A program made the translations under genes and the position numbers. 64,000 bases of DNA from Methylococcaceae bacterium (GTDB lineage: Bacteria; Pseudomonadota; Gammaproteobacteria; Methylococcales; Methylomonadaceae): contig JAUYBL010000007.1 of the NCBI GenBank assembly GCA_030693065.1, positions 80,710-144,709 on the forward strand, written 5' to 3'. The notes beneath the pieces are model-generated. The model did no database searches. It was not told the origin of the DNA and was given only the letters and a program-made list of their open reading frames with translations. Below are positions 1 to 64,000 of this stretch, piece after piece. Position 1 is the first letter of the stretch. Each line of letters begins with the position of its first letter.

Positions 1-1075
1 CTGTTTGGCACAGTCTGTAACCATAAGAATAGCTATATGCGCCAACAGAAGTACCGGCATTCGCTAAATCGTGATTATTTCCTTGATTATGTCCTAATTC
101 ATGCGCCATGCTTTGGTTAGAAAGACAGGCATAAACCGAATCATCATGTACAACGCTAAACGCATAGGCTGAAAATCCTGTGTTGATCCAATTGTTAGTC
201 ATCATATAGCCGATACCGCAGTAATTACTGTCAGCTGTGATGAGCGACACCTGGTCTGCACCCACTTGGTTACGCAAGGTGTGCAGTTCATCCATTTTGC
301 CGTCACTGGTGCCAGTCAAATCGGTCAAGCTGGTAGACATGTTGCCGGTTTCTGCATAGTTGGTTTCTACCATCTTCACCAAGTTAAGCTGCATATCGAC
401 TTTACTATTTATATAGGCTTGGTTGGCCATCGCAACGGCGTTGGTAATTTTTGCTTCTATACCGGCTTGGCCTGAGGCATTGTTTTTTGCTTTGGGCGTG
501 TAAGCCACCATTAGGTCAATCACGGTGCCGACGGTTGCGGCGCTGGCGGTGGGGGCGGTAATAGTTGAGTTGCTGGTGGTATCCGGTTGGCCACCGGTAG
601 ACAGAAAGTCTTCGGCAGTTATTGTATCGCTGCCGTTTTTAGGGTTTCTGTCAGGATCAACTTGAGTAATATCGTGTTTATTATTACCTTTAGGTTCAAT
701 GTCATAGGTCTTTGTACCTATTTGCACAGTGCCCGAAATAGCATTGCCGCGTTGGGTTAAAAACACTTCACTTTCTTGTTCACCTTCAACGTGACCAATC
801 CAGGTGGTACTGCCCTTTACATTGTCGATCAATCGGTCGCGGACTGCGGTAACAATTACATCATCAAACAGATTTAGGGTAATAGTGTCGCCAGTTAATA
901 ACTCGCTATGTATATTAACAGCTCGGTTTCTGATGGCTTTTTTCGGCAAGGCTTTTTTGATTTGTTGAATGCCAACATCATCAAATAAATCAGGGACTGG
1001 ATTCTTAGCACTTGCACCAATAGGCAGCATGACAGCAGCTAATAATGATGCGACGAATATGTTTTTAGTTTTCAT
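1..1075 (-). CDS. Secreted zinc metalloprotease, reprolysin-like (M12B type), C-terminus off the left edge
   Basis: Translating the reverse strand from the ATG at 1075 gives an open frame of 358 codons that runs off the window. It begins with a signal peptide (MKTKNIFVASLLAAVMLPIG, cleavage near ASA). A domain starting near residue 185 (DLMVAYTPKAK) follows, then the zinc-site motif HELGHNQGNNHD at the edge; HExxHxxGxxH(D) is the reprolysin/metzincin signature with three His ligands and the catalytic Glu. The N-terminal 150 residues are presumably a propeptide. It is probably an exported protease. The Met-turn and C-terminus lie outside the window, so the subfamily cannot be fixed. Confidence 0.85.
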   Translation of the reverse strand, partial: MKTKNIFVASLLAAVMLPIGASAKNPVPDLFDDVGIQQIKKALPKKAIRNRAVNIHSELLTGDTITLNLFDDVIVTAVRDRLIDNVKGSTTWIGHVEGEQESEVFLTQRGNAISGTVQIGTKTYDIEPKGNNKHDITQVDPDRNPKNGSDTITAEDFLSTGGQPDTTSNSTITAPTASAATVGTVIDLMVAYTPKAKNNASGQAGIEAKITNAVAMANQAYINSKVDMQLNLVKMVETNYAETGNMSTSLTDLTGTSDGKMDELHTLRNQVGADQVSLITADSNYCGIGYMMTNNWINTGFSAYAFSVVHDDSVYACLSNQSMAHELGHNQGNNHDLANAGTSVGAYSYSYGYRLCQT

Positions 1076-1445
1076 TTTAATAATTCCCAACTTGGTTTTT
1101 TGTTGGGCAAAGTATGGTTTAAATCGTAGGGAAATTTGTGACGCAGACTAAGCTTTTGCTTACAAGCTGTCAGTAATTACGTGATCCAAGTGGCATTTTT
1201 AGAGGGGTGCTGCTCGAAACCTGCCCCTGAATCGCTCTGAGAGTCAGATATTCGCAATAAAACATCGGGGCGAATTTTAGCATGCATAGCCACTGCAATC
1301 GCTCCTGGTTGTTCCTTATAATAATCCGCCGAACAAATTAAGCTGATTGTCGTGCATAGCATTTTAGATAATGATAGCCTGTCGATACTTGTTGAAAATA
1401 TCTCAACCAATATCGGCTTTTTACCACCCCTTATCAATTAATCCC
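1076..1445. other. Intergenic region between the divergent protease and nirJ-like gene
   Basis: About 370 bases hold the promoters of two divergent genes. An 86-codon reverse frame (1177-1437) crosses it but has no recognisable domain or ribosome site and is not called. No clear terminator or operator is seen. Confidence 0.5.
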
Positions 1446-2588
1446 ATGTTTCGACTCAGCCAATACATGCGCGAGCTTATCGCGCCTACCTCAATTAAAC
1501 CGGCACGTAAGCCTGCGGCGCCTGTAGTGATTTGGAATTTGATTCGCCGCTGCAACCTTACCTGCAAGCATTGTTACACCACCTCCGCAGACAAAGATTT
1601 CCCCGGCGAATTGACCACACCGGAAATCTACACGGTGATGGATAATTTAAAGGCTTTTAAAGTGCCGGTGCTGATTTTGTCAGGCGGCGAGCCATTGCTG
1701 CATCCGGACATTTTCAAAATTTCCCGACGGGCTAAGGATATGGGTTTTTATGTGGCGCTATCCAGCAACGGCACCAAAATCTCCAAAGACAATATCGATG
1801 AAATTGCCGACATTGATTATCAGTACATTGGTGTTAGTTTGGACGGTATTAAAGATACTCACGATGAATTCCGCCGGGTAAAAGGCTCGTTTGATGAGGC
1901 CTTGCGCGGTGTGCATTTGTGTCTGGATAAAGGCATTAAGGTCGGCATTCGCTTTACGCTGACCCAGGATAACGCCAAGGATTTTCCGGCATTACTGCAA
2001 TTGATGGACGATAACGACATCGACAAGTTTTATCTATCGCATTTGAATTACGGTGGCCGCGGCAATAAAAATCGTAAAGATGATGCCCATTTTGCAATGA
2101 CCCGCGATGCGATGGATTTAATGTTCGAGTCTTGCTACGAATGGATTAAAGCCGGTAAAGACCGCGAATTTGTCACCGGCAACAACGATGCCGACGCAGT
2201 GTATTTTCTGCATTGGGTGAGCAAAAATTTTCCCGACAAAGTCGAGCATATTAGAGCCAAACTAGAACAATGGGGCGGCAACGCCTCGGGGGTGAATGTC
2301 GCCAATATCGACAACTTGGGTAACGTCCACCCGGATACTTTTTGGTGGCATTACAACTTGGGCAACGTTAAGGATCGGCCGTTTTCGGAAATCTGGATGG
2401 ACGTGTCCGATCCATTAATGGCGGGGCTTAAGCAAATTCCCAGACCGTTGGAAGGCCGCTGCGGGACTTGTTATTACCAGCACATTTGCAATGGCAATAC
2501 CCGTGTTCGGGCGGCACAGACTACGGGTAATTATTGGGCTGAAGATCCGGGTTGTTATCTGACTGATGCGGAAATTTCGGCACCTTGA
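1446..2588 (+). CDS. nirJ: NirJ-like radical SAM/SPASM protein (heme d1 biosynthesis type)
   Basis: A 380-residue protein starting at the ATG at 1446 (MFRLSQYMRELI); the frame is open further upstream but that part has no conserved sequence. The radical SAM cluster motif CNLTCKHC lies near residue 37, followed by LSGGEPLLHPD and VSLDG motifs. A C-terminal SPASM-like cysteine region (CGTCYYQHIC, then GC near DPGCYL) would bind a second Fe-S cluster. NirJ removes propionate side chains from a siroheme-derived precursor on the way to heme d1 of cytochrome cd1 nitrite reductase. No nirS or other heme d1 gene is next to it. AhbC/AhbD-type heme proteins are the closest alternatives. Confidence 0.8.
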   Translation: MFRLSQYMRELIAPTSIKPARKPAAPVVIWNLIRRCNLTCKHCYTTSADKDFPGELTTPEIYTVMDNLKAFKVPVLILSGGEPLLHPDIFKISRRAKDMGFYVALSSNGTKISKDNIDEIADIDYQYIGVSLDGIKDTHDEFRRVKGSFDEALRGVHLCLDKGIKVGIRFTLTQDNAKDFPALLQLMDDNDIDKFYLSHLNYGGRGNKNRKDDAHFAMTRDAMDLMFESCYEWIKAGKDREFVTGNNDADAVYFLHWVSKNFPDKVEHIRAKLEQWGGNASGVNVANIDNLGNVHPDTFWWHYNLGNVKDRPFSEIWMDVSDPLMAGLKQIPRPLEGRCGTCYYQHICNGNTRVRAAQTTGNYWAEDPGCYLTDAEISAP

Positions 2589-2589
2589 T

Positions 2590-2669
2590 AGTAGAATGGG
2601 TAGAATGCAGTGAAACCCATCATACCGACTTTTTGATGGGTTTCGGCAAAGCCTCTACCCATCCTACGA
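2590..2669. repeat. Palindromic dispersed repeat (GGGTAGA...TCTACCC type)
   Basis: Two imperfect inverted arms, about 2590-2622 and 2636-2668, contain GAAACCCATCA and TGATGGGTTTC with flanking GGGTAGA/TCTACCC. Related arms occur at 38721-38868. The position between two convergent genes would also allow it to act as a bidirectional terminator. A 97-codon frame over this repeat is not called. Confidence 0.7.
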
Positions 2670-2686
2670 TTTATTGCTTAATAAAA

Positions 2687-5600
2687 TTACTGCACCTTCA
2701 ACGACAAGCTACTGCTCAGTTCCTTGCTGTCTCGCGGCGGATCAATCACTGTATCAAGCGTAAACACCCGTTCATTAGCAATGCCGCCTTTTTGCACCAA
2801 ATATTTAGCAATGACTTGCGCTCGCTCCGATGCCAGATTTTTCAAGCGTTGCGGTTCCGGTGGAATCAATTCGGATAATTTTTGCTTGGCGACGGCATAA
2901 AAATCATCTTTCGATGGAATGAGTAATTTCGGGGTATCGCCGAATAGTGGTTTTTCGGCCAGATTCGGAAACTTTTCCATAAATTGCGCGATCATTAAAC
3001 GCCGATAATCTTCGTCACTTATCTCAACGTATTCCGGGCGGATTTTTCTGCCGCCTTCTTTAGCGATTTCCGCACTACGGATGTTTTTTAATTGATCATA
3101 CAAGGCATCATCCTGCATTGATGGCCAATCTTCTTGCTGAAATACCGCACCCTTGATTTCTACCGACAATTCCGGCTTTTCGGTTAAGGCTTTTGCCAAG
3201 CCGGATAGCTTGGTCTGTTGCTCGGGCTTGAGCTCTGCACTGCCGGATTCAAATGCAATCTGGCTAAGGTCGGCTTCAGACCCGACCAGTGATGCCAGTG
3301 CCCGAAAAGGGGAGGTGATTATCTTACTAATGCTATTCACCAAAGCGTCGAAGACCAAATGCGAGATGCTGAATTGAGGGTCTTCTAAGCTGCCGGTGAT
3401 CGGCACATCCAATTTAATTTTGCCGTCGCCATCTTTCATCAGGGCCACGGCCAGTTCCAACGGTAAGGATACGGCATCGGGATTGTCGACTTTTTCGCCC
3501 AACTCAAATTGATCAATCAATATGGAGTTGGATGCGGTCAACAGACCTTTGCTGACGTTATATTTCAGGCCCAGCGTTATTTTGCCTTTTTCAACTTTGT
3601 ACCCGGCAAATTGCACCATGTATGGCGAAATCAACGGCATGGGCATGCCGATAAAATTTAATTCGACATTGTAGTCACCCAAGTAAGGGCTAATCTCGCC
3701 TTTAACGTTAACGGGGGAAAGCTCGTAAGCATTACCTTTTAATTCGACCTTTACGATCGCATTTTTTTCTGACGAAAAATTTTGCGCGCCGCCGTCCAAG
3801 CTTTTAATGGGTGCGGCAAACGGCAAAATTAACGACAAATCGGCAAAATCAGAAGCGCCATCGACAATCTGTAGCGAATCCAATTTGAATGATGGTGGCT
3901 TTGTCGCTTGGCCGCTAGGTGCTTTCGTCGTTACTTTAGCGCTTTTAGGCGCCGGTTTATCTTCCAGCAATATATCCGAGAAATTACTGGTTTTATCTTT
4001 TCTAATCACTACCCGTGCATAAGGTTTGTTGATGAGCAATTTTTTGGCCTTATAGGTATTGCCCAGCACATCGACATCAACGTCTTGCAGGGTCAAGTTG
4101 TCCCATTTAACAAAATCTTTATTTTTAAGCTGATCTCGAGTCAGTAACTTGGCAATGCCGGTGTTGCCGGTAAAGTTGATCGCTAATTTGTCTTGTTGCT
4201 GCTTAAGCGCGAGCTTGCCGGTGACGCCAAACTGCCCGGAAATAATGTCTAGACGGGCAAATTTATCGACATACGGCTGAAATTTATCCAGCGCAATACC
4301 GTCAACGGCTAGCGCTGTCTGCAAGGCAAAGGGTTGTAAGGTCGTGTTGCCATCCAGCTTTATTAAGCCGCCATTATTAATACCGACACTGACTTGAAAA
4401 GGGATCGCCGTGCCGTCTTGATTGCTCACATTGCTCAGCTGCAAGTTAATCGGCTTGGCAGACATCGCGACCGGTTTTTTCAATGTTTTATCGGTAAAGT
4501 CCAAGCCAAAGTTATTTAATGCAATGCTGTTGACCTTGATGTTCCATGGCGACGATGCCGGTTCGGCGGCGGCTTGGGCATTGCCAGCTTGAGGCTGCGG
4601 TTCGCCCGAGCTGCCTGCAAATAACGCTTGATAGTTGATAACACCGTCGGCATTTAGCCAAGCTTGCGCATTGGCGCCGTTGGCGGTTAATGCATCAAGC
4701 AAAATATCGTGTTTTTTTAAATCCGCGCTTAGGCCAGTCAGCGCCAGTTTGGGGATTGTCACCAACGGTTTGTCGGCACCGGGTTCTGAAAACTGGAAGT
4801 CACGTAAGGCTAATTTGCCTTGTTCGACTCTAACATCGGGTTCACCCTCACCCAAGTTAATTTCAGCGTCAGCTTGCAGCGTAATGAACGGTGTTTTCAG
4901 CAAGATTTTGCCGGGTTGCTCCGCACTCACCTGCACATCGCGTAATTCAATATTGCTTTGCTTGATTAAAAGTTTCAGTTTTTTGTCAGCCTGGCTCAGT
5001 TGGTAATCAGCTTCAATCAATTCAGAGCCTTGAATATCAGCAGGCAAAGTTAAACCTGCCAACGCAATAACTCGCGCCAGCTTTACGCCGTCTAACTTAA
5101 GATGCCCCGCTGATTGCAAAGGCTGGAGCGCAAACGAGCCTTGCCATTCTAGGTTACCGCCAGAACTTAATGCTAAAGATAATGACAGTTTTGCGGAGTT
5201 TTCTGGCTGCGTGCTGAAATTTTCAAGATTGAAATTCAGCGGGATAACGTCTTCTTTTTGATTGGCATCTTCCCAGCTTAATTTGCCTTCGGCGATGGCC
5301 AGCTTGATGACGCTAACCGGGAAAGATTGGCTGTCACTCGGTTGTTGATCGGTGTCAGCTTTAACCAGATCGCTAAAGTTAAACTTACCGTCCGTTTGCC
5401 GGGCCAATCGAACAAACGGCTTTTGCAGCTGAATATCGTTAATCACCACCGCCGATTGTTTGATGGATTCGACGGCATCAAGGTCGACATAAAACTTGTC
5501 GAAGCTAACAAACGGCTGGCTGTTGCTCTCTTTAAGTTCAAAGCCTTGCAAACTGAATTGCAACTTAAAAGGATTGAACTGAATATCAGCAACTGCCGCG

Positions 5601-5752
5601 TCTCTGCCGATAGCCTCGCGAATAAGTTGCGGCAGTTTTGCTTTTAATAGCGCCGGTGCGGCATAAAATCCCACCCCAGAGTACACAACTACAGCGCCGC
5701 CAATTATCAACACTGGTTTAACCAAATAGGACAATAAGCGCGGTTTTGTCAT
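2687..5752 (-). CDS. DUF748 family AsmA-like envelope protein
   Basis: A 1021-residue protein with one N-terminal membrane anchor (residues about 10-32, LVKPVLIIGGAVVVYSGVGF) and a long periplasmic part rich in beta-type repeats, matching the DUF748/AsmA-like superfamily. Near the C-terminus is an OmpA-like stretch (IAFESGSAELKPEQQTKLSG), usual for the family. AsmA-like proteins are thought to act in outer-membrane lipid or protein homeostasis; the precise role here is unknown. It is transcribed alone, with a hairpin upstream of its start separating it from the tautomerase gene. Full length and intact. Confidence 0.85.
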   Translation of the reverse strand: MTKPRLLSYLVKPVLIIGGAVVVYSGVGFYAAPALLKAKLPQLIREAIGRDAAVADIQFNPFKLQFSLQGFELKESNSQPFVSFDKFYVDLDAVESIKQSAVVINDIQLQKPFVRLARQTDGKFNFSDLVKADTDQQPSDSQSFPVSVIKLAIAEGKLSWEDANQKEDVIPLNFNLENFSTQPENSAKLSLSLALSSGGNLEWQGSFALQPLQSAGHLKLDGVKLARVIALAGLTLPADIQGSELIEADYQLSQADKKLKLLIKQSNIELRDVQVSAEQPGKILLKTPFITLQADAEINLGEGEPDVRVEQGKLALRDFQFSEPGADKPLVTIPKLALTGLSADLKKHDILLDALTANGANAQAWLNADGVINYQALFAGSSGEPQPQAGNAQAAAEPASSPWNIKVNSIALNNFGLDFTDKTLKKPVAMSAKPINLQLSNVSNQDGTAIPFQVSVGINNGGLIKLDGNTTLQPFALQTALAVDGIALDKFQPYVDKFARLDIISGQFGVTGKLALKQQQDKLAINFTGNTGIAKLLTRDQLKNKDFVKWDNLTLQDVDVDVLGNTYKAKKLLINKPYARVVIRKDKTSNFSDILLEDKPAPKSAKVTTKAPSGQATKPPSFKLDSLQIVDGASDFADLSLILPFAAPIKSLDGGAQNFSSEKNAIVKVELKGNAYELSPVNVKGEISPYLGDYNVELNFIGMPMPLISPYMVQFAGYKVEKGKITLGLKYNVSKGLLTASNSILIDQFELGEKVDNPDAVSLPLELAVALMKDGDGKIKLDVPITGSLEDPQFSISHLVFDALVNSISKIITSPFRALASLVGSEADLSQIAFESGSAELKPEQQTKLSGLAKALTEKPELSVEIKGAVFQQEDWPSMQDDALYDQLKNIRSAEIAKEGGRKIRPEYVEISDEDYRRLMIAQFMEKFPNLAEKPLFGDTPKLLIPSKDDFYAVAKQKLSELIPPEPQRLKNLASERAQVIAKYLVQKGGIANERVFTLDTVIDPPRDSKELSSSLSLKVQ

Positions 5753-5795
5753 CAGAATTCCTGGCTGGTTTTAACGTTGGACAGCATTGTAAACA

Positions 5796-5824
5796 AAAAA
5801 GGCGATATTTAACGTCGCCTTTTT
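5796..5824 (-). terminator. Rho-independent terminator of the tautomerase gene
   Basis: The stem AAAAAGGCGA/TCGCCTTTTT with a 9-base loop lies just after the stop of the minus-strand gene ending at 5855. Read on the minus strand it ends in a run of T, as expected for an intrinsic terminator. Confidence 0.75.
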
Positions 5825-5854
5825 GTTAGATAGACACTGAACGAGCTGCTTAAA

Positions 5855-6202
5855 TTAACCAAAAGTTGAGCCGTTCCAACCCCAGAACTCAGCCGGACAG
5901 TTGCTGAATTCGATATAAATCCGCTCGGCTGATAAGGATAACGAACTCGTTAGCAACTTGCTTAACGATGCCGATAGCGCCTTTGCTTGAGCCGAAGTTA
6001 AACCTATGCTTTTGCATTCAAGATAAGCCAGCGGCTGATTGCTGCCGCCGAATAACATGGCTTTGCCGCCAGTCACTTGCACCATCACATAACGTTCTGG
6101 TTTACCGGTTTCTTTGGCAAGTAATTGTGAAAGCTCCTTGAGTAATTGTTCGGATTGGCTTTGCTCAATAGTTACGTTGGTGCTGAGTTTTAAGAATGGC
6201 AT
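5855..6202 (-). CDS. MIF/tautomerase superfamily protein
   Basis: 115 residues starting at the ATG at 6202 (MPFLKLSTNVTI). The longer frame upstream is not conserved-looking, and placing the start here makes Pro2 available, which is the catalytic base of phenylpyruvate/dopachrome tautomerases. The sequence has the family layout: PERYVMVQV in the middle, a Ser/Leu-rich helix, and the C-terminal RIYIEFSNCPAEFWGWNGSTFG resembling the MIF C-terminus. Likely a cytoplasmic tautomerase of unknown physiological substrate. It stands alone and is divergent from the tetR gene, with the regulator's palindrome in the shared spacer. Confidence 0.85.
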   Translation of the reverse strand: MPFLKLSTNVTIEQSQSEQLLKELSQLLAKETGKPERYVMVQVTGGKAMLFGGSNQPLAYLECKSIGLTSAQAKALSASLSKLLTSSLSLSAERIYIEFSNCPAEFWGWNGSTFG

Positions 6203-6358
6203 GGCGGGTTTCCTAAATAAAATAATGATTAAGCTGGGATGACTAACCGATCTCCAAGTGAGAAAGATAATGCATTTTAGGGCTGCTAGTTTACAAACAA
6301 CTTGGTTGATTTCGCTAATTAATAGAATTGCTGCCGACCTAAGAAAATCACAAATTGA

Positions 6359-6403
6359 CAATCAAACGTTTGATTGATAATGTCTAATTCAATCGTTTGA
6401 TTT
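6359..6403 (+). promoter_or_regulatory. Probable TetR operator (palindrome plus degenerate second site)
   Basis: A perfect 18-base palindrome CAATCAAACGTTTGATTG occupies 6359-6376. A second, partial copy (CAATCGTTTGATT) lies at about 6391-6403, 31 bases before the tetR start. Position and symmetry fit autoregulation of the tetR-efflux operon; control of the divergent tautomerase gene is also possible. Confidence 0.7.
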
Positions 6404-6433
6404 AATTTCTTATAAACAATTCCCCGAGGCGGC

Positions 6434-7102
6434 ATGGTCAATAACTTAAGTACCGACACAGAAGCACTTGATGCGCGCAGTCGGCTTGTCATCTCAGCAT
6501 TACGGCTATTTGCCGAAAAAGGTTTTGAGGCGGCCACTACCAGAGAAATCTGCGATGCAGCAGGGGCAAATATATCCGCCATTCGCTATTACTTCGGCGA
6601 TAAGGCAGGGCTCTATCGTGCTGTGTTCAACGAGCCTATCGGCGAAACACGATGCCATACCAACATTACAGATTATGTAACCCTGCCGCTAGCTGACGCA
6701 CTGGGTAGGTTTTTCACCGAATTTCTTGATCCTTTGAAAAAAGGTGATGAGATTAGGCTGGTGATGAAATTGCACTTTAGGGAAATGATCGAGCCGACCG
6801 GGATTCGGCAACAGGCAATCGAGGCTGAAATTAAACCGCAACATGAAGCGCTGGTCTCTATGCTTAAAGAGCATCTTGGCTTGCAACGCATTGACATGGA
6901 TGTACATCGCCTTGCTTTTGCAATTATCGGCATGGCCGTGCATTTTTATGTTGGCCAAGATGTTGCATCGGTTATTGCACCGCAGTTGCTAGACGCGCCC
7001 AAAGCCATTGACGAATTGGCCGAGCGGTTGGCCGGATATGCCTTGTCGATGATCGAGGGTGAAGCCCGGCGTCGCACTCAGGAGCCACATCATGCGCCAT
7101 AA
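6434..7102 (+). CDS. TetR-family repressor of the RND efflux operon (CecR/YbiH-like)
   Basis: 222 residues. The N-terminal helix-turn-helix (about residues 17-60: ALRLFAEKGFEAATTREIC ... ISAIRYYFGDKAGLYRAVF) is typical of TetR. The C-terminal part looks like the DUF1956 ligand domain of CecR-type regulators. It opens an operon with three efflux genes, overlapping the next gene by 11 bases, and is preceded by a palindromic operator. It most likely represses the pump until a substrate binds. The inducer is unknown. Confidence 0.85.
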   Translation: MVNNLSTDTEALDARSRLVISALRLFAEKGFEAATTREICDAAGANISAIRYYFGDKAGLYRAVFNEPIGETRCHTNITDYVTLPLADALGRFFTEFLDPLKKGDEIRLVMKLHFREMIEPTGIRQQAIEAEIKPQHEALVSMLKEHLGLQRIDMDVHRLAFAIIGMAVHFYVGQDVASVIAPQLLDAPKAIDELAERLAGYALSMIEGEARRRTQEPHHAP

Positions 7103-8618
7103 ATTAAGTCCTCTTGCACTGTCTTTAATGTTATCAGCCTGTGGCTCCGGCGGCTTACTGACCACTGTCGGCCCTGATTACCAAATTGCGCCATTGCCGA
7201 CTGAGGCTAAGTGGCAGGCGCCGCTGCCTGAAGCCGATACCACGCCGGTTGCTCACCAAGGCGACCCTGACAATCTTAGCCGCTGGTGGCAACGCTTTAA
7301 TGATCCGGTATTAAATCGCTTTTTAGCCGCCGCGCAACAAGCAAGCGCCTCGGTTGCCGATGCCAGAGCACTCATCGAACAGTCCAGAGCCAATCTGGTC
7401 GGTGCCGATGCGGCTTTATTGCCAAATATTGATTTCAGTGCAGGTGCCAAACGCTCCTCATCTTCTTTTGGGGGCGCTCCTTTCGTATGGAACCAAGTGC
7501 CATTTGGGCTGCAATCCAGCTGGGAAATCGATCTGTTCGGCGGCTTGGCGCGTCAAGAAGAAGCAGCGCTTAGTCAACTGGAATCAAGAAATGCCTCTTG
7601 GCACAATGCCCGCGTCGCGGTGGCGGTGGAAGTTGCCGATGCTTATTTGGCTTATCGTTATTGTCAGTCACAAGTAGACATAGTTCGGGCTGATACCGAA
7701 TCACGTCGAGAATCAGCGCGACTGGCAGACATCGCCGGTCAGGCTGGATTCCGAGCCCCAGGCGATGTTGCGCTTGCCAATGCCAGCGCTGCCGAAGGCA
7801 ATAGAATATTGTTGCGACAACAAGCGCAGTGTGAGCGCTCGATAAAAAGCTTGGTCGCATTAACTGCGCTGGCAGAAACACATGTTCGTAAATTGTTAAC
7901 CGAGCCTGCGGATCGGGTGGCGACGTTGCCCAGCCCGCCAGCATTTCAAATTGATTCCCTGCCAGCACATGTATTGCTGCAACGACCCGACCTGACCGCC
8001 GCCGAGCGTGATGTTGCCGAAGCCAGCGCCAAAATTGGCGTTGAGCAGGCCAAGCGTTTTCCGAAATTAAGCCTGTCAGGCAACATTACGCCAACCTTGC
8101 AAAATATGAACGGAGCAGCGTTTTTTCTCGCGGAAACTTGGGCTATCGGACCAACGCTAAGCTTGCCGCTGTTTGATGCCGGTAAGCGCGCAGCGGATGT
8201 GGACGCAGCGCGCGCTCAATATCAATCTGCCGAAATTAAGTTTCGCAGCAAGGTGCGCACCGCAGTCAAAGAAGTGGAAGACGCCTTAGTGCGCTTGGCT
8301 AGCGCTAATCAACGTTTACCCGAGGGCCGCAAAGCCGTCACCGGTTATCGAACCAACTTTCTGGCTGCCCAAGCGCTTTACCAAGCTGGATTAGGCAACT
8401 TGATCGATGCCGAAACAGCCCGGCGCAATGTGCTGACGGCTGAATTAGCGGTTAAAGAAATAGAACAAGAACAGGTCAGCGCCTGGATCGCTCTTTATCG
8501 CGCCGCTGGCGGTAGTTGGGAAGGCGATGATGAGTCTAAAACCCCAAGTAACAGCGCCACCGAGAAACCCACTCAATTCATAAATCATCCCGTCGATTTC
8601 ACCGGAGGAAAATCATGA
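7092..8618 (+). CDS. RND efflux outer-membrane factor, NodT/TolC-type lipoprotein
   Basis: 508 residues from the ATG at 7092, which follows a GGAG ribosome site inside the end of tetR. The start gives a lipoprotein signal (LSLMLSAC, Cys at about residue 17); the upstream start at 7059 would spoil it. Two outer-membrane-efflux-protein repeats follow, with helical stretches typical of the TolC barrel-tunnel (PNIDFSAGAKR; LPLFDAGKR; QAGLGNLIDAE). It is the exit duct for the downstream adaptor and pump. The stop overlaps the adaptor start by four bases. Confidence 0.9.
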   Translation: MRHKLSPLALSLMLSACGSGGLLTTVGPDYQIAPLPTEAKWQAPLPEADTTPVAHQGDPDNLSRWWQRFNDPVLNRFLAAAQQASASVADARALIEQSRANLVGADAALLPNIDFSAGAKRSSSSFGGAPFVWNQVPFGLQSSWEIDLFGGLARQEEAALSQLESRNASWHNARVAVAVEVADAYLAYRYCQSQVDIVRADTESRRESARLADIAGQAGFRAPGDVALANASAAEGNRILLRQQAQCERSIKSLVALTALAETHVRKLLTEPADRVATLPSPPAFQIDSLPAHVLLQRPDLTAAERDVAEASAKIGVEQAKRFPKLSLSGNITPTLQNMNGAAFFLAETWAIGPTLSLPLFDAGKRAADVDAARAQYQSAEIKFRSKVRTAVKEVEDALVRLASANQRLPEGRKAVTGYRTNFLAAQALYQAGLGNLIDAETARRNVLTAELAVKEIEQEQVSAWIALYRAAGGSWEGDDESKTPSNSATEKPTQFINHPVDFTGGKS

Positions 8619-9727
8619 CAAAAGGAAACATAGGCACTTTCCTAAGCGCCTTAATTATATTGCTCGGCATTGGCGTTATTGCCGGATGCAATAAAGAGCC
8701 TGGCGCCGCAGATACTACTTCAGCGCCCAAGCCTGCGCTCAGCGTGTCGGTAATTCAGCCTGCTATGCACGATATTCCGATGACTCTGACCGCCAATGGT
8801 TCGATAGCGGCATGGCAGGAGGCCATTATTGGCGCTGAAGTCAGCGATCTGCATTTGACCGAGGTCAATGTACAAGTGGGCGAAGTGGTAAAAAAAGGCC
8901 AAGTATTGGCGGTTTTTTCGGATGAGAGCGTATTAGCCGATGTCGCGCAAAGCCGAGCCGTGCTGGCTGAAGCCGAAGCCAATCTGGCCGATGCGCGGGA
9001 TAATGCCGATCGAGCTAAACAAATCTCAGCATCCGGCGCGCTAAGCAGCCAGCAAGTAAATCAATATCTCACCGGCCAAAAAACCGCTCAAGCCAAGGTG
9101 CAGTTGGCCAAAGCACAGTTGGATTCGCAATTATTGCGGCTGAAATATACGCGGGTACTCGCCACAGACGATGGTGTTATCTCCTCTCGCAGCGCCACAT
9201 TAGGTGCCGTCACTGCCAAGGGCCAGGAATTGTTTCGCATGATCCGACAAAACCGGCTGGAATGGCGCGGTGAAGTCACCGCCGCCGAAATGGCGCAACT
9301 TAAACCCGGCATTACGGTCAACGTGATAGTGCCTAACGTTGGCAGCATCAAAGGCAAAATTCGCGCATTAGCACCGACCTTGGACGTGCAAAGCCGTAAT
9401 GGCTTGGTCTACGTGGATTTACCGGACGCGGCCCGGCATAGTTTACGCGCCGGGATGTTTGCTAATGGCGAATTCCAAATGGGCGTTAGCACCGGTCTGA
9501 CTATTCCCCAAACTGCGCTGTCTTTGCGCGACGGCTTCAGTTATGTCTTTAAATTAACTGAGCAAAACGGCGACTTGGCCAAAGTCTCCCAAGTCAAAGT
9601 GCAATTGGGCCGAAGAAGCGATGATAGCTTGGAAATACTCTCCGGATTGAGTCCGGATGATCGATTAGTCGCCGGCGGCGCCTCGTTTTTGGCTGATGGC
9701 GATACTGTAAAGGTGGTTAAACCATGA
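8615..9727 (+). CDS. RND efflux periplasmic adaptor (membrane fusion protein)
   Basis: 370 residues. The N-terminal lipobox VIAGC (Cys near residue 25) anchors it to the inner membrane. It is followed by the biotinyl-lipoyl-like segment (VNVQVGEVVKKGQVLAVF), an alpha hairpin (ADARDNADRAKQI ... AKVQLAKAQLDSQ), and beta-barrel and membrane-proximal domains. It links the inner-membrane pump to the outer-membrane factor. It overlaps both neighbours by ATGA junctions, showing translational coupling in one operon. Confidence 0.9.
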   Translation: MTKGNIGTFLSALIILLGIGVIAGCNKEPGAADTTSAPKPALSVSVIQPAMHDIPMTLTANGSIAAWQEAIIGAEVSDLHLTEVNVQVGEVVKKGQVLAVFSDESVLADVAQSRAVLAEAEANLADARDNADRAKQISASGALSSQQVNQYLTGQKTAQAKVQLAKAQLDSQLLRLKYTRVLATDDGVISSRSATLGAVTAKGQELFRMIRQNRLEWRGEVTAAEMAQLKPGITVNVIVPNVGSIKGKIRALAPTLDVQSRNGLVYVDLPDAARHSLRAGMFANGEFQMGVSTGLTIPQTALSLRDGFSYVFKLTEQNGDLAKVSQVKVQLGRRSDDSLEILSGLSPDDRLVAGGASFLADGDTVKVVKP

Positions 9728-12700
9728 ACGTTTCCGCCTGGTGTATCCGCAACCCCATTCCGGCGCTGATGCTGTTTGTGCTGCTGAGCTTTGGCGGGCT
9801 GCTCAGTTTTAAATCGATGAAGATTCAAAACATGCCGGATTTGGACTTGCCGACGGTAACCGTCTCAGCATCCCTACCCGGCGCCTCACCTGCTCAGCTG
9901 GAAACTGAGGTCGCGCGTAAAATCGAAAACGCGATTGCTACCCTACAAGGCCTAAAGCACATCACTACCAAAGTGCAGGACGGCAGCGTGACGATTACCG
10001 CGGAATTCCGGTTGGAAAAACCTGTGCAGGAAGCGGTGGATGATATGCGCTCCGCCGTTGCCAAGGTTCGCGCCGATCTGCCTGCTGATTTACGTGATCC
10101 TGTGGTTACCAAACTGGATATAGCCAGTGCGCCGATTTTAGCGCTGACCGTGTCGTCCCCCCAACGCGATGAAGAAGCGTTGTCCTGGTTTGTAGAAGAT
10201 ACCGTTGCTAAGCGCTTGCTGAGTGTGCGCGGTGTGGGCGCGGTTAACCGAGTGGGCGGCGTTAGTCGTGAAGTGACCATTGCCCTGGACCCGGTCAAGC
10301 TGCAATCGTTAGGGGCAACTGCTGCCGATATTTCTCGCCAATTGCGTGAGATACAACGAGAAAGCGCGGGCGGACGCACCAATCTGGGCAGCGGCGAACA
10401 GCCGGTGCGCACGCTGGCCAACGTTACCTCAGTAGAAGAAATGCGGCCGTTACAGTTGTCTTTGGCTGACGGCAGGCGAATTCGTCTCGACCAAGTCGCC
10501 ACAGTAACTGACACAGTCGCCGAGCCCCGAGCGCTGGCGTTGCTCAACGGCAAACCGGTGGTGGGTTTTGAAGTAACGCGCAGCCGTGGCTCCAGCGACG
10601 TAGAGGTAGGCGAAGGTGTGCAAAAAGCCTTGGCGGAATTACAGATTGCCAACCCGGATATTGAATTTACTGAAGCCTTTAATTTTGTCACCCCGGTGAA
10701 GGAAGAATTCCAGGGCTCGATGACCATGCTGTACGAAGGCGGACTACTGGCCGTGTTGGTGGTCTGGCTGTTTTTAAAGGATTGGCGGGCAACCTTTGTT
10801 TCCGCCGTAGCACTGCCGTTGTCAATCATTCCGGCCTTTTTGGGTATGGAGTATCTAGGCTTCTCGCTAAATGGTGTCACCTTATTGGCTTTGTCTCTGG
10901 TGGTGGGCATTCTGGTAGATGACGCCATCGTCGAAGTGGAAAACATCGTGCGCCACTTGCGAATGGGTAAATCGCCTTATCAAGCGGCGATGGAAGCAGC
11001 AGATGAAATCGGTCTGGCAGTGATTGCCACCACTTTTGCGTTGGTGGCGGTATTTCTGCCGACGGCATTTATGAGCGGGATTGCCGGACGTTTCTTTAAA
11101 CAATTCGGCTGGACAGCGGCGCTGGCAGTAATGGCCTCGCTGGTTGTGGCGCGGATGTTAACGCCGATGATGGCGGCTTACTTATTAAAAGATACCGGCC
11201 CATCGGATCCGCCAGAAGGTCGCATCATGCAAACGTACATGAAGCTTGCGGCTTGGTGTCTTAATCATCGTCTCACCACCATCGCGGCGGCAGCGGCGTT
11301 TTTTATCGGCTCCTTATTTTTGATTCCTTTGTTGCCCACCGGCTTCATACCGGCAGATGACAATCCGCAAACGCAGGTGTTCGTGGAATTATCGCCCGGT
11401 GTCAGTCTTGACCAAACCAAAGCTTCGGCAGAAGCGGCGCGCCAATTGGTCGCCAATGTGCCTTATGTGAAGTCGGTTTACACCACCATCGGCAGCGGTT
11501 CAGCGGGCGTCGATCCTTTTGCAGGCTCACAGAGCGGCGAAGTACGTAAAGCTACCTTAACGATTACGCTGGCTAATCGCCAAGATAGACCGGTGCGCAA
11601 GCAAGCGATTGAACAAAACATCCGGCAAGCCTTGCAAAGTTTGCCCGGTGTGCGCACCAAAGTTGGCTTGGGCGGCTCGGGTGAGAAATACGTGCTGGTG
11701 CTGAGTGGTGATGACCCACAAGCCTTAAGCGCAGCGGCCCGCAACGTCGAACGCGATCTTAGAACCATTTCCGGACTTGGCAGTATTGCCTCCAGCGCCG
11801 CACTGGTCAGGCCTGAAATTGCCGTGCGCACCGATTTCGCCCGTGCGGCTGATTTAGGTGTCACCACCGCAGCAATCGCCGAAACTCTACGCATCGCCAC
11901 CTTAGGTGATTACGACTGGTCGTTGCCTAAACTCAACCTCGCTCAGCGCCAAGTGCCGGTGGTGGTTAAATTAGCCGCTGATGGCCGACGTGATCTTGCC
12001 ATTTTGGAGCGGCTTGCAGTGCCATCAGGCAAAGCGGGTTCGGGATCGGTGATGGTGAGTCAGGTAGCGAATCTGGAACTTTCCAGTGGCCCTGCGGTCA
12101 TCGATCGTTATGACCGCTCGCGCAATATCAATTTTGAAGTGGAACTGTCCGGCCTGCCGCTGGGCGATGTAACCAGCGCCGTACAAAACCTGCCGAGTAT
12201 TCGCAATCTGCCCGCCGGGGTAAAACAGATCAATATTGGCGATGCCGAAATGATGACCGAACTGTTCACCAGCTTTGGTCTGGCGATGCTCACCGGCGTG
12301 TTGTGCATTTTTATTGTGCTGGTGCTGTTGTTTAAAGAGATTTTGCAACCGATCACTATTTTGGCGGCGTTGCCGCTGTCTTTTGGCGGTGGTTTTGTGG
12401 CCCTGCTATTGACCGGCAAGGCGTTTTCAATGCCGTCGTTAATCGGTTTGATCATGCTGATGGGCATTGCCACCAAAAACTCTATCTTGCTGGTCGAATA
12501 TGCTATCGTCGCCAGACGCGATCACGGCATGACTCGAATAGACGCGCTGTTGGACGCCTGCCGAAAACGCGCCCGTCCGATTGTAATGACCACTATTGCC
12601 ATGGGCGCAGGTATGTTGCCGATTGCGACCGGTATGGGCGACGCCGATTCATCATTCCGTAGCCCGATGGCGGTCGCCGTGATCGGTGGCTTGGTTACCT

Positions 12701-12834
12701 CGACGTTTCTAAGCTTGTTAGTGATCCCAGTGGCTTATAGCTATCTGGATGATTTTAATAATTTGCTGGGTAAGTTTTGGCGACGTTTTAGAACAGTCGA
12801 TACATCCGGAGTTAGGTCGAAACTTTCAAATTAA
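9724..12834 (+). CDS. RND multidrug efflux pump, HAE1 family
   Basis: 1036 residues with the duplicated RND topology: two sets of one-plus-five membrane helices and two large periplasmic loops. TM4 carries the proton-relay aspartates (GILVDDAIVEVENI) and TM10 the matching lysine (LMGIATKNSILLVEY). The first helix is followed by the NMPDLDLPTVTV segment usual in AcrB/MexB-like pumps. It exports hydrophobic or amphiphilic compounds using the proton gradient; the substrate cannot be told from sequence. Last gene of the tetR operon. Confidence 0.9.
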   Translation: MNVSAWCIRNPIPALMLFVLLSFGGLLSFKSMKIQNMPDLDLPTVTVSASLPGASPAQLETEVARKIENAIATLQGLKHITTKVQDGSVTITAEFRLEKPVQEAVDDMRSAVAKVRADLPADLRDPVVTKLDIASAPILALTVSSPQRDEEALSWFVEDTVAKRLLSVRGVGAVNRVGGVSREVTIALDPVKLQSLGATAADISRQLREIQRESAGGRTNLGSGEQPVRTLANVTSVEEMRPLQLSLADGRRIRLDQVATVTDTVAEPRALALLNGKPVVGFEVTRSRGSSDVEVGEGVQKALAELQIANPDIEFTEAFNFVTPVKEEFQGSMTMLYEGGLLAVLVVWLFLKDWRATFVSAVALPLSIIPAFLGMEYLGFSLNGVTLLALSLVVGILVDDAIVEVENIVRHLRMGKSPYQAAMEAADEIGLAVIATTFALVAVFLPTAFMSGIAGRFFKQFGWTAALAVMASLVVARMLTPMMAAYLLKDTGPSDPPEGRIMQTYMKLAAWCLNHRLTTIAAAAAFFIGSLFLIPLLPTGFIPADDNPQTQVFVELSPGVSLDQTKASAEAARQLVANVPYVKSVYTTIGSGSAGVDPFAGSQSGEVRKATLTITLANRQDRPVRKQAIEQNIRQALQSLPGVRTKVGLGGSGEKYVLVLSGDDPQALSAAARNVERDLRTISGLGSIASSAALVRPEIAVRTDFARAADLGVTTAAIAETLRIATLGDYDWSLPKLNLAQRQVPVVVKLAADGRRDLAILERLAVPSGKAGSGSVMVSQVANLELSSGPAVIDRYDRSRNINFEVELSGLPLGDVTSAVQNLPSIRNLPAGVKQINIGDAEMMTELFTSFGLAMLTGVLCIFIVLVLLFKEILQPITILAALPLSFGGGFVALLLTGKAFSMPSLIGLIMLMGIATKNSILLVEYAIVARRDHGMTRIDALLDACRKRARPIVMTTIAMGAGMLPIATGMGDADSSFRSPMAVAVIGGLVTSTFLSLLVIPVAYSYLDDFNNLLGKFWRRFRTVDTSGVRSKLSN

Positions 12835-12871
12835 ATTCAGTCCGTAAATGGCTCACATTTAGGTTCATTTA

Positions 12872-13201
12872 ATGAAAAATTGCGCGTTGTGGATCTTGGT
12901 TTTGAGTTTGTGTTCCTTCAATGCTGTATCTGCATTCAGATGCGGACGCGAGCTGGTTCAGTTGGGTGATTATAAAGGTGATGTGCTGGCTCGATGTGGT
13001 GAACCGGAATCCATTGAAACGCGCACTAAAGTAGTCGGCAGTACCTTGCATCACCCAAATAGAACGCTCGACCTGTACCAGTATGAAGAAATCCAAATAG
13101 AAGAGTGGGTCTACAACTTCGGTACTCACCGTTTACGGCAATACCTTCGTTTTGAAAATGGAGAACTTAAAGAAATTAAAAGTTTAGGGCGCGGGTATTA
13201 G
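12872..13201 (+). CDS. DUF2845 family exported protein
   Basis: 109 residues with a signal peptide (MKNCALWILVLSLCSFNAVSA). The mature part begins FRCGRELVQLGDYKGDVLARCGEPES, the hallmark of DUF2845, with two cysteines that may form a disulphide and a C-terminal EEWVYNFG motif. Function unknown; periplasmic. It follows the pump gene after 37 bases and may be read from the same transcript. Confidence 0.8.
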   Translation: MKNCALWILVLSLCSFNAVSAFRCGRELVQLGDYKGDVLARCGEPESIETRTKVVGSTLHHPNRTLDLYQYEEIQIEEWVYNFGTHRLRQYLRFENGELKEIKSLGRGY

Positions 13202-13415
13202 TCGATAGCTGGGGAAAGCTGGTTAAATGACGGTTCGTAAAGTCATCACATCTACGGTCCTTCTATCCCCAAAGGATATATGGCAATGCCATATTTTCTA
13301 ATTCACAAAATCTAGCGTATAAACTATGCCGATCAAGATAACTTCTTGGTTATTGGTTATTGATCTTTAATCACAATTACTTTGAGTCTACATTTTGAAA
13401 GGGGCATATCACTCT

Positions 13416-14009
13416 ATGAAATCGTTATCCGCATTGCACATAAAACAATTTACCCGTGCTGCATTTCTCTTGCTGGCTAGTTTTGCAAGCTTAGAGAGTA
13501 ATGCGTCTTTCACTCTTACTGCTTACAATCCAGAGCCAAGCTTATTTGTTAGTCCATTTTTCCATATCAATTATGTTGCTTGCCTAGTTGGCGAACCATG
13601 CCCTACCCCTGAGGGATCATGGACTGAAGGACAACTGCCACCCCTTGAAGTCGGCCAGCAAACTTCCATCTCGACATCCAGTCCTAGCTTTGCTTTCTAC
13701 CTCGGCAACTCTCTCAATGGTAAATTCGGTGTTTCTTTAACGCCTATTACCCAAATTTCTGCATACAATTATTCAGCTAACGAATTAACTGCAAATATTT
13801 TCAACCGTACATCAATCCTTTCGACAACAAATGCCGGCATATCTACGTTTGAAGCAAGCAGCGGGACTGATTACTACCTATTGCTTAGTGGATTAGTGCG
13901 CGGAGGACAAACTTACCAATTGCAAGTCTCACAAGTTCCCTTGCCTGCCGCATTTTTGTTGTTTGGATCGGTGCTGAGTATGTTTTTTGCTTTTAAGAGA
14001 AGAAGATAG
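13416..14009 (+). CDS. Exported protein with VPLPAA-type PEP-CTERM sorting tail
   Basis: 197 residues from the ATG at 13416, about a dozen bases after a GAAAGGGG ribosome site. The TTG seven codons upstream lacks one. It has a signal peptide ending near SNA, a Ser/Thr-rich body without a known domain, and the C-terminal tail VPLPAAFLLFGSVLSMFFAF followed by KRRR. This is the tripartite PEP-CTERM layout (motif, helix, basic end) that an exosortase/archaeosortase would process. The exosortase is not in the window. Upstream lies a small palindrome ATATGGCAATGCCATAT (13279-13295) of unknown meaning. Confidence 0.8.
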   Translation: MKSLSALHIKQFTRAAFLLLASFASLESNASFTLTAYNPEPSLFVSPFFHINYVACLVGEPCPTPEGSWTEGQLPPLEVGQQTSISTSSPSFAFYLGNSLNGKFGVSLTPITQISAYNYSANELTANIFNRTSILSTTNAGISTFEASSGTDYYLLLSGLVRGGQTYQLQVSQVPLPAAFLLFGSVLSMFFAFKRRR

Positions 14010-14038
14010 CTCACACGAAGTAACAATAAAGCTCAACA

Positions 14039-14068
14039 GCTGGGTTACGAGATAGCAAGTAACCCAGC
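14039..14068. terminator. Hairpin between convergent genes
   Basis: GCTGGGTTAC/GTAACCCAGC forms a perfect 10-base-pair stem with a 10-base loop, located between the stop of the PEP-CTERM gene and the stop of apbC. Likely a bidirectional terminator, though T runs are short. Confidence 0.6.
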
Positions 14069-14079
14069 AACATCAAAAC

Positions 14080-15171
14080 TTAAGTATTTTGCACAACGAT
14101 ATTAGGGAACTTGGTAGAAAAATCTTTGCCCTTTAGCGCTAATCTTGCGGCGGTTTTTCGCGCAATTTCTTTGTAAATTTGCGCTGGTCTGCCATCGGGA
14201 TCGGCGGCGACGATGGGTCTGCCGACGTCGGCGTATTGGCGGATACTGATGTCTAATGGCAACGAGCCAAGCAAGTCGATTCTGTTACGTTCGGCCATTG
14301 CTAAGCCGCCGCCTTGACCAAAAATGGCTTCTTCATGGCCGCAGTTGCTGCAAATGTGGATGCTCATGTTTTCCACCAAGCCTAGCACCGGCACATTCAC
14401 TTTCTCGAACATCGCTAAACCGCGCTGGGCATCAAGCAAGGCGATGTCTTGCGGTGTGGTGACAATAATCGCGCCGCTGACCGGTATTTGTTGCGACAAG
14501 GTCAATTGAATGTCGCCGGTGCCGGGCGGTAAATCGATAATCAGATAATCAACGTCGGTCCAGTTGGTGTCTTTAAGCAATTGCTGCAACGCGCCGGTAA
14601 CCATTGGGCCGCGCCAGATCACGGCTTGGTCGGCTTCAACTAGATAACCGATCGAGTTGGTTTGAATGCCGAAGGAGACTTTTGGCTGCATGGTTTTGTT
14701 GTCTTTACTTTCCGGAAAGCCGGATAGTCCGAGCATGGTTGGAATGCTGGGCCCGTAAATATCCGCATCCAAAATGCCCACCGTGGCGCCTTCTGCAGCC
14801 AGCGCCAAAGCTAAATTGACTGCCGTGGTAGATTTGCCAACGCCGCCTTTACCCGAAGCCACTGCGACAATGTTTTTAACATTGGGCATGGGTTTTAAGC
14901 CTTGTTGTACGGCATGCGAGACAATTTTTACAATGACCTCAACGGTAACATTACCAATACCTGGCAGCGTTTGTAAGAGTTGTGTAACGCCGGATTTGAG
15001 TTCTTCAATATAGGTTTTTGCTGGATAGCCCAGTTCCAGTTTAACGGCAACGTTGCTGCCCTCAATGGTAATAGCTTTAACTGCTTTTGCAGTGATTAGA
15101 TCAACGCCGTTGTTGGGGTCGATAAAAGTTTGTAGCAGATTTTCTATATCTGACTTGTTTATGTCGGTCAT
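14080..15171 (-). CDS. apbC: Mrp/ApbC-type Fe-S cluster carrier ATPase
   Basis: 363 residues. An N-terminal DUF59-like domain (about residues 1-90) precedes a P-loop NTPase with the deviant Walker A GKGGVGKSTTAVN near residue 107. The Walker B region is YLIIDLPPGTGD, and the conserved pair is in CSNCGHE near residue 275, where two subunits hold a 4Fe-4S cluster. It carries clusters to apo-proteins in the cytoplasm. Length and motifs are normal. It is divergent from metG, a common arrangement in gammaproteobacteria. Confidence 0.93.
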   Translation of the reverse strand: MTDINKSDIENLLQTFIDPNNGVDLITAKAVKAITIEGSNVAVKLELGYPAKTYIEELKSGVTQLLQTLPGIGNVTVEVIVKIVSHAVQQGLKPMPNVKNIVAVASGKGGVGKSTTAVNLALALAAEGATVGILDADIYGPSIPTMLGLSGFPESKDNKTMQPKVSFGIQTNSIGYLVEADQAVIWRGPMVTGALQQLLKDTNWTDVDYLIIDLPPGTGDIQLTLSQQIPVSGAIIVTTPQDIALLDAQRGLAMFEKVNVPVLGLVENMSIHICSNCGHEEAIFGQGGGLAMAERNRIDLLGSLPLDISIRQYADVGRPIVAADPDGRPAQIYKEIARKTAARLALKGKDFSTKFPNIVVQNT

Positions 15172-15520
15172 GATTTTTCCAAAAGGATGAAGTTAAAGTA
15201 AATACCAAATAATTTACTCAGGATATAAGGCGCACACTTATTTTTCAATACACAAATCACTCGGGGATTGATGGCGTCATCGGTAAGCAGGGTTTTATGC
15301 AATAATATTGACATTAGGGCACCTTCTAAAACTTATCCATTCATGCTTCGACAAGCTCAGCACGAACGGATAAGTTAATGATTTAGTTATAAAACCGTTC
15401 GCACTCGACTGCATGGATGCAGGAGGTAGAGCAACGCAGGAGCCGTTGCCGAAAGCTTGTCGAAGTGCAATTTTTAGATGTTGTCATTATTTTTTCGTAA
15501 AACTTGCCGCTTTTAAGACC
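15172..15520. other. Intergenic region with dispersed repeats between apbC and metG
   Basis: About 350 bases. It contains a copy of the TTCGACAAGCTCAGCACGAACG repeat (15348-15369) and a copy of the GCATGGATGCAGGAGGTAG repeat (about 15410-15466) that recurs at 24688 and 52434. The metG promoter must lie in or next to these repeats; none is obvious. Confidence 0.6.
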
Positions 15521-17539
15521 ATGTCCAATAGAAAAATTCTTGTTACCAGCGCCTTGCCTTATGCCAACGGCCCAATCCATTTAGGCCATTTGGTTGAGTA
15601 TATTCAAACTGATATTTGGGTGCGCTTTCAAAAACAGCGCGGCAATCTTTGCTATTACGTTTGCGCCGATGATACGCATGGCACACCGATTATGCTTAAA
15701 GCCGACCGTGACGGCATAACGCCAGAAGAATTGATTGCTGCCGTCGGCAAAGAGCATTTAGCTGATTTTACTGAGTTTGGCGTGGCATTTGATAATTATC
15801 ACAGCACGCATTCTGAAGAAAACAAAATCTTTTCCGAACTGATTTATGAACGCCTGCGCGATGCCGGTCATATCAGTTCACGCAGCATTACTCAGGCGTA
15901 TGATCCCGTTAAAAACATGTTCTTGTCAGATCGTTTTATCAAAGGCGAATGCCCTAAATGCGGTGCAGCTGATCAATATGGCGATGGCTGCGAGGTTTGC
16001 GGTGCGACTTATTCACCGACTGATCTAAAAAACTCTGTCTCAGCGATTTCCGGCGCCAAGCCAATAGACAAAGACTCTGTACATTACTTTTTCGACTTGG
16101 CTAATTTCACCGACATGCTGCGTGCTTGGACGACCGCCGGGCATTTACAAGCTGAAGTTCGTAATAAATTGGCGGAATGGCTGGATGGCGGTCTGCAACA
16201 GTGGGACATCAGCCGCGATGCGCCGTATTTTGGTTTTGAAATCCCCGATGCGCCGGGTAAGTATTTTTATGTTTGGCTGGACGCGCCGGTTGGCTACATG
16301 GCTAGTTTCAAGAATTTGTGCGACAAACGCGGCTTGGATTTTAACGAGTTTTGGGGCAAAGGCAGCGATGCCGAACTGTATCATTTTATCGGTAAAGACA
16401 TTATTTACTTCCACGCCCTGTTTTGGCCCGCCATGTTAACCGGCGCTCACTTTAGAACGCCCAGTGCGATATTTGCCCACGGCTTTTTAACCGTGAATGG
16501 GGCAAAAATGTCCAAATCGCGCGGCACCTTTATTAAAGCCAGAACCTATCTTGAGCATTTAAATCCCGAGTATCTGCGCTATTACTTTGCGGCCAAACTG
16601 AGCAGCAGCGTCGATGATTTAGATCTTAATTTCGACGATTTTACGCAGCGGGTAAATTCGGATTTAGTCGGCAAAGTCGTTAATATCGCCAGCCGTTGCA
16701 GCGGCTTTATTGCCAAACGTTTTAATAACGTACTCTCCGAGCACAATGCAGAACCGGTGTTATTTGAAGAATTCGTTAACGCCAGCCAGCAGATTGCCGA
16801 TTTTTACGAAGCGCGTGAATTCGGCAAAGCCATGCGCGAAATCATGGCACTGGCAGATAAAGCCAACCAATATATCGACGAGAAAAAACCGTGGTTGATC
16901 GCTAAAGAAGAAGGTAAAGACCAGAAGTTGCATGACGTATGCTCAGTAGGTATAAACCTGTTTCGCCTGCTGGCCGCTTATCTAAGCCCAGTACTGCCGG
17001 TGCTGGCAGCCAATACGGAAGAGTTTTTGAACCTTAAGCCGCAAACCTGGCCGACTCAAACTACGCCATTAATTGCTCACAGCATTAACGCCTTCAAACC
17101 ATTAATGACCCGCGTTGAACCCGATAAAATCGCCGCGATTATCGAAGCCTCTAAAGAAAACCTAGAGAAAACCGCAGACACACCCAAGGCGCTTAACTTT
17201 GAGCCGATTGCCGACACGATTGAATTCGACGATTTTGCCAAGCTGGATTTACGCATCGCCAAAATCATTAAAGCCGAACACGTCGAAGGCGCAGAAAAAT
17301 TACTGCAACTAACCGTCGACATCGGCGATGAAACCCGCAACATCTTTGCCGGAATTAAATCCGCCTACGCGCCGGAAGATTTGGAAGGCAGATTAACCTT
17401 GGTTATCGCCAATCTGGCACCGAGAAAAATGCGTTTTGGAGTTTCTGAAGGCATGGTGCTGGCGGCAGGCCCGGGCGGCAAAGACATTTGGGTGTTAAGC
17501 CCGGATGCAGGCGCAGTTGCGGGGATGCGGGTTAAGTAA
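15521..17539 (+). CDS. metG: Methionyl-tRNA synthetase
   Basis: 672 residues from the ATG at 15521 ([17 protein letters not shown]); the frame is open upstream only because of a repeat. It has the class I HIGH-type motif PIHLGHL, the zinc knuckle CPKC/CEVC (residues about 145-162), the KMSKS loop ([10 protein letters not shown] near residue 330), an anticodon-binding helical domain, and a C-terminal tRNA-binding OB-fold (from about residue 570, [14 protein letters not shown]) that dimerises the enzyme. Essential for charging tRNA-Met. Confidence 0.95.
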
Positions 17540-17631
17540 CACAAGCCAGTGGTCATTTTTAATCTAGCTATTACCTGTGTTTTTTTGCATTATAACGCTA
17601 CGAACACACAAAATTTGAAGGGGGAGTTCCA

Positions 17632-18117
17632 ATGCCTGTAAAAAAAGCAAAACAAGTTCTGACAGAATGTTGGGATGGTCTGCTGCCTGTTTCCCCCCAA
17701 AAAATTGCTGAAAAAGTCGGTGTGAGTGTTCGCGCCGCTGCAAATAACGAGCCTTATAGTGGTAAAGCTTTTTTAGAGAATGGAATCAAAGTAATTGAGT
17801 ACAAATCATCAGAAATCTCACTCCGGCAACGCTTTACTATTGCACATGAGCTTGCACATCACATGCTGGGTCACACCAATGAAGGGCATAAATATCGTGA
17901 ATTTCAAGATGATGTCAGCAAATTCAATCTTCGAGAAGCAGACCCATTTGAAATTCAGGCAAATAAATTTGCTGCCGAGTTATTGATGCCCAAAGAAGCA
18001 GTTGAATATTTGATAATGGAGAAAAATATTACCTCTCTTGAGAAGCTTGCAGAGTTATTTCAAGTGTCAACCGTTGCAATGAAATATAGGCTTATTAATT
18101 TGGGCTGGCTGAAATAA
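17632..18117 (+). CDS. ImmA/IrrE-family metallopeptidase without an HTH domain
   Basis: 161 residues after a strong GAAGGGGGAG ribosome site. The zinc motif HELAHH (His72, Glu73, His76) is followed by the family pattern READPFEIQANKFAAELLMP, whose Glu is the probable third ligand. A short helical head (residues 1-35) resembles a winged helix only weakly. Family members cleave repressors or act with partner proteins in stress response and phage induction. The expected XRE repressor is not adjacent; instead the next gene, whose start overlaps this stop (TAATG), encodes a membrane protein. Confidence 0.85.
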   Translation: MPVKKAKQVLTECWDGLLPVSPQKIAEKVGVSVRAAANNEPYSGKAFLENGIKVIEYKSSEISLRQRFTIAHELAHHMLGHTNEGHKYREFQDDVSKFNLREADPFEIQANKFAAELLMPKEAVEYLIMEKNITSLEKLAELFQVSTVAMKYRLINLGWLK

Positions 18118-18674
18118 TGTCTAATTTACTGAATTCTCAAGAAACGGATTTGAGCGCTGGCTCCACTAATATTTTGGATGACATGCTTTCTCTACAGAGA
18201 CAAAAAAGACGATTCAGATCGCTGAGCTTTTATGCTGCATGGAGCATAAGTTTGTTGTTTTTTATTTCTGTAATTATTTTTTCTTGGAGCATTATATTTT
18301 GTCCTAATGTTTTTCTAGGAACAGAAAAAGCTCGAGCAATTCCTGCACGGCAATCACTACAAATAAGCGAGCAAGAGCAATCAACAAAAAATAATCCGCC
18401 ACCTCAACAAAGTACGTCAACTCTGCCTCAGCAAGAGCAACATCAGTTAGAGAAATCTAAAACAGAAACAACTTCACCACTGTTAAACCAATTCCTTATT
18501 TTATTAGCTTTGCTATCAGCAGTTGGCTCTACCTTAGCTATTGCCGTTATGCGATTTTCTTTTTATGAAAAAAATGATGCCGAAAGCGAAAATACCCCTG
18601 CTGTTATTAGCCCCATTGCAGATGCAGCTTCACAGTTGATCAGTCAAATAGCTGAACTACTAAAAAAGCGCTAA
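18117..18674 (+). CDS. Two-helix membrane protein coupled to the ImmA-like peptidase
   Basis: 185 residues, not recognised. It has a cytoplasmic head with QRQKRRFRSL, a first membrane helix (about 40-65), a hydrophilic Gln/Ser/Pro-rich periplasmic loop (about 70-125), a second helix (about 125-145) and a short cytoplasmic tail. Its ATG overlaps the peptidase stop by one base, so the two are translated together. It could be a substrate or an anchor of the peptidase. AT content is higher than in metG or nth, which suggests acquisition as a unit. Confidence 0.6.
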   Translation: MSNLLNSQETDLSAGSTNILDDMLSLQRQKRRFRSLSFYAAWSISLLFFISVIIFSWSIIFCPNVFLGTEKARAIPARQSLQISEQEQSTKNNPPPQQSTSTLPQQEQHQLEKSKTETTSPLLNQFLILLALLSAVGSTLAIAVMRFSFYEKNDAESENTPAVISPIADAASQLISQIAELLKKR

Positions 18675-18722
18675 GGCCCATAACTTTTCTCCAAAAATCC
18701 TGTATTCAATCAGAAATTACTT

Positions 18723-19310
18723 GTGTTTCCTCAGCACAATCCAAGTTTAAAAGACACAGTGATCGAACAAATCAATAACACCCTGCCGCAAACCCAATGT
18801 GGTCAATGCGGTTATAACGGCTGCCGCCCTTATGCCGAAGCGATAGCTTCCGGAACCGCCGACATCAATCAATGTCCGCCGGGTGGCGAGGAAGGAATCG
18901 TTGCCTTGGCGCAGTTGCTGAATGTCAGCCCTAAGCCATTAAATCCGGCATTCGGCGAACATAAGCCTAAGAGCGTTGCCTTTATCATCGAAGAAGATTG
19001 CATCGGTTGTACTAAATGCATCGCCGCCTGCCCGGTTGATGCTATTTTAGGCGCGGCAAAATATATGCACACAGTCATTGCCTCAGAATGCACCGGCTGT
19101 GAATTGTGTCTCGCACCGTGTCCGGTTGATTGTATCGTTATGCAACCATTGCTGGAGCCTCTTTCCGCTGCAGAAAAAACGACTCGGGCGCAACTGGCTA
19201 AGCGGCGTTATGAGGCGCGTAATCTTCGCAAGCAACGGGAAGAAGCTGAAAACCTCGAACGTGCGCGGCAAAAAAAGGCGGCATTTCTCAAGTTAAAAGC
19301 CGCAGGTTAA
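18723..19310 (+). CDS. rnfB: RnfB/RsxB-like ferredoxin subunit
   Basis: 195 residues from a GTG start; no strong ribosome site is visible. The N-terminal Fe-S domain CGQCGYNGC plus a later Cys (NQC) is typical of RnfB. It is followed by two 4Fe-4S ferredoxin motifs, [12 protein letters not shown] (near residue 98) and [12 protein letters not shown] (near 128). The C-terminus is charged and helical. RnfB receives electrons in the Rnf/Rsx complex, but no rnfA, C, D, G or E gene is near. The hydrophobic N-terminal anchor of standard RnfB is missing. It is followed by nth after 3 bases, echoing the enterobacterial rsx-nth order. Confidence 0.85.
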
Positions 19311-19313
19311 GTA

Positions 19314-19949
19314 ATGAATGCCGAAAAACGCCTGGCAATTTTCGACCGCTTAGCCAACGCAATACCAAATCCTAAAACAGAATTAAATTACAGCACGCCG
19401 TTTGAGTTGTTGATTGCCGTGGTGCTATCGGCACAGGCCACCGACAAAGGGGTCAATAAAGCTACTGATAAATTGTTTCCCGTTGCCAATACACCGCAAG
19501 CCATCCTGGCATTGGGCGAGGCAGGGCTGAAGGAATATATTAAGACGATCGGCTTGTTTAATAGCAAAGCGGCCCACATTATTACCTTGTGCCAACAGCT
19601 GTTAGCTAAGCATCAAGGACAAGTGCCTGCGACTCGGGAGCAGTTGGAGGCCTTAGCTGGGGTGGGTAGAAAAACTGCTAACGTAATACTGAATACTGCT
19701 TTCGGCCACCCTGTTATTGCTGTCGATACGCATATCTTCAGAGTAGCTAATCGTACCGGTTTGGCGCCGGGTAAAACCGTGCTTGACGTGGAACGTAAGC
19801 TGGATAAAGTGGTAAGTGCGAAACACAAAAAAGACGCTCATCACTTACTTATTTTGCATGGTCGCTATACCTGCATAGCCAGAAAACCGCGTTGCTCAGA
19901 GTGCATAATTGCTGAGTTGTGTGAATTCAAGGAAAAACAAGTCCCCTGA
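19314..19949 (+). CDS. nth: Endonuclease III
   Basis: 211 residues. The helix-hairpin-helix LAGVGRKTANVIL carries the catalytic Lys120, and VDTH carries Asp138; numbering matches the E. coli enzyme. The 4Fe-4S ligands are Cys187, Cys194, Cys197 and Cys203 (spacing 6-2-5). It removes oxidised pyrimidines and cleaves abasic sites in base excision repair. It is co-transcribed with the rnfB-like gene. Confidence 0.95.
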   Translation: MNAEKRLAIFDRLANAIPNPKTELNYSTPFELLIAVVLSAQATDKGVNKATDKLFPVANTPQAILALGEAGLKEYIKTIGLFNSKAAHIITLCQQLLAKHQGQVPATREQLEALAGVGRKTANVILNTAFGHPVIAVDTHIFRVANRTGLAPGKTVLDVERKLDKVVSAKHKKDAHHLLILHGRYTCIARKPRCSECIIAELCEFKEKQVP

Positions 19950-20065
19950 AAGCTAAGAGTTTGTTTTTATTAAGATGATTTCATCGATAAGACATCTCTT
20001 TGGTATCATAAGCAATGTGCGATAGCTGGTGTCATTGCATTTATAAAAATAATTGAGGAGTTAAC

Positions 20066-20803
20066 GTGAAAAAAATCAACAAATCACCTTTAGCGGCAGC
20101 AATGGGTGCTGCATTTATCTCAACCCTCGCTGCAAGCCCGGCCAATGCAGAAACCAATCCTTTTGGTTTAAGCGAATTATCTTCCGGTTACATGCAAGTC
20201 GCCGCGGCTGAAATGGCCTGCGGCGCTAACATGGACATGACAAAATCCAAAGCACCGGAAGGTGCTTGTGCAGGCAAGCCAACAAAAGCCGCGGATAAAC
20301 CCACAGCAGCAGCCGCAGCAAAACCTGCCGCCGAAGGCTCATGTGGCGAAGGCATGTGCGGCGCGATGATGCAAGGCGACAAAATGAAACCTGGTATGGA
20401 AGCTTCCTGCGGTGCCATGATGAAAGGTAAAGAAGGCGCTTGCGGAGCTACCGGCAAAGACGAAGCTAAAGCAACCCCAAGTGCAGCATCAGGCCACGAT
20501 GCTCATGCAGCAGAAAGCAAACCTACCGACAAACCAGCGGCTAAAACCACTGAAGGTTCATGCGGCGAAGGCATGTGCGGCGCGATGATGCAAGGCGACA
20601 AAATGAAGTCAGGCATGGAACACAGTTGCGGTGCGATGATGAAAGGTAAAGACGGTGCTTGCGGCGCTTCAGCGGGCACTAAGGACGATGGTCAAACCAA
20701 AATCAGCCCGGCTCAAGCAGCTGGCAAGACGGATGAACATCATGACAAATACGGTTTAGATAAATCATTAATCAAAGTCGTTCCATACGTTCCTAAAAAA
20801 TAA
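20066..20803 (+). CDS. bufA: Bufferin/HvfA-like RiPP precursor with two Cys/Met-rich repeats
   Basis: 245 residues from a GTG start with an AGGAG ribosome site 5 bases away. The signal peptide runs to about residue 28 (ASPANA), then NPFGLSELSSGYMQVA, the leader-type segment of EGKCG-motif precursors. Two 39-residue repeats (90-128 and 163-201) differ at three positions only. Each holds EGSCGEGMCGAMM, SCGAMMKGK and GACGA. There are ten Cys in all (52, 68, 93, 98, 115, 126, 166, 171, 188, 199) and many Met. The tail DKYGLDKSLIKVVPYVPKK has no Cys. MNIO enzymes convert EGxCG cysteines into copper-binding heterocycles in related systems. This precursor is longer than usual and has Ser/Met where Lys is typical. 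Role inferred: exported copper chelation. Confidence 0.85.
   Translation: MKKINKSPLAAAMGAAFISTLAASPANAETNPFGLSELSSGYMQVAAAEMACGANMDMTKSKAPEGACAGKPTKAADKPTAAAAAKPAAEGSCGEGMCGAMMQGDKMKPGMEASCGAMMKGKEGACGATGKDEAKATPSAASGHDAHAAESKPTDKPAAKTTEGSCGEGMCGAMMQGDKMKSGMEHSCGAMMKGKDGACGASAGTKDDGQTKISPAQAAGKTDEHHDKYGLDKSLIKVVPYVPKK
20333..20668 (+). repeat. Two 117-base direct repeats inside the RiPP precursor gene
   Basis: Codons 90-128 (20333-20449) and 163-201 (20552-20668) encode 36 identical residues out of 39, and the DNA is nearly identical too. They are separated by 102 bases of low-complexity coding sequence. This looks like a fairly recent internal duplication of the core region. Confidence 0.85.
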
Positions 20804-20831
20804 ACAGCAGAATCACTGCTTAGTTGTTTAA

Positions 20832-20854
20832 GAGGGCATGATGATCATGCCCTC
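20832..20854 (+). terminator. Hairpin between precursor and maturase genes, probable attenuator
   Basis: GAGGGCATGA/TCATGCCCTC forms a perfect 10-base-pair stem with a 3-base loop, 28 bases after the precursor stop and 28 before the MNIO start. It has no long T run, so partial termination or mRNA stabilisation is likelier than a full stop. This would give more precursor than enzyme, a common design in RiPP operons. Confidence 0.65.
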
Positions 20855-20881
20855 ACTTTCCAATCCAACACAGGTGTTCTT

Positions 20882-21733
20882 ATGGACACAACTCCCTTCC
20901 TAATTGACGGTGCCGGTTTAGGCCTTAGACGTTCTATTTTGGCGCAAGTGGTTGACGCACCGCCGCAAGAAGTCGGTTTTTACGAAGTTGCCCCGGAAAA
21001 CTGGATCACCATCGGCGGCAAATTAGGCAAACGCTTTCGCGCCATGACCGAGCGCTTCGATTTTATTTGTCACGGCTTATCTTTATCACTGGGCAGTACC
21101 GATCCACTGGACGTCAAACTGGTCCGTGATGTCAAAGCCTTTATGGCCGAGCATCAGATCAAGCTGTACAGCGAGCATTTAAGTTACTGCAGCAAGGATG
21201 GACATTTATATGACTTGATGCCGATTCCTTTTACTAGCGACGCAGTCAGCCATGTCGCCGCCCGCATCCGGCAAGTACAGGACATTCTGGAACAAAAAAT
21301 CGCCATCGAAAATGTCTCGTATTACGCGGCCCCAGGCCAGGAAATGGCGGAAATCGACTTTTTTAATGCCGTGGTCGAAGAAGCCGATTGCGATATTCTG
21401 ATCGACATCAACAACATTTACGTTAACAGCGTTAATCACGGCTACGATGCCGAAGCCTTTTTAAAAGCCATTCCCGCACATCGCATCGCTTACGCGCATA
21501 TCGCCGGGCACTATGTGGAAGCTGATGATTTTCTGGTCGATACCCACGGCGCCGCCATTATCGATCCGGTTTGGCGTTTGTTGGGCAAAGCTTATGAGCT
21601 TTACGGCGTGTTTCCGACGTTATTGGAACGGGATTTTAATATTCCCGAAATGGCCGAACTGCTGCGCGAAGTGAACACCATCAAAACTATACAGGCTGAC
21701 TGGGGTAAGCAACATGCCAAGCAATCAGCATGA
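20882..21733 (+). CDS. bufB: DUF692 / MNIO multinuclear iron oxidase, RiPP maturase
   Basis: 283 residues with the TIM-barrel DUF692 pattern. Conserved metal-site segments include CHGLSLSLG, YSEHLSYC, IENVSYY, DINNIYVNSVNHGYD, AHIAGHY, DTHGAAIIDPVW and LLERDFNIP. MNIO enzymes (MbnB, HvfB, BufB, TglH) use two or three irons to oxidise Cys side chains of a precursor peptide. The adjacent Cys-rich precursor and DUF2063 partner, overlapping by 20 bases, identify the system. Cytoplasmic; acts before export. Confidence 0.92.
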   Translation: MDTTPFLIDGAGLGLRRSILAQVVDAPPQEVGFYEVAPENWITIGGKLGKRFRAMTERFDFICHGLSLSLGSTDPLDVKLVRDVKAFMAEHQIKLYSEHLSYCSKDGHLYDLMPIPFTSDAVSHVAARIRQVQDILEQKIAIENVSYYAAPGQEMAEIDFFNAVVEEADCDILIDINNIYVNSVNHGYDAEAFLKAIPAHRIAYAHIAGHYVEADDFLVDTHGAAIIDPVWRLLGKAYELYGVFPTLLERDFNIPEMAELLREVNTIKTIQADWGKQHAKQSA

Positions 21734-22493
21734 AACCGGCATTGACTTTAAAGCCAAGCAGCAAGAGTTTGCCGCTTATATAAGAAATCCCCATAGAAAT
21801 CCTGCACCTGCCGATGTGCCGCCGGAACGCATGGCAATGTACCGGCAGCTGTTTTATAACAACATCGACAGCTTTCTTGCCGCTAACTTCCCTGTACTCA
21901 GAAAACTGCTCAGCAACGAAAAATGGACCGAATTAGCCGAAGATTTTTTTGCCAAACACACCAATCAATCGCCTTATTTTTCAGAAATCCCCGAAGAATT
22001 TTTGGCTTATTTGGAAAACGAACGCCAACACCCGGACGATTTCCCGTTCATGCTGGAATTGGCGCATTACGAATGGGTGGAAATGGCCTTATCGATAGCC
22101 AAAGACGAAGTGACACCGGCCCCAATCCCTGACAACCTGCTGCAGGCAAACATCAAACTGTCGCCGCTAGCCTGGTCACTTGCCTATCAATACCCGGTGC
22201 ATAAAATAGCGCCCGATTTTTTGCCGAAACAACCCCCAGCCCAGCCGACCTTTTTGGTGGTGTATCGCGACCCTGACGATGACGTTAATTTTATTGAAAT
22301 CACCCCGATGACCTACCGCCTGCTGGAAATCATCGAGCAAAACGAGGGTGTACAAACAGCAACAGCCCTACAGCAAATCGCCGAACAGCTGCAACACCCT
22401 AATCCGCAATTAGTCCTCAACGCGGGCTTGCAAATATTGCAAGAATTGGCCGAAAAAACCGTCATCATTCCGAGCAATTCACTGCTTGATTGA
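21714..22493 (+). CDS. bufC: DUF2063 partner protein of the MNIO enzyme (HvfC/BufC)
   Basis: 259 residues. The N-terminal DUF2063 domain (QQEFAAYIRNPHRNP ... MAMYRQLFYNNIDSFLAANFPVLRKL) is followed by a C-terminal beta-rich part (FLVVYRDPDDDVNFIEITPM) with RRE-like character that recruits the precursor leader. The start lies inside the MNIO gene, so the two are translationally coupled. No DoxX-type bufD gene follows; a MITE-like element comes next. Confidence 0.9.
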   Translation: MPSNQHETGIDFKAKQQEFAAYIRNPHRNPAPADVPPERMAMYRQLFYNNIDSFLAANFPVLRKLLSNEKWTELAEDFFAKHTNQSPYFSEIPEEFLAYLENERQHPDDFPFMLELAHYEWVEMALSIAKDEVTPAPIPDNLLQANIKLSPLAWSLAYQYPVHKIAPDFLPKQPPAQPTFLVVYRDPDDDVNFIEITPMTYRLLEIIEQNEGVQTATALQQIAEQLQHPNPQLVLNAGLQILQELAEKTVIIPSNSLLD

Positions 22494-22499
22494 ATGTAA

Positions 22500-22607
22500 T
22501 ACCAATCCCAATAAGTTCACATGCTATCCCTTCTCCAACGTACCCATAGGGCATAAAGGAGAAGGTAAGGATGAGGGTTTCAAAATAAAAACTTATTGGG
22601 ATTGGTA
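22500..22607. mobile_element. MITE-like element with 18-base inverted ends
   Basis: A 108-base segment bounded by TACCAATCCCAATAAGTT (22500-22517) and its exact complement (22590-22607). The inside has no coding capacity. A TA lies next to both ends and could be a target duplication. It sits between the RiPP operon and the ABC transporter genes and may separate their transcription. Confidence 0.65.
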
Positions 22608-22720
22608 TAAGATGCCATCACTGGAAACCAGTCAAATAGCGGCTCATGTAAAATGTTTTACAGCTTCTATGCGCAAACAAACCTTGAGTAAAATCAATCC
22701 ACTACGGACAAAGTAGAACA

Positions 22721-23542
22721 ATGCATCCCAGTTTTTTTAATCAACTCTTGCTCATCAGTCAGTTTGAGCTCAAAAGGGGCTTTGCAACCCGTAAAGGCTT
22801 GTTGTCCATCGTGACCTTTGGCGTCGTTTGGTATTTTATTCTGCTGTATCCACTTCGATTTACCGCTGACGTATTGGTGGAAGACAACGGCTCAAACCAG
22901 CACTTTAGCTTTTTTGACTTTATCGGTTTTGGCTCATTACAGCATTGGCCCATCCCTGAGTTCGGGGTGTTTTGGCATATTGCTTTGATCATCTTCCCAA
23001 TATTGAGCGTTACCCTGGCAGCCGATCAAACGTGTTCGGATCGCGAACGCGGTACCTTGCGATTTATCCTATTGCGCAGCAGTCGCAACCGTCTGTTCTT
23101 TGGTCGGTTTATCGGCGTGATGATCATTCAGACACTATTGATCTGTGCTGCCGCGCTAAGCACCCTGATTCTAGTGCTGACTCGTGATGCTTCACTCTTT
23201 ACTTCAGCATTACCAAATCTACTGGTCATAACGCTAAATTTAATAGTGGCCGTTTTGCCCTTTACAGCCATGATGGCGGCTTTATCCGCTACGGTTAAAT
23301 CTGCACGGCAAGCCACCCTCTGGGCCATTCTGATCTGGACCTTTCTCGCCGGTATCATCAGCGGGGTTGCTTACTATCTGCCTGCGCTTAGTTTTTTTAG
23401 ATTACTTATTCCCGGTGTACAACTGGCTGAGCTGACGCAACTGTCAGGATGGCAAACATTGCAATTAGCGTATATTCCACTCTTGCAAAGCTTTATTTTG
23501 TTAGCCGTGGGGCGCTGGATAATGGCAAGGCAAGCACTATGA
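22721..23542 (+). CDS. ABC-2 type permease, NosY-like
   Basis: 273 residues with about six membrane helices. The segment DQTCSDRERGTLRFILLRSSRNRLFFGRF after the second helix is characteristic of NosY/ABC-2 permeases. It is coupled to the ATPase gene by an ATGA overlap. NosFY transporters supply a sulphur species for copper-centre assembly or serve other export roles. The location downstream of a copper-type RiPP cluster is suggestive only; the substrate is unknown. Confidence 0.75.
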   Translation: MHPSFFNQLLLISQFELKRGFATRKGLLSIVTFGVVWYFILLYPLRFTADVLVEDNGSNQHFSFFDFIGFGSLQHWPIPEFGVFWHIALIIFPILSVTLAADQTCSDRERGTLRFILLRSSRNRLFFGRFIGVMIIQTLLICAAALSTLILVLTRDASLFTSALPNLLVITLNLIVAVLPFTAMMAALSATVKSARQATLWAILIWTFLAGIISGVAYYLPALSFFRLLIPGVQLAELTQLSGWQTLQLAYIPLLQSFILLAVGRWIMARQAL

Positions 23543-24456
23543 GTTCACCAATTATTCAATGTAAACAGCTTAATCACGTTTACTCGGGCAACCTCGCGCT
23601 TAACAATGTCAATTTTGAATTGGCCGCGGGTGAACCGATTGGCTTGGTCGGCCCCAATGGCGCCGGCAAAACCACTTTGCTCGGTATTTTGTCGGGTTTT
23701 TTGCAGCCCACATCTGGCACCGTCAGCTTATTCGATCACCCGCCTGGCGCGAAGCAACTCATCGGCAAAGTCTCTGCACTCCCGCAAGACGCAAGACTTG
23801 ATCCAAGCTTTACTATTACTGAGCAACTGGTTTTTTATGGCCGTTTACAGGGGCTGACTAACCCACAGGCTATTTTGGAAGCGAGCAGAGTTTTAGAGGC
23901 TGTTTCATTAACAGAAATCAGCCATGAAAAACCCGGCACACTGAGTCACGGCATGGCTAAACGAGTGGCGATTGCCCAAGCACTGATCGGTAAACCGGCA
24001 CTGATATTACTGGATGAACCTACTGCGGGGCTTGATCCTATCAATGTCAGAACAGTGCGGACCATCATCGCCGAGCAATCATCAGCAACCACCTTTATTA
24101 TTAGCTCCCACGATTTAGCTGAACTTGATCGTCTGTGTCAGCGAATTTTACTGCTGGAAAAAGGTATATTGCAGTCAGAAATACTTGGCCAAAACGAACA
24201 ACAGGCGGCCACCCGTTTTATTACCTTACAAATGGAAAACGCCCCAGCCGGTGAAGTGATTACTAAATTCAAGACGATAACTGGCGTCCTGCAGGTGACT
24301 AACCCGCAAAAAAATGAATTTATCGTGGAATATAACCCTGCTTTACAAGCCCAAATGGATCTGCAACTGATACAGTGCATCAACATGAGTCACTGGCAAT
24401 ATCGGCAATTGAGCCATGGCAAGAGCTTGGAAGAAAAGCTGTTTTTTAGCGACTAA
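23539..24456 (+). CDS. ABC transporter ATPase, NosF/CcmA-like
   Basis: 305 residues from the ATG at 23539 (MSSPIIQCKQLNHVYSG). Walker A is GPNGAGKTT (near residue 37), signature LSHGMAKR, Walker B LILLDEPTAGLDP, and the H-loop lies in SSHDLAELD. The 80-residue C-terminal extension is typical of ABC-2 drug/copper-type ATPases. It pairs with the permease it overlaps. A longer frame from 23449 lies inside the permease gene and is not used. Confidence 0.88.
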   Translation: MSSPIIQCKQLNHVYSGNLALNNVNFELAAGEPIGLVGPNGAGKTTLLGILSGFLQPTSGTVSLFDHPPGAKQLIGKVSALPQDARLDPSFTITEQLVFYGRLQGLTNPQAILEASRVLEAVSLTEISHEKPGTLSHGMAKRVAIAQALIGKPALILLDEPTAGLDPINVRTVRTIIAEQSSATTFIISSHDLAELDRLCQRILLLEKGILQSEILGQNEQQAATRFITLQMENAPAGEVITKFKTITGVLQVTNPQKNEFIVEYNPALQAQMDLQLIQCINMSHWQYRQLSHGKSLEEKLFFSD

Positions 24457-24902
24457 CGGTATGTTGGCATCCCCCTTCAGTCTCATTATTTAGCTGATGC
24501 TTTTTCTCCCGTTATTCCGCCCCGAGCATCGCAGATTTTGGTGAAATAGGCCCGCAAGGGGAGCGGCAAGGAGGCCGCTCGTTTTCGCAGGGCCAGGGAT
24601 GGCCCTTCGAAAACCCTCACCAAAATCGAGAAGCGCAGGATTAAGGCGGAATCCGGGTCGCCTTTTCTTTGGATACTTTCTTTTCGACTGCATGGATGCA
24701 GGAGGTAGGGCAACGCAGGGAGCAGTTGCCGAGGCGAAGCAAAAGAAAGTAGCTCGCCTGTCGGTGCGAGAACCGACATTAAAATAATCCGTCGCGATAG
24801 CGACACCAGCGACCCTGTAGTACCAACAAAGGTCACTCCGTTGGGTTTGCGTAACATCAATTGTTTAATTCTGACATTATCCACTTGTATCTAAGGCTTC
24901 CT
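24457..24902. repeat. Composite intergenic repeat region
   Basis: 446 bases without a gene. It contains an inverted pair GATTTTGGTGA/TCACCAAAATC (about 24535-24627), a GAGCGGCAAGGAGGCCGCTC palindrome, the GCATGGATGCAGGAGGTAG dispersed repeat (about 24690-24735), and a CAAAAGAAAGTAGCTCGCCTG element. All look like non-coding dispersed genomic repeats; short frames across it are not genes. Confidence 0.6.
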
Positions 24903-25568
24903 ATGTCCAACAAAAGCATCGTGGTTACCGACCCCATCTACGACTATATCCTTTCTGCCTCCCTTCGCGAACCGGAAGTGTTAAAGCTCCTCCGTGAGGA
25001 AACGGCTCATCATGTTTATAGCAATATGCAAATCGCGCCGGAACAAGGGCAGTTTATGGCGCTGCTGGTTGAACTTATCGGGGCCAAGAAAATCCTCGAA
25101 GTCGGCGTATTCACCGGCTACAGTTCAACCAGCCTGGCTTTAGCTCTCCCGTCGGATGGCCACATCACAGCTTGCGACATCAGCGAGGACTTTACAGCTG
25201 TCGCTCGCCGCTACTGGGACCAGGCCGACGTTTCGGACAAGATCGACCTGCGGCTGGGCCCCGCACTTGATACCTTAGATAGCCTTATCGCCGAGGGTCG
25301 TTCCGGCAGTTACGACCTGGCCTTCATCGACGCCGACAAGGCTAATTACGATGGCTATTACGAGCGGACACTGTCTCTTCTGCGCGTCGGCGGCTTACTG
25401 TTGGTGGACAACGTCCTTTGGAACGGCAAGGTAGTCGAGGACTGTGCTTTCGACGATGCCGATACTGCCGCAATCCGCGCCTTAAATGAAAAAATTCACG
25501 CGGACCCTCGCGTCACAATCAGTCTGTTGCCGGTAGCAGATGGACTGACTTTGGCATTAAAGCGATAA
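24903..25568 (+). CDS. SAM-dependent O-methyltransferase, family 3 (CCoAOMT-like)
   Basis: 221 residues from the ATG at 24903. The SAM-binding motif is LEVGVFTGYSSTSLALALP (near residue 65). The divalent-metal site is in FIDADKANYDGYYE with a second Asp-Asn in LLVDNVLWNG, matching cation-dependent catechol/caffeoyl-CoA O-methyltransferases. It probably methylates a catechol-type hydroxyl; the actual substrate is unknown. Slightly higher GC than its neighbours. It stands alone. Confidence 0.88.
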   Translation: MSNKSIVVTDPIYDYILSASLREPEVLKLLREETAHHVYSNMQIAPEQGQFMALLVELIGAKKILEVGVFTGYSSTSLALALPSDGHITACDISEDFTAVARRYWDQADVSDKIDLRLGPALDTLDSLIAEGRSGSYDLAFIDADKANYDGYYERTLSLLRVGGLLLVDNVLWNGKVVEDCAFDDADTAAIRALNEKIHADPRVTISLLPVADGLTLALKR

Positions 25569-25660
25569 GGTGTTTTCCAATATCAGTATGAGCATCAACT
25601 GACTAAGCCTCCATGTTTCAGGGGGCAATCGGTGGCGTTGCAAACACATAAGGAGCCAAG

Positions 25661-26857
25661 ATGACAATTGCTGATCGCTGGCGTACTCGCTGGACCTGGA
25701 ATCGATTGGGTACAGCGCTGTTCAGTCCCAAGCCTGAGGGGCTGGATGCTAAATTAGAACAAGTCAAACCGCACCTGCCGGTACCGGTGTTCTGGTTATT
25801 GGGTAAAACTCAGTCGGGAAAAACCTCGTTGATTCGGGCATTAACCGGTAGCGATACCGCGGAAATTGGTAACGGTTTTCAGCCTTGCACCAAAAGCTCA
25901 CGTTTTTATGATTTTCCCTCGCGCAGTCATCCCATGATCCGCTTTCTCGACACGCGAGGCATTGGCGAAGCGACTTATGACCCCAGTGAAGATTTAGCCT
26001 GGTGTGCCGGGCAAGCGCATCTGTTGCTGGTGGTGCTGCGCGCGCTGGATATGAATCAAGCCGAGGTGGTTGCGGCTGTGCAGGAAATTCATGCACAACA
26101 TCCACACTGGCCAATCGTGGTGGTACAGACTTCGCTTCATGAGGGCTATCCCACAACTGATGCAGAGCACATCCGGCCTTATCCTTATCAACAAGCACCT
26201 TTCCCCGCTGCAGTGCCGCATGCGCTGACTCAGGTATTGTTGCATCAGCGCGATTGGTTTAAATCGCTACCGGTACATTTTGTGCCGGTCGATTTCACCC
26301 AAGCCGAGGACGGCTACCATCCCGTCGATTATGGTCTGGACGCTTTATGGGAAAGCATCGAAACTGTGCTGCCGGCTGGCGTAATCGGGCTATTACGTGG
26401 CTCGGAACAACATAAAGAACTGCTTGATTTTCATGCCCAGCACGCCCATCCGCACATTATCGGATATGCGGTACTGAATGCCGGTGTTGGCGCCATTCCG
26501 TTGCCTGCAGTGGGCTTGCCGCTGGTGCTGGCGGTGCAGGCCAAGCTGTTCCACAGTATTGCCTCGATCTATGGATTGGAGCTGACTCGCAGGCTTTATG
26601 CCGAATTCACCACGCTGCTTGGGGCCGGCATCACTGCAGGACTGCTGGGGCGTGAGCTACTCAAGCTGATACCGGTTTACGGATGGGCGGTGGCAGGCGT
26701 TTATTCCGGCGCGATGACTTATGCGCTGGGTAAAGCTTTTTGCGTCTATCTATATGGCGTCAAACGAGGCGCTTTGCCTGATCATGCGACCTTACAAAAG
26801 GTGTATGACGAGGCATTTGTCCATGCCCGGCAACTGCTTAAATCCAGGAAAGACTGA
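25661..26857 (+). CDS. Membrane-associated GTPase with DUF697-like C-terminus
   Basis: 398 residues. The G1 loop GKTQSGKTS lies near residue 50, a G2-like Thr/Ser stretch in CTKSSR, and G3 DTRG near 90. A standard NKxD is absent; VVQTSLHEG occupies that place. The C-terminal half has hydrophobic stretches (GVGAIPLPAVGLPLVLAVQA; AGITAGLLGRELL) as in DUF697/YcjF proteins. It is followed after 3 bases by a second GTPase, so the pair probably works together at the inner membrane. Role unknown. Confidence 0.75.
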   Translation: MTIADRWRTRWTWNRLGTALFSPKPEGLDAKLEQVKPHLPVPVFWLLGKTQSGKTSLIRALTGSDTAEIGNGFQPCTKSSRFYDFPSRSHPMIRFLDTRGIGEATYDPSEDLAWCAGQAHLLLVVLRALDMNQAEVVAAVQEIHAQHPHWPIVVVQTSLHEGYPTTDAEHIRPYPYQQAPFPAAVPHALTQVLLHQRDWFKSLPVHFVPVDFTQAEDGYHPVDYGLDALWESIETVLPAGVIGLLRGSEQHKELLDFHAQHAHPHIIGYAVLNAGVGAIPLPAVGLPLVLAVQAKLFHSIASIYGLELTRRLYAEFTTLLGAGITAGLLGRELLKLIPVYGWAVAGVYSGAMTYALGKAFCVYLYGVKRGALPDHATLQKVYDEAFVHARQLLKSRKD

Positions 26858-26860
26858 GTC

Positions 26861-28396
26861 ATGCCAATGCAACTTACGCGCTTTGGCATCTTCCTTGGCC
26901 TGCTGTTTTTATTACCCTGGTTGGCCTTAATCGTGCTGGGTGGGCGTTGGCTTTGGGAGCATGGCTGGCTTTTTTATAGCGTCGGTGCAATTACGGCATT
27001 CTTATTATTGTTATCCGCCCTGCTGCGTTGGCGTAGCAAACAGACAAAAGCACTGGTTATCGAGCCACTGGTAATAACTCCCAACCCAAATTGGCCGGAT
27101 ACCGCCCTTCCAGCCTGGGCGGCAATTGATGAGTTGGCGAAAACCTGGTCGGCTCGCACCGATCTATTTTCTGACCAAAACAATTTGCTGAAATTGAGTA
27201 ACGAAGTGTTGATCACCGTTGCCAAGCAATTTCACGCTGATTCCAAACACCCTATCATGGAGTTTCCTTTACCTTATCTGCTCAAGCTGATCGTGCTGGT
27301 CTGTGAAGATATTCAACATGAGGTACTGGACAAAATCCCCGGTAGTCATGCCGTCAGTGTTGGCGATTTACTCCGCTATAAGCAGTGGTATGACACGCTG
27401 GCCACTATGAAACAAGCCGTTGATGTTGGCCATGCCCTCTTTAATTGGCCAAGCGCGGCATTGGGCAAAATACGCAGCTCGCTCTTGGGAAAGGGCCTGA
27501 ATTTGGTGACGGATGAATTACGCCAGCGACTGGTGAATGCCTATATCCGGAAACTGGGTTATTACGCCATTCAACTCTATAGCGGCCAACTTACCCTGGA
27601 GGCAATAGCGCCGACCGATACCTTAACGCAATACGCACAGCAGAATAAAACCCAGGCCGAGCAGGACGCGAAATCAGTAGAACCGCTACGCATCCTTATC
27701 CTTGGACAAGTCAGCGCCGGAAAATCCACGCTGATCAATGCCTTGTTTGGAGAAATAAAAAGCGCGGCCGGTCTATTACCCACCACGCCCGAAATCACGC
27801 CTTACGTACTGGAGCGCGACGGTTTGCAACAAGCCATTGTGCTGGATAGTCCAGGCTACGGCGGTTTGCAGCATGATAAAGTCCCGTTGGCCTTAAAACA
27901 GGAATGGGCCAAAGTGGATGTGGTTTTGATGGTCTGCAATGCCGCGCAGGCCGCGCGGGAGGCCGATGCCCAACAACTCAATGCCATCCGCCGCTATTTT
28001 CAGGAAGAACGCCAAAACCAAACCTTGCCGGTCATTCTTGTCGTCGCCACGCAAATTGACCGCTTGCGTCCAGTGCGGGAATGGCAGCCGCCCTACAATA
28101 TACAAGATCCCCAACGCCCCAAAGAACACAGTATCCGTCAGGCCTGTGCAGCCATTGCGCAGGATTTAACCTTATCGCTCGATCATATCGTGCCGATTTG
28201 CATGGCACCGGAACACGCCGCCTACAACATCGAAGAAGGGCTTATTCCACTGATTATGGAACAGCTTAACGATGCTCAGCGGGTACGATATTTGCGCTGC
28301 CTACGCCACCAGCAAGACATCAGTTACTGGAAGCACTGGAAACAACAAGCCCTCCAGGCTGGGCAGCTTATTCTTAAATTAGGAACAAAATTGTGA
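26861..28396 (+). CDS. Membrane-anchored GTPase, partner of the preceding gene
   Basis: 511 residues. Two N-terminal membrane helices (about 5-25 and 32-52) are followed by a helical region and then a GTPase domain from about residue 275: G1 GQVSAGKST, a Thr in G2 (LLPTTPEITPY), G3 DSPGYGG, and G4 ATQIDRL (TQxD instead of NKxD). It resembles YeeP/YfjP-type GTPases. Four-base spacing to the first GTPase indicates one operon. Function unknown; envelope or division-linked roles are known for relatives. Confidence 0.75.
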   Translation: MPMQLTRFGIFLGLLFLLPWLALIVLGGRWLWEHGWLFYSVGAITAFLLLLSALLRWRSKQTKALVIEPLVITPNPNWPDTALPAWAAIDELAKTWSARTDLFSDQNNLLKLSNEVLITVAKQFHADSKHPIMEFPLPYLLKLIVLVCEDIQHEVLDKIPGSHAVSVGDLLRYKQWYDTLATMKQAVDVGHALFNWPSAALGKIRSSLLGKGLNLVTDELRQRLVNAYIRKLGYYAIQLYSGQLTLEAIAPTDTLTQYAQQNKTQAEQDAKSVEPLRILILGQVSAGKSTLINALFGEIKSAAGLLPTTPEITPYVLERDGLQQAIVLDSPGYGGLQHDKVPLALKQEWAKVDVVLMVCNAAQAAREADAQQLNAIRRYFQEERQNQTLPVILVVATQIDRLRPVREWQPPYNIQDPQRPKEHSIRQACAAIAQDLTLSLDHIVPICMAPEHAAYNIEEGLIPLIMEQLNDAQRVRYLRCLRHQQDISYWKHWKQQALQAGQLILKLGTKL

Positions 28397-28526
28397 GGCT
28401 CAGATGCTTACAACTAACAATATCTAACAATCGGTTAAACTGGGCGCGCTCTACTTTAAGAAACCTTGAGCGGTGACAGCCTTTCTGCGAACAAATACAT
28501 AATGTACCGTGTCCAATCCAATAATC

Positions 28527-29348
28527 ATGAAAAAGTCTATGCCAATGAAACTTAATTGCCTGCTAAAAATAATTAACCGCCGTTCAATTTATTTATTCAG
28601 TACGCTGTTTTTTACGGCGTTGCCAGCCTACGTTACAGCCATGCCAAGCACGCATATTTCTGTGATTGTGTCCTTGGTCGACAACGAATCACAAGGCATC
28701 GTGCCGGTGCCAGCGAAAATTGGTAATGGCGATGACCCGCATAACAATCTCTATTGGGGTGCGGCTTATGGTGTGAAAACCTTTTTGAGTAAGGCGAATG
28801 GTTGGCGTAACTTGGGTTGTGAAAAGGATATTAATGACACCATCATGGAACGCTGCCAGTTTGCCTGGAAGGACAATCTCACCGTTACCGCCGATGCTTA
28901 TCGCGGCAGCCGGATTGACCAAGCAATACTCGATTTTATGCAACAAGCCGCAACGCCGCCCAATGCAGCGACGAGGGAAATGGTGGTGTTCATTGGCCAT
29001 GATGGCTTGATGGACGAACAAAACCAGCCAATCATAGAACGCTTCCCCAAACATGCAGGACACGATAAACAAGCCGTTGTCCTGGCCTGCATGAGCGAGG
29101 AGTTTTTCTCAGAGCATTTGCTTGCCGCAGGTGCAAAACCGGTGGTCACAACTTATAGCTTTATGGCACCGGAAGCCTATGTCTTGGAAGCGGTTGCTCG
29201 GGGTTTTGCCAATCAGGCGAGTGAAACGGAACTGCGAAATTCTGCCAGCGCCGCTTACGCCAAATACCAGCGCATCTCTGTAAAAGCGGGAAAGTCAGTG
29301 TTTGGAGCAAATGCCCACACTAAGCCTCTCAGATTGAGCCTTCGATAA
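28527..29348 (+). CDS. Exported protein with caspase/CHAT-like His and Cys motifs
   Basis: 273 residues from 28527; starts at 28509 (GTG), 28539 and 28545 are also possible and none has a clear ribosome site. A signal or anchor helix (SIYLFSTLFFTALPAYVTA) leads into a globular domain. Two motifs stand out: MVVFIGHDGLMD and AVVLACMSEEF about 50 residues later. A buried strand ending at His-x-Gly and another ending at Ala-Cys is the arrangement of clan CD (caspase, CHAT) peptidases. Catalytic activity is inferred, not shown. It lies 112 bases after the GTPase pair, same strand. Confidence 0.5.
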   Translation: MKKSMPMKLNCLLKIINRRSIYLFSTLFFTALPAYVTAMPSTHISVIVSLVDNESQGIVPVPAKIGNGDDPHNNLYWGAAYGVKTFLSKANGWRNLGCEKDINDTIMERCQFAWKDNLTVTADAYRGSRIDQAILDFMQQAATPPNAATREMVVFIGHDGLMDEQNQPIIERFPKHAGHDKQAVVLACMSEEFFSEHLLAAGAKPVVTTYSFMAPEAYVLEAVARGFANQASETELRNSASAAYAKYQRISVKAGKSVFGANAHTKPLRLSLR

Positions 29349-29406
29349 AATAAGACGAGGTACTGCCCAAGCTCGCTAAACTCTGTAATGCTTCGTAACT
29401 CAAACT

Positions 29407-29451
29407 GTCCGCATCACCGCTGGTCTGATAAGAAACAGCAGTGATGCGGAC
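29407..29451. terminator. Hairpin between convergent genes
   Basis: GTCCGCATCAC/GTGATGCGGAC forms an 11-base-pair stem, extended inside by GCTG/CAGC. It lies between the ends of the exported protein and the monooxygenase-like gene. No long T run, so termination is probable but not certain. Confidence 0.5.
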
Positions 29452-29514
29452 ATTGTAGATCGAGTGATCATGTAGAAAACCGCGGCGTAAGCATCGCGAT
29501 TTTAAATACTGAAA

Positions 29515-29796
29515 CTACAACACGCCCCGCTCAATTTCTTGCAGGTAAATAAATTCCGGCGCTTTTACCCCGGCCTGTTGCCTGATTGCCACCAACGCAT
29601 CGGATTCAAAGAAGCACCGGGCATTATCCAGCGAAGACCATACCGAAAAATGCACGATGTTGTTGGCATCGTTGTCGTATCTCAGCAGCTGGTAGCTGAT
29701 TTCACCAGCGTTTTTCCTTATGTCTGCCGCTTGATCAAAAACAGCTTTCCAGGCTGGATAGGCATCAACTTCATGAATAATTAGAACGTGTTGCAT
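29515..29796 (-). CDS. Antibiotic biosynthesis monooxygenase (ABM) domain protein
   Basis: 93 residues with the dimeric ferredoxin-like ABM layout: strand HVLIIHEVDAYPAWKAVFD, helix, strand YQLLRYDNDANNIVHFSVW, helix SLDNARCFFESDALVAIRQQAG and a final strand. Family members include heme-degrading and small-molecule oxygenases, but many are of unknown function. It precedes a lipoprotein gene's stop on the same strand with 15 bases between, so they may be co-transcribed. Confidence 0.7.
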   Translation of the reverse strand: MQHVLIIHEVDAYPAWKAVFDQAADIRKNAGEISYQLLRYDNDANNIVHFSVWSSLDNARCFFESDALVAIRQQAGVKAPEFIYLQEIERGVL

Positions 29797-29811
29797 GACT
29801 ATCCCAATGCT

Positions 29812-30261
29812 TTATTTGCGAGAAAAGTCAGGGCCTGCAGGATGCGCATTTTGTTGCAAGCAGTGGTACGCAGCGTTTTCGTACTTTATTCTTAACGACT
29901 GGGCGTTTTCATGCTCGGTAAGAAACTTTTCCGCTTCAATCGCGGTTAAATCTTTCTCCAAAAATGTTGCAATACACTCGCAAGCCTTATCAATAGCGGC
30001 TTCATCAGCATCGGGGTTTTTAGATGCTTTTAACTCACGTTGTTCGCATTGCTTGGCAAACTCATGCTCGAATTTTTGTTTTTCAGCCACAGTGACCGGC
30101 GTGTTAAGCAATTGATGACTTACTGGTGGTTCAGCTTTGGTAGTCGTGCTGGTGCTGGCTTTTTCTGTCTTTTTTTCATCATCAGAACAACCAGCCACTG
30201 ACAAACTGATTACGGCGGTGGTTAAAGCCGCAAATAGGATTTTTTTTGTTTGTAATTTCAT
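29812..30261 (-). CDS. Small lipoprotein of unknown function
   Basis: 149 residues with a lipoprotein signal ending in the lipobox SVAGC (Cys near 25). The mature part is highly charged and helical, with four further Cys in the second half (KQCEQRELK, KACECI, YHCLQQ) that could pair. No family recognised. It is upstream of the ABM gene and divergent from the ABC exporter. Confidence 0.65.
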   Translation of the reverse strand: MKLQTKKILFAALTTAVISLSVAGCSDDEKKTEKASTSTTTKAEPPVSHQLLNTPVTVAEKQKFEHEFAKQCEQRELKASKNPDADEAAIDKACECIATFLEKDLTAIEAEKFLTEHENAQSLRIKYENAAYHCLQQNAHPAGPDFSRK

Positions 30262-30520
30262 AGGGTTAACTTTTTAATATTGATGTTGTTAATTTTATTA
30301 AGGGCATTTAATTTTTCAGCGCGATGAAATCGTTCCCAAAAATCAGCCACCCTGCTCCCGGCGGTAATCATAAACCGATTGAGAGTTGGCTTCCATGTTG
30401 TTAGCTTAAATTCAAACACCAAAATGTCCGGCAAGGATGATAGTGGTCCGGGATATATTCTCGTGTTGATTGTTTAAGGCATGCGAAAATAAAGTTTTAC
30501 ATCATCAAACACGGTCACGG

Positions 30521-32317
30521 ATGTCTAATTTAAAATCAACCCAAGCTAATTCAACCCGCCGCATCTCTTTTCTTAAAGGTCTTTGGCCTTTTATTCGGCC
30601 CTATCGGGGCAGAATGATCCTGGCTTTCTTTCTGTTATGTCTTGGCTCAGCGACAATATTGCTGGTGCCATTGGCCTTCCGTGACTTGATCGACTTTGGC
30701 TTTGGCGGACGGCAAAACACTGGCGGCGGGTTGTTGGGTTCATTGAGTTTAAACGGCCATTTTATAGCGCTATTCGCTTTAGCAAGCCTTTGGGCACTAA
30801 CGATAGCCGCGCGTTATTACACCGTCAGCTGGGTCGGCGAACGGGTGACGGCAGATTTACGCAGCGCAGTATATGCAAGGGTGCTGACGCAGTCCCCGCA
30901 GTTTTTCGAGACCTTACAAACCGGCGAAGTGTTATCACGCCTGACCGGCGACACCACCTTGATTCAAACGGTAGTCGGCAGTTCCATTTCGATGGGCTTG
31001 CGCAGCCTGTTCCAGTTTATCGGCGGCATGGTGATGCTGGCAGTCACCAGTTTGTATTTGTTTTCTTTAAACCTTGGCCTGATGGCATTACTGATACTGC
31101 CGATCATGGCGATCGGCCGAAAAGTCAAAAAGCTCTCGCGCGAATCACAAGATAAAATTGCCGATGCCTCGGCACTGGCGGGTGAGATTCTCAACGCGGT
31201 GCCGACAGTTCAGGCCTACACCCAGGAACAACGAGAAATCAACCGCTTTGCCGACCGTGCCGAAGTGAGCTTTAACACCGCAATCCGCCGCAGTCGCGTG
31301 CGCGCGGCGCTGACAGCGATCATTATCATGGCAGTAATGGGCTCCATTATTTTCGTGTTGTGGATCGGCGCCAACCTGGTTAATGCGGGCACCATGACGG
31401 GCGGCCAACTGGCGTCTTTCGTGCTTTATGCGACCTTGGTTGCCGGAGGGGTCAGCACCATGGCGGAAGTTTGGGGCGATGTCATGCGCGCCACCGGCGC
31501 CACCGAGCGCTTGCTGGAACTGCTGCATGCCAAGCCAGCGATTGTCGGCGCCGACAGCCCACAATTACTGCCGCAGACCGGCAAAGCTGAGATTCAATTC
31601 GACCAAGTCAGCTTCCGTTACCCATCGAGATTGCAAACAACGGCGCTTGATAAAATCACTCTCGATATTGCATCTGGCGAAAGCGTTGCGCTGGTTGGCC
31701 CGTCCGGTGCGGGTAAAACCACCCTGTTCCAACTGTTATTGCGGTTTTACGATGTAAGCGATGGCAGTATTCGCTTTAACGGCCAGGATATTCGTGAGCT
31801 TTCTCTGCATGAATTACGCGACAAAATTGCCATCGTGCCGCAAGATTCGGTGATTTTTTCGGCTAATGCTTTGGAAAATATTCGCTACGGCAGACCCGAT
31901 GCCAGCAATGAAGAAGTCATCGCCGCCGCTAAATCCGCGCAAGTGGAAGAATTTATCAATCGTCTGCCGGACGGCTACCAAACCTTTCTGGGCGAACGCG
32001 GCACGCGTTTGTCTGGCGGCCAACGTCAGCGTATTGCCATCGCCCGCGCGATTTTAAAAAATGCGCAGCTATTGTTACTCGACGAAGCCACCAGCGCGCT
32101 GGATGCGGAATCAGAAATCCTCGTGCAAGAAGGTTTGAATGCCGCCATGCAGGGCCGCACCACCCTGATCATTGCGCATCGCTTGGCGACTGTGAAAAAA
32201 GTCGACCGCATCATCGTAATGGATGAAGGTCGTATTGTTGAAATGGGCTCGCCGGAAGATTTACGCAACCAAAGCGGGCTATACGCAAGGCTCGCGAGCT
32301 TGCAGTTTGATGTTTAA
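30521..32317 (+). CDS. ABC exporter with fused membrane and ATPase domains, MsbA-like
   Basis: 598 residues from the ATG at 30521. Six membrane helices (about residues 25-300) are followed by an ATPase with Walker A GPSGAGKTT, signature LSGGQRQR and Walker B LLLLDEATSALD. Half-transporters of this type dimerise and flip lipids, peptides or drugs. The ATPase is close to MsbA/subfamily B, but the lack of lpxK or other lipid A genes nearby leaves the substrate open. Confidence 0.88.
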   Translation: MSNLKSTQANSTRRISFLKGLWPFIRPYRGRMILAFFLLCLGSATILLVPLAFRDLIDFGFGGRQNTGGGLLGSLSLNGHFIALFALASLWALTIAARYYTVSWVGERVTADLRSAVYARVLTQSPQFFETLQTGEVLSRLTGDTTLIQTVVGSSISMGLRSLFQFIGGMVMLAVTSLYLFSLNLGLMALLILPIMAIGRKVKKLSRESQDKIADASALAGEILNAVPTVQAYTQEQREINRFADRAEVSFNTAIRRSRVRAALTAIIIMAVMGSIIFVLWIGANLVNAGTMTGGQLASFVLYATLVAGGVSTMAEVWGDVMRATGATERLLELLHAKPAIVGADSPQLLPQTGKAEIQFDQVSFRYPSRLQTTALDKITLDIASGESVALVGPSGAGKTTLFQLLLRFYDVSDGSIRFNGQDIRELSLHELRDKIAIVPQDSVIFSANALENIRYGRPDASNEEVIAAAKSAQVEEFINRLPDGYQTFLGERGTRLSGGQRQRIAIARAILKNAQLLLLDEATSALDAESEILVQEGLNAAMQGRTTLIIAHRLATVKKVDRIIVMDEGRIVEMGSPEDLRNQSGLYARLASLQFDV

Positions 32318-32455
32318 ATCCATGCCAAAAATAAAGAGTTTGGTGCGGCTAATATTTATTAATCTGTTGTTCAACTCTAAAATCGCTTGGTCGATTGTCA
32401 GCATCGATCGAATATAAAATATTTACCAGACATTTTTTATGAGGATATAAACGCA

Positions 32456-32842
32456 ATGAAACTTTTGAAAAAATACCTGCCGTCTTTGCTGCTGGCTTTG
32501 TGCGTAAGCGTAATTTCACCCATGGTAAGCGCTGTCGGAAAAATTGAAAATACAAGTACAGAAGAAGTAAAACAGGCATTGGATGCGTCGGTAAAAGCCA
32601 CTGAAGATGCCTTAGCCGCCTTGAAGAGCGGGGCCAGTGAAGACATAGTTAATGACCATATCAATAACGCACGGCAATTAATCAAACGGGTAGAAATCAA
32701 TCGGCTGGATGTCATTCGTACACGCTCTGCGGAAAACTTAAAAAAAGCCCGTCAAGCTGTTAGCAATGGTCAAAAAGATCAAGCAGAAGACTTTTTGGCA
32801 ACCGCGTTAAAAGGCTTTAAAGAAATGCAAAGTGCTTTTTAG
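32456..32842 (+). CDS. Small exported helical protein
   Basis: 128 residues from the ATG at 32456. Signal peptide MKLLKKYLPSLLLALCVSVI with cleavage near VSA, then an all-helical mature part rich in Ala, Lys and Glu (TEEVKQALDASVKATEDALAAL ... ARQLIKRVEINRLD). Helical-bundle periplasmic proteins of this kind are often annotated as hypothetical. It follows the exporter by 139 bases. Function unknown. Confidence 0.65.
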   Translation: MKLLKKYLPSLLLALCVSVISPMVSAVGKIENTSTEEVKQALDASVKATEDALAALKSGASEDIVNDHINNARQLIKRVEINRLDVIRTRSAENLKKARQAVSNGQKDQAEDFLATALKGFKEMQSAF

Positions 32843-32883
32843 GGAAACGCTGAACAAATAGATTTCGCTCTACTGATTGCGCC

Positions 32884-33015
32884 TTACCGCGTTGCTGCAT
32901 GAGGAAGGAAATTTTCTGTCTTTCGAAGGCATTGCTCAGAAAACTCGAACAGGTGATTTACGACTGCCTCAATGTCCAGTTTTACTTCGGAATACAACTC
33001 ATTTGCTGTGGTCAT
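32884..33015 (-). pseudogene. Truncated cassette gene next to attC
   Basis: A 43-codon reverse frame starts with ATG at 33015, 8 bases from the attC core site, and reads MTTANELYSEVKLDIEAVVN then ENFLPHA. Small cassette-type hypothetical proteins with such an N-terminus are normally longer, so the reading probably ends early because of a recombination or deletion near 32880. It is the distal member of the minus-strand cassette series. Confidence 0.5.
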
Positions 33016-33022
33016 ATGTGTT

Positions 33023-33111
33023 GCCTAACGTATAGCTAATCGGGCGAGCATGGAACGCTGAAAAAATAAAACCGCATTATAACCGCGCTCCGGTTGAGCG
33101 CCATGTTAGGC
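33023..33111 (-). other. Integron attC site (minus orientation)
   Basis: On the minus strand it begins GCCTAAC (R'') and ends CGTTAGGC (R'), with the inner complementary segment ATGGCGCTCAACCGGAGCGC. Length 89 bases. The inner sequence is the same family as the three attC sites at 57983, 58596 and 59243, on the other strand. Confidence 0.8.
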
Positions 33112-33217
33112 TGAATGCGTTATTGCAAAACCTGACCCTGCATTTCCGTTAGGCTTTTATTGGGCAACATACGATATATCGAGTTATAAATGGTGGACAA
33201 AAAACCTACCCACCTGA

Positions 33218-33631
33218 CTATTTGGATTGCGAATTGACATCTATGAACGCTTGATCGTTTCGGACATCACATTTCAGCAAATAGGTTTGTCCTGCTTGTA
33301 GCTTCAGTGTTTTCTTGGGTCTATGACTCGAAAACCCTTTAAAGCAATAGACTTGAACTTCATACTCTCCTGGCAAGACATGAATTTCGCTGGGGTAGTC
33401 CGTAAAACCAGGCAACCCGAATTTCTTTTGTTCGCCTGAGCCATTGGATTCAATCTTCGTATAACCAGTAATGGTCGCGTGATATTCATCAGAAAATGGA
33501 ACTCCTACAGAACTTTGGATCACCGCAATGTCGGTTTCTCCCAGACTATCACCCGTATATTGTTTGGCTGGTGTCATAAAACCGCATGAACAGAGCATGG
33601 ACGTGACAATAACTGTAATAACATTTTTCAT
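33218..33631 (-). CDS. Cassette-borne small lipoprotein-like protein
   Basis: 137 residues, signal-like start with a lipobox-like MLCSCGF (Cys near 16). The mature part has SYPSEIHVLPGEYEVQVYCF-like beta pattern and QAGQTYLLKCDV near the end, reminiscent of small surface beta-sandwich lipoproteins. No family named. It is flanked by attC sites on both sides, so it is a gene cassette. Confidence 0.65.
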   Translation of the reverse strand: MKNVITVIVTSMLCSCGFMTPAKQYTGDSLGETDIAVIQSSVGVPFSDEYHATITGYTKIESNGSGEQKKFGLPGFTDYPSEIHVLPGEYEVQVYCFKGFSSHRPKKTLKLQAGQTYLLKCDVRNDQAFIDVNSQSK

Positions 33632-33648
33632 GGATTGACCTTGTAATT

Positions 33649-33711
33649 GCCTAACGTGGAGCTAAGGGGCTGCGCGCTTTTGCGCAGCCCCGCTTGAGCT
33701 TAGGGTTAGAC
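33649..33711 (-). other. Integron attC site (minus orientation), canonical short form
   Basis: 63 bases. Minus strand reads GTCTAAC ... CTTAGCTCCACGTTAGGC. Between the core sites lie GCTCAAGC and GGGGCTGCGC/GCGCAGCCCC, a long stem. The crossover G-TTAGGC and the fold match integron attC. It joins two lipoprotein cassettes. Confidence 0.9.
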
Positions 33712-33712
33712 A

Positions 33713-34081
33713 TTATTTGAAAGAACTCTGAATAATGAAGCCGAAGTGAGGCGTCGGATTACTTACAATGATCTGCTCTCCAGTAGACTTTCTAATGACA
33801 TACCCATCAAATATTTTTTCCTGACCACCTTGTAGGTTGCCATACACTTTCAATTTCTCATCAAGAGAAAGATTCAATTTCTTATTTTCTGGCAACTTTG
33901 CTCTAACAAAGATTGAGCCGGAAGTATCTGATAGAGTAAAACCGTTTTCATCAAGCTGGGTGACAGCTCCCTCGATTGTGCTTACCGGTGGCAATGCCAA
34001 ATTCTTGACTGGTGTCGTGCTAGCACACCCACTAATCATTAAAGCAACTACAGCCATTAAAGACAGAAAACTAGTTTTCAT
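33713..34081 (-). CDS. Cassette-borne lipoprotein
   Basis: 122 residues from the ATG at 34081, with a good GAGAAG ribosome site. Lipobox LMISGCAST (Cys near 18). The mature part has an OB-like beta pattern (GAVTQLDENGFTLSDTSGSI). Its stop is two bases from the attC core, the usual tight cassette packing. A longer frame to 34171 adds only non-conserved sequence. Confidence 0.7.
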   Translation of the reverse strand: MKTSFLSLMAVVALMISGCASTTPVKNLALPPVSTIEGAVTQLDENGFTLSDTSGSIFVRAKLPENKKLNLSLDEKLKVYGNLQGGQEKIFDGYVIRKSTGEQIIVSNPTPHFGFIIQSSFK

Positions 34082-34164
34082 TGCGACTTCTCTTTTTTGT
34101 TGATGTGCGTAAGGTAAAACTAACTGGCGCGGAACGTCACGGTGACCGCCGTGTGGGAATTGCC

Positions 34165-34557
34165 TCAGCATTTGCCGGCAGCTCGCAGTAATGCATTGCA
34201 GCTTGCATTGTTTGTTTTTCCTATGTCACTTGATCCCTTGGTAAAATCTGTGCACATAGCGTCTGCCCCACTTGCCATGCCCCAGGTTGCGACTTTACCC
34301 AAACCTGATGGTTCTAAAATTTCACATTTAAAGGTAGCGCCATCATTAGTTTTAACGGTGTACTGCATTCCGTTATAACCTGTCGGTGCATCTGTTGATT
34401 GTGAATTGACGATTTTAAAGTTGCCAATTTCACGGCCAATAGCCATAGATATTTTGTTTTCGACTTTGTTGTTTCCTGTAGCAGAAGCGTTATTCGCTGT
34501 AGTTGCGCAGCCGGAAAGCATTAACAAGACAGTTACCGTTAGAAGTTTTTGAGCCAT
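34165..34557 (-). CDS. Cassette-type lipoprotein
   Basis: 130 residues from the ATG at 34557, preceded by the strong ribosome site AGGAG. Lipobox LMLSGCATT (Cys near 17). The mature part contains YTVKTNDGATFKCEILEP and four Cys in all near the end (CTDF, SCNAL, GKC). A degenerate attC half-site may lie between it and the next gene at about 34085-34140 (GCCAGTTAGTTTTACCTTACGC on the minus strand is close but the core is decayed). Probably the first gene kept of this array. Confidence 0.65.
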   Translation of the reverse strand: MAQKLLTVTVLLMLSGCATTANNASATGNNKVENKISMAIGREIGNFKIVNSQSTDAPTGYNGMQYTVKTNDGATFKCEILEPSGLGKVATWGMASGADAMCTDFTKGSSDIGKTNNASCNALLRAAGKC

Positions 34558-34794
34558 TTTTGATTCTCCTCCGCTCCGAGTTAAGGGTGCGCAGGGCATA
34601 GGAGCGTAAAAATATGCCCAACTTGATGTATACGACATAGCTTCCATCCCTAATAAAGCTTGATTTCTATTCGGTATGAAACTAAATCAACGTTTTTTTG
34701 AGGCTGAGATTGGCTATATTCCCAATCTAATCTCTCGATGGTGGGGAAGGGTTTCTCCCAGTGTTTGCGTTAAATATGCGTGAAATAAAAAAAG

Positions 34795-35886
34795 TTATAT
34801 CAATGATTGCACAGCCGATTTACGCGCTCTTGTCGCGGCCCAGCCGAATAATGCTGATCCGAATAGCCAAACGGCTGCCGGCAAGGGTACGGCTACCGGC
34901 GTCAACAAAAATGCATGGAGACGACCGGAAGGCGTTAAACCAGTACCGACAATATAACCGCTGTTGTTAATATCCGTCGCGTTTAGTAAAAGCCAGCCGG
35001 AATTCAAGGCAATAACGGTATTCAGGTCGGTCATCTCGCCGTTGACTGTTGCAAAAGCCCGTTCATTTCCGGATGCGTTACCATAGCGCCCAACGACTTG
35101 CCCGGCATTGTTGATACCTGAAGCGGTACTCCATACTCCCAAATTGCCCACTTCCCTTAAACCATTGTCTGAAGAAATAAAAGCATGCAGCGAACCATCA
35201 ACCCGTGAAGCAAAACCAGCGACTACCCCAGAATCATTAATGGCATTGCCTCGGCTTAGCCCCCCGCCAAAGGTTCCCAAGTCGCGCATCTGGCCATTTT
35301 CTGTAACAAAAGCATGGGAGCCATCGATAATAGTTCCGGCTGCAGTAATTATGCGTGTACTTGACTCGCCCGTGACTTGCCCAAGGTTGTTAATAGCATA
35401 ACCACCGCTTTGACGACCTCTCGGCAAGACCCCCAGATCTTGAACCGACTGCCTGTTGGTAATGAAGGCATGATCATTACCGGATATAGTGCCGGCGGCT
35501 CCGGTAACCAAACCATTATCATTAATGCCCGCGGCAAAAATAGACGATCCGCCTAAACTGTTGTTTATAGTGATAATTGATCCGCTGCTGTAAATCAACG
35601 CAGATTGCCCTGAAACTCCTGCTATTTGGCCACTAGCATTAATAGCCGTTGCAGTAAAATTAGGAGAAAGGTAATTAAGCGTACCGTTATGGGCAATAAA
35701 TGCTCCAGTGCCTTCCACATTACCGGCCACCTGTCCGGCATCATTAATACCGACTGCCTGACTCACGCCAAATTCAAGATCGGGTGTCAAATCAGTTACC
35801 GTATACAATACCGCCGCATGGGCGGAATATACCGGCCCCGCCAGCAACAATAAGCCAAGCAATTGTTTTTTATAATTTTTTATCAT
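34795..35886 (-). CDS. HAF-repeat surface protein with PEP-CTERM tail
   Basis: 363 residues: signal peptide (LLGLLLLAGPVYSAHA), then repeated units of about 45-50 residues built around HAF and INxxGQVxG (HAFITNRQSVQDLG; HAFVTENGQMRDLG; HAFISSDNGLREVG). The extracellular HAF family usually forms a beta-propeller-like body. The tail VPLPAAVWLFGSALFGWAA then basic RARK is a PEP-CTERM sorting signal. Exported, probably surface-attached. Function unknown. Confidence 0.88.
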   Translation of the reverse strand: MIKNYKKQLLGLLLLAGPVYSAHAAVLYTVTDLTPDLEFGVSQAVGINDAGQVAGNVEGTGAFIAHNGTLNYLSPNFTATAINASGQIAGVSGQSALIYSSGSIITINNSLGGSSIFAAGINDNGLVTGAAGTISGNDHAFITNRQSVQDLGVLPRGRQSGGYAINNLGQVTGESSTRIITAAGTIIDGSHAFVTENGQMRDLGTFGGGLSRGNAINDSGVVAGFASRVDGSLHAFISSDNGLREVGNLGVWSTASGINNAGQVVGRYGNASGNERAFATVNGEMTDLNTVIALNSGWLLLNATDINNSGYIVGTGLTPSGRLHAFLLTPVAVPLPAAVWLFGSALFGWAATRARKSAVQSLI

Positions 35887-36075
35887 TATTTAACCTCACT
35901 AATAAATTAACGGTCGAGCAATGGATTAACTGCCGGTCGCCGGGTTTGTAAATCTTGATTCTGGCGATTGCTGATGGTGTATATCCCTGGCGACAATCCC
36001 AAAGCAAATTCGGGTTTTTGTTCAATGGTTTTTTGCGAAACGGCGACTGAGGCAAAGGATGAACGGTAACTTGTT

Positions 36076-36116
36076 GATTTCGTTCGTGGTGAGTTTGTCG
36101 AACCATGAACGAAATC
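36076..36116. repeat. Dispersed palindrome containing GTTTGTCGAACC
   Basis: GATTTCGTTC and GAACGAAATC form the outer stem; the inside carries GTGGTGAGTTTGTCGAACCATG. The same repeat unit recurs at 15348, 48575 and 57475. Non-coding. Confidence 0.6.
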
Positions 36117-36152
36117 GATTTGTTCAGCGCTTCCCTCGAAGACACAAGACGA

Positions 36153-36719
36153 TTAGCCGATCTTGCGTTGACGTGTCCGAAGCATCAGCCCCGCTAAGCC
36201 GCTACCGAACAGCCAGACTGCACCCGGCACAGATACGGGTGCAGTGGAATAAGTCAGGTTGTCGACAATAAATCCGTCTCCTGATTGGCCGTGGAATTGG
36301 ATTGTATCGACCAAACCGGAATAGCCGGATACCAGCCAATATATATCAACCGGTTGGTTTATGGCGTCTAGCGATTGGCTATAAACCTGTACACCTTGGA
36401 AATAAAGGGAAAAACTGATCTCGGTATCACTGCCCCAATAGTTGTAAAACATGCCCTCAAATATCACTGGCGCTGAATCAAAGCGCAACTCACCGGCACG
36501 CGCGTGTAAGCGATAATCGCCTAAGGCAGGGTCACGCGACTCAAAGGATGAATAATTGGATAACTGGTTGGTAAACGATTCCCAGCCCGACAGCCCACCG
36601 TAGCCATCGACCAAATCCCAGCTGGCAATCCCTTCAAAATCGACAACGGTTTGCGCAGCCTGTGCTGGCGCGAATACAGCTGCCGAAAATAACAAAAGGC
36701 TTTTGGCTAAAATTTTCAT
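36153..36719 (-). CDS. Exported protein with PEP-CTERM tail
   Basis: 188 residues. Signal peptide ending near AQA, a beta-rich body of the choice-of-anchor type (VVDFEGIASWD; FQGVQVYSQSLD; TIQFHGQSGDGFIVDNL) and the tail VPGAVWLFGSGLAGLMLRTR with a basic end. Probably bound to the cell surface after sortase processing. No enzymatic motif is seen. Confidence 0.8.
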   Translation of the reverse strand: MKILAKSLLLFSAAVFAPAQAAQTVVDFEGIASWDLVDGYGGLSGWESFTNQLSNYSSFESRDPALGDYRLHARAGELRFDSAPVIFEGMFYNYWGSDTEISFSLYFQGVQVYSQSLDAINQPVDIYWLVSGYSGLVDTIQFHGQSGDGFIVDNLTYSTAPVSVPGAVWLFGSGLAGLMLRTRQRKIG

Positions 36720-36944
36720 TGTGTTTTCCTAATATTTATCTGGATTTATTGTTTCGATGTTGAAGCATGCTTTAGCGTATAGAGACCAGTAATCCAACTC
36801 CGCCGACATAACAAAATGCCCAGCTGGCTGTCGGTTAAAGCATCTATTTTTGCTGCACGAAGAAGGACTTATCCAACCCAATGCGGAGCCATTAAAGCTT
36901 AAGGCAATGCGCAGGGGTAGCTGTCAAATCTAACAGGGTGTTTT

Positions 36945-37685
36945 TTAGAAGGGATAAGGGGTGATCAGTCCGCGCAGCACTGCTTTGGCTATCGCATGCT
37001 GGCGAGTGGAGACATCCAGCTTAATCATGGCGTTATTCAAATGAAAATTGACGGTTCTTTCAGACAATTTGAGTAACTGGGAAATTTCCCATGAAGTCTT
37101 GCCATCAGCCGCCCAGCGCAGGCATTCCTGTTCGCGAAGCGTTAATGGCAGCTTGTCTTCCGGATTGGCTACTCCGAACACACGGCACACGGCTTCATGC
37201 ACATAACCGCCAAGCAGCTGCACATAAGGCATGGCGTGTTGCGAGATCTCGCGTGCCGCAGAGCGACGCTCTTGGTTTAATGCAAAACTTAAAATGCCCA
37301 GTTCGCCACGCGGGCTGTGCATAGGCATGCTGATACCGGCTCTGAGACCGAATTCTGCGGCCTCATTCATGACTAGCGCGCTGAGTGAGGATTTCTCAAG
37401 TAGCAAATCGTGCCATTGAATCGGCACAACGTGTTGACTGCAATAAGCAATGACCGGGTCGCTAGCATGATAGCCAAGCTCCCAATAGCGTTCTAGCCAC
37501 AGATCAGGGTAGCCTTTGATTATAATTACGCGCGCTTCTGAAAACTTGGTTGGTATTCTTAAGGCATAGACGAAATTATCAAATCCCAAGTTTTGGCAAT
37601 GGAAGCGGCAAAGTTCTGTAATCTCATCAACACTGCTGGCAGCCGAGAAAAGCTGTAGCGTATCTTGGAATTGTTGAATATTCAT
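36945..37685 (-). CDS. LuxR-type regulator with autoinducer-binding domain, solo
   Basis: 246 residues. The N-terminal autoinducer-binding domain retains the conserved residues: Trp and Tyr in YPDLWLERYW, Asp-Pro in ASDPV, Trp in IQWHD and Gly in GLRAG. The C-terminal HTH (GKTSWEISQLLKLSERTVNFHLNNAMIKL) is complete. It should bind an acyl-homoserine lactone or a related signal. No luxI-type synthase is within the window, so it is a solo here. Upstream and downstream are PEP-CTERM and sulfotransferase genes. Confidence 0.88.
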   Translation of the reverse strand: MNIQQFQDTLQLFSAASSVDEITELCRFHCQNLGFDNFVYALRIPTKFSEARVIIIKGYPDLWLERYWELGYHASDPVIAYCSQHVVPIQWHDLLLEKSSLSALVMNEAAEFGLRAGISMPMHSPRGELGILSFALNQERRSAAREISQHAMPYVQLLGGYVHEAVCRVFGVANPEDKLPLTLREQECLRWAADGKTSWEISQLLKLSERTVNFHLNNAMIKLDVSTRQHAIAKAVLRGLITPYPF

Positions 37686-37877
37686 CTAATCGCCATAGCA
37701 TCAAGATATGGGAGTGGGCAGGTAAAGTATTGTAGGGTGAGCAGGCTGTTTTGCCCACCATTTGTCATTGCAACATACTTTTAGGGTTAGGTGTTTATAC
37801 GTATTGTGATTTATTTAGCTAAAAAATATAGTATTTAAAATCTGAGTGGTTAATAAAAAACATCAAGAAGAATTTAA

Positions 37878-38691
37878 ATGAAAGCAAAAAAAATAAACGC
37901 TGTCATAGCTTTTATAAAAAACAAAACTCTATCCCCTCAAAACAACTTGGCAAGCGATTGGCAATTAGATGCATTAATAAGTCATGAGCATAAGCTAATT
38001 ATTTATACAAATGCAAAATGCGCTTCTGGCACTATAAAGATATGGTTCCTTCAAATTTTAGGGGTACTTCCTACAGATATTTCTATTAATGATAAGGTAG
38101 ATAACATTTTAGGAAAAAGCATACATGAATACATTAAAGAAAATTATAAACTGTACAACTACCAAAAAAATCAGGAATATAAATATATTAATTACTCAAA
38201 AGCCATAATTGTTAGAAACCCTTGGCGTAGGGTTGTAAGCTTTTATTGTGACAAGATTCTGATTAAAGAAAATCACCTTAAATCCTTAAATATGTCCTCT
38301 CAAGAGAACTATGATAAGAATTTATCATTTCGAGAGTTTGTTGATGTTTTTTAGCAAAATAGATCATTCCCATTTGGAGCCTCATCTTCGTAGCCAGATT
38401 TTTGGGCGAGAATATATTAATTTTGATTACATATTAAAAGTAGAAAACATTAATGATAATTTAATCGAAATGTCCAAACATCTTGGGATAAAGGCGCCAC
38501 CATTAAAAATCGCACACAGAAACGCCACTCTTTATAAAAATAACATGGATGAATCTGTCTATGATAAAAAACCATATGCGTTTAAATCTATTCCATCCTA
38601 TGTTTATTTTTATAATGATGAGTTAATGAAAACCATAGGACAGAAATATGCAGCGGACATAGAAATATTTAATTATAAATTTCATGATTAA
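37878..38691 (+). pseudogene. Sulfotransferase family protein, frameshifted
   Basis: Two overlapping frames together make one sulfotransferase of about 270 residues. The first (37878-38354) has the PAPS site TNAKCASGTIK and 3'-phosphate motif RNPWRRVVSFY. The second (to 38691) continues FSKIDHSHLEPH and ends YKFHD. The frames join at a run of six T (38347-38352); five T would restore GAT GTT TTT AGC. The region is AT-rich compared with the rest, suggesting transfer. It could be a real pseudogene or an assembly error. Confidence 0.75.
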
Positions 38692-38720
38692 TTGCTAAAT
38701 TCTGTTAATGCTTCAGTGTC

Positions 38721-38868
38721 GTAGGATGGGTAGAGTGCAGCGAAACCCATCCTAGAATTGTTTGCCGAATATTCAACCATCCCAAAACAGAGTTTCCTTC
38801 CAAATTAATACTATTTAGAACTATGGCCTTATTTTTGATGGGTTTCGCTACGCTCTACCCATCCTACA
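38721..38868. repeat. Pair of inverted dispersed repeats
   Basis: Left arm 38721-38754 (GTAGGATGGGTAGAGTGCAG) and right arm 38838-38868 (complementary, ending CTCTACCCATCCTAC) flank about 83 bases. They are the same family as 2590-2669. Between convergent genes, so a terminator role is possible. Confidence 0.7.
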
Positions 38869-38899
38869 ATTTAACCATTGTGCGGGTTAATTGAAACTT

Positions 38900-39382
38900 T
38901 CAGCCAGCCCCGCAACACCTCTTAAATTTCTTACCACTGCCGCATGAGCATGGCGCGTTTTTGCCTTGGTTGATTTGCTGGTTGGTTTTGCTGATGGATT
39001 TAACTACGCCGTCCAGATAAAACCAGCGGCCGCCTTGTTTGGTAAATTTGCTGATTTCACTCATGACGTGCTCTTCGCCGTCTTGCAGGTAGTAGGCTTT
39101 AAATTCGACCAAGCCATTGTTGTCTTTGACGCCGCCTTTTTTTACCGTTTCTATAACAAGCCGTTGCCATTCGACGGTTTCCTTGGAAAAGTCGATTTCT
39201 TTGGGGCGCCGGGTAATGTCCCAAGTCGCCTGTAAATACTCGGCATTGCGCAAGGCATAAGCGCTGTAGCGCGAGCGCATCAGCGTTTCCGCTGTTAATG
39301 GTTTTTGGGCCCCGCTATGAAATTGCCCACAGCATTCTAAATAGCTAAGCCCTGAGCCGCACAAACAAGATTCAGTATTCAC
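38900..39382 (-). CDS. YchJ-family SEC-C motif protein
   Basis: 160 residues with SEC-C-like zinc motifs at both ends: CLCGSGLSYLECCGQFH near the start and CSCGSGKKFKRCC at the end. The middle (MRSRYSAYALRNAEYLQATW) is the YchJ/UPF0225 core. Function unknown, perhaps zinc-binding. The last gene of a minus-strand group with a lipoprotein, CopC and a BNR protein. Confidence 0.88.
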   Translation of the reverse strand: MNTESCLCGSGLSYLECCGQFHSGAQKPLTAETLMRSRYSAYALRNAEYLQATWDITRRPKEIDFSKETVEWQRLVIETVKKGGVKDNNGLVEFKAYYLQDGEEHVMSEISKFTKQGGRWFYLDGVVKSISKTNQQINQGKNAPCSCGSGKKFKRCCGAG

Positions 39383-39385
39383 AAA

Positions 39386-40036
39386 TTAGTCCTGCTGGGC
39401 TGCTGCTATTTTGTTAGCTTTTCGCCGTTTGCGTAACAAAACCACCTGAAAAATAGCTACAGCAACCACTAACACCCAGCCCGCGGCTAACGCAATCAAC
39501 CATTCTGTTGATAATCCAAACATATTGCCGCCCACGGTAAACGGAATTTTTAATTTATCTTCTTCGGCTAACGCATCTTCACCGCCGACAATTAATACCA
39601 GCACATAGTCGCCGTTTTTATCTATGTCCGCCTGCGCTTCAACAACACCACGGGGATATAGCTTGGCCGGGAACTCTGCGATGGTGCGCAGTTCGGTAAA
39701 GTCATCCGGTTTGCTACCGGTTTTTTGTACTTCAACCACGCGCACGCCAATTGGGGTTTTGCGTATATCCCGATCAATTAAATCGGCGGCAAAAAAGGCT
39801 TTGCCGACGCCGGGAATGTTTTGGCAGTAAGGCCGTAACAAGGCATCGCGGTCATTGCCGCCGGACGCTTTTAGGTACGCACTAAAATGCACGGCATAGA
39901 AATCGTTGGTGATTAAACAGCCAACGCTGTTGATGTCCTCAATCTGAGGTTTATCGTCAAACTTAAGCTTATCGCAGCCATGCAAGAGGGTGCTGAACAG
40001 CAAAATTCCGCAAAGGGTGGCAATGGTATTTTTCAT
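39386..40036 (-). CDS. Lipoprotein with C-terminal membrane helix
   Basis: 216 residues. Lipobox TLLHGC (Cys near 21), a body with two further Cys (GCLITNDF and YCQNI), and a C-terminal membrane helix (WLIALAAGWVLVVAVAIFQVVLL) then a basic tail RKRRK. Not recognised as a family. It lies between copC and the SEC-C gene in one transcript, with 3-base spacing to the latter. Confidence 0.65.
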   Translation of the reverse strand: MKNTIATLCGILLFSTLLHGCDKLKFDDKPQIEDINSVGCLITNDFYAVHFSAYLKASGGNDRDALLRPYCQNIPGVGKAFFAADLIDRDIRKTPIGVRVVEVQKTGSKPDDFTELRTIAEFPAKLYPRGVVEAQADIDKNGDYVLVLIVGGEDALAEEDKLKIPFTVGGNMFGLSTEWLIALAAGWVLVVAVAIFQVVLLRKRRKANKIAAAQQD

Positions 40037-40072
40037 GATGTGCCTTACGTGATTAGTGGGCTGCCTTAACTG

Positions 40073-40462
40073 TTAAGGCGCTTTGATGGTAAATTGAAAT
40101 TTGCCGGTGACGATGTGGGTATCGATAGAAACGACCCGGTAGCGCACGGTATAAACGCCCGGTGTTAACGGCTGCACGGTGCAGTACAAATGCGCAGGAT
40201 TAAATGTCTCTTGCGCGACATCTTTGTTGTCGACGCGTTTGCCGGTGCTGTCAATGACGGCCAGCGCCATAAATTCACTACCAACTTTGTCATCGAACCA
40301 GACATCTATTTGCTTGGGCGCTTCGGTAATCTCGACCTCTTTGGCTGGTTGCGAACGCACTAAAATGGCATGCGCCCAACTTTGCGCTGGCAAAAGCATC
40401 GCCAAAAACACTGCGAAACAAACCGCTGCTCTGAAGTTTTTATTATTTTTATAGTGAGTCAT
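40073..40462 (-). CDS. copC: Periplasmic copper-binding protein CopC
   Basis: 129 residues: signal peptide ending SWA, so the mature protein begins with His31 (HAILVRSQPA), the first ligand of the Cu(II) brace. Asp114 and His116 (VSIDTHIVTG) complete it. The beta-sandwich pattern is complete and has no Met-rich Cu(I) site, so it is the Cu(II)-only type. Usually an export or import aid for copper. No copD follows; a BNR-repeat lipoprotein precedes it. Confidence 0.88.
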   Translation of the reverse strand: MTHYKNNKNFRAAVCFAVFLAMLLPAQSWAHAILVRSQPAKEVEITEAPKQIDVWFDDKVGSEFMALAVIDSTGKRVDNKDVAQETFNPAHLYCTVQPLTPGVYTVRYRVVSIDTHIVTGKFQFTIKAP

Positions 40463-40548
40463 GATGTCTAAGGGTTAAGCCAATTGCTCATTTGATTGCG
40501 GCGGCCATTATATAACTGATGCTTTTTTACCGGGCAGTAAAACTTCGT

Positions 40549-41781
40549 CTACTCAAAAACCGCAATCGCTAACTGGTTGCGTTGCTTGGGTTGTTTTTCT
40601 GTCCAGAGCGTCAAATATCCGGTTGAGGTGCTGACTATTCTGGGATGAGTTGCCAGAACATTGAGCTTTGATAAGGATTGTGCGCTTGCCCAAGTGCTAC
40701 CACCGTCTTGCGATTGTGCAGATGCGATGCTGGAGCCGTCCGGACCCAATTCATCCCAAACTGCCAAAATTTGTTTGTTATCTAGCGCCGCAATGTCACC
40801 GTGTAAGGCATGATTGCCAAGGGGCTGGGGCTTTGTCCAAGTTTTACCATTATTATCTGATCGCAAAAAATACAGGCCAGGATTCGCTTCAGCGCCGGTC
40901 CAGACCACGGCATTGAGTTGCTCATCGCCCGTTTGCGCCAGCCCACCGCCAATATGCGGGCAACCTTCAAACTGCCAATTAAAGTCGCCGACCATGCTAA
41001 CCGATTGCCAACTGTTACCTTGGTCGGATGAGCGTATTAGCGCCATGTCGCGCGGTTTCATGTCTCGATACAGCACATTCAGTTCACCAGCTGGCGACAC
41101 TTTTATGGTATTCCAGCAGCAAGAACAGGTGCCTTCATCCAGGCGCTGAGTCGGTTGCCACTGCACGCCGCCATCAATGGACCGGGCATAACGCAAACTT
41201 TGGTAACCGTTTTCTTCCGGATCTTCCAGCCAAACTGCATGAAAATTACCTTGCTGATCAGCGGCCAAATCGATGTGGGCCTGATCGCCAGCGTTGTTTA
41301 CAGCTGGATTGGCGCCAGTTTGCCAAGTTTTGCCATCGTCATGCGAATACACGCTGACCATCGGCCCCATACCGGGGAATTCGCCGCGTGCTTGCCAAAC
41401 AGCCAATAAATTATTGCCGTTGACAGCAAGTTGTACATCATTGCCACGCACTGCGTCAGTCGGTGCGGGGACTGATCCGCTAATTTCAATCGGCTTAGAC
41501 CAATGTTTACCGGAATCTTCAGAGCGAATATAGCGAACCACGCGCGCCTTGCTGTCGGCTTTTTCTGACCCGGCAAATAACACATGCACGACATCGTCAT
41601 GGACATAAACATCAAACGAATTGATCTCAAATAAGCCTAACGACAAGCTTTGAAAAGATGACTGCAAAGCTGATTTATGAATGGCCGGTTGATTAGCACA
41701 GCTACTCACCAAGAGCGTACACACTAAAATAAGCGCCAATCTTGCAATAGGGCTGTGCCAAAATTTTTGTTTGAATTGCAT
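40549..41781 (-). CDS. BNR-repeat (sialidase-fold) lipoprotein
   Basis: 410 residues. Lipobox LVSSCANQ (Cys near 28). At least four Asp-box-like repeats (SEDSGKHW; SHDDGKTW; SIDGGVQW; SDNNGKTW; SQDGGSTW) spread through a six-bladed propeller-type body. Catalytic residues of true sialidases (Arg triad, Tyr, Glu) cannot be confirmed, so hydrolase activity is uncertain. First gene of a group with copC, a lipoprotein and the SEC-C gene. Confidence 0.8.
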   Translation of the reverse strand: MQFKQKFWHSPIARLALILVCTLLVSSCANQPAIHKSALQSSFQSLSLGLFEINSFDVYVHDDVVHVLFAGSEKADSKARVVRYIRSEDSGKHWSKPIEISGSVPAPTDAVRGNDVQLAVNGNNLLAVWQARGEFPGMGPMVSVYSHDDGKTWQTGANPAVNNAGDQAHIDLAADQQGNFHAVWLEDPEENGYQSLRYARSIDGGVQWQPTQRLDEGTCSCCWNTIKVSPAGELNVLYRDMKPRDMALIRSSDQGNSWQSVSMVGDFNWQFEGCPHIGGGLAQTGDEQLNAVVWTGAEANPGLYFLRSDNNGKTWTKPQPLGNHALHGDIAALDNKQILAVWDELGPDGSSIASAQSQDGGSTWASAQSLSKLNVLATHPRIVSTSTGYLTLWTEKQPKQRNQLAIAVFE

Positions 41782-42099
41782 AGTAAAAATCCCTAAACCA
41801 AGCCAGTTATAACCGCCTAGCCGGTAGTGTTAACCTAATGATTGATGTTTTAAGCATACCTTGCTTTACCCCCCGTCCACCAGCGTCCATGTAATCATTT
41901 AATGACAATTAAAAAAGGTAAAACACCCATTCAGCAAACCTTCATCTAGGTATTTCTACACTAAAAAATAAGTCGATTGGCGACAACAATGCCATTTTGC
42001 TTAGCAAATAGCGGTATCATTACTTAGTCAGAACATTAACAACGACCCTATTTTTAAGTTTACTGCTTAACACTGGGGAACGATTCGAAGAGGATGCTT
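41782..42099. other. Divergent intergenic region before the Gfo/Idh gene
   Basis: About 318 bases hold the promoters of the BNR-repeat gene and the oxidoreductase. No repeat, riboswitch or clear hairpin was recognised. Confidence 0.4.
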
Positions 42100-43113
42100 A
42101 TGAGCAACACAAAACTACGCTGGGGTATTTTAGGCGCGGCACGCGTTAATGAGCGCTTGCTACCGGCCATCGTCGAGGCAAGCAATGCCCAGTTGGTAGC
42201 TATTGCCAGCCGCAGACCCGGAGCGGCCGCACAAACACTGGCTCAATATGCCCCGCAGCAGCAAGATGTGCGCACTTATGATCATCTGGAAACCCTGCTC
42301 ACCGATAGCGAAATTGACGCAGTGTATCTACCTCTGGCTAATCATGAACACGCCGAGTGGGCCTTACGCGCTATCGAGCATGGCAAGCACGTGCTTATCG
42401 AAAAGCCGATGGCGCTGACCCTGGAAGACATTGAAGCCATTGAAGCCGCCGCACAGCGTCATAACGTCACCGTTATGGAAGGCTTTATGTACCGGTTTCA
42501 CCCGCAACATGCGCGGGTCAAAGAATTGCTTGAGCAAGGCCTGATCGGCGACATTCGCTCAGTACGCGCCAGCTTCTCATTTATGATGCGCCCGGCGCGA
42601 ATGTATCGTTTAACCGAAAGCGTAGAACGCGGCGGCGGCGCCATGTGGGACATCGGTTGCTACGCCATCCATTCAGCCCGAATGTTTTTTGAACAACTGC
42701 CAATAGCCGTCACCGCCATCTCCAATTATGTAGAAAGCGGTGCCGACACCACCACCAGCGGTGTGCTTGATTTTGGCGAAGGTAAATTCGCCCACTTTGA
42801 TTTTAGTTTTGAACGCGCACGCCGCTGTGAATATGAAATTATCGGTACCCGCGGCGGCATTAAATGCGAGACTGTTTGGCAACTACCGGGCGATGTGCCG
42901 GTCATTTCCTGGTGGACCGAAGACGGCCGTCAATCTGAAGAACGCTTGCCCGCCGCCAACCACTTCAATCTGGAAATTGAACATTTCAGCGATTGCGTAT
43001 TAAACGGCACCGCACCGGCACTGTCATTTGAAGATGCCAAAGCCAACTGCCAAATCATCGTCGCTGCCTTGCAGTCTGCTGCACAAGGCCGGGTTATTCG
43101 TTTGGGTAAGTGA
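42100..43113 (+). CDS. Gfo/Idh/MocA family oxidoreductase
   Basis: 337 residues from the ATG at 42100, which sits 6 bases after the GAAGAGG ribosome site; a start at 42094 would overlap it. N-terminal Rossmann site GILGAARVN, the EKPMAL motif (ALTLEDIEAIEAAA after it), and the C-terminal alpha/beta domain with GGGAMWDIGCYAIH. These NAD(P)-dependent enzymes act on sugar or related substrates. The substrate is unknown. Confidence 0.88.
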   Translation: MSNTKLRWGILGAARVNERLLPAIVEASNAQLVAIASRRPGAAAQTLAQYAPQQQDVRTYDHLETLLTDSEIDAVYLPLANHEHAEWALRAIEHGKHVLIEKPMALTLEDIEAIEAAAQRHNVTVMEGFMYRFHPQHARVKELLEQGLIGDIRSVRASFSFMMRPARMYRLTESVERGGGAMWDIGCYAIHSARMFFEQLPIAVTAISNYVESGADTTTSGVLDFGEGKFAHFDFSFERARRCEYEIIGTRGGIKCETVWQLPGDVPVISWWTEDGRQSEERLPAANHFNLEIEHFSDCVLNGTAPALSFEDAKANCQIIVAALQSAAQGRVIRLGK

Positions 43114-43116
43114 TTT

Positions 43117-45174
43117 TTATAAGCTAATGCGCAGGCTGGCAATTACGTTAATGCCAGCTGCGTCGATACCGGAACCATGTTCCCGGTAGTTTTTATCCAG
43201 CACATTTTCAAGATCCAATTGCAAAGCCCAACGCGAGTCGGGCTTCCAGCCTGCCCGCAGATTTAGCGTCGCCCAGCCGCCTGTTCCGTTCGGATTAATG
43301 CGCGGATCCGCTAAATCGCAACCGCTGAGCCGATTTTGCCGGGTTGCGAAGCGTGTATAGGGTTCGAACCATAACGTGGGTAGCATCTTATAATATAGGC
43401 CCAAGCGACCGTTTAAAGGCGGAATGCGATCTGCTGGCAAACGCTTGCCGTCCGCAAACGTTTCATCGCCATGGGTGTAATTTAGACTACTGACTATTTC
43501 CAGCTGATCGCTGGCAAAATAACGCGCGCCAAATTCCGCACCGTAAAGCTGCACTTTATTGACGTTTTGGTTTTGCACAACGGCTCTTCCGGCAATTACA
43601 TCCCCCGTCAGAACACTGGTAATCTTGTCGTTATAATCCGATACGTAAGCGATGGCTTCAGCTTGCCAGTGCTGGTTTTGTAATTTGAAACCAAAATCCC
43701 AGGTCAATATCGTTTCCGGCTGTAAATCAGGATTGGCGATGTTGTAACGATTACTTGGCCTCGGTCCTAATGTTCCCAAATCGAAAATATTAGGCACACG
43801 GAAACCCCGACCAAAATTACTGACCAATTTCAGCCCGTCAACGAGCAGATAAGAAAGACCGACATTACCGGTGACATCATGATGATTTAACTCTGCACCT
43901 ACGCCACGATCCGCTGGCTCCAGCACGGTGTGATAATGACTGTAGCGAGCGCCTAGCAATAATTGCAAACGCTCGCCAAGTTGTAGTGTTTCATTGCCGT
44001 ATACTGCGTAGGAGTCCATGGTCGAGCCATCCGGAAAGCGGCTGGTTGCCGTTTTTCCGATACCCGTGTTGATGCTGGTATCCACGCGACTGCTGGTCAC
44101 TTCATCGTGATAAAACTCCAACCCGTATAGCAATTGCGAGTTTATCCAATGAGCTAAGGCCGCTTGCGCAGTAAGCCCGGTCAAATGACTGGCATTACGT
44201 TCTCGAGCTTCCTTAGCAGATCCGAAATCCCGCGCCCGGCGATCATCGGTGATACGTTGATGCGCGACATGAAATTCCAAGCTATCGAAAATCGGCGCAG
44301 CTTTAATGTATCGGTACCTGCCATGCAAAAATAAGCGCTCGTTAGGTTCGAAAAAAAACACATCGGAGTTCGGTTGAGTTTGACCATATCCGGCTACCAG
44401 TTCGTCATAACGGGGTGTTTTGGGCTGCTGCAAATACTGCATATCCAGCAGCAGTTCATGCGCCTCGTTAGGCTGGTAGATCAGTTTGGTATTGCCCGCC
44501 CAAGATTTAAAACCTGAATGTTGCTGCTCTTCACCGCCACCGGCCACACGATTATCAAAATCCTGATAACCGAAACCGCTTAATACTGCGATGTCATCTT
44601 TGCCTGCCGCCAATTTCATGTGGGTTTGGAAGGCATTTTCGGCGCTGGCATAACTGTTGTCGAATACCGCTTTCGACTGCCAATTGGGGCCATCAAAATG
44701 TGGCGTTGACGTTAACACCTGCACCACGCCGCCCATCGCATCGCCGCCGTAAAGCGCTGATGACGGACCGCGTACCACTTCTATACGATCGACATTAAAC
44801 GGATCCAGTAATGCGGCGTATTGATTGGGGGCATTCCTGAAAATGGCATTACTCAGGCGCATACCGTCTACCAGGTAAAGTACCTCTGAGCCTTTTAAGC
44901 CTCTTATTATTGGAATGCCCTGGCCGGAAGTGGTTTCTTGAACAAACACGCCTGTTTGTCCGCGCAATAAATCAGGAAGAATCTGCGGGACTTGTCGATC
45001 TATTTCCGCCGCGCCAACCACGGTAACCGCAGTCGGTACATCAAAACTGCCTGCTGCCGAACGGCTGGCTGTAACCTGCATGATTGGTAAAATTAACGGC
45101 TCATCCGCACTGGCAGTCATCATCTGTAAAACAACCGATGAACTAACTACCACGTTAGCCAATCTGCTTTGCAT
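43117..45174 (-). CDS. TonB-dependent outer-membrane receptor
   Basis: 685 residues from the ATG at 45174 (MQSRLANVVV), which avoids overlap with the preceding gene; the frame is open 29 codons further. Signal segment ending near ASA, TonB box-like ILPIMQVTASR, plug domain (PDLLRGQTGVFVQ, IPIIRGLKG, VRGPSSALYGGDAMGG) and a 22-strand barrel ending with an aromatic or hydrophobic residue. Resembles heme, cobalamin or siderophore receptors, but the ligand is undetermined. Last of a four-gene minus-strand group. Confidence 0.88.
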   Translation of the reverse strand: MQSRLANVVVSSSVVLQMMTASADEPLILPIMQVTASRSAAGSFDVPTAVTVVGAAEIDRQVPQILPDLLRGQTGVFVQETTSGQGIPIIRGLKGSEVLYLVDGMRLSNAIFRNAPNQYAALLDPFNVDRIEVVRGPSSALYGGDAMGGVVQVLTSTPHFDGPNWQSKAVFDNSYASAENAFQTHMKLAAGKDDIAVLSGFGYQDFDNRVAGGGEEQQHSGFKSWAGNTKLIYQPNEAHELLLDMQYLQQPKTPRYDELVAGYGQTQPNSDVFFFEPNERLFLHGRYRYIKAAPIFDSLEFHVAHQRITDDRRARDFGSAKEARERNASHLTGLTAQAALAHWINSQLLYGLEFYHDEVTSSRVDTSINTGIGKTATSRFPDGSTMDSYAVYGNETLQLGERLQLLLGARYSHYHTVLEPADRGVGAELNHHDVTGNVGLSYLLVDGLKLVSNFGRGFRVPNIFDLGTLGPRPSNRYNIANPDLQPETILTWDFGFKLQNQHWQAEAIAYVSDYNDKITSVLTGDVIAGRAVVQNQNVNKVQLYGAEFGARYFASDQLEIVSSLNYTHGDETFADGKRLPADRIPPLNGRLGLYYKMLPTLWFEPYTRFATRQNRLSGCDLADPRINPNGTGGWATLNLRAGWKPDSRWALQLDLENVLDKNYREHGSGIDAAGINVIASLRISL

Positions 45175-45221
45175 CGGCGCTTTTGATGTTGGGTTGATTG
45201 CCCTCGCTATACCAAACAGAC

Positions 45222-45848
45222 TTAGGCGCGAAAATCCTTTTGCCGCCGCTTGCCCGCACACATCAAGCCCGCCAAAGCCGGTGCCATCAGCAAAAATGCA
45301 GAAGGTAACGGCACGGTAGTAACCGGCGCAGACAGCGTGATGGCAGACAGGGCATTGCCATCGGCATCGGCTAAGGCATTGAAATCAAGCTGCAATAGAC
45401 TGGTACCGACATTGAGCACATCGAAAGTAACTGTCGCCAGGTTAAAGCTATCTGCTTGTAGCGTGTTTAAATCCTCAGCTGTATCTCCAGAGAGTTCAAA
45501 CAGATTAACAAGTCCAATGCCCGCTAATTCGGAGATAGTTGTTGATCCTAAGCTTGCTAAATCCAGTTGATTACCCAATGCCGCATCACCAAACACGACC
45601 CCGGCAAACGACAAATAAGTGGAATCAAAACTTAAATTAACATCGTAGTCACTTAAAGAAGGTGCCGCCCCTGAAGCCAAGCCTGAAATGCCAATATCGA
45701 CATTGACGGAATTGCCGGTTTGGCTGATCCGGCTAATGCTCAGAAAGAGACTGGTAGGGTTAAAATTGGTAACAACGCTTGCTTGCGCGATACCGGTCAA
45801 CATTAGCAACACAGCCAATAGTAATAATTTGATTTTGTTTGTGATCAT
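45222..45848 (-). CDS. Cohesin-like exported protein with PEP-CTERM tail
   Basis: 208 residues. Signal peptide ending near AQA, then a beta-rich domain with SVNVDIGISGLASGAAPSLS and YDVNLSFDSTYLSFAGVVFG, a pattern seen in cohesin-type domains. The C-terminal tail VPLPSAFLLMAPALAGLMCA plus KRRQK is a sorting signal. It probably sits on the surface. The next gene upstream carries a dockerin-like tail, so a noncovalent pair is plausible. Confidence 0.75.
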   Translation of the reverse strand: MITNKIKLLLLAVLLMLTGIAQASVVTNFNPTSLFLSISRISQTGNSVNVDIGISGLASGAAPSLSDYDVNLSFDSTYLSFAGVVFGDAALGNQLDLASLGSTTISELAGIGLVNLFELSGDTAEDLNTLQADSFNLATVTFDVLNVGTSLLQLDFNALADADGNALSAITLSAPVTTVPLPSAFLLMAPALAGLMCAGKRRQKDFRA

Positions 45849-45882
45849 TTTTTAAAGTCTCTCAACAATATGATTTATTGAA

Positions 45883-47583
45883 CTACACAGCGCAACGGGG
45901 CCTGGTGCATAACAAGGTCTGCTTACGCGCATCCAGGGCATTAATCACTCCGTTTTTGTCCAGGTCTTTAGGATCATTGGCCCCGGATGCCGGTTTGTTT
46001 CTGGCCGCGATAACCTGATTGACGTCCAGCAGATCGACATCACGGTCGCCGTCTATATCGCCCGGCACCGTAATGGTTTCACAAGAATCAGGGACGTGGT
46101 TGCTATTGGTGTCGCCGCTTAGACGTTGCTGAATATCCAGGACATCGGAGCGTTTATTGCTATTACAGTCAGGAAAGATGTTCAGGTAATACACATCCTG
46201 CTCGCCGTTAAAGGTGCCGGTATAAGCGATATGCGCGCCATTGGCATCAGACAACATTTGGGTATAGTCGCCGATTTTATCTGCCGGTCTTTCTTCACCA
46301 TTGATAAAGCTATAAGGCAGATGGGTATTGAAGAGAGGGGTTACCGCCTGGTTTTTACTCCAGGTCAGCCCGCCGTCCCAGGAATAGGTGTAGTAAAGCT
46401 GTGAAAAACGATACGGCGTAATGCCGGTGCCGTTACGGGTATCGTACCAAACCGCGTCAATACGGGAGTTGGGCGCGACGCTCAGCATTGGAAACCATTG
46501 AAATGAACTGGCGCTCGGGTTGTCGTCATTAAGTCGAATTGGCGCCGACCAGGTGTCGCCACCGTCGGTACTGCGCACGAAATTGACGTTTAACGGATCG
46601 TTACCGGGCAGCCAGTCATAGGGCACCACATGCGCCAGCATGTAAATATTGCCGCGCATCGGCCCCGTTGATTGATCGGCTGCTATTTGTACGTCGCCAT
46701 CGCCGCCCAGCGGGTTTGGCAGCTGCAATTGCTCAGAAAGCATCATCACCGAATTACCGCCCATATCGATTTTTTGGGCGGAAAAAGTGGGCGATGCCTC
46801 CGGATTCTTGGCGTTGACGGACTTTAAGAAATAATGCCCGCGTCGTACAACACCCAGCGCATTGATAGATAAAAATGATTCATCCACCCCGGAAAGATAC
46901 ACCTCACCTTCAGGGCCAATCGCGATTCTGCCAAAACCAAAATTGGCAATCGGTAATGCCGCATCAGGCTCCTGGTAACTAATACCGCCATCCGTCGAGC
47001 GAATGAAGTACTTGGGCACATAATTGGGATCAGGATTCGGAAAACTGGTGCGTCGCCAGGTGCTGTAGATAATGCCGTCACTAGGCCCGCCGGTTTTATC
47101 GATGGCGAGCCAGTTCTTGTCACCATTAAACTGAAATACCGGTTCCGACCAGTTCACGCCTCCGTCGCTGGATTTGAAGACCGACGTCCGGTCTTCACCA
47201 CCTAATCCTAATGATTGGTAATAAAAATTGCCGTCGGCATCGACATCCAATACCGGATCGGTTCGGGTTTGTCCTGGTAATGCCGGGAGCCGGGTGTTAC
47301 TCCAACTCACGCCCGAATCAAAACTAACGCCAACGCCACCATATTTCACTGCTGTTGGTGGAGAATCGAACAGGCGCCAGCCAATGACGATATTGGCAGG
47401 ATTAAGCGGGTTAATGGCGATCGTCGGTTCATTACCTCTGTCACCCTGAATGTTTTGCCCGAAGGCATCGACATTCATCTGATGACTGATATAAGAACCG
47501 AAGCTGACGACAGGGGCTGGCGCGGCCTGCGCGATGGTAGATATTGTTAGAAGCGCTAAGATCAGGCCCTTATGTGTTTTCAC
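45883..47583 (-). CDS. BNR/sialidase-fold exported protein with dockerin-like C-terminus
   Basis: 566 residues from a GTG that overlaps the preceding stop by four bases (GTGA), so translationally coupled. Signal peptide ending near AQA, then a six-bladed propeller-type body with Asp-box motifs (SFDSGVSW; SSDGGVNW; STDGGISY; STDGGDTW; SWDGGLTW). The C-terminus has two dockerin-type calcium loops: DIDGDRDVDLLDVNQVI and DLDKNGVINALDARK. Paired with the cohesin-like gene 35 bases downstream. Enzymatic activity is unproven. Confidence 0.8.
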   Translation of the reverse strand: MKTHKGLILALLTISTIAQAAPAPVVSFGSYISHQMNVDAFGQNIQGDRGNEPTIAINPLNPANIVIGWRLFDSPPTAVKYGGVGVSFDSGVSWSNTRLPALPGQTRTDPVLDVDADGNFYYQSLGLGGEDRTSVFKSSDGGVNWSEPVFQFNGDKNWLAIDKTGGPSDGIIYSTWRRTSFPNPDPNYVPKYFIRSTDGGISYQEPDAALPIANFGFGRIAIGPEGEVYLSGVDESFLSINALGVVRRGHYFLKSVNAKNPEASPTFSAQKIDMGGNSVMMLSEQLQLPNPLGGDGDVQIAADQSTGPMRGNIYMLAHVVPYDWLPGNDPLNVNFVRSTDGGDTWSAPIRLNDDNPSASSFQWFPMLSVAPNSRIDAVWYDTRNGTGITPYRFSQLYYTYSWDGGLTWSKNQAVTPLFNTHLPYSFINGEERPADKIGDYTQMLSDANGAHIAYTGTFNGEQDVYYLNIFPDCNSNKRSDVLDIQQRLSGDTNSNHVPDSCETITVPGDIDGDRDVDLLDVNQVIAARNKPASGANDPKDLDKNGVINALDARKQTLLCTRPRCAV

Positions 47584-48416
47584 GACACACCTTTTTTAGC
47601 CCGTCCGCTGAATAACAACCCGGCACAACCGCTTAAGAACAACCATGCGGCGGCGGGTAAAGGTACTACGGTCGTTTGCAAGCTGAACGTGCCGATTCGC
47701 GCATCACTCAAGCGTGCGTCGGTGGCGCCAAGATGATCAAAGCCCCAACCAAAGCCCAAATTTCCGTTTATTGTCAGAGTGTCGCCAACCAACAGAGTGG
47801 TCACATCGAACAGCTCAAACGCACCGGCATCAAAGCCAATGTGGTTGGTGATGATCCAGCCGGATCGCCCTGGCGTGCGGCCTTCTTCTGCCGCGTCGTA
47901 TTCCAGTGTCATATCGCCAAGCAAGATGCGATTCCGAGGTGGCGTTGTATCAACACGAAAACGAATTACTCCGCCCAAGCCAATACTGCCGGTCGCAGTA
48001 CCGAACAAATCATTGGGATCGAAAGTAAAGTCAGTGGCTCTATTCTCCCGACCTCCCGGGTTTGGCGCGATGCTTGATCCATTGATGGCATAGTGCAGGC
48101 CGACTGCGGAAATCTCATCGGATTCGAGATCATCAAGGTTGGGCGTATTGTTATCTCGCAATTGAGCAAAATTTAGCGATGCGGCTGAGGCGTCATAAAA
48201 CTCTTCTACATATAAAGACGGCCTGCAGCACACCGGAAAATCAACGGTAGGCGCATCGGGATAATTATCTGTATCGACCCCGGCGATGATGGCGTCCCGG
48301 TTTAAATTAAGGATAAGTGCGCCACCGCTAACCGTCGCAGCTTGTGGTGCTGCAGAAATTACCGCACTGAAAACAATAACGGCAGTGATAAAAATTGGGC
48401 GTTTAATAAAGGTCAT
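47580..48416 (-). CDS. Exported protein with PEP-CTERM tail
   Basis: 278 residues. Signal peptide to about residue 28, a beta-rich body without a named domain, two neighbouring Cys (DFPVCCRPSLY) and the sorting tail VPLPAAAWLFLSGCAGLLFS then GRAKKG. It starts the operon PEP-CTERM, dockerin, cohesin-like, TonB receptor. Function unknown; probably surface. Confidence 0.78.
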   Translation of the reverse strand: MTFIKRPIFITAVIVFSAVISAAPQAATVSGGALILNLNRDAIIAGVDTDNYPDAPTVDFPVCCRPSLYVEEFYDASAASLNFAQLRDNNTPNLDDLESDEISAVGLHYAINGSSIAPNPGGRENRATDFTFDPNDLFGTATGSIGLGGVIRFRVDTTPPRNRILLGDMTLEYDAAEEGRTPGRSGWIITNHIGFDAGAFELFDVTTLLVGDTLTINGNLGFGWGFDHLGATDARLSDARIGTFSLQTTVVPLPAAAWLFLSGCAGLLFSGRAKKGVS

Positions 48417-48438
48417 GATGTTTCTCTAGTCGTGGGGG

Positions 48439-48520
48439 TTAGCGCTTGCGGCTTGCAACATTGGCAAAGCCAAGCAATCCGCTGATGAATAGCCAAGCGG
48501 CGGTAGACACCGGCACTTGA
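48439..48520 (-). pseudogene. Orphan PEP-CTERM tail fragment
   Basis: The reverse strand reads VPVSTAAWLFISGLLGFANV then ASRKR and a stop at 48439-48441. This is a complete sorting tail without any gene body; no start or signal is found upstream. Remnant of a deleted PEP-CTERM gene, next to a CATAGTTCGACAGCCTCAGC repeat. Confidence 0.7.
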
Positions 48521-48678
48521 GACTTCCCCTTAGCCAAAATAATTAAAATTTCACGGATGATACGGTCACCCATTCATAGTTCGACAGCCTCAGCACGTTC
48601 GGGTGACCGCATTTAGTAAAGTTATTCTTGGCAAAATCCTAAGGAGAGGGATTTATTGAGGTAGCAGGCTGAAGCAAG

Positions 48679-49446
48679 TTAGGCAGCAAGCGTAGATTTT
48701 CTACGTGCAATGCCCAGCAGCCCAAACATGCCGCTAACAAACATCCAGACTGCAGCTGGCACCGGCACGGCTGCAGGTGCCAGATTAAAAGTACCCACTA
48801 CGGCATTAGTATTTGCACCAGTCAAACCTGCCCATAGGCCTGTCCATTTCAGATTGCCGCTCAGTAGCAATTCGCCATTGCTGTTAACGGATTCGGTGAC
48901 GTCGGTCAATTTCAAAAAGTTTTGGGTGGAAAAACCATTATCAAATGATCTTATATTCCAGATACCGGCAGTTTTGACCAAGCTAAAATCATAAGGTGCC
49001 AAAATGCCGCTGCCACCTGCACTGGTCAATAGCCATGCGCCACTCAAGCCAATCTGCCCGACTGAAGTATTGCTGGCATCCATAGTAGTGGCCTGCTCGG
49101 TGCGGCCGTAAGTACCAGCTGTAGGGTAGCTATTGGTTGTGGTATTGGTGTTAACTGAAAAATCCATCGCTGTGCTACCCGTGGTTGATAGGGTTGTACC
49201 GCCGACGGTAGAACCGCTAATACCAAGAAGATTATCACTAGGCCCCCAATGTTTTGCCACGACCCAGCCATTGGGATAGCCACCGAGTACATTCACTGAA
49301 GCCGCTGAAAATGCAGTATTGTCAATCGTTATGGTCGCGTTGCCGGTAACCAGGGCCGCATTAGCAGTAGGTGCCATGATGCCCGCCAGTACCACAACTC
49401 CCGCAGCTGCGGCTAATTTAAAGCTATTGTTTTTCAATGAACTCAT
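48679..49446 (-). CDS. Exported protein with PEP-CTERM tail, downstream of a riboswitch
   Basis: 255 residues. Signal peptide with cleavage near ANA, a beta-rich body rich in Thr, Ser and Asn, and the sorting tail VPVPAAVWMFVSGMFGLLGI plus ARRKST. The 270-base leader before it contains a probable c-di-GMP-I aptamer, so expression is likely set by the signal that controls surface attachment. Function unknown. Confidence 0.8.
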   Translation of the reverse strand: MSSLKNNSFKLAAAAGVVVLAGIMAPTANAALVTGNATITIDNTAFSAASVNVLGGYPNGWVVAKHWGPSDNLLGISGSTVGGTTLSTTGSTAMDFSVNTNTTTNSYPTAGTYGRTEQATTMDASNTSVGQIGLSGAWLLTSAGGSGILAPYDFSLVKTAGIWNIRSFDNGFSTQNFLKLTDVTESVNSNGELLLSGNLKWTGLWAGLTGANTNAVVGTFNLAPAAVPVPAAVWMFVSGMFGLLGIARRKSTLAA

Positions 49447-49552
49447 TGTTTTTCCTCAGTAGATTTTGGTTAAAGTGAAGCTCCAAGGCGCAAGTTCGCT
49501 CACCGCTTTGAGTTTAAAAGCGTTAAAAGATCGGTGATCGAACCAGTTACTT

Positions 49553-49623
49553 GCAGGCAACCCAGCTGTCTTGGCTTAACAAGACCTGTGGCTTTCCGAA
49601 TCCGTCTTGCGGCGGAAGTGGCG
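49553..49623 (-). promoter_or_regulatory. Probable c-di-GMP-I (GEMM) riboswitch aptamer
   Basis: The minus strand reads GGAAAGCCACAGGTCTTG ... CAAGACAGCTGGGTTGCC. This matches the conserved GEMM core GCAAAGCCACGGGTCT ... AGACAGCCGGGTTGCC, with a GCAA tetraloop hairpin (CCGCCGCAAGACGG) just before it. The gene for a PEP-CTERM surface protein starts 107 bases downstream. The 5' strand of the closing helix is not clear, so it could be degenerate. Confidence 0.65.
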
Positions 49624-49716
49624 AGGGTGTCGAAATCCTGTCGACCTCACTCCTATCCATGAGTGACGCTATCTCCTTGGTAGATCCTAAAGCGGTAAAG
49701 TCTCTGTCATTTAAAC

Positions 49717-52179
49717 TCAGTATTTCAGCGAAATGTTGACATACGCTGCAGGTCCCGCGGCTGGCGCAGTGCGTCCGGCGAAATAGTTATAGGGTTGAAA
49801 ATAGTCTTCGCCAGTCAAGTTTTTGACCGTGGTTGCCAGCTTGAAGTGCTTGGTTTCATAGGCAATCGCGGCGTCAAAAGTGTGATAACCGTCGGTTTTG
49901 AATAAGTTGTTGTTAGATACGAAAGCACCTGAGCGCAGATAAACCCCAAACCCGACGCTTAAACCTTTAAGCGCTTGCTGCTGAAAACGATAATTGGCCC
50001 AAAGCCGTCCGGAGTGTTCCGGAACCATGGCAACGCTGTTACCCACCGGCACACTTGCTAGGTTGTCGGTAAAGCGGGCTTGGGTATAGGCATAGTTGGC
50101 AAGTACGCCAACAGCATCGCTGGGTTGCCAAATCGCATCAGCCTCAAAGCCTCGAGAACGCTGCTGCCCGGCGGCGATTGAGCCAAAACCGGTGGGCACG
50201 GCAACATGACTTCGATCAATTTGATACACGGCCAGTTGTCCGGTGAGCTGGCTTGAAAAATCGAATTTGATGCCGGTTTCGAGATGTTTCGATAATTCCG
50301 GCAAAGGCGTGTCGATAAAATTAACGAACGGTTGACCGCGCATACCTTCGCTGTAACTGGCAAACACGGCAATGTCGTCAGTCACATCAAAGACAGCGCC
50401 AACACGCGGTAAGGGTTGAAGTTGTGCAGTTTTCGAATTGATACCGGTGGATGACTTATAGTCGATTTCTACAGCCCCAAGCCTGAGACTGAGTAGTTGA
50501 TGAAAGCGCTTATAAAACGTGCTTTGCAATTGCACATAGCCGCCGTAAGTGGTGTTTTTAACAAAGGTATTATTGATGCCGGGTGTCGGTTCGCTGTAGT
50601 TCGCCGAAAATGCCGGCGCGGTTAAATCAACCATCGCCACGCCTAAACCGAGTGCTCCGAAGTCGCCGTTAATAAAGCCGTCGTCATCCAGTTCGCTATA
50701 GTCGGCACCCAACAAAAAGGTGCTTTCGGTGGGACCAATATTGATTTTTGCGACTGCGTTGCCGAGTACGCTAAATTCTTGCTGTTGTTGATACAGCTCA
50801 GCATTGGCCAACGTCCACGTTGATGGAGCAAGTAACGGTACATCTGCGACAAAGCCATCTGCGCCAAACAGGGATTGAACTTTTTGGTCAAACTCGGATT
50901 CAGCGTAGCGTGCCTTAACATTGATCGACCACATTTTGTTGATTTGATGATCAAGCGATCCCCAAACACCATCGGCATTGGAGTGGCTGTCTGAGATATT
51001 GGCTGGGCCAATAAAAGTCTCAGGACGGATACGAAAATCACCGCTTACGCTGCCAGTGGCCGGTAAGCCTTGATAATCAGGCTGTTGCCAGCGCGACACT
51101 TTGCCTTGCAGCGTCAATGTCGTGGTGTCGTTATTGGTCAATGTCAGTGCCGGATTGATATTAAAGCGTTCGGTATCGATTACATCGATATGGCTTTGCG
51201 AGTTGGTAAATTCGCCAGTCATCCGAAATAATACGTTTTCGTTAACTGGCTGATTCCAATCGAAGTAAGGTTGGTAAAAATCATAACTGCCGATTTTGAT
51301 GCCGGCTTCGCAAAACGCATTGAGTTTCGGTAATTTAGAAAGCACATTGACCATACCGCCGACCGGCGAACCGGAGCCGCCGCTATAAAGTATGGCGTTG
51401 GAGCCCTTTAGCACTTCGATTTTATCGATATTAACAATGCTTTCCCGGTCGCCTGGATTGTAATATTGATTAAAGCCGTCAGTCGATTGTTCAGCCCTAA
51501 AACCGCGAATCAGGGTGCCTTCGATAACTGGCGTATACAACACATTACGCGGTACCACACCGCTGACATTAGTGAGCATTTCACTAACAGTAATGTTTTG
51601 CTGATCGTTCATCAGGGCGCGCGGGATGACCTGAATGGATTGGGGAATTTCTTTGATCGGCGTGTCTGTTTTGGTGGCGGTTACGGCATTAACCACGCGG
51701 TACGAATTTGCATCATCTTCCTCATCACCCGTTACCATCATAATCCCTAAAGTAACAGGGGCCTTTTCTTGGGCAGGTTTAGCGTTGTTTTTTGGCAATG
51801 AGTTTTTATCAGTTTGAGCTGGCTGCTTTGGAGTTTTAAACTCGCTGAGCCGCTCTAGCGTCACGGTATGTTCGTCAACAAATCGATACGTTACGCCGCA
51901 GTCTTGCAGTAATTGCGTTAACGCCTGTGCAGGCGTCATATTGCCCACTAACGACTTGGCCTTGCAGCCGCGCACCATGTCCGAGCTAAAAATCAGTTCC
52001 AGGTTCGCATCGGCAGCAAAACGCATCAGGGCATTATTTAACGATTGCGCAGCAATATTGAAATGCTGAGTCGCACCATTAGCTAAAGCGTTTTCAATCA
52101 TTAACGTTCCGCCCAGAATTGTTGAAGTCAGTACCCATATTGCTAAATGCCCTGTGTGGTTGGCTTTTAATTTCTTCAA
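49717..52179 (-). CDS. TonB-dependent siderophore receptor with STN signalling domain
   Basis: 820 residues. Signal peptide ending near ANG, then an N-terminal STN domain (LMRFAADANLELIFSSDMVRGC ... YRFVDEHTVTLERL, residues about 45-110) that talks to FecR. A plug (EIPQSIQVIPRALMNDQQ; VLKGSNAILYSGGSGSPVGGMVNVLSK) and a barrel ending with YVNISLKY follow. Ligand: probably a ferric siderophore. The fecR and fecI genes lie directly upstream, so this is a surface-signalling receptor. Confidence 0.92.
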   Translation of the reverse strand: MKKLKANHTGHLAIWVLTSTILGGTLMIENALANGATQHFNIAAQSLNNALMRFAADANLELIFSSDMVRGCKAKSLVGNMTPAQALTQLLQDCGVTYRFVDEHTVTLERLSEFKTPKQPAQTDKNSLPKNNAKPAQEKAPVTLGIMMVTGDEEDDANSYRVVNAVTATKTDTPIKEIPQSIQVIPRALMNDQQNITVSEMLTNVSGVVPRNVLYTPVIEGTLIRGFRAEQSTDGFNQYYNPGDRESIVNIDKIEVLKGSNAILYSGGSGSPVGGMVNVLSKLPKLNAFCEAGIKIGSYDFYQPYFDWNQPVNENVLFRMTGEFTNSQSHIDVIDTERFNINPALTLTNNDTTTLTLQGKVSRWQQPDYQGLPATGSVSGDFRIRPETFIGPANISDSHSNADGVWGSLDHQINKMWSINVKARYAESEFDQKVQSLFGADGFVADVPLLAPSTWTLANAELYQQQQEFSVLGNAVAKINIGPTESTFLLGADYSELDDDGFINGDFGALGLGVAMVDLTAPAFSANYSEPTPGINNTFVKNTTYGGYVQLQSTFYKRFHQLLSLRLGAVEIDYKSSTGINSKTAQLQPLPRVGAVFDVTDDIAVFASYSEGMRGQPFVNFIDTPLPELSKHLETGIKFDFSSQLTGQLAVYQIDRSHVAVPTGFGSIAAGQQRSRGFEADAIWQPSDAVGVLANYAYTQARFTDNLASVPVGNSVAMVPEHSGRLWANYRFQQQALKGLSVGFGVYLRSGAFVSNNNLFKTDGYHTFDAAIAYETKHFKLATTVKNLTGEDYFQPYNYFAGRTAPAAGPAAYVNISLKY

Positions 52180-52333
52180 AATAAGTCCCAGTCTTTGAAA
52201 AAATCACTTCTTAATAGGTAAGCCGTTCGACATCGAAAATCGAACACCAAAAAGTGAAAATATTTTTTTGAGCACCACTAAAAACGTGGTGATTGCTTGT
52301 CAGTGGGTTAGATTTTTATGTATTCGCAGTGTG

Positions 52334-52517
52334 GGGAACCTCGAAAAACCATGCACTTCGATAAACTCAGTACCCACAAGGCATAAATGCGAACGGGCCT
52401 TTACAGATCAATGAGTTTCGTTCGTGGTCGACTGCAAGGATGCAGGAGGTAGGGCAACGCAGGAGCAGTTGCCGAGAGCTTGTCGAACCATGATCGGAAT
52501 GGGTTTTCGAGGTTCCC
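52334..52517. mobile_element. Non-autonomous repeat element with inverted ends
   Basis: A 184-base segment bounded by GGGAACCTCGAAAA (52334-52347) and its complement (52504-52517). It contains a GGATGCAGGAGGTAGGG dispersed repeat copy and a GCTTGTCGAACC unit. It lies between the TonB receptor and fecR. The region 52180-52591 has no gene; a small hairpin CACCAC/GTGGTG sits at 52273-52291. Confidence 0.6.
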
Positions 52518-52591
52518 TGTGGTAAAAATAAATTGCCTGCAGTTGGCTTCGGCTCCGCTCAGCCAACGGTAAAATCAGGGTTAATGCGTCA

Positions 52592-53620
52592 TCAACGATG
52601 CAGCAACACCCACCAAGGTCCTAAGCGGGTTTCTTGCAGGTTTAAAGCATTAACAACTGAGCTAAGCACTTGCTCAGGTTTATCGAGAGAGAAAACGCCG
52701 GTAACACGAAGATTTTTGAGCTTTTCATCGGCTAGAAATACTCGCCCGACTCGGTAACGGCCGAGCTCATCGAGCAACTCGCCTAACGGACGATCGTTGA
52801 TAAACAAGCGTTGTTGTTGCCAGGCACTGGTTTGACTTAGTTCAACCGTTTTCGGTTTGTTCAGCGCACTTCCTGAACGGTAACTAAGTTGCTGCCCTTG
52901 CTGCACCTGAACACTGTCAGGATTAATTGTCTCAGATTGCACACTCGCCGATACCGCATGTTCCTGGACGGTGACACTGACTTCACCGGAGCGCTTGTAT
53001 ACTTCAAAAACAGTACCCAATGCCCTGACCCTCAGGCCGTCCGACACCACTTGAAACGGACGCTGAATATCTTTGGCAACGGTAAATCGCGCCTGCCCGT
53101 AATGCAAGGTAATCTGCCGCACCGACGCGTTAAAATCGACTGATACCGCACTGTTGGTATTAAGCAGTACCTGACTGCCGTCAGCCAGTTGGACAGCCCG
53201 CAATTCACCGGTTTCGGTGTGATAGTCACTTAAATAATTATCCAGCCAGTGTGCTTGTTTTGGCATCACCAGCATGACAACGAAGAGCCATACCGCTGCC
53301 ATTGCCAATGTCGCAGCAAGCCAGCGACGGTAACGTTTAGCGGCTGAACGCTGCGGAGGTAGCTTGACTATTGGCGCATTGTCTTGAACATCAATCCGGA
53401 CTGATATATCAGGCACCGGACTTTTTGCCGCCAGCACCAATTCGCTAAACAAGCTTTCTGCCGCGGCAAATGCTTCCGAATGCGCATGATCCTTAGCCAG
53501 CCATTCTGCAAACGCGACCATTTCAGTCTCGCTAAAATCATCGGCACGCAGTCGCACCAGCCAATTGATGGCTTGCTGTTGCAACAAATGCGCAGATGCT
53601 TCTTGGGGAGAAAGTGCCAT
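52592..53620 (-). CDS. fecR: FecR-type anti-sigma/transmembrane signal protein
   Basis: 342 residues. N-terminal DUF4880 region (AINWLVRLRADDFSETEMVAFAEWLAKD), one membrane helix near residue 90 (WLAATLAMAAVWLFVVMLVM), a periplasmic FecR domain (VQLADGSQVLLNTNSAVSVD) and a C-terminal STN-like part (LGELLDELGRYR). It relays the receptor state to the ECF sigma factor. The 90-base gap to the sigma gene and same strand indicate an operon. Confidence 0.92.
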   Translation of the reverse strand: MALSPQEASAHLLQQQAINWLVRLRADDFSETEMVAFAEWLAKDHAHSEAFAAAESLFSELVLAAKSPVPDISVRIDVQDNAPIVKLPPQRSAAKRYRRWLAATLAMAAVWLFVVMLVMPKQAHWLDNYLSDYHTETGELRAVQLADGSQVLLNTNSAVSVDFNASVRQITLHYGQARFTVAKDIQRPFQVVSDGLRVRALGTVFEVYKRSGEVSVTVQEHAVSASVQSETINPDSVQVQQGQQLSYRSGSALNKPKTVELSQTSAWQQQRLFINDRPLGELLDELGRYRVGRVFLADEKLKNLRVTGVFSLDKPEQVLSSVVNALNLQETRLGPWWVLLHR

Positions 53621-53710
53621 TAACCGATTCCAGGGTAACTGAGTGTTCTTACACTATAAGCCGTGCGACAGGCCGAGATGACCACCGATAAATGATGACA
53701 AGTCATAGTC

Positions 53711-54244
53711 TTAATTACCCACCCGCTGCGCGCAATGAGTTAATGCCCGCGTCAAATGCTTACCGACCATGGATTTTGAAATGCCCATACGTTCGGCTAT
53801 TTCAGAGTATGACAAACCGTCAACGCCATGAAATAAAAAAGCAGTGCGACAATCGACCGGCAACTCAGCCAACGCCGCCTGTAATGCACCCAATCGTTGG
53901 CGTGCAATGACAGTTTGCTCAGGTCCGGCGGCGGTACTTGGGATACTGTCGATACAACTATCGAATTCAACATCCGCAGCATGATGACGATTTCTGACGG
54001 TATTTTTACGGTGATAATCAATCGCCAATTGCACGGCAATATGAAAAGCCAGGGCACGTGCATTATCGGGGGGATTTTCTTGAGCCGCTTGATACAAACG
54101 CAGGTAAGTTTCATGCGTTAAGTCTGCGGCAGTTTCTGCACACTTCACCCGCGCCGTTAGAAAGATTCGTAAATCTTCAGCAAGCGATTCCGTCCAAAAC
54201 AAGGCATTATCGGCACAATCGAGCGACTGGGTAAGTGCTTGCAT
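53711..54244 (-). CDS. fecI: FecI-type ECF sigma factor
   Basis: 177 residues. Region 2 (ETAADLTHETYLRLYQAAQ) and region 4 HTH (GLSYSEIAERMGISKSMVGKHLTRAL) are clear, with the FecI-like linker. It would direct transcription of the receptor gene, after release through FecR. It is divergent from the hydrolase gene at 54467. Confidence 0.92.
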   Translation of the reverse strand: MQALTQSLDCADNALFWTESLAEDLRIFLTARVKCAETAADLTHETYLRLYQAAQENPPDNARALAFHIAVQLAIDYHRKNTVRNRHHAADVEFDSCIDSIPSTAAGPEQTVIARQRLGALQAALAELPVDCRTAFLFHGVDGLSYSEIAERMGISKSMVGKHLTRALTHCAQRVGN

Positions 54245-54466
54245 AGTGATTACAAAGGCTGACGTATCAACGTGAACAAGAATTGGCTAAACAACATGAT
54301 GATCCATTGCAAATTTATGGCTTAAATAAAGCTCTAGTCAAAAAACACAGCGTCCAAAGAAAAATTGTAATCGAATTGTCCGCTCTGCACTTATGATAAT
54401 ATCTCGCGGCGCATAATTCATTGGTGGTGCGCTACGACAATTATTATTACCTTACAGGAGATTGTT

Positions 54467-55444
54467 ATGGCTACCGTTTATTTTGCGACCAACCGTAATC
54501 CCAATAATGCACAGACCCCTACCGATTTTGGCAGTGGTTTTTCTACTACTGACCTGGGCGATCTGCGTTTTGGTCAGGCAGAAGTCAACAAGGGTAAATT
54601 GGCTGCTAAGTCGATCAAGGTCTTGCCGGATAAGCCCAGCCAAGGCTCGGAAGCGCTATTTAATGACTTGCGCCAAACTATGAAAACCCAGTCGCTGGAT
54701 TCATTGATTTTTATCCATGGTTTTAATGTCTCTTTTAAAGCCGCTGTCGAATCGGCTGCCAAAATCGGCGAGCGTTACGCCAAACTCTCCAATAATAATT
54801 ACCAACCGAATATTTTTGTCTTTTCCTGGCCGTCGGATGGACAAGTGACCAGCTATTTTAACGATCGCCACGATGCGGAAAGCTCTCGTTATGCGTTCGC
54901 ACGCGGCTTGATGAAACTGTCTACGTTCTTAAAATCTGCTGACAAAGAAGAGGCCTGCCAACAAAAGATCAACCTGATTGCACACAGCATGGGCAATTAT
55001 GTGCTGCGGCATGCGCTGCAACAGGCTAAAAAGATTAGCAATGGCGCATCGTTATCACGCATCTTCGATAACATTATTTTGACTGCCGCTGATGAAGACA
55101 ATGATGCGTTTGAGCATGATCATAAATTGGCACGACTACCTGATCTGGCCCAGCGCATTACGATTTACTTCAATAACGGTGATTTAGCGCTTAAAACCAG
55201 CGATTACACCAAGGGCAATCCGGATCGTTTGGGGCATGACGGCCCGAGCCAACCGCATCAAATACCGGCGAAAGTGGTGATTGTCGATGCCAGCGACGTG
55301 GTGAAAGGGGTAAGCGAACACTCGTATCATCTGGAAAATGACAAAGTCGGTAACGACATCATCGCGGTATTGCGCGGCGAAAGTTCGGAACAGATTCCAT
55401 CGCGGTTGTATGTGCCGCATGCGAATAAATTCAAATTGTTTTAG
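54467..55444 (+). CDS. Alpha/beta hydrolase, DUF900 family
   Basis: 325 residues after a CAGGAG ribosome site. Core motifs: IHGFNVSF near residue 84, WPSDGQVTSYFNDR, and the nucleophile elbow AHSMGNYVLRHAL (Ser near 170). Catalytic His is likely in HSYHLEN near the C-terminus. No signal peptide, so cytoplasmic. DUF900 enzymes are esterase or lipase-like; the substrate is unknown. It is convergent with the SCO-peroxidase gene and a hairpin (CCGTGCG/CGCACGG, 55456-55479) lies between them. Confidence 0.85.
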   Translation: MATVYFATNRNPNNAQTPTDFGSGFSTTDLGDLRFGQAEVNKGKLAAKSIKVLPDKPSQGSEALFNDLRQTMKTQSLDSLIFIHGFNVSFKAAVESAAKIGERYAKLSNNNYQPNIFVFSWPSDGQVTSYFNDRHDAESSRYAFARGLMKLSTFLKSADKEEACQQKINLIAHSMGNYVLRHALQQAKKISNGASLSRIFDNIILTAADEDNDAFEHDHKLARLPDLAQRITIYFNNGDLALKTSDYTKGNPDRLGHDGPSQPHQIPAKVVIVDASDVVKGVSEHSYHLENDKVGNDIIAVLRGESSEQIPSRLYVPHANKFKLF

Positions 55445-55492
55445 CGTCTCTCAAACCGTGCGCTTTAGCACGCGCACGGCATCCCCTTATTA

Positions 55493-57388
55493 TTACTGCC
55501 ACTCCCCCACCGGCGCAGCAAAGGCATCGGCAACCAGTTCTTGCACGTTGTCACCGGTTAAGGTTGGTAAAAAGGCCGTTAAGTCGTCGACTTCTTCCTC
55601 CGTCAATTGCAAGGGCTTGATAAGCGGATCAAGGTTTTCGTTAGCTACGCCGCCGTGATTGTAAAATTCAACCACCTCGCGCAAAGTCGTCAAGCTGCCG
55701 TTGTGCATGTAGGGCGCAGTCAGGCTGATATTGCGCAATGTCGGTGTTTTGTATTTCCAGCGATCTTGCGGGTCTTGGGTGATTTCATATCGACCCAAAT
55801 CATTAGACTTGGCCGCCGATACCTTGGCAATCAAACTGCTGGCGACATTAAGATAAACACCAGGGGCAACTTGTAGCTGTTGCGTGTCGCTGGCTTTGCT
55901 CATCGCGTCGCGATAGCCGATGCCGGTATTGTGATTGCCATGATCAGTAAACAGCGCATGGTTTTTGGCGATAATGTGGCACCCGGCACAGTTGGCTTTG
56001 CCGGTAAACAGCTTAAAGCCGCGTTGTGCCTGCTCATCGATAGCGCTTTTGTCGTGCCCGAAGTACCAGCGATCAAACGCCGAATTGGCGGAGTTCAAAC
56101 TGCGCTCGTAGCTGGCAATCGCCATACCGATGGTTTCCATGCTCGGCCCTTTGCCGAAGACGCGGACAAATTGGCGGTTGTAATCGGCAATCCCTTTTAT
56201 TTTTTCGATAACAACGCCGATGGACGGATTACCCATTTCGTTATGTGCCAGCAATGGCCCCCAGACTTGTTGCTCCAGACTGTTTTCCCGACTGTCGTGA
56301 AACAACGTTTTAGCGTAAGCAATGTTGTAAAGCGTCGGGCTGTTGCGCCTTACAGTGCGGCCTTCAATGCCTACCGCGGTAGCCATTTCGTTGTTGGTAA
56401 AGCCTTGTTCCGGGATGTGGCACATCGCACAAGAAAAAGTGTTGTTAAGCGACAGCCTGCGATCGTAAAACAGCTGCCTGCCTAAGCTGATTTTGGCTTT
56501 ACTGCTGGGATTGTCGACCGGCACGGGCACTGCACCCAAACCTAAAGGTGGCTTGCGGTACGTCTTAGTCAGATCGGTTGCATTGCCTTTACGCTCGGCT
56601 AAGGCAATCGAATGGGTTTGGTAATTGTCTTGTTCGTAGCCTGATTTGTTATCGCCAGCGGAATATAAGGCCGCGGTCGGCTCGCGTTGAGGACTTGCTG
56701 TGTCAGCAGGGCTTTTCAATAAGGTTTTAACATCGTTAATCAGCGTGTCCGGGTGCAAAAAATCGACGCTGTAGATATTGCGAATCTGTTTGTTACGGTC
56801 GATCAAATAAACCCGCAACTGGTGTGAAAACGTGCCGGTAAAATGGCCTTCGGCATCAAAAACCTTCTGCACATTTTGTTTGTAATTAGCCAGCAGCGGC
56901 TGCAAGTCTTGTTCGGATTTTGTGGTAAGAAATTGCCAGTCGACGCCATCGCTTTGAAAGCTTTGAGCGTATTGCTGCATGACTTCCGGCGTATCGTGTT
57001 CGGGGTTAAAGCTGATCGTCAACAAGCGCAGCTTGCCGACTAATTCGGGCTCTTTTGTTAGCCGGTTTTTTATTTTATGTAAAACCGCCGTCGCCAACGG
57101 GCAACCGTTGACATCGCTGCAGCTGGAGTAAATAAAACTGAGCAACACCACTTTATCGCCCAGCAAACTGTGCAACGAAATGGCGTTATTTTGCGTGTCC
57201 AGCAACTTGCCGTCGGCGGCATAACCTAATGCCGGAAGCTGATAAGTGCCGGGTTCCGGCGCGGTAAATTCAAGCGCGCCATAGCCGGGAGCGAGTGTTT
57301 GCGGCTGATTTTGCGACGAGACATCCGCTTGGCTTAATGGGCTGGCACAAACAACAAGCAGTGTAAGAAGTAGGCTTGGCAAATTCAT
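55493..57388 (-). CDS. SCO-domain / di-heme cytochrome c peroxidase fusion
   Basis: 631 residues from the ATG at 57388 (MNLPSLLLTLLVV), which gives a signal peptide. The N-terminal SCO/thioredoxin-like domain has Cys90 and Cys96 (SSCSDVNGCPLA), so CX5C rather than the usual CX3C, and His189 (TFSHQLRVYLI). The C-terminal domain has heme motifs CAMCH (320-324) and CAGCH (467-471), as in MauG/CcpA-type peroxidases. Exported, so periplasmic. The SCO part may handle copper or redox; the peroxidase removes H2O2 or modifies a partner. A single protein combining both is uncommon. Confidence 0.88.
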   Translation of the reverse strand: MNLPSLLLTLLVVCASPLSQADVSSQNQPQTLAPGYGALEFTAPEPGTYQLPALGYAADGKLLDTQNNAISLHSLLGDKVVLLSFIYSSCSDVNGCPLATAVLHKIKNRLTKEPELVGKLRLLTISFNPEHDTPEVMQQYAQSFQSDGVDWQFLTTKSEQDLQPLLANYKQNVQKVFDAEGHFTGTFSHQLRVYLIDRNKQIRNIYSVDFLHPDTLINDVKTLLKSPADTASPQREPTAALYSAGDNKSGYEQDNYQTHSIALAERKGNATDLTKTYRKPPLGLGAVPVPVDNPSSKAKISLGRQLFYDRRLSLNNTFSCAMCHIPEQGFTNNEMATAVGIEGRTVRRNSPTLYNIAYAKTLFHDSRENSLEQQVWGPLLAHNEMGNPSIGVVIEKIKGIADYNRQFVRVFGKGPSMETIGMAIASYERSLNSANSAFDRWYFGHDKSAIDEQAQRGFKLFTGKANCAGCHIIAKNHALFTDHGNHNTGIGYRDAMSKASDTQQLQVAPGVYLNVASSLIAKVSAAKSNDLGRYEITQDPQDRWKYKTPTLRNISLTAPYMHNGSLTTLREVVEFYNHGGVANENLDPLIKPLQLTEEEVDDLTAFLPTLTGDNVQELVADAFAAPVGEWQ

Positions 57389-57982
57389 TTTTTTCACAGC
57401 GTCTCCATATTGATCGCTTTCTATTATGCCCCAATAGGAGACTAAGAAAGCGCTGAATAAATTGATTCCGCTCATGGTTCGACAAGCTCACCACGAACGA
57501 AATCAATAAACCCGTAACGTGCGCTAATGTAGGATGTGGTGAGGTACGAACCACATCGTTCGTGTTTCGCGATTGATGCGGTTCACTGTGTTCACCGCAT
57601 CCTACGTGCTCCTAAATCTTTCGGGTGGGTCTTGTCATGGAAGTAAATATCACGTCTAATCCAGCACACATAAATTGCTCGGTGCAAATAGCCTATTGCT
57701 TCACACGCAACTTATCACGCACTTGATCAAGTAACTTGGAGATTGAGCCATGTCATTTTTACCTGAAAATTTAGGGTGTGCTGTATTTTTACACTCAATA
57801 AAAACAATGAGCTACAGTTCCTTTTCAAGAACATACACCTCAAAGGTGCTTTTCACGGCATTTTTTATGGGTGTCTACTTTAACTCATGACTGACCGTGA
57901 TTTTGCAGATGATGAAGTGAAGGGGCTGTCCAGATACATACCAACCACATCAAAGGGGTCAGGTCTTGCAATCACGCACCCG
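57389..57982. other. Gene-poor region before the plus-strand cassette array
   Basis: About 594 bases. It contains a TTCGACAAGCTCACCACGAA repeat (57479-57498) and a palindromic repeat pair, 57529-57560 and 57574-57605 (GTAGGATGTGG ... CGCATCCTAC). Next comes a possible 46-codon frame, and then the start of the 121-base direct repeat that carries the first attC. Confidence 0.6.
57750..57890 (+). CDS. Possible small protein, 46 codons
   Basis: Begins ATG at 57750, 8 bases after GGAG. The product MSFLPENLGCAVFLHSIKTM continues SYSSFSRTYTSK and then a hydrophobic end. No known relative is recalled. It could be a cassette remnant or chance; it is listed only because of the ribosome site. Confidence 0.25.
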   Translation: MSFLPENLGCAVFLHSIKTMSYSSFSRTYTSKVLFTAFFMGVYFNS

Positions 57983-58068
57983 GCCTAACATGGCGCTCAA
58001 CCGGAGCGCGGTTATAATGCGGCTTTGTTTTTCAGCTTTCCGGGCCGCGCACGGTTAGCTTTACGTTA
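57948..58068 (+). repeat. 121-base direct repeat, copy 1
   Basis: Identical except for one base (58063 A versus 59323 G) to 59208-59328, 1260 bases downstream. It starts CATCAAAGGGGTCAGGTC and includes an attC site. Homologous recombination between the copies would remove the two intervening cassettes. Confidence 0.9.
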
Positions 58069-58071
58069 TGA
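57983..58071 (+). other. Integron attC site 1 of the plus-strand array
   Basis: R'' GCCTAAC (57983-57989), inner segment ATGGCGCTCAACCGGAGCGC, L' CACGGTTAGCTTTAC and R' GTTATGA (58065-58071). The right core is imperfect at the last bases. The next gene's ATG overlaps R', a tight junction. Confidence 0.85.
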
Positions 58072-58591
58072 GTCTTAGGTTGCGCTTTCCGTTGATTTTC
58101 TTTCTTGTCGTTATTTTGCTTGGCGTAAACACAGTATGCGAGTGGCCATTTGCAATTCGCTTCATGTATGCACCGCTAAATTATTGGGCTGCTGTTTTGT
58201 TGGCATTGTCTATACCCATCTCAATTTTTTCCTAGGTCAATCATTTACTCTTCGAATTTGGCGGGTGCTCATGATCACGACTGGAATCATTCTACTGATT
58301 CCAATACTTTTGTTTTCAATGGCTAGGTCGTCTGTCGATTTTAAGCTACAGGATTCTTTGACTATCGGAGCAACAACGTATCGCGTGTACTTACATGACA
58401 GTGGAAGCTTTCTTAGTCCGCCTTTCACTGTTGTGCGTAAGGAATTGGACACCATCTTTGGTGTGAAGTTTGTTCGGACTATCTGGAGCGACCACCGCTA
58501 TGGACAGGCTCTTCTTCGACCTATCAATAGCTCAACGATTGAGGTTGAAATCGACGGTGATTTTTTTCGGGCAAAACTGGATATAAGTTGA
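58068..58591 (+). pseudogene. Cassette membrane protein, apparently frameshifted
   Basis: The frame from ATG 58068 (MSLRLRFPLIFFLVVILLGV) stops at 58235; a second frame continues to 58591 (FFLGQSFTLRIWRVLMITTGIILLI...). They join at a run of six T (58225-58230): one additional T would fuse them into a protein of about 174 residues with three or four membrane helices and a soluble C-terminus (DLKLQDS-type, LDTIFGVKFVR). Either broken or an assembly error. The 58136 start belongs to neither and is a shadow. No family recognised. Confidence 0.6.
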
Positions 58592-58595
58592 CGAT

Positions 58596-58685
58596 ACATA
58601 ACATGGCGCTCAACCGGAGCGCGGTTATAATGCGGTTTTGTTTATTCAGCTTTCCGTGCCGCGCCCGGTTAGCTCTACGTTAGGC
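58596..58685 (+). other. Integron attC site 2 of the plus-strand array
   Basis: R'' ACATAAC (58596-58602), inner ATGGCGCTCAACCGGAGCGC, then GCGCCCGGTTAGCTCTAC and R' GTTAGGC (58679-58685). Length 90 bases. Same family as the other two in this array and the one at 33023. Confidence 0.88.
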
Positions 58686-58806
58686 TTTTTAAATTCAGCG
58701 CCGCAGCCTAGGTACGCACTACCTTTTAACCATTACCGTAAAATAAAAGTACGCGCACAAATCGGTTGGATGCTGAATTCGTTGCCCGTCAAATAATGAG
58801 AGAAAT

Positions 58807-59205
58807 ATGAGTAACAATGATTCTTGGACACCTGAAGAAATTGCGAGAGCCAATGAACGACAAAGCGAAATCAATTTAGCGAAAGAACAAAACAATCTTC
58901 AAATTGAAAAAGATAAATCCGAAGGCGGTGGCATTAAGGCATTCCTCATTGTTTTTGCCATAATACTGGCGGTGCTTTTAAACGTTGGAAGCAAGGCTAG
59001 GGTGGCAGGTTTTCAAAACACGTTGTACGGCATTATGGTTTTTCAAGCGTTTATGGGTAGTTTAGCCATTCGTACTTTTGCAGGAATTTCCAAGAAATCT
59101 ATATTCAATTCATTAGGAAGGGTGCTATTAATCGCGATATTTTGCGTTATCCTTTTTGGATTAAACTTCTGCTCTTGGACATTAACAGGTCATGTACGTT
59201 TTTAA
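58807..59205 (+). CDS. Cassette-borne small membrane protein
   Basis: 132 residues. A charged N-terminal helix (EIARANERQSEINLAKEQNN, probable coiled coil) is followed by three membrane helices (about 45-65, 72-92, 103-125). No family recognised. The frame starts 121 bases after attC 2 and ends 38 bases before attC 3, so it fills one cassette. A GAGAAAT ribosome site precedes it. Confidence 0.7.
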   Translation: MSNNDSWTPEEIARANERQSEINLAKEQNNLQIEKDKSEGGGIKAFLIVFAIILAVLLNVGSKARVAGFQNTLYGIMVFQAFMGSLAIRTFAGISKKSIFNSLGRVLLIAIFCVILFGLNFCSWTLTGHVRF

Positions 59206-59207
59206 TG

Positions 59208-59328
59208 CATCAAAGGGGTCAGGTCTTGCAATCACGCACCCGGCCTAACATGGCGCTCAACCGGAGCGCGGTTATAATGCGGCTTTGTTTTTCAGCTTTC
59301 CGGGCCGCGCACGGTTAGCTTTGCGTTA
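59208..59328 (+). repeat. 121-base direct repeat, copy 2
   Basis: Second copy of the repeat described at 57948-58068, one mismatch. It carries attC 3. Confidence 0.9.
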
Positions 59329-59331
59329 GGT
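59243..59331 (+). other. Integron attC site 3 of the plus-strand array
   Basis: R'' GCCTAAC (59243-59249), same inner segment, then CACGGTTAGCTTTGC and R' GTTAGGT (59325-59331). The right core matches GTTRRRY exactly. Confidence 0.88.
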
Positions 59332-59350
59332 ACACAGTGAGGTATTGCCA

Positions 59351-59608
59351 ATGCTGAAATCCGTATTCATGTTCGCCACAGGCGTATTCTGCGTCTGGTA
59401 CGTCCCCGCTGGAAAAGCCGCTGTTTTTGGTGAAGCCGGGTTTATTGTTTCGCTTCTTGCGGGGCGTGTCGTTGCCATCCCAGTTAGCTTGTTTGCTGTC
59501 ATTGGTGCTCTTATATCAGCATTTCTCATGCGGCCCACTTCCTCTGTCACCATCTGGCAGTCAGCGCGCGTAGGTTGGGGTGAGGTAACGAACCCCAACA
59601 AATCGTGA
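59351..59608 (+). CDS. Cassette membrane peptide with a repeat-derived C-terminus
   Basis: 85 residues from the ATG at 59351 (a TTG at 59345 is possible). Two hydrophobic segments (about 5-25 and 30-55). The last dozen codons (WGEVTNPNKS) lie inside a palindromic repeat GTTGGGGT/ACCCCAAC (59574-59599), so the original end may have been replaced. No family recognised. Confidence 0.45.
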   Translation: MLKSVFMFATGVFCVWYVPAGKAAVFGEAGFIVSLLAGRVVAIPVSLFAVIGALISAFLMRPTSSVTIWQSARVGWGEVTNPNKS

Positions 59609-59721
59609 CGAAAAGCATTGGGGCTTACACGGTGCAGATCGGATCTGCACCGTATGAAAAAATCATAACACTCAATAGGGAGTTGTAATTTCAACATAGT
59701 CAATTTTTGTGAGTACGCCTT

Positions 59722-59923
59722 ATGATGAGTGTAGAAACAATAGAAGAGCAAATCGCGGAATTAGATAATGCTTCATTTTCCAAGCTGCGTGATTGGTTTG
59801 TTGAATTCGATAAATCTCGGTGGGACAAGCAAATTGAAGCTGATTCAAATGCCGGAAAGCTCGATTTTCTTATTAGCCCCTGCGTTAGTTGAGCATCAAG
59901 CCGGAAAAACGAGAGAACTTTGA
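59722..59923 (+). pseudogene. Frameshifted antitoxin remnant
   Basis: Reads MMSVETIEEQIAELDNASFS then LRDWFVEFDKSRWDKQIEAD and KLDFLI, the pattern of small antitoxins of RelE/HigB-type systems. The frame stops at 59892. Dropping one base near 59875 (ATT-A-GCC) restores APALVEHQAGKTREL and a stop at 59921-59923. So the coding sequence carries a one-base insertion. Confidence 0.65.
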
Positions 59924-60124
59924 AACATAAAGCGGCTTGCAGACAAGAACTTCAAACTGCTCAAAACAGCCCCTTCCCATCCGTCTTTACAGTTCAAGAA
60001 AGTCGACAAAGTCTGGTCTGGTCGTGTTGGCTCACATTACCGAGATCTTGCCGCACCCATTGAAAGCGGTTTTCTTTGGGTTTGGACTAGCACTCATGCC
60101 GAATATGACAAGTTGCTTGCCTAA
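59924..60124 (+). pseudogene. 5'-truncated RelE/HigB-like toxin
   Basis: Frame from 59924 reads RLADKNFKLLK, PSLQFKKVDKVWSGRVGSH, YRDLAAPIESGFLWVWTSTH and ends EYDKLLA at the stop 60122-60124. This is the C-terminal two-thirds of a type II toxin of the ParE/RelE fold. It follows the antitoxin stop directly, without an ATG, so about 20 N-terminal residues are missing. The stop overlaps a GCCTAAC attC-like core. Confidence 0.7.
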
Positions 60125-60279
60125 CGCGGGCTAGCAAACCGGTCATAAATGGTGAATGAATCTATTTGTTACGCGGTTATTTCCAATCTGTATTAGCCTA
60201 TTGCAAAAATGAGCACGAGTAGATTTGGCTGATTATGGGAAAATAAATCAATTGTCTACTGAGTTAAAAGGTTGCTCTC

Positions 60280-60537
60280 ATGCCGGTCATAAGTCGATTT
60301 CTTGGAATAATCATTGCCATGTATTGGGATGACCATGCTCCACCCCATTTTCATGCAAAATACTCAGAATATGAGATTACGGTAAATATCCTTACAGGTG
60401 TTGTAGAAGGAAAATTCCCAAAGCGAGCGTTACGACATGTTCTTGAATGGTATGAGTTACACCGAGAAGAATTAATTGCAAACTGGGAGCTTTGTCAAAA
60501 CGATCAGCCCCCAAAAACCATAGAGCCGTTGGAGTGA
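60280..60537 (+). CDS. DUF4160 protein
   Basis: 85 residues: MPVISRFLGIIIAMYWDDHA then PPHFHAKY, the DUF4160 signature with conserved PPHFHA. Paired with a DUF2442 gene 6 bases downstream. Such pairs are common in mobile or plastic regions and have been proposed as toxin-antitoxin-like, without proof. Likely a single mRNA. Confidence 0.88.
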   Translation: MPVISRFLGIIIAMYWDDHAPPHFHAKYSEYEITVNILTGVVEGKFPKRALRHVLEWYELHREELIANWELCQNDQPPKTIEPLE

Positions 60538-60542
60538 TTATT

Positions 60543-60830
60543 ATGTTTCTTCATATTACTAATGCTAGATACCTGGAAGACTATAAAGTTGAAGTCTCTT
60601 TTAATAATGGTCGAAAAGGGATAGCAGACTTGACAGACGCTTTAAAAGGGGCAATGTTTGAACCATTGAAAAATAAGACACTATTTTCACGTCTGGTCGT
60701 TGATAAAGAACTAGATACCATTGTTTGGTCAAATGGTGCTGATTTGGCGCCAGAGTACATTTATTTTCAAGCATTTAAAAACGAACCAGAATTACAGCAT
60801 CAATTTAAGCAATGGGGTTATATAGCCTAA
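60543..60830 (+). CDS. DUF2442 protein
   Basis: 95 residues from the ATG at 60543 (MFLHITNARYLEDYKVEVSF); the frame is open upstream but begins inside the DUF4160 gene. The DUF2442 pattern includes LEDYKVEVSFNNGRKGIADL and a C-terminal LAPEYIYFQAF. Partner of DUF4160. Its stop overlaps a GCCTAAC core site. Confidence 0.88.
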   Translation: MFLHITNARYLEDYKVEVSFNNGRKGIADLTDALKGAMFEPLKNKTLFSRLVVDKELDTIVWSNGADLAPEYIYFQAFKNEPELQHQFKQWGYIA

Positions 60831-60899
60831 CAATTCGAAATGGCTATTGACTTCCACTATGTACGAAATAAGGCGTTGTTTTCCCTATTTCGCTAAGCA
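60825..60899 (+). other. Possible degenerate attC closing the array
   Basis: R'' GCCTAAC (60825-60831) with TTCGAAATGG and, about 45 bases later, CCCTATTTCGCTAAGC, which can pair. The right core GCTAAGC departs from GTTRRRY, so the site may be dead. Confidence 0.3.
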
Positions 60900-61046
60900 C
60901 CATGCATGCAGGCCCCCTCTTTTTTCAAGCTTATCAGTGTAATCGTGCTGGATATGCTGCTTCCCATCTGTCCTTCGAATGGATTAAGGAGAATGCTTGT
61001 TAGGGCAAATCACGAAAGGAAGCAACACAACACCGAATGCCTAAAA

Positions 61047-62429
61047 TTATTTTTTCAAATCCAATTGCGTAACCAAAGCATCCAATGTCGTTGGCTGGTT
61101 AGCGCTATACAGAGAATAAGCGCCAAACACCATTTGATGTGCCCGGCCCAGTTTTTCCTTGTTGAAATCAATCGCAAACTGTTGCTGCAATTGCTTGCCG
61201 TCCCAGTTGTAGGCTTTTATAAACTGTTCGTTATCAGCGCCTTTTTTATCCCAGTTGGCCAGCAGGGATGAGGTGTAATAAAGCCGTTTGCCATCCCAGC
61301 TGGAAGACACCATGTTGACTTGGGAACCGATTTTTTGCTCAAACACTTGCTTAGGTTTGAAAGGGTCGGTGATGTCGAATGCCCGGGTTTTACCATCCAT
61401 AAAGGTATTGACCCACAGCGTGCCGTCGTCGCTGGAAATAGAAATGTCCACCGGCAATGGGATGCTGGCAGGGTCGCCAATATCCGCCACTTCTTTAGAC
61501 TGCCAAGTACCGTCTTTATCTTCGTAAATCAGCCAGATTTTGGAAGTTAACGCGGTGCTGGTGAAACAGTAATTGTGGTTAGGTCCCCAGGCACAACGAA
61601 TTTCCAGCGGCGCGCCCGGCACATCGAAGACTTTTTTCGGTTGTTTGGTATGTAAATCCCACTGCACCACGGTGTTGCCGAAACGTTTCATGGCTTCCGG
61701 ATCTTGTAGCATTTTGCCGAAGTCCATCATGTAATTTGACCAACCGGTAAACGATGAAGTCAGCATCAGGTTGCGGCGGGGTAACACGCGCAAATCATAG
61801 CCGTAGCCGTCGGCATATTTACCGGTTTTGATGGCGCCTTGTAAGTTGTCATCGGTGGGCGTCCAATGCGTGGCGATGTATTCGCCGTCGTTGGTGTATT
61901 CAACGACAGCGGTACGGCCGCCATGGTCTTTGTTGTTGGACAAGCCGGTAATAATCATCCGCCCAGGCAAGGCATAAGTGGTATGCGGGCCTACAACGCC
62001 GCCGCTTTTGGCGACAAAATCGGTGATGGTTTTAACCAGTTTGGGCTTGGCCGGATCGGTATGCACGTCAAAAATAAACAGCTTGTTGGTGTCCAACGCA
62101 CCCGCCCATAAATATTTGCGATCATCGGTAAAGCCGGAGTGATGGGCTTCATTACGGCCGCCCACAGACACGCTGTTGATGACTTTGCCGTACTTGGGTG
62201 ACTTGGGATTAACATCGACGGTAACCATTTTGTCTTGTTCGTCGCCAAGCCCTTCCACTCCCAGAGTCCAGATATAAACAAAGTCCTCCTGACCGACAAT
62301 TTTGGCCATATACGGCGACATGCAGGTTTCATCGGCTTGTGCCGGGGCTATCGCAAGCCCTGCCAATGCCACCATGGATGCCGCCACGGCAGCACTGATA
62401 AGCTTAGTTTTGTTGAGTTTAGTCTTCAT
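61047..62429 (-). CDS. mtoX: Selenium-binding-protein-type methanethiol oxidase
   Basis: 460 residues with a signal peptide ending near AQA, so periplasmic. The body is the SBP56 seven-bladed propeller type; conserved stretches include YIWTLGVEGLGDEQDK, GGRNEAHHSGFTDDR, GGVVGPHTTYALPGR, and VVQWDLHTKQPKKVFDVPG. Bacterial MtoX is copper-dependent and oxidises methanethiol to formaldehyde, sulfide and H2O2. The metY gene lies upstream on the same strand, separated by a terminator, a plausible sulfur link. Confidence 0.85.
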   Translation of the reverse strand: MKTKLNKTKLISAAVAASMVALAGLAIAPAQADETCMSPYMAKIVGQEDFVYIWTLGVEGLGDEQDKMVTVDVNPKSPKYGKVINSVSVGGRNEAHHSGFTDDRKYLWAGALDTNKLFIFDVHTDPAKPKLVKTITDFVAKSGGVVGPHTTYALPGRMIITGLSNNKDHGGRTAVVEYTNDGEYIATHWTPTDDNLQGAIKTGKYADGYGYDLRVLPRRNLMLTSSFTGWSNYMMDFGKMLQDPEAMKRFGNTVVQWDLHTKQPKKVFDVPGAPLEIRCAWGPNHNYCFTSTALTSKIWLIYEDKDGTWQSKEVADIGDPASIPLPVDISISSDDGTLWVNTFMDGKTRAFDITDPFKPKQVFEQKIGSQVNMVSSSWDGKRLYYTSSLLANWDKKGADNEQFIKAYNWDGKQLQQQFAIDFNKEKLGRAHQMVFGAYSLYSANQPTTLDALVTQLDLKK

Positions 62430-62694
62430 ATTTCTTCCTCTGTAGTTATGTCTCTTTTACGCTGGGTGTTGCCCAAACTGCTCAGCAACACGTCATCCAG
62501 AGACTTATTGTTATTATCACTTGCCCTGCCAGTGCCGTTCCCTAACGCCGCAAAGCGTTACAACGCAAAACCGTCTTGCGTTTGCCATCACATCGCACAC
62601 TTGCTGTGTTTGATGCAGTCGTTATCGTACTGATAACGAAAAGTCGATTTATCATAACATCAAAATATGACCGGTCGTCTTTAAATAAGCTGCT

Positions 62695-62724
62695 AAAAAA
62701 CCCGAGCTGCCACTCGAGTTTTTT
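62695..62724 (-). terminator. Intrinsic terminator after metY
   Basis: AAAAAACCCGAG/CTCGAGTTTTTT, a 12-base-pair stem with one mismatch and a 6-base loop, immediately downstream of the metY stop, ending in T runs either way. Confidence 0.8.
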
Positions 62725-62760
62725 AAATGCTGCCTTTATTTGCTCGGTAAAGCTCCGCCC

Positions 62761-64000
62761 TTAAGATGCTGCCAGCGCTTGCTCCAGATCTTCCAGAATA
62801 TCGTCGATATGCTCAATGCCCATCGACAAGCGCACCATTTCTTGCGTGACGCCAGCCTTGACCAACTCTGCCGGTGTCAATTGGCGGTGAGTGGTTGATG
62901 CTGGATGGCAAGCCAGCGACTTGGCATCGCCGATATTAACCAACCTGGTGAACAGTTTTAACGCATCCTGAAAATGTTCGCCCGCCTTGCGGCCGCCTTT
63001 TAAACCAAAGGTGAGAATGCCGGACGCACGTCCATCCATGTATTTATCGACCAAGGGTTTATCTTCATGTTCATCAAGTCCTGCGTAATTAACCCAGGCC
63101 ACTTTGTCATGGCTTTGCAGATATTGCGCAACTTTAACAGTGTTGTCGCAGATTCTATCCATGCGCAACGCGAGGGTTTCAATGCCTTGCAAAATCAAAA
63201 ATGAATTAAACGGCGAGATACAAGCACCGGTATTGCGCAACGGTACCACGCGCGCCCGGCCAATGTAGGCGGCAGGCCCCAGCGCTTCGGTATACACCAC
63301 GCCGTGGTAAGAGACATCGGGCTCATTAAGACGACGAAAGCGTTCTTTATGTTCAGCCCAGGGGAATTTACCGCTATCGACAATGATGCCGCCAATACTG
63401 TTGCCATGACCGCCGAGGTATTTGGTGAGTGCATGCACCACAATATCGGCGCCGTGTTCAATCGGACGGCATAAATACGGCGAAGGCACGGTGTTATCAA
63501 CAATCAACGGCACGCCGTGACGATGGGCGATCTCTGCCAACAGTTCAAAATCGGTAATGTTGCCGAGCGGGTTGCCGACCGATTCGCAGAATATGGCTTT
63601 GGTTTTGTCGTCGATCAATGCCTCAAACGCATCCGGGTCACGATAATCGGCAAAACGCACGTTGATACCGTATTGCGGCAAGGTGTGGGCAAATAAATTA
63701 TAAGTACCGCCATACAGAGTCGAGGCGGAAACGATGTTGTCGCCCGCTTCGGCAATGGTCATGATCGCGTAAGTAATCGCCGCCATCCCGGATGCCAATG
63801 CCAGGCCTGCCAGTCCACCTTCCAACTCAGCGACGCGCTTTTCCAGCACGTCGGTGGTCGGGTTCATGATGCGGGTGTAGATATTGCCTGCGACCTTCAG
63901 GTCGAATAAATCAGCACCATGTTGGGTGTCGTCAAACGCGTAAGAGGTGGTTTGATAGATAGGGACAGCAACTGCTTTGGTGGTTGGATCGGGGCTGTAG
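62761..64000 (-). CDS. metY: O-acetylhomoserine sulfhydrylase (MetY), N-terminus off the right edge
   Basis: The frame continues past the ATG at 63867 to the window edge, giving at least 412 residues; YSPDPTTKAVAVPIYQTTSY at the edge is the normal N-terminal region. The PLP lysine is in HALTKYLGGHG; the Asp binding the cofactor ring is in LIVDNTVPSPY. The enzyme condenses O-acetylhomoserine with sulfide or methanethiol into homocysteine or methionine. Only the first 15-20 residues are missing. Confidence 0.93.
   Translation of the reverse strand, partial: YSPDPTTKAVAVPIYQTTSYAFDDTQHGADLFDLKVAGNIYTRIMNPTTDVLEKRVAELEGGLAGLALASGMAAITYAIMTIAEAGDNIVSASTLYGGTYNLFAHTLPQYGINVRFADYRDPDAFEALIDDKTKAIFCESVGNPLGNITDFELLAEIAHRHGVPLIVDNTVPSPYLCRPIEHGADIVVHALTKYLGGHGNSIGGIIVDSGKFPWAEHKERFRRLNEPDVSYHGVVYTEALGPAAYIGRARVVPLRNTGACISPFNSFLILQGIETLALRMDRICDNTVKVAQYLQSHDKVAWVNYAGLDEHEDKPLVDKYMDGRASGILTFGLKGGRKAGEHFQDALKLFTRLVNIGDAKSLACHPASTTHRQLTPAELVKAGVTQEMVRLSMGIEHIDDILEDLEQALAAS

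Follow-up and report, generated by a model that had tools for sequence, protein, structure and literature searches.

Organization of the locus

The window, that is, the whole analysed stretch of 64,000 nucleotides, contains three genes on the + strand, which ORF calling placed in the order precursor (20066-20803), MNIO (20882-21733) and DUF2063 gene (21714-22493), the last of which overlaps the MNIO gene by 20 bases. A GTG-started, signal-bearing precursor rich in Cys and Met, followed by an MNIO gene and an overlapping DUF2063 gene, had been predicted from the sequence, and the coordinates and profile matches bore this out. The following features were recorded:

19999..20012, + strand: probable promoter, extended -10 element TTTGGTATCATAAG, 54 bases upstream of the GTG start
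20054..20060, + strand: ribosome-binding site TGAGGAG (GAGG-type), from the sequence
20066..20803, + strand: precursor, HvfA-like, Met-rich, 245 aa, signal peptide/leader followed by a 10-Cys core (leader profile, dN/dS)
20333..20443, + strand: first 37-aa Cys/Met cassette, aa 90-126 (repeat comparison)
20552..20662, + strand: second 37-aa Cys/Met cassette, aa 163-199 (34/37 identical to the first)
20832..20854, + strand: hairpin between the precursor and MNIO genes, 10-bp perfect stem, 3-base loop (stem counts versus shuffles)
20882..21733, + strand: HvfB-family MNIO (DUF692, PF05114), 283 aa (Pfam, NCBIfam, solved relative)
21714..22493, + strand: HvfC-family partner (DUF2063 + NGO1945_C), 259 aa (Pfam, NCBIfam, solved relative)

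The core duplication, the hairpin between the first and second genes, and the observation that such a core is common in relatives go beyond the original prediction.

The MNIO protein scored 351.6 bits against the Pfam profile PF05114 and 440.5 bits against the NCBIfam HvfB family NF003818, which has a curated cut-off of 360, and the DUF2063 protein scored 322.4 bits against the HvfC family NF050145, with a curated cut-off of 142. Solved relatives were identified for both, 3bww for the MNIO (E 1.5e-71) and 3dee for the DUF2063 protein (E 6.6e-14).

The locus was compared with the best 80 of 297 confirmed loci, here called the related loci. Among these best 80 of 297, an nth gene was located upstream in 66 and a DUF2063 gene downstream in 79, the single exception (L070) being a locus that ends before the DUF2063 gene is reached. 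An ABC permease/ATPase pair at 22721-24456 was rejected as a part of the cluster, since no match to it was obtained at any of the best 80 of 297 loci, with 3.5 kb or more of downstream sequence available at 53 of them. DoxX genes are frequent, although not obligatory, in HvfABC/EGKCG captophorin clusters. No DoxX gene was found at the best 80 of 297 loci with one Buf1 DoxX protein as the query, which is a weak test, and the single PF07681 match in this genome was located within a Buf1 cluster on contig 16, with none at the precursor locus.

The precursor leader and its coding status

The precursor opens with a Sec-type signal, as judged by eye. Its leader scored 71.5 bits against a profile of canonical EGKCG leaders, compared with 12.3 bits for the best of 770 shuffled leaders; the profile was built from 28 of 29 class precursors, a set that is biased to EGKCG because it was found with the EGKCG model. 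In a second profile, made from the signal part of 67 sequences with some genomes represented twice, the precursor ranked at the top of the 209 ORFs in the window, with 34.1 versus 4.6 bits. The match to the HvfA leader matters because, according to a paper that cites bufferin for the same behavior, the Sec signal serves HvfBC much as a recognition leader would (PMC13419390).

The GTG start was common to the precursor and 3 close relatives (L005, L006 and L014), and the dN/dS values against these were 0.08, 0.09 and 0.18, which at the level of sequence comparison indicates that the precursor is a real coding gene. Its score against the HvfA repeat model NF050137 was 16.7 bits in the protein search and 18.5 bits in the genome search, just below the cut-off of 19.5, and it scored 15.7 bits against NF050188, below the cut-off of 95. 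No Pfam match was obtained in the precursor at E 0.01, there was no convincing solved relative (best E 0.64), and AlphaFold found no fold for it (mean pLDDT 51.3, pTM 0.19), as would be expected of a flexible metal-binding peptide. A β-helix with inward-pointing Cys has been published for one EGKCG protein; the AlphaFold model of the precursor gives no support for it.

A shift from Cys to Met partners in the core

The precursor contains 10 Cys residues and, if cleavage after residue 28 is assumed, 18 Met residues in its mature part. The two cassettes of 37 amino acids in the core, at positions 90-126 and 163-199, were identical at 34 sites, and the longest exact repeat in the protein was 19 amino acids long, versus at most 7 in 500 shuffles. 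None of the 10 Cys is preceded by Lys, in agreement with the prediction that EGKCG had been replaced, and the residue that follows Cys is Gly in 9 cases and Ala in 1. A second Cys at spacing 5 was present for 4 of the 10 Cys, a Met at positions +3 to +5 for 7, and neither for 3.

To describe the core in other genomes, we used precursors from 75 of the best 80 of 297 loci, referred to as the related precursors, which are mutually non-independent and do not represent a family count. Three loci were left out since they start too close to the MNIO gene (L008, L016 and L081) and another since it is cut by a contig end (L029), while at the fifth (L024) the leader-bearing ORF had fewer Cys than the filter required. 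As controls, 60 loci were hand-picked down the score-ranked HvfB loci of the class, with Methylococcales skipped, and thus represent the better-scoring loci rather than a random sample. An HvfA-like ORF was found within 1.5 kb in 44 of these, and the 40 with a strict leader pattern were used for the spacing of Met and Cys.

A Met at Cys+3 to Cys+5 was found for 464 of the 673 core Cys (69%) in the related precursors, whereas this was the case for only 55 of 300 Cys (18%) in the 40 controls. Conversely, Cys pairs at spacing 5 accounted for 103 of 673 Cys (15%) in the related precursors and for 232 of 300 (77%) in the controls. The Met residues were placed at Cys+3 in 42%, at Cys+4 in 61% and at Cys+5 in 0.1% of the cases in the related precursors, which had a mean Met content of 11.6%, compared with 3% at Cys+3 and 14% at Cys+4 in the strict controls. 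Lys preceded 131 of 673 Cys (19%) in the 75 related precursors and 295 of 319 Cys (92%) in the 44 class controls, the motif C[GA].MM was present in 73 of 75 versus 1 of 44, and the median Met content of the core was 12.0% versus 3.8%, with 8.9% for the precursor in the window. The shift of partner from Cys to Met thus marks the lineage, and the second Cys has mostly been replaced by Met. As many as 166 of the 673 Cys in the related precursors lacked both kinds of partner, the Cys at spacing 5 and the Met at +3 to +5, so that the idea of a Met partner leaves some sites uncovered, including the 3 mentioned above.

In an alignment of 41 precursors, Met101 was invariant, and Met102, Met107, Met118 and Met119 were conserved in at least 90% of the sequences, as were Cys52, Cys68, Cys98, Cys115 and Cys126. 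The precursor had been described as atypical, but with C[GA].MM in nearly all related precursors it represents a lineage-wide form of the core rather than an oddity of one gene. Likewise, the cysteines in GAMM and GACGA contexts, which had been taken for extras, turned out to form a conserved cassette together with the methionines. The number of core Cys ranged from 5 to 17, and Lys-Cys was missing from the core in 25 of the 75 related precursors. This trait corresponds to 7 changes on an MNIO tree that is weakly supported, the well-supported branches of which force only one. Met-rich and EGSCG-bearing precursors also turn up sporadically elsewhere in the class, so neither Met-richness nor EGSCG is unique by itself.

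Conservation of the MNIO enzyme

The MNIO protein contains Arg-Arg at positions 16-17 and Asp-Phe at positions 251-252, which were matched by motif to the residues proposed as substrate contacts in FonB, namely 2 adjacent Arg and the Phe that follows the catalytic Asp (PMC13097082). Among the MNIOs of the best 80 of 297 loci, both motifs were found in 79; L006 reads SR in place of RR, and L024, which has kept the leader and lost core Cys of its precursor, reads DY in place of DF. Because of this conservation, the enzyme looks unchanged while its substrate has moved. We know of no modification of Cys in a Ser-Cys or Met-Cys context. FonBC was reported to take Ala, Arg and Thr before Cys, to process Phe and Glu poorly and to refuse Pro, and in double variants Ala was the only substitute for the Gly after Cys; Ser and Met are not named among the preceding residues tried in the available part of that paper (PMC13097082).

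Putative expression signals

A perfect stem of at least 8 bp was identified between the precursor and MNIO genes at 49 of 71 loci, whereas a single shuffle of each region left such a stem in 1 of 71. The stem sequences vary between lineages, and the hairpin, which has no long T tract, was absent from the listing of the terminator scan. Our own interpretation is that it may cause partial termination or protect the precursor transcript. An element resembling the extended -10 was found in 49 of 72 upstream regions, that of the window included, when at least 11 of 14 positions were required to match and two letters were allowed at variable positions; this is a raw count without a shuffled control. 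The element was missed by a consensus promoter scan because the -35 element is weak. No copper-sensor operator was recognized upstream of the precursor.

Relationship to known systems

Captophorins are copper metallophores based on thiooxazoles. The cluster almost certainly is of the HvfABC type, as seen from the HvfB and HvfC scores above the cut-offs, the HvfA leader and a core that falls just short of the repeat model, and for these reasons we regard it as a variant of the HvfABC/EGKCG captophorins rather than as Buf1 or Buf2. It is called a variant and not a plain member since the EGKCG repeat was searched for and is absent. The original prediction of a bufferin/HvfABC-like cluster accordingly holds for its HvfABC part and fails for bufferins 1 and 2 in the strict sense; the Buf1 cluster of this genome is a separate one, located on another contig. 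The precursor had no Pfam match, DUF2282 of Buf1 included, and the MNIO scored 264.4 bits against the BufB model (cut-off 310) and 51.1 bits against the MbnB-type model TIGR04159 (cut-off 325). With its HvfA leader and its ten Cys in Cys-Gly contexts, the precursor probably also differs from that of Buf2 (Buf_6/12Cys).

A close parallel is HvfABC, which makes oxazolin in Haemophilus influenzae and shares the order precursor-MNIO-DUF2063, the enzyme families, the Sec leader and the Gly after Cys; however, HvfA carries three AEGKCGEGKCG motifs with six modified Cys, whereas the precursor studied here has 245 amino acids, ten Cys, many Met and no Lys-Cys, and hvf includes a DoxX-like gene, hvfX, which was not found here (PMC13419390). 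The fontiphorin cluster FonABC is likewise a minimal three-gene cluster without DoxX and with Arg-Arg and Asp-Phe in the MNIO, but its EGKCG repeats contain paired Cys, whereas most Cys here have a nearby Met (PMC13097082). The bulbicupramide cluster mmrABC of Microbulbifer also consists of three genes present throughout a lineage, with a conserved leader and a variable core, but its cassettes are canonical EGKCG, and Met-richness goes unmentioned in the available part of that paper (PMC12538549). Bufferin 1 (DUF2282) resembles the cluster in its MNIO and DUF2063 proteins, exported precursor and proposed role in copper handling, and differs in the precursor family (PMC12452194). Methanobactin (MbnABC), which is known from methanotrophs, is also a copper RiPP made by an MNIO, as predicted here, whereas the present cluster has a partner of the DUF2063 type and a long, signal-bearing precursor.

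Distribution and methane oxidation

In a sample of the family, a relative of the MNIO was present in 145 of 151 genomes, and in 125 of the 128 good ones, with the protein as the query at E<=1e-60, a threshold that one genome (G045) passed only at 9.6e-61. The HvfB model matched 122 of 369 class genomes at E<=1e-90, 117 of them above the cut-off, and because of the different queries and thresholds the family and class rates are not strictly comparable. The cut-off of NF050137 was passed somewhere in 66 of 101 genomes of the order, and 38 of 40 loci in the order sample gave a precursor. The named loci among the best 80 of 297 include Methylobacter, Methylovulum, Methyloglobulus and Crenothrix. 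The closest loci were named Methylobacter and Methylococcaceae, and this genome contains a pmoA-family gene, which supports the predicted copper-demanding host as a likely methanotroph.

All 33 genomes of the own family in the order sample contained both a pmoA-family gene and HvfB. In family f186, however, 7 of the 10 genomes contained a pmoA-family gene and none contained HvfB, so particulate methane monooxygenase does not require the cluster. Precursors were obtained from 29 of 31 loci in family f2; most of these had few Cys and were Met-rich, with C[GA]..?MM in 24 of the 29, and Lys preceded 74 of their 104 Cys. In family f3, where many genomes have a lower-scoring pmoA-family gene, the precursors were canonical and Met-poor at all 4 loci read. 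Met-richness may possibly be linked with methane oxidation, but its distribution is confounded with descent.

The genome also contains a second cluster of the Buf1 type (DUF2282, MNIO, DUF2063 and DoxX) on contig 16, and 2 further MNIO genes that are cut off by the ends of contigs 11 and 23 and are each accompanied by a small precursor containing ACKG motifs. With the HvfABC, Buf1 and ACKG types present, this cell has at least 3 kinds of MNIO cluster.

Proposed function and alternative explanations

Based on the gene identities, the HvfA leader, the conservation of Cys and Met, the partner shift and the hairpin, we interpret the locus, with a probability of roughly 70%, as an HvfABC/EGKCG captophorin cluster in a lineage-specific, Met-rich form, predicted to encode a peptide that buffers Cu(I) in the periplasm through mixed thiooxazole/Met sites. 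In the proposed scheme, the hairpin after the precursor gene would cause more precursor than enzyme to be made, which is our own suggestion. The HvfC-like protein would bind the precursor through its signal peptide/leader, the iron enzyme HvfB would turn several of the 10 Cys, or all of them, into 5-thiooxazoles by oxidation, each modified Cys becoming about 4 Da lighter, and the product would be exported by Sec and its signal removed. These steps and copper binding are drawn from characterized relatives (PMC13097082, PMC13419390, PMC12538549, PMC12452194). Each thiooxazole thiolate would hold Cu(I) together with the Met thioethers 3 to 5 residues further on, the role of Met being our own addition, and the product would be an unfolded periplasmic copper buffer with many sites. 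These sites may be rather exchangeable, because the second thiooxazole of the usual pair has mostly been replaced by Met. We hold it very probable that several Cys carry thiooxazoles and, with the same assurance, that the product binds Cu(I), while the chance that Met residues serve as copper ligands is put at about even. Against this interpretation stand the missing DoxX gene, the failure to recognize a copper-sensor site upstream and the Cys that have neither kind of partner.

The product could instead be a donor or store that keeps periplasmic Cu(I) for particulate methane monooxygenase, with Met easing the hand-over, rather than a buffer against stress. The presence of an MNIO relative in 145 of 151 family genomes, the co-occurrence of pmoA-family genes and HvfB in every one of the 33 order-sample genomes that belong to the own family, and the contrast between the Met-rich precursors of f2 and the Met-poor ones of f3 (4/4 read) are in line with such a role. 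We nevertheless consider it unlikely, given that 7 of 10 f186 genomes have a pmoA-family gene and none has HvfB, that distribution and descent are confounded, and that relatives have been reported to be induced by, or to protect against, excess copper (PMC12452194, PMC13097082). On the other hand, no expression of the similar Microbulbifer cluster was detected whether or not copper was added, and the authors of that study are reluctant to assign it a protective role (PMC12538549), which cautions against assuming detoxification.

It is more doubtful still that the core has drifted, such that several Cys are no longer modified and the product, if functional, is a plain Cys/Met metal-binding peptide. 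The loss of Lys before all 10 Cys, the range of 5 to 17 core Cys, and L024, with its retained leader, lost core Cys and altered DF motif, would fit with drift, but the dN/dS values of 0.08-0.18, the conservation of both Cys and Met positions in the cassette and the specificity residues kept in 79 of the MNIOs at the best 80 of 297 loci speak against it. Met-rich periplasmic proteins can act as oxidant sinks, and a Met-rich trap for hypochlorite or other oxidants, or a peptide that buffers a soft metal other than copper, would be compatible with this general property, with a captophorin paper that ties clusters of this kind to metals and also to oxidative stress (PMC13097082) and with the gold induction reported for bufferin operons (PMC12452194). 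However, the characterized relatives bind copper, and Met is in register with Cys, at +3 and +4 and hardly ever at +5, which is more than a sink would need, making this the least probable of the explanations and a very improbable one. The Met-rich captophorin thus remains our preferred interpretation.

Implications for copper handling in methanotrophs

As far as seen in the available parts of two landscape papers, which describe EGKCG repeats and EF-hand fusions, the Met-rich form of the core appears to be new. We found no description of Met-rich or methanotroph EGKCG clusters in the literature, where supplementary motif tables may hold them; DUF or UPF0276 was not matched in the text of a copper transcriptome study of Methylococcus capsulatus (PMC4831470), nor DUF692 or bufferin in a survey of methanotroph metabolites (PMC11964084). 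Clusters of DUF692 and DUF2063 genes with six Cys have been reported in a putatively methanotrophic order (PMC8692599). The cluster provides natural Ser-Cys, Met-Cys and Ala-Cys candidate substrates for learning about the tolerance of thiooxazole-forming MNIOs, and a Met in place of the second Cys could alter the binding of copper or its onward transfer.

A survey from 2013 did not turn up a methanobactin operon in either of two species, Methylococcus capsulatus Bath and Methylomicrobium album BG8 (PMC3621798). The cluster is a near-universal candidate for extracytosolic copper handling in a gammaproteobacterial methanotroph family without methanobactin. We put forward, as a speculation that is probably wrong, that methanotrophic Methylococcales have remodelled the EGKCG thiooxazole pairs into thiooxazole-Met sites, yielding a near-universal periplasmic Cu(I) exchange peptide that either supplies particulate methane monooxygenase or protects it in the absence of methanobactin.

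Partial MNIO clusters elsewhere in the genome

Loci at contig ends were identified on three other contigs of the same genome:
Locus L003, contig C23, 1-819: MNIO gene and small ACKG-type precursor, at the contig end
Locus L004, contig C11, 1-821: MNIO gene and small ACKG-type precursor, at the contig end
Locus L241, contig C16, 14991-16753: third DUF2063 gene and radical SAM/DUF3641 gene, at the contig end

The MNIO genes of L003 and L004 resembled each other, their small precursors were near-identical, and both clusters were truncated by the contig end at the same base, which suggests that they represent a duplicated cluster at which the assembly broke. The DUF2063 gene in L241, which adjoins the radical SAM/DUF3641 gene, may be part of one of these two broken clusters.

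Downstream flank of the cluster

Two features were located 3' of the HvfABC-type cluster in the window:
22497-22612: element of about 116 bases with 21-base inverted ends, directly 3' of the DUF2063 gene
22721-24456: gene pair for an ABC-2 permease and an ABC ATPase, immediately downstream of the cluster

The element looks like a member of a MITE-type repeat family, since it had 62 matches within its own genome, of which 42 were longer than the short terminal arms, although some represent fragments of the same copy. The ABC gene pair had no match in any of the 80 related loci (the best 80 of 297), and we therefore rejected it as a cluster member and consider it a local neighbor.

Absence and possible loss in related bacteria

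Within family f186 of the Methylococcales, sampled by genomes G521, G526, G531, G534, G537, G540, G543, G546, G549, and G552, a pmoA-family gene was present in 7 genomes and HvfB in none of the 10. These bacteria are likely methane oxidizers that lack an HvfABC-type cluster. In the related locus L024, the precursor upstream of the MNIO gene at 5001 had retained an intact leader, with a core reduced to 2 cysteines and the remaining cysteine positions either replaced by serine or missing. The MNIO protein beside this cysteine-poor precursor contained DY in place of DF, and judging from these sequences, L024 is a possible case of natural loss of the modification.
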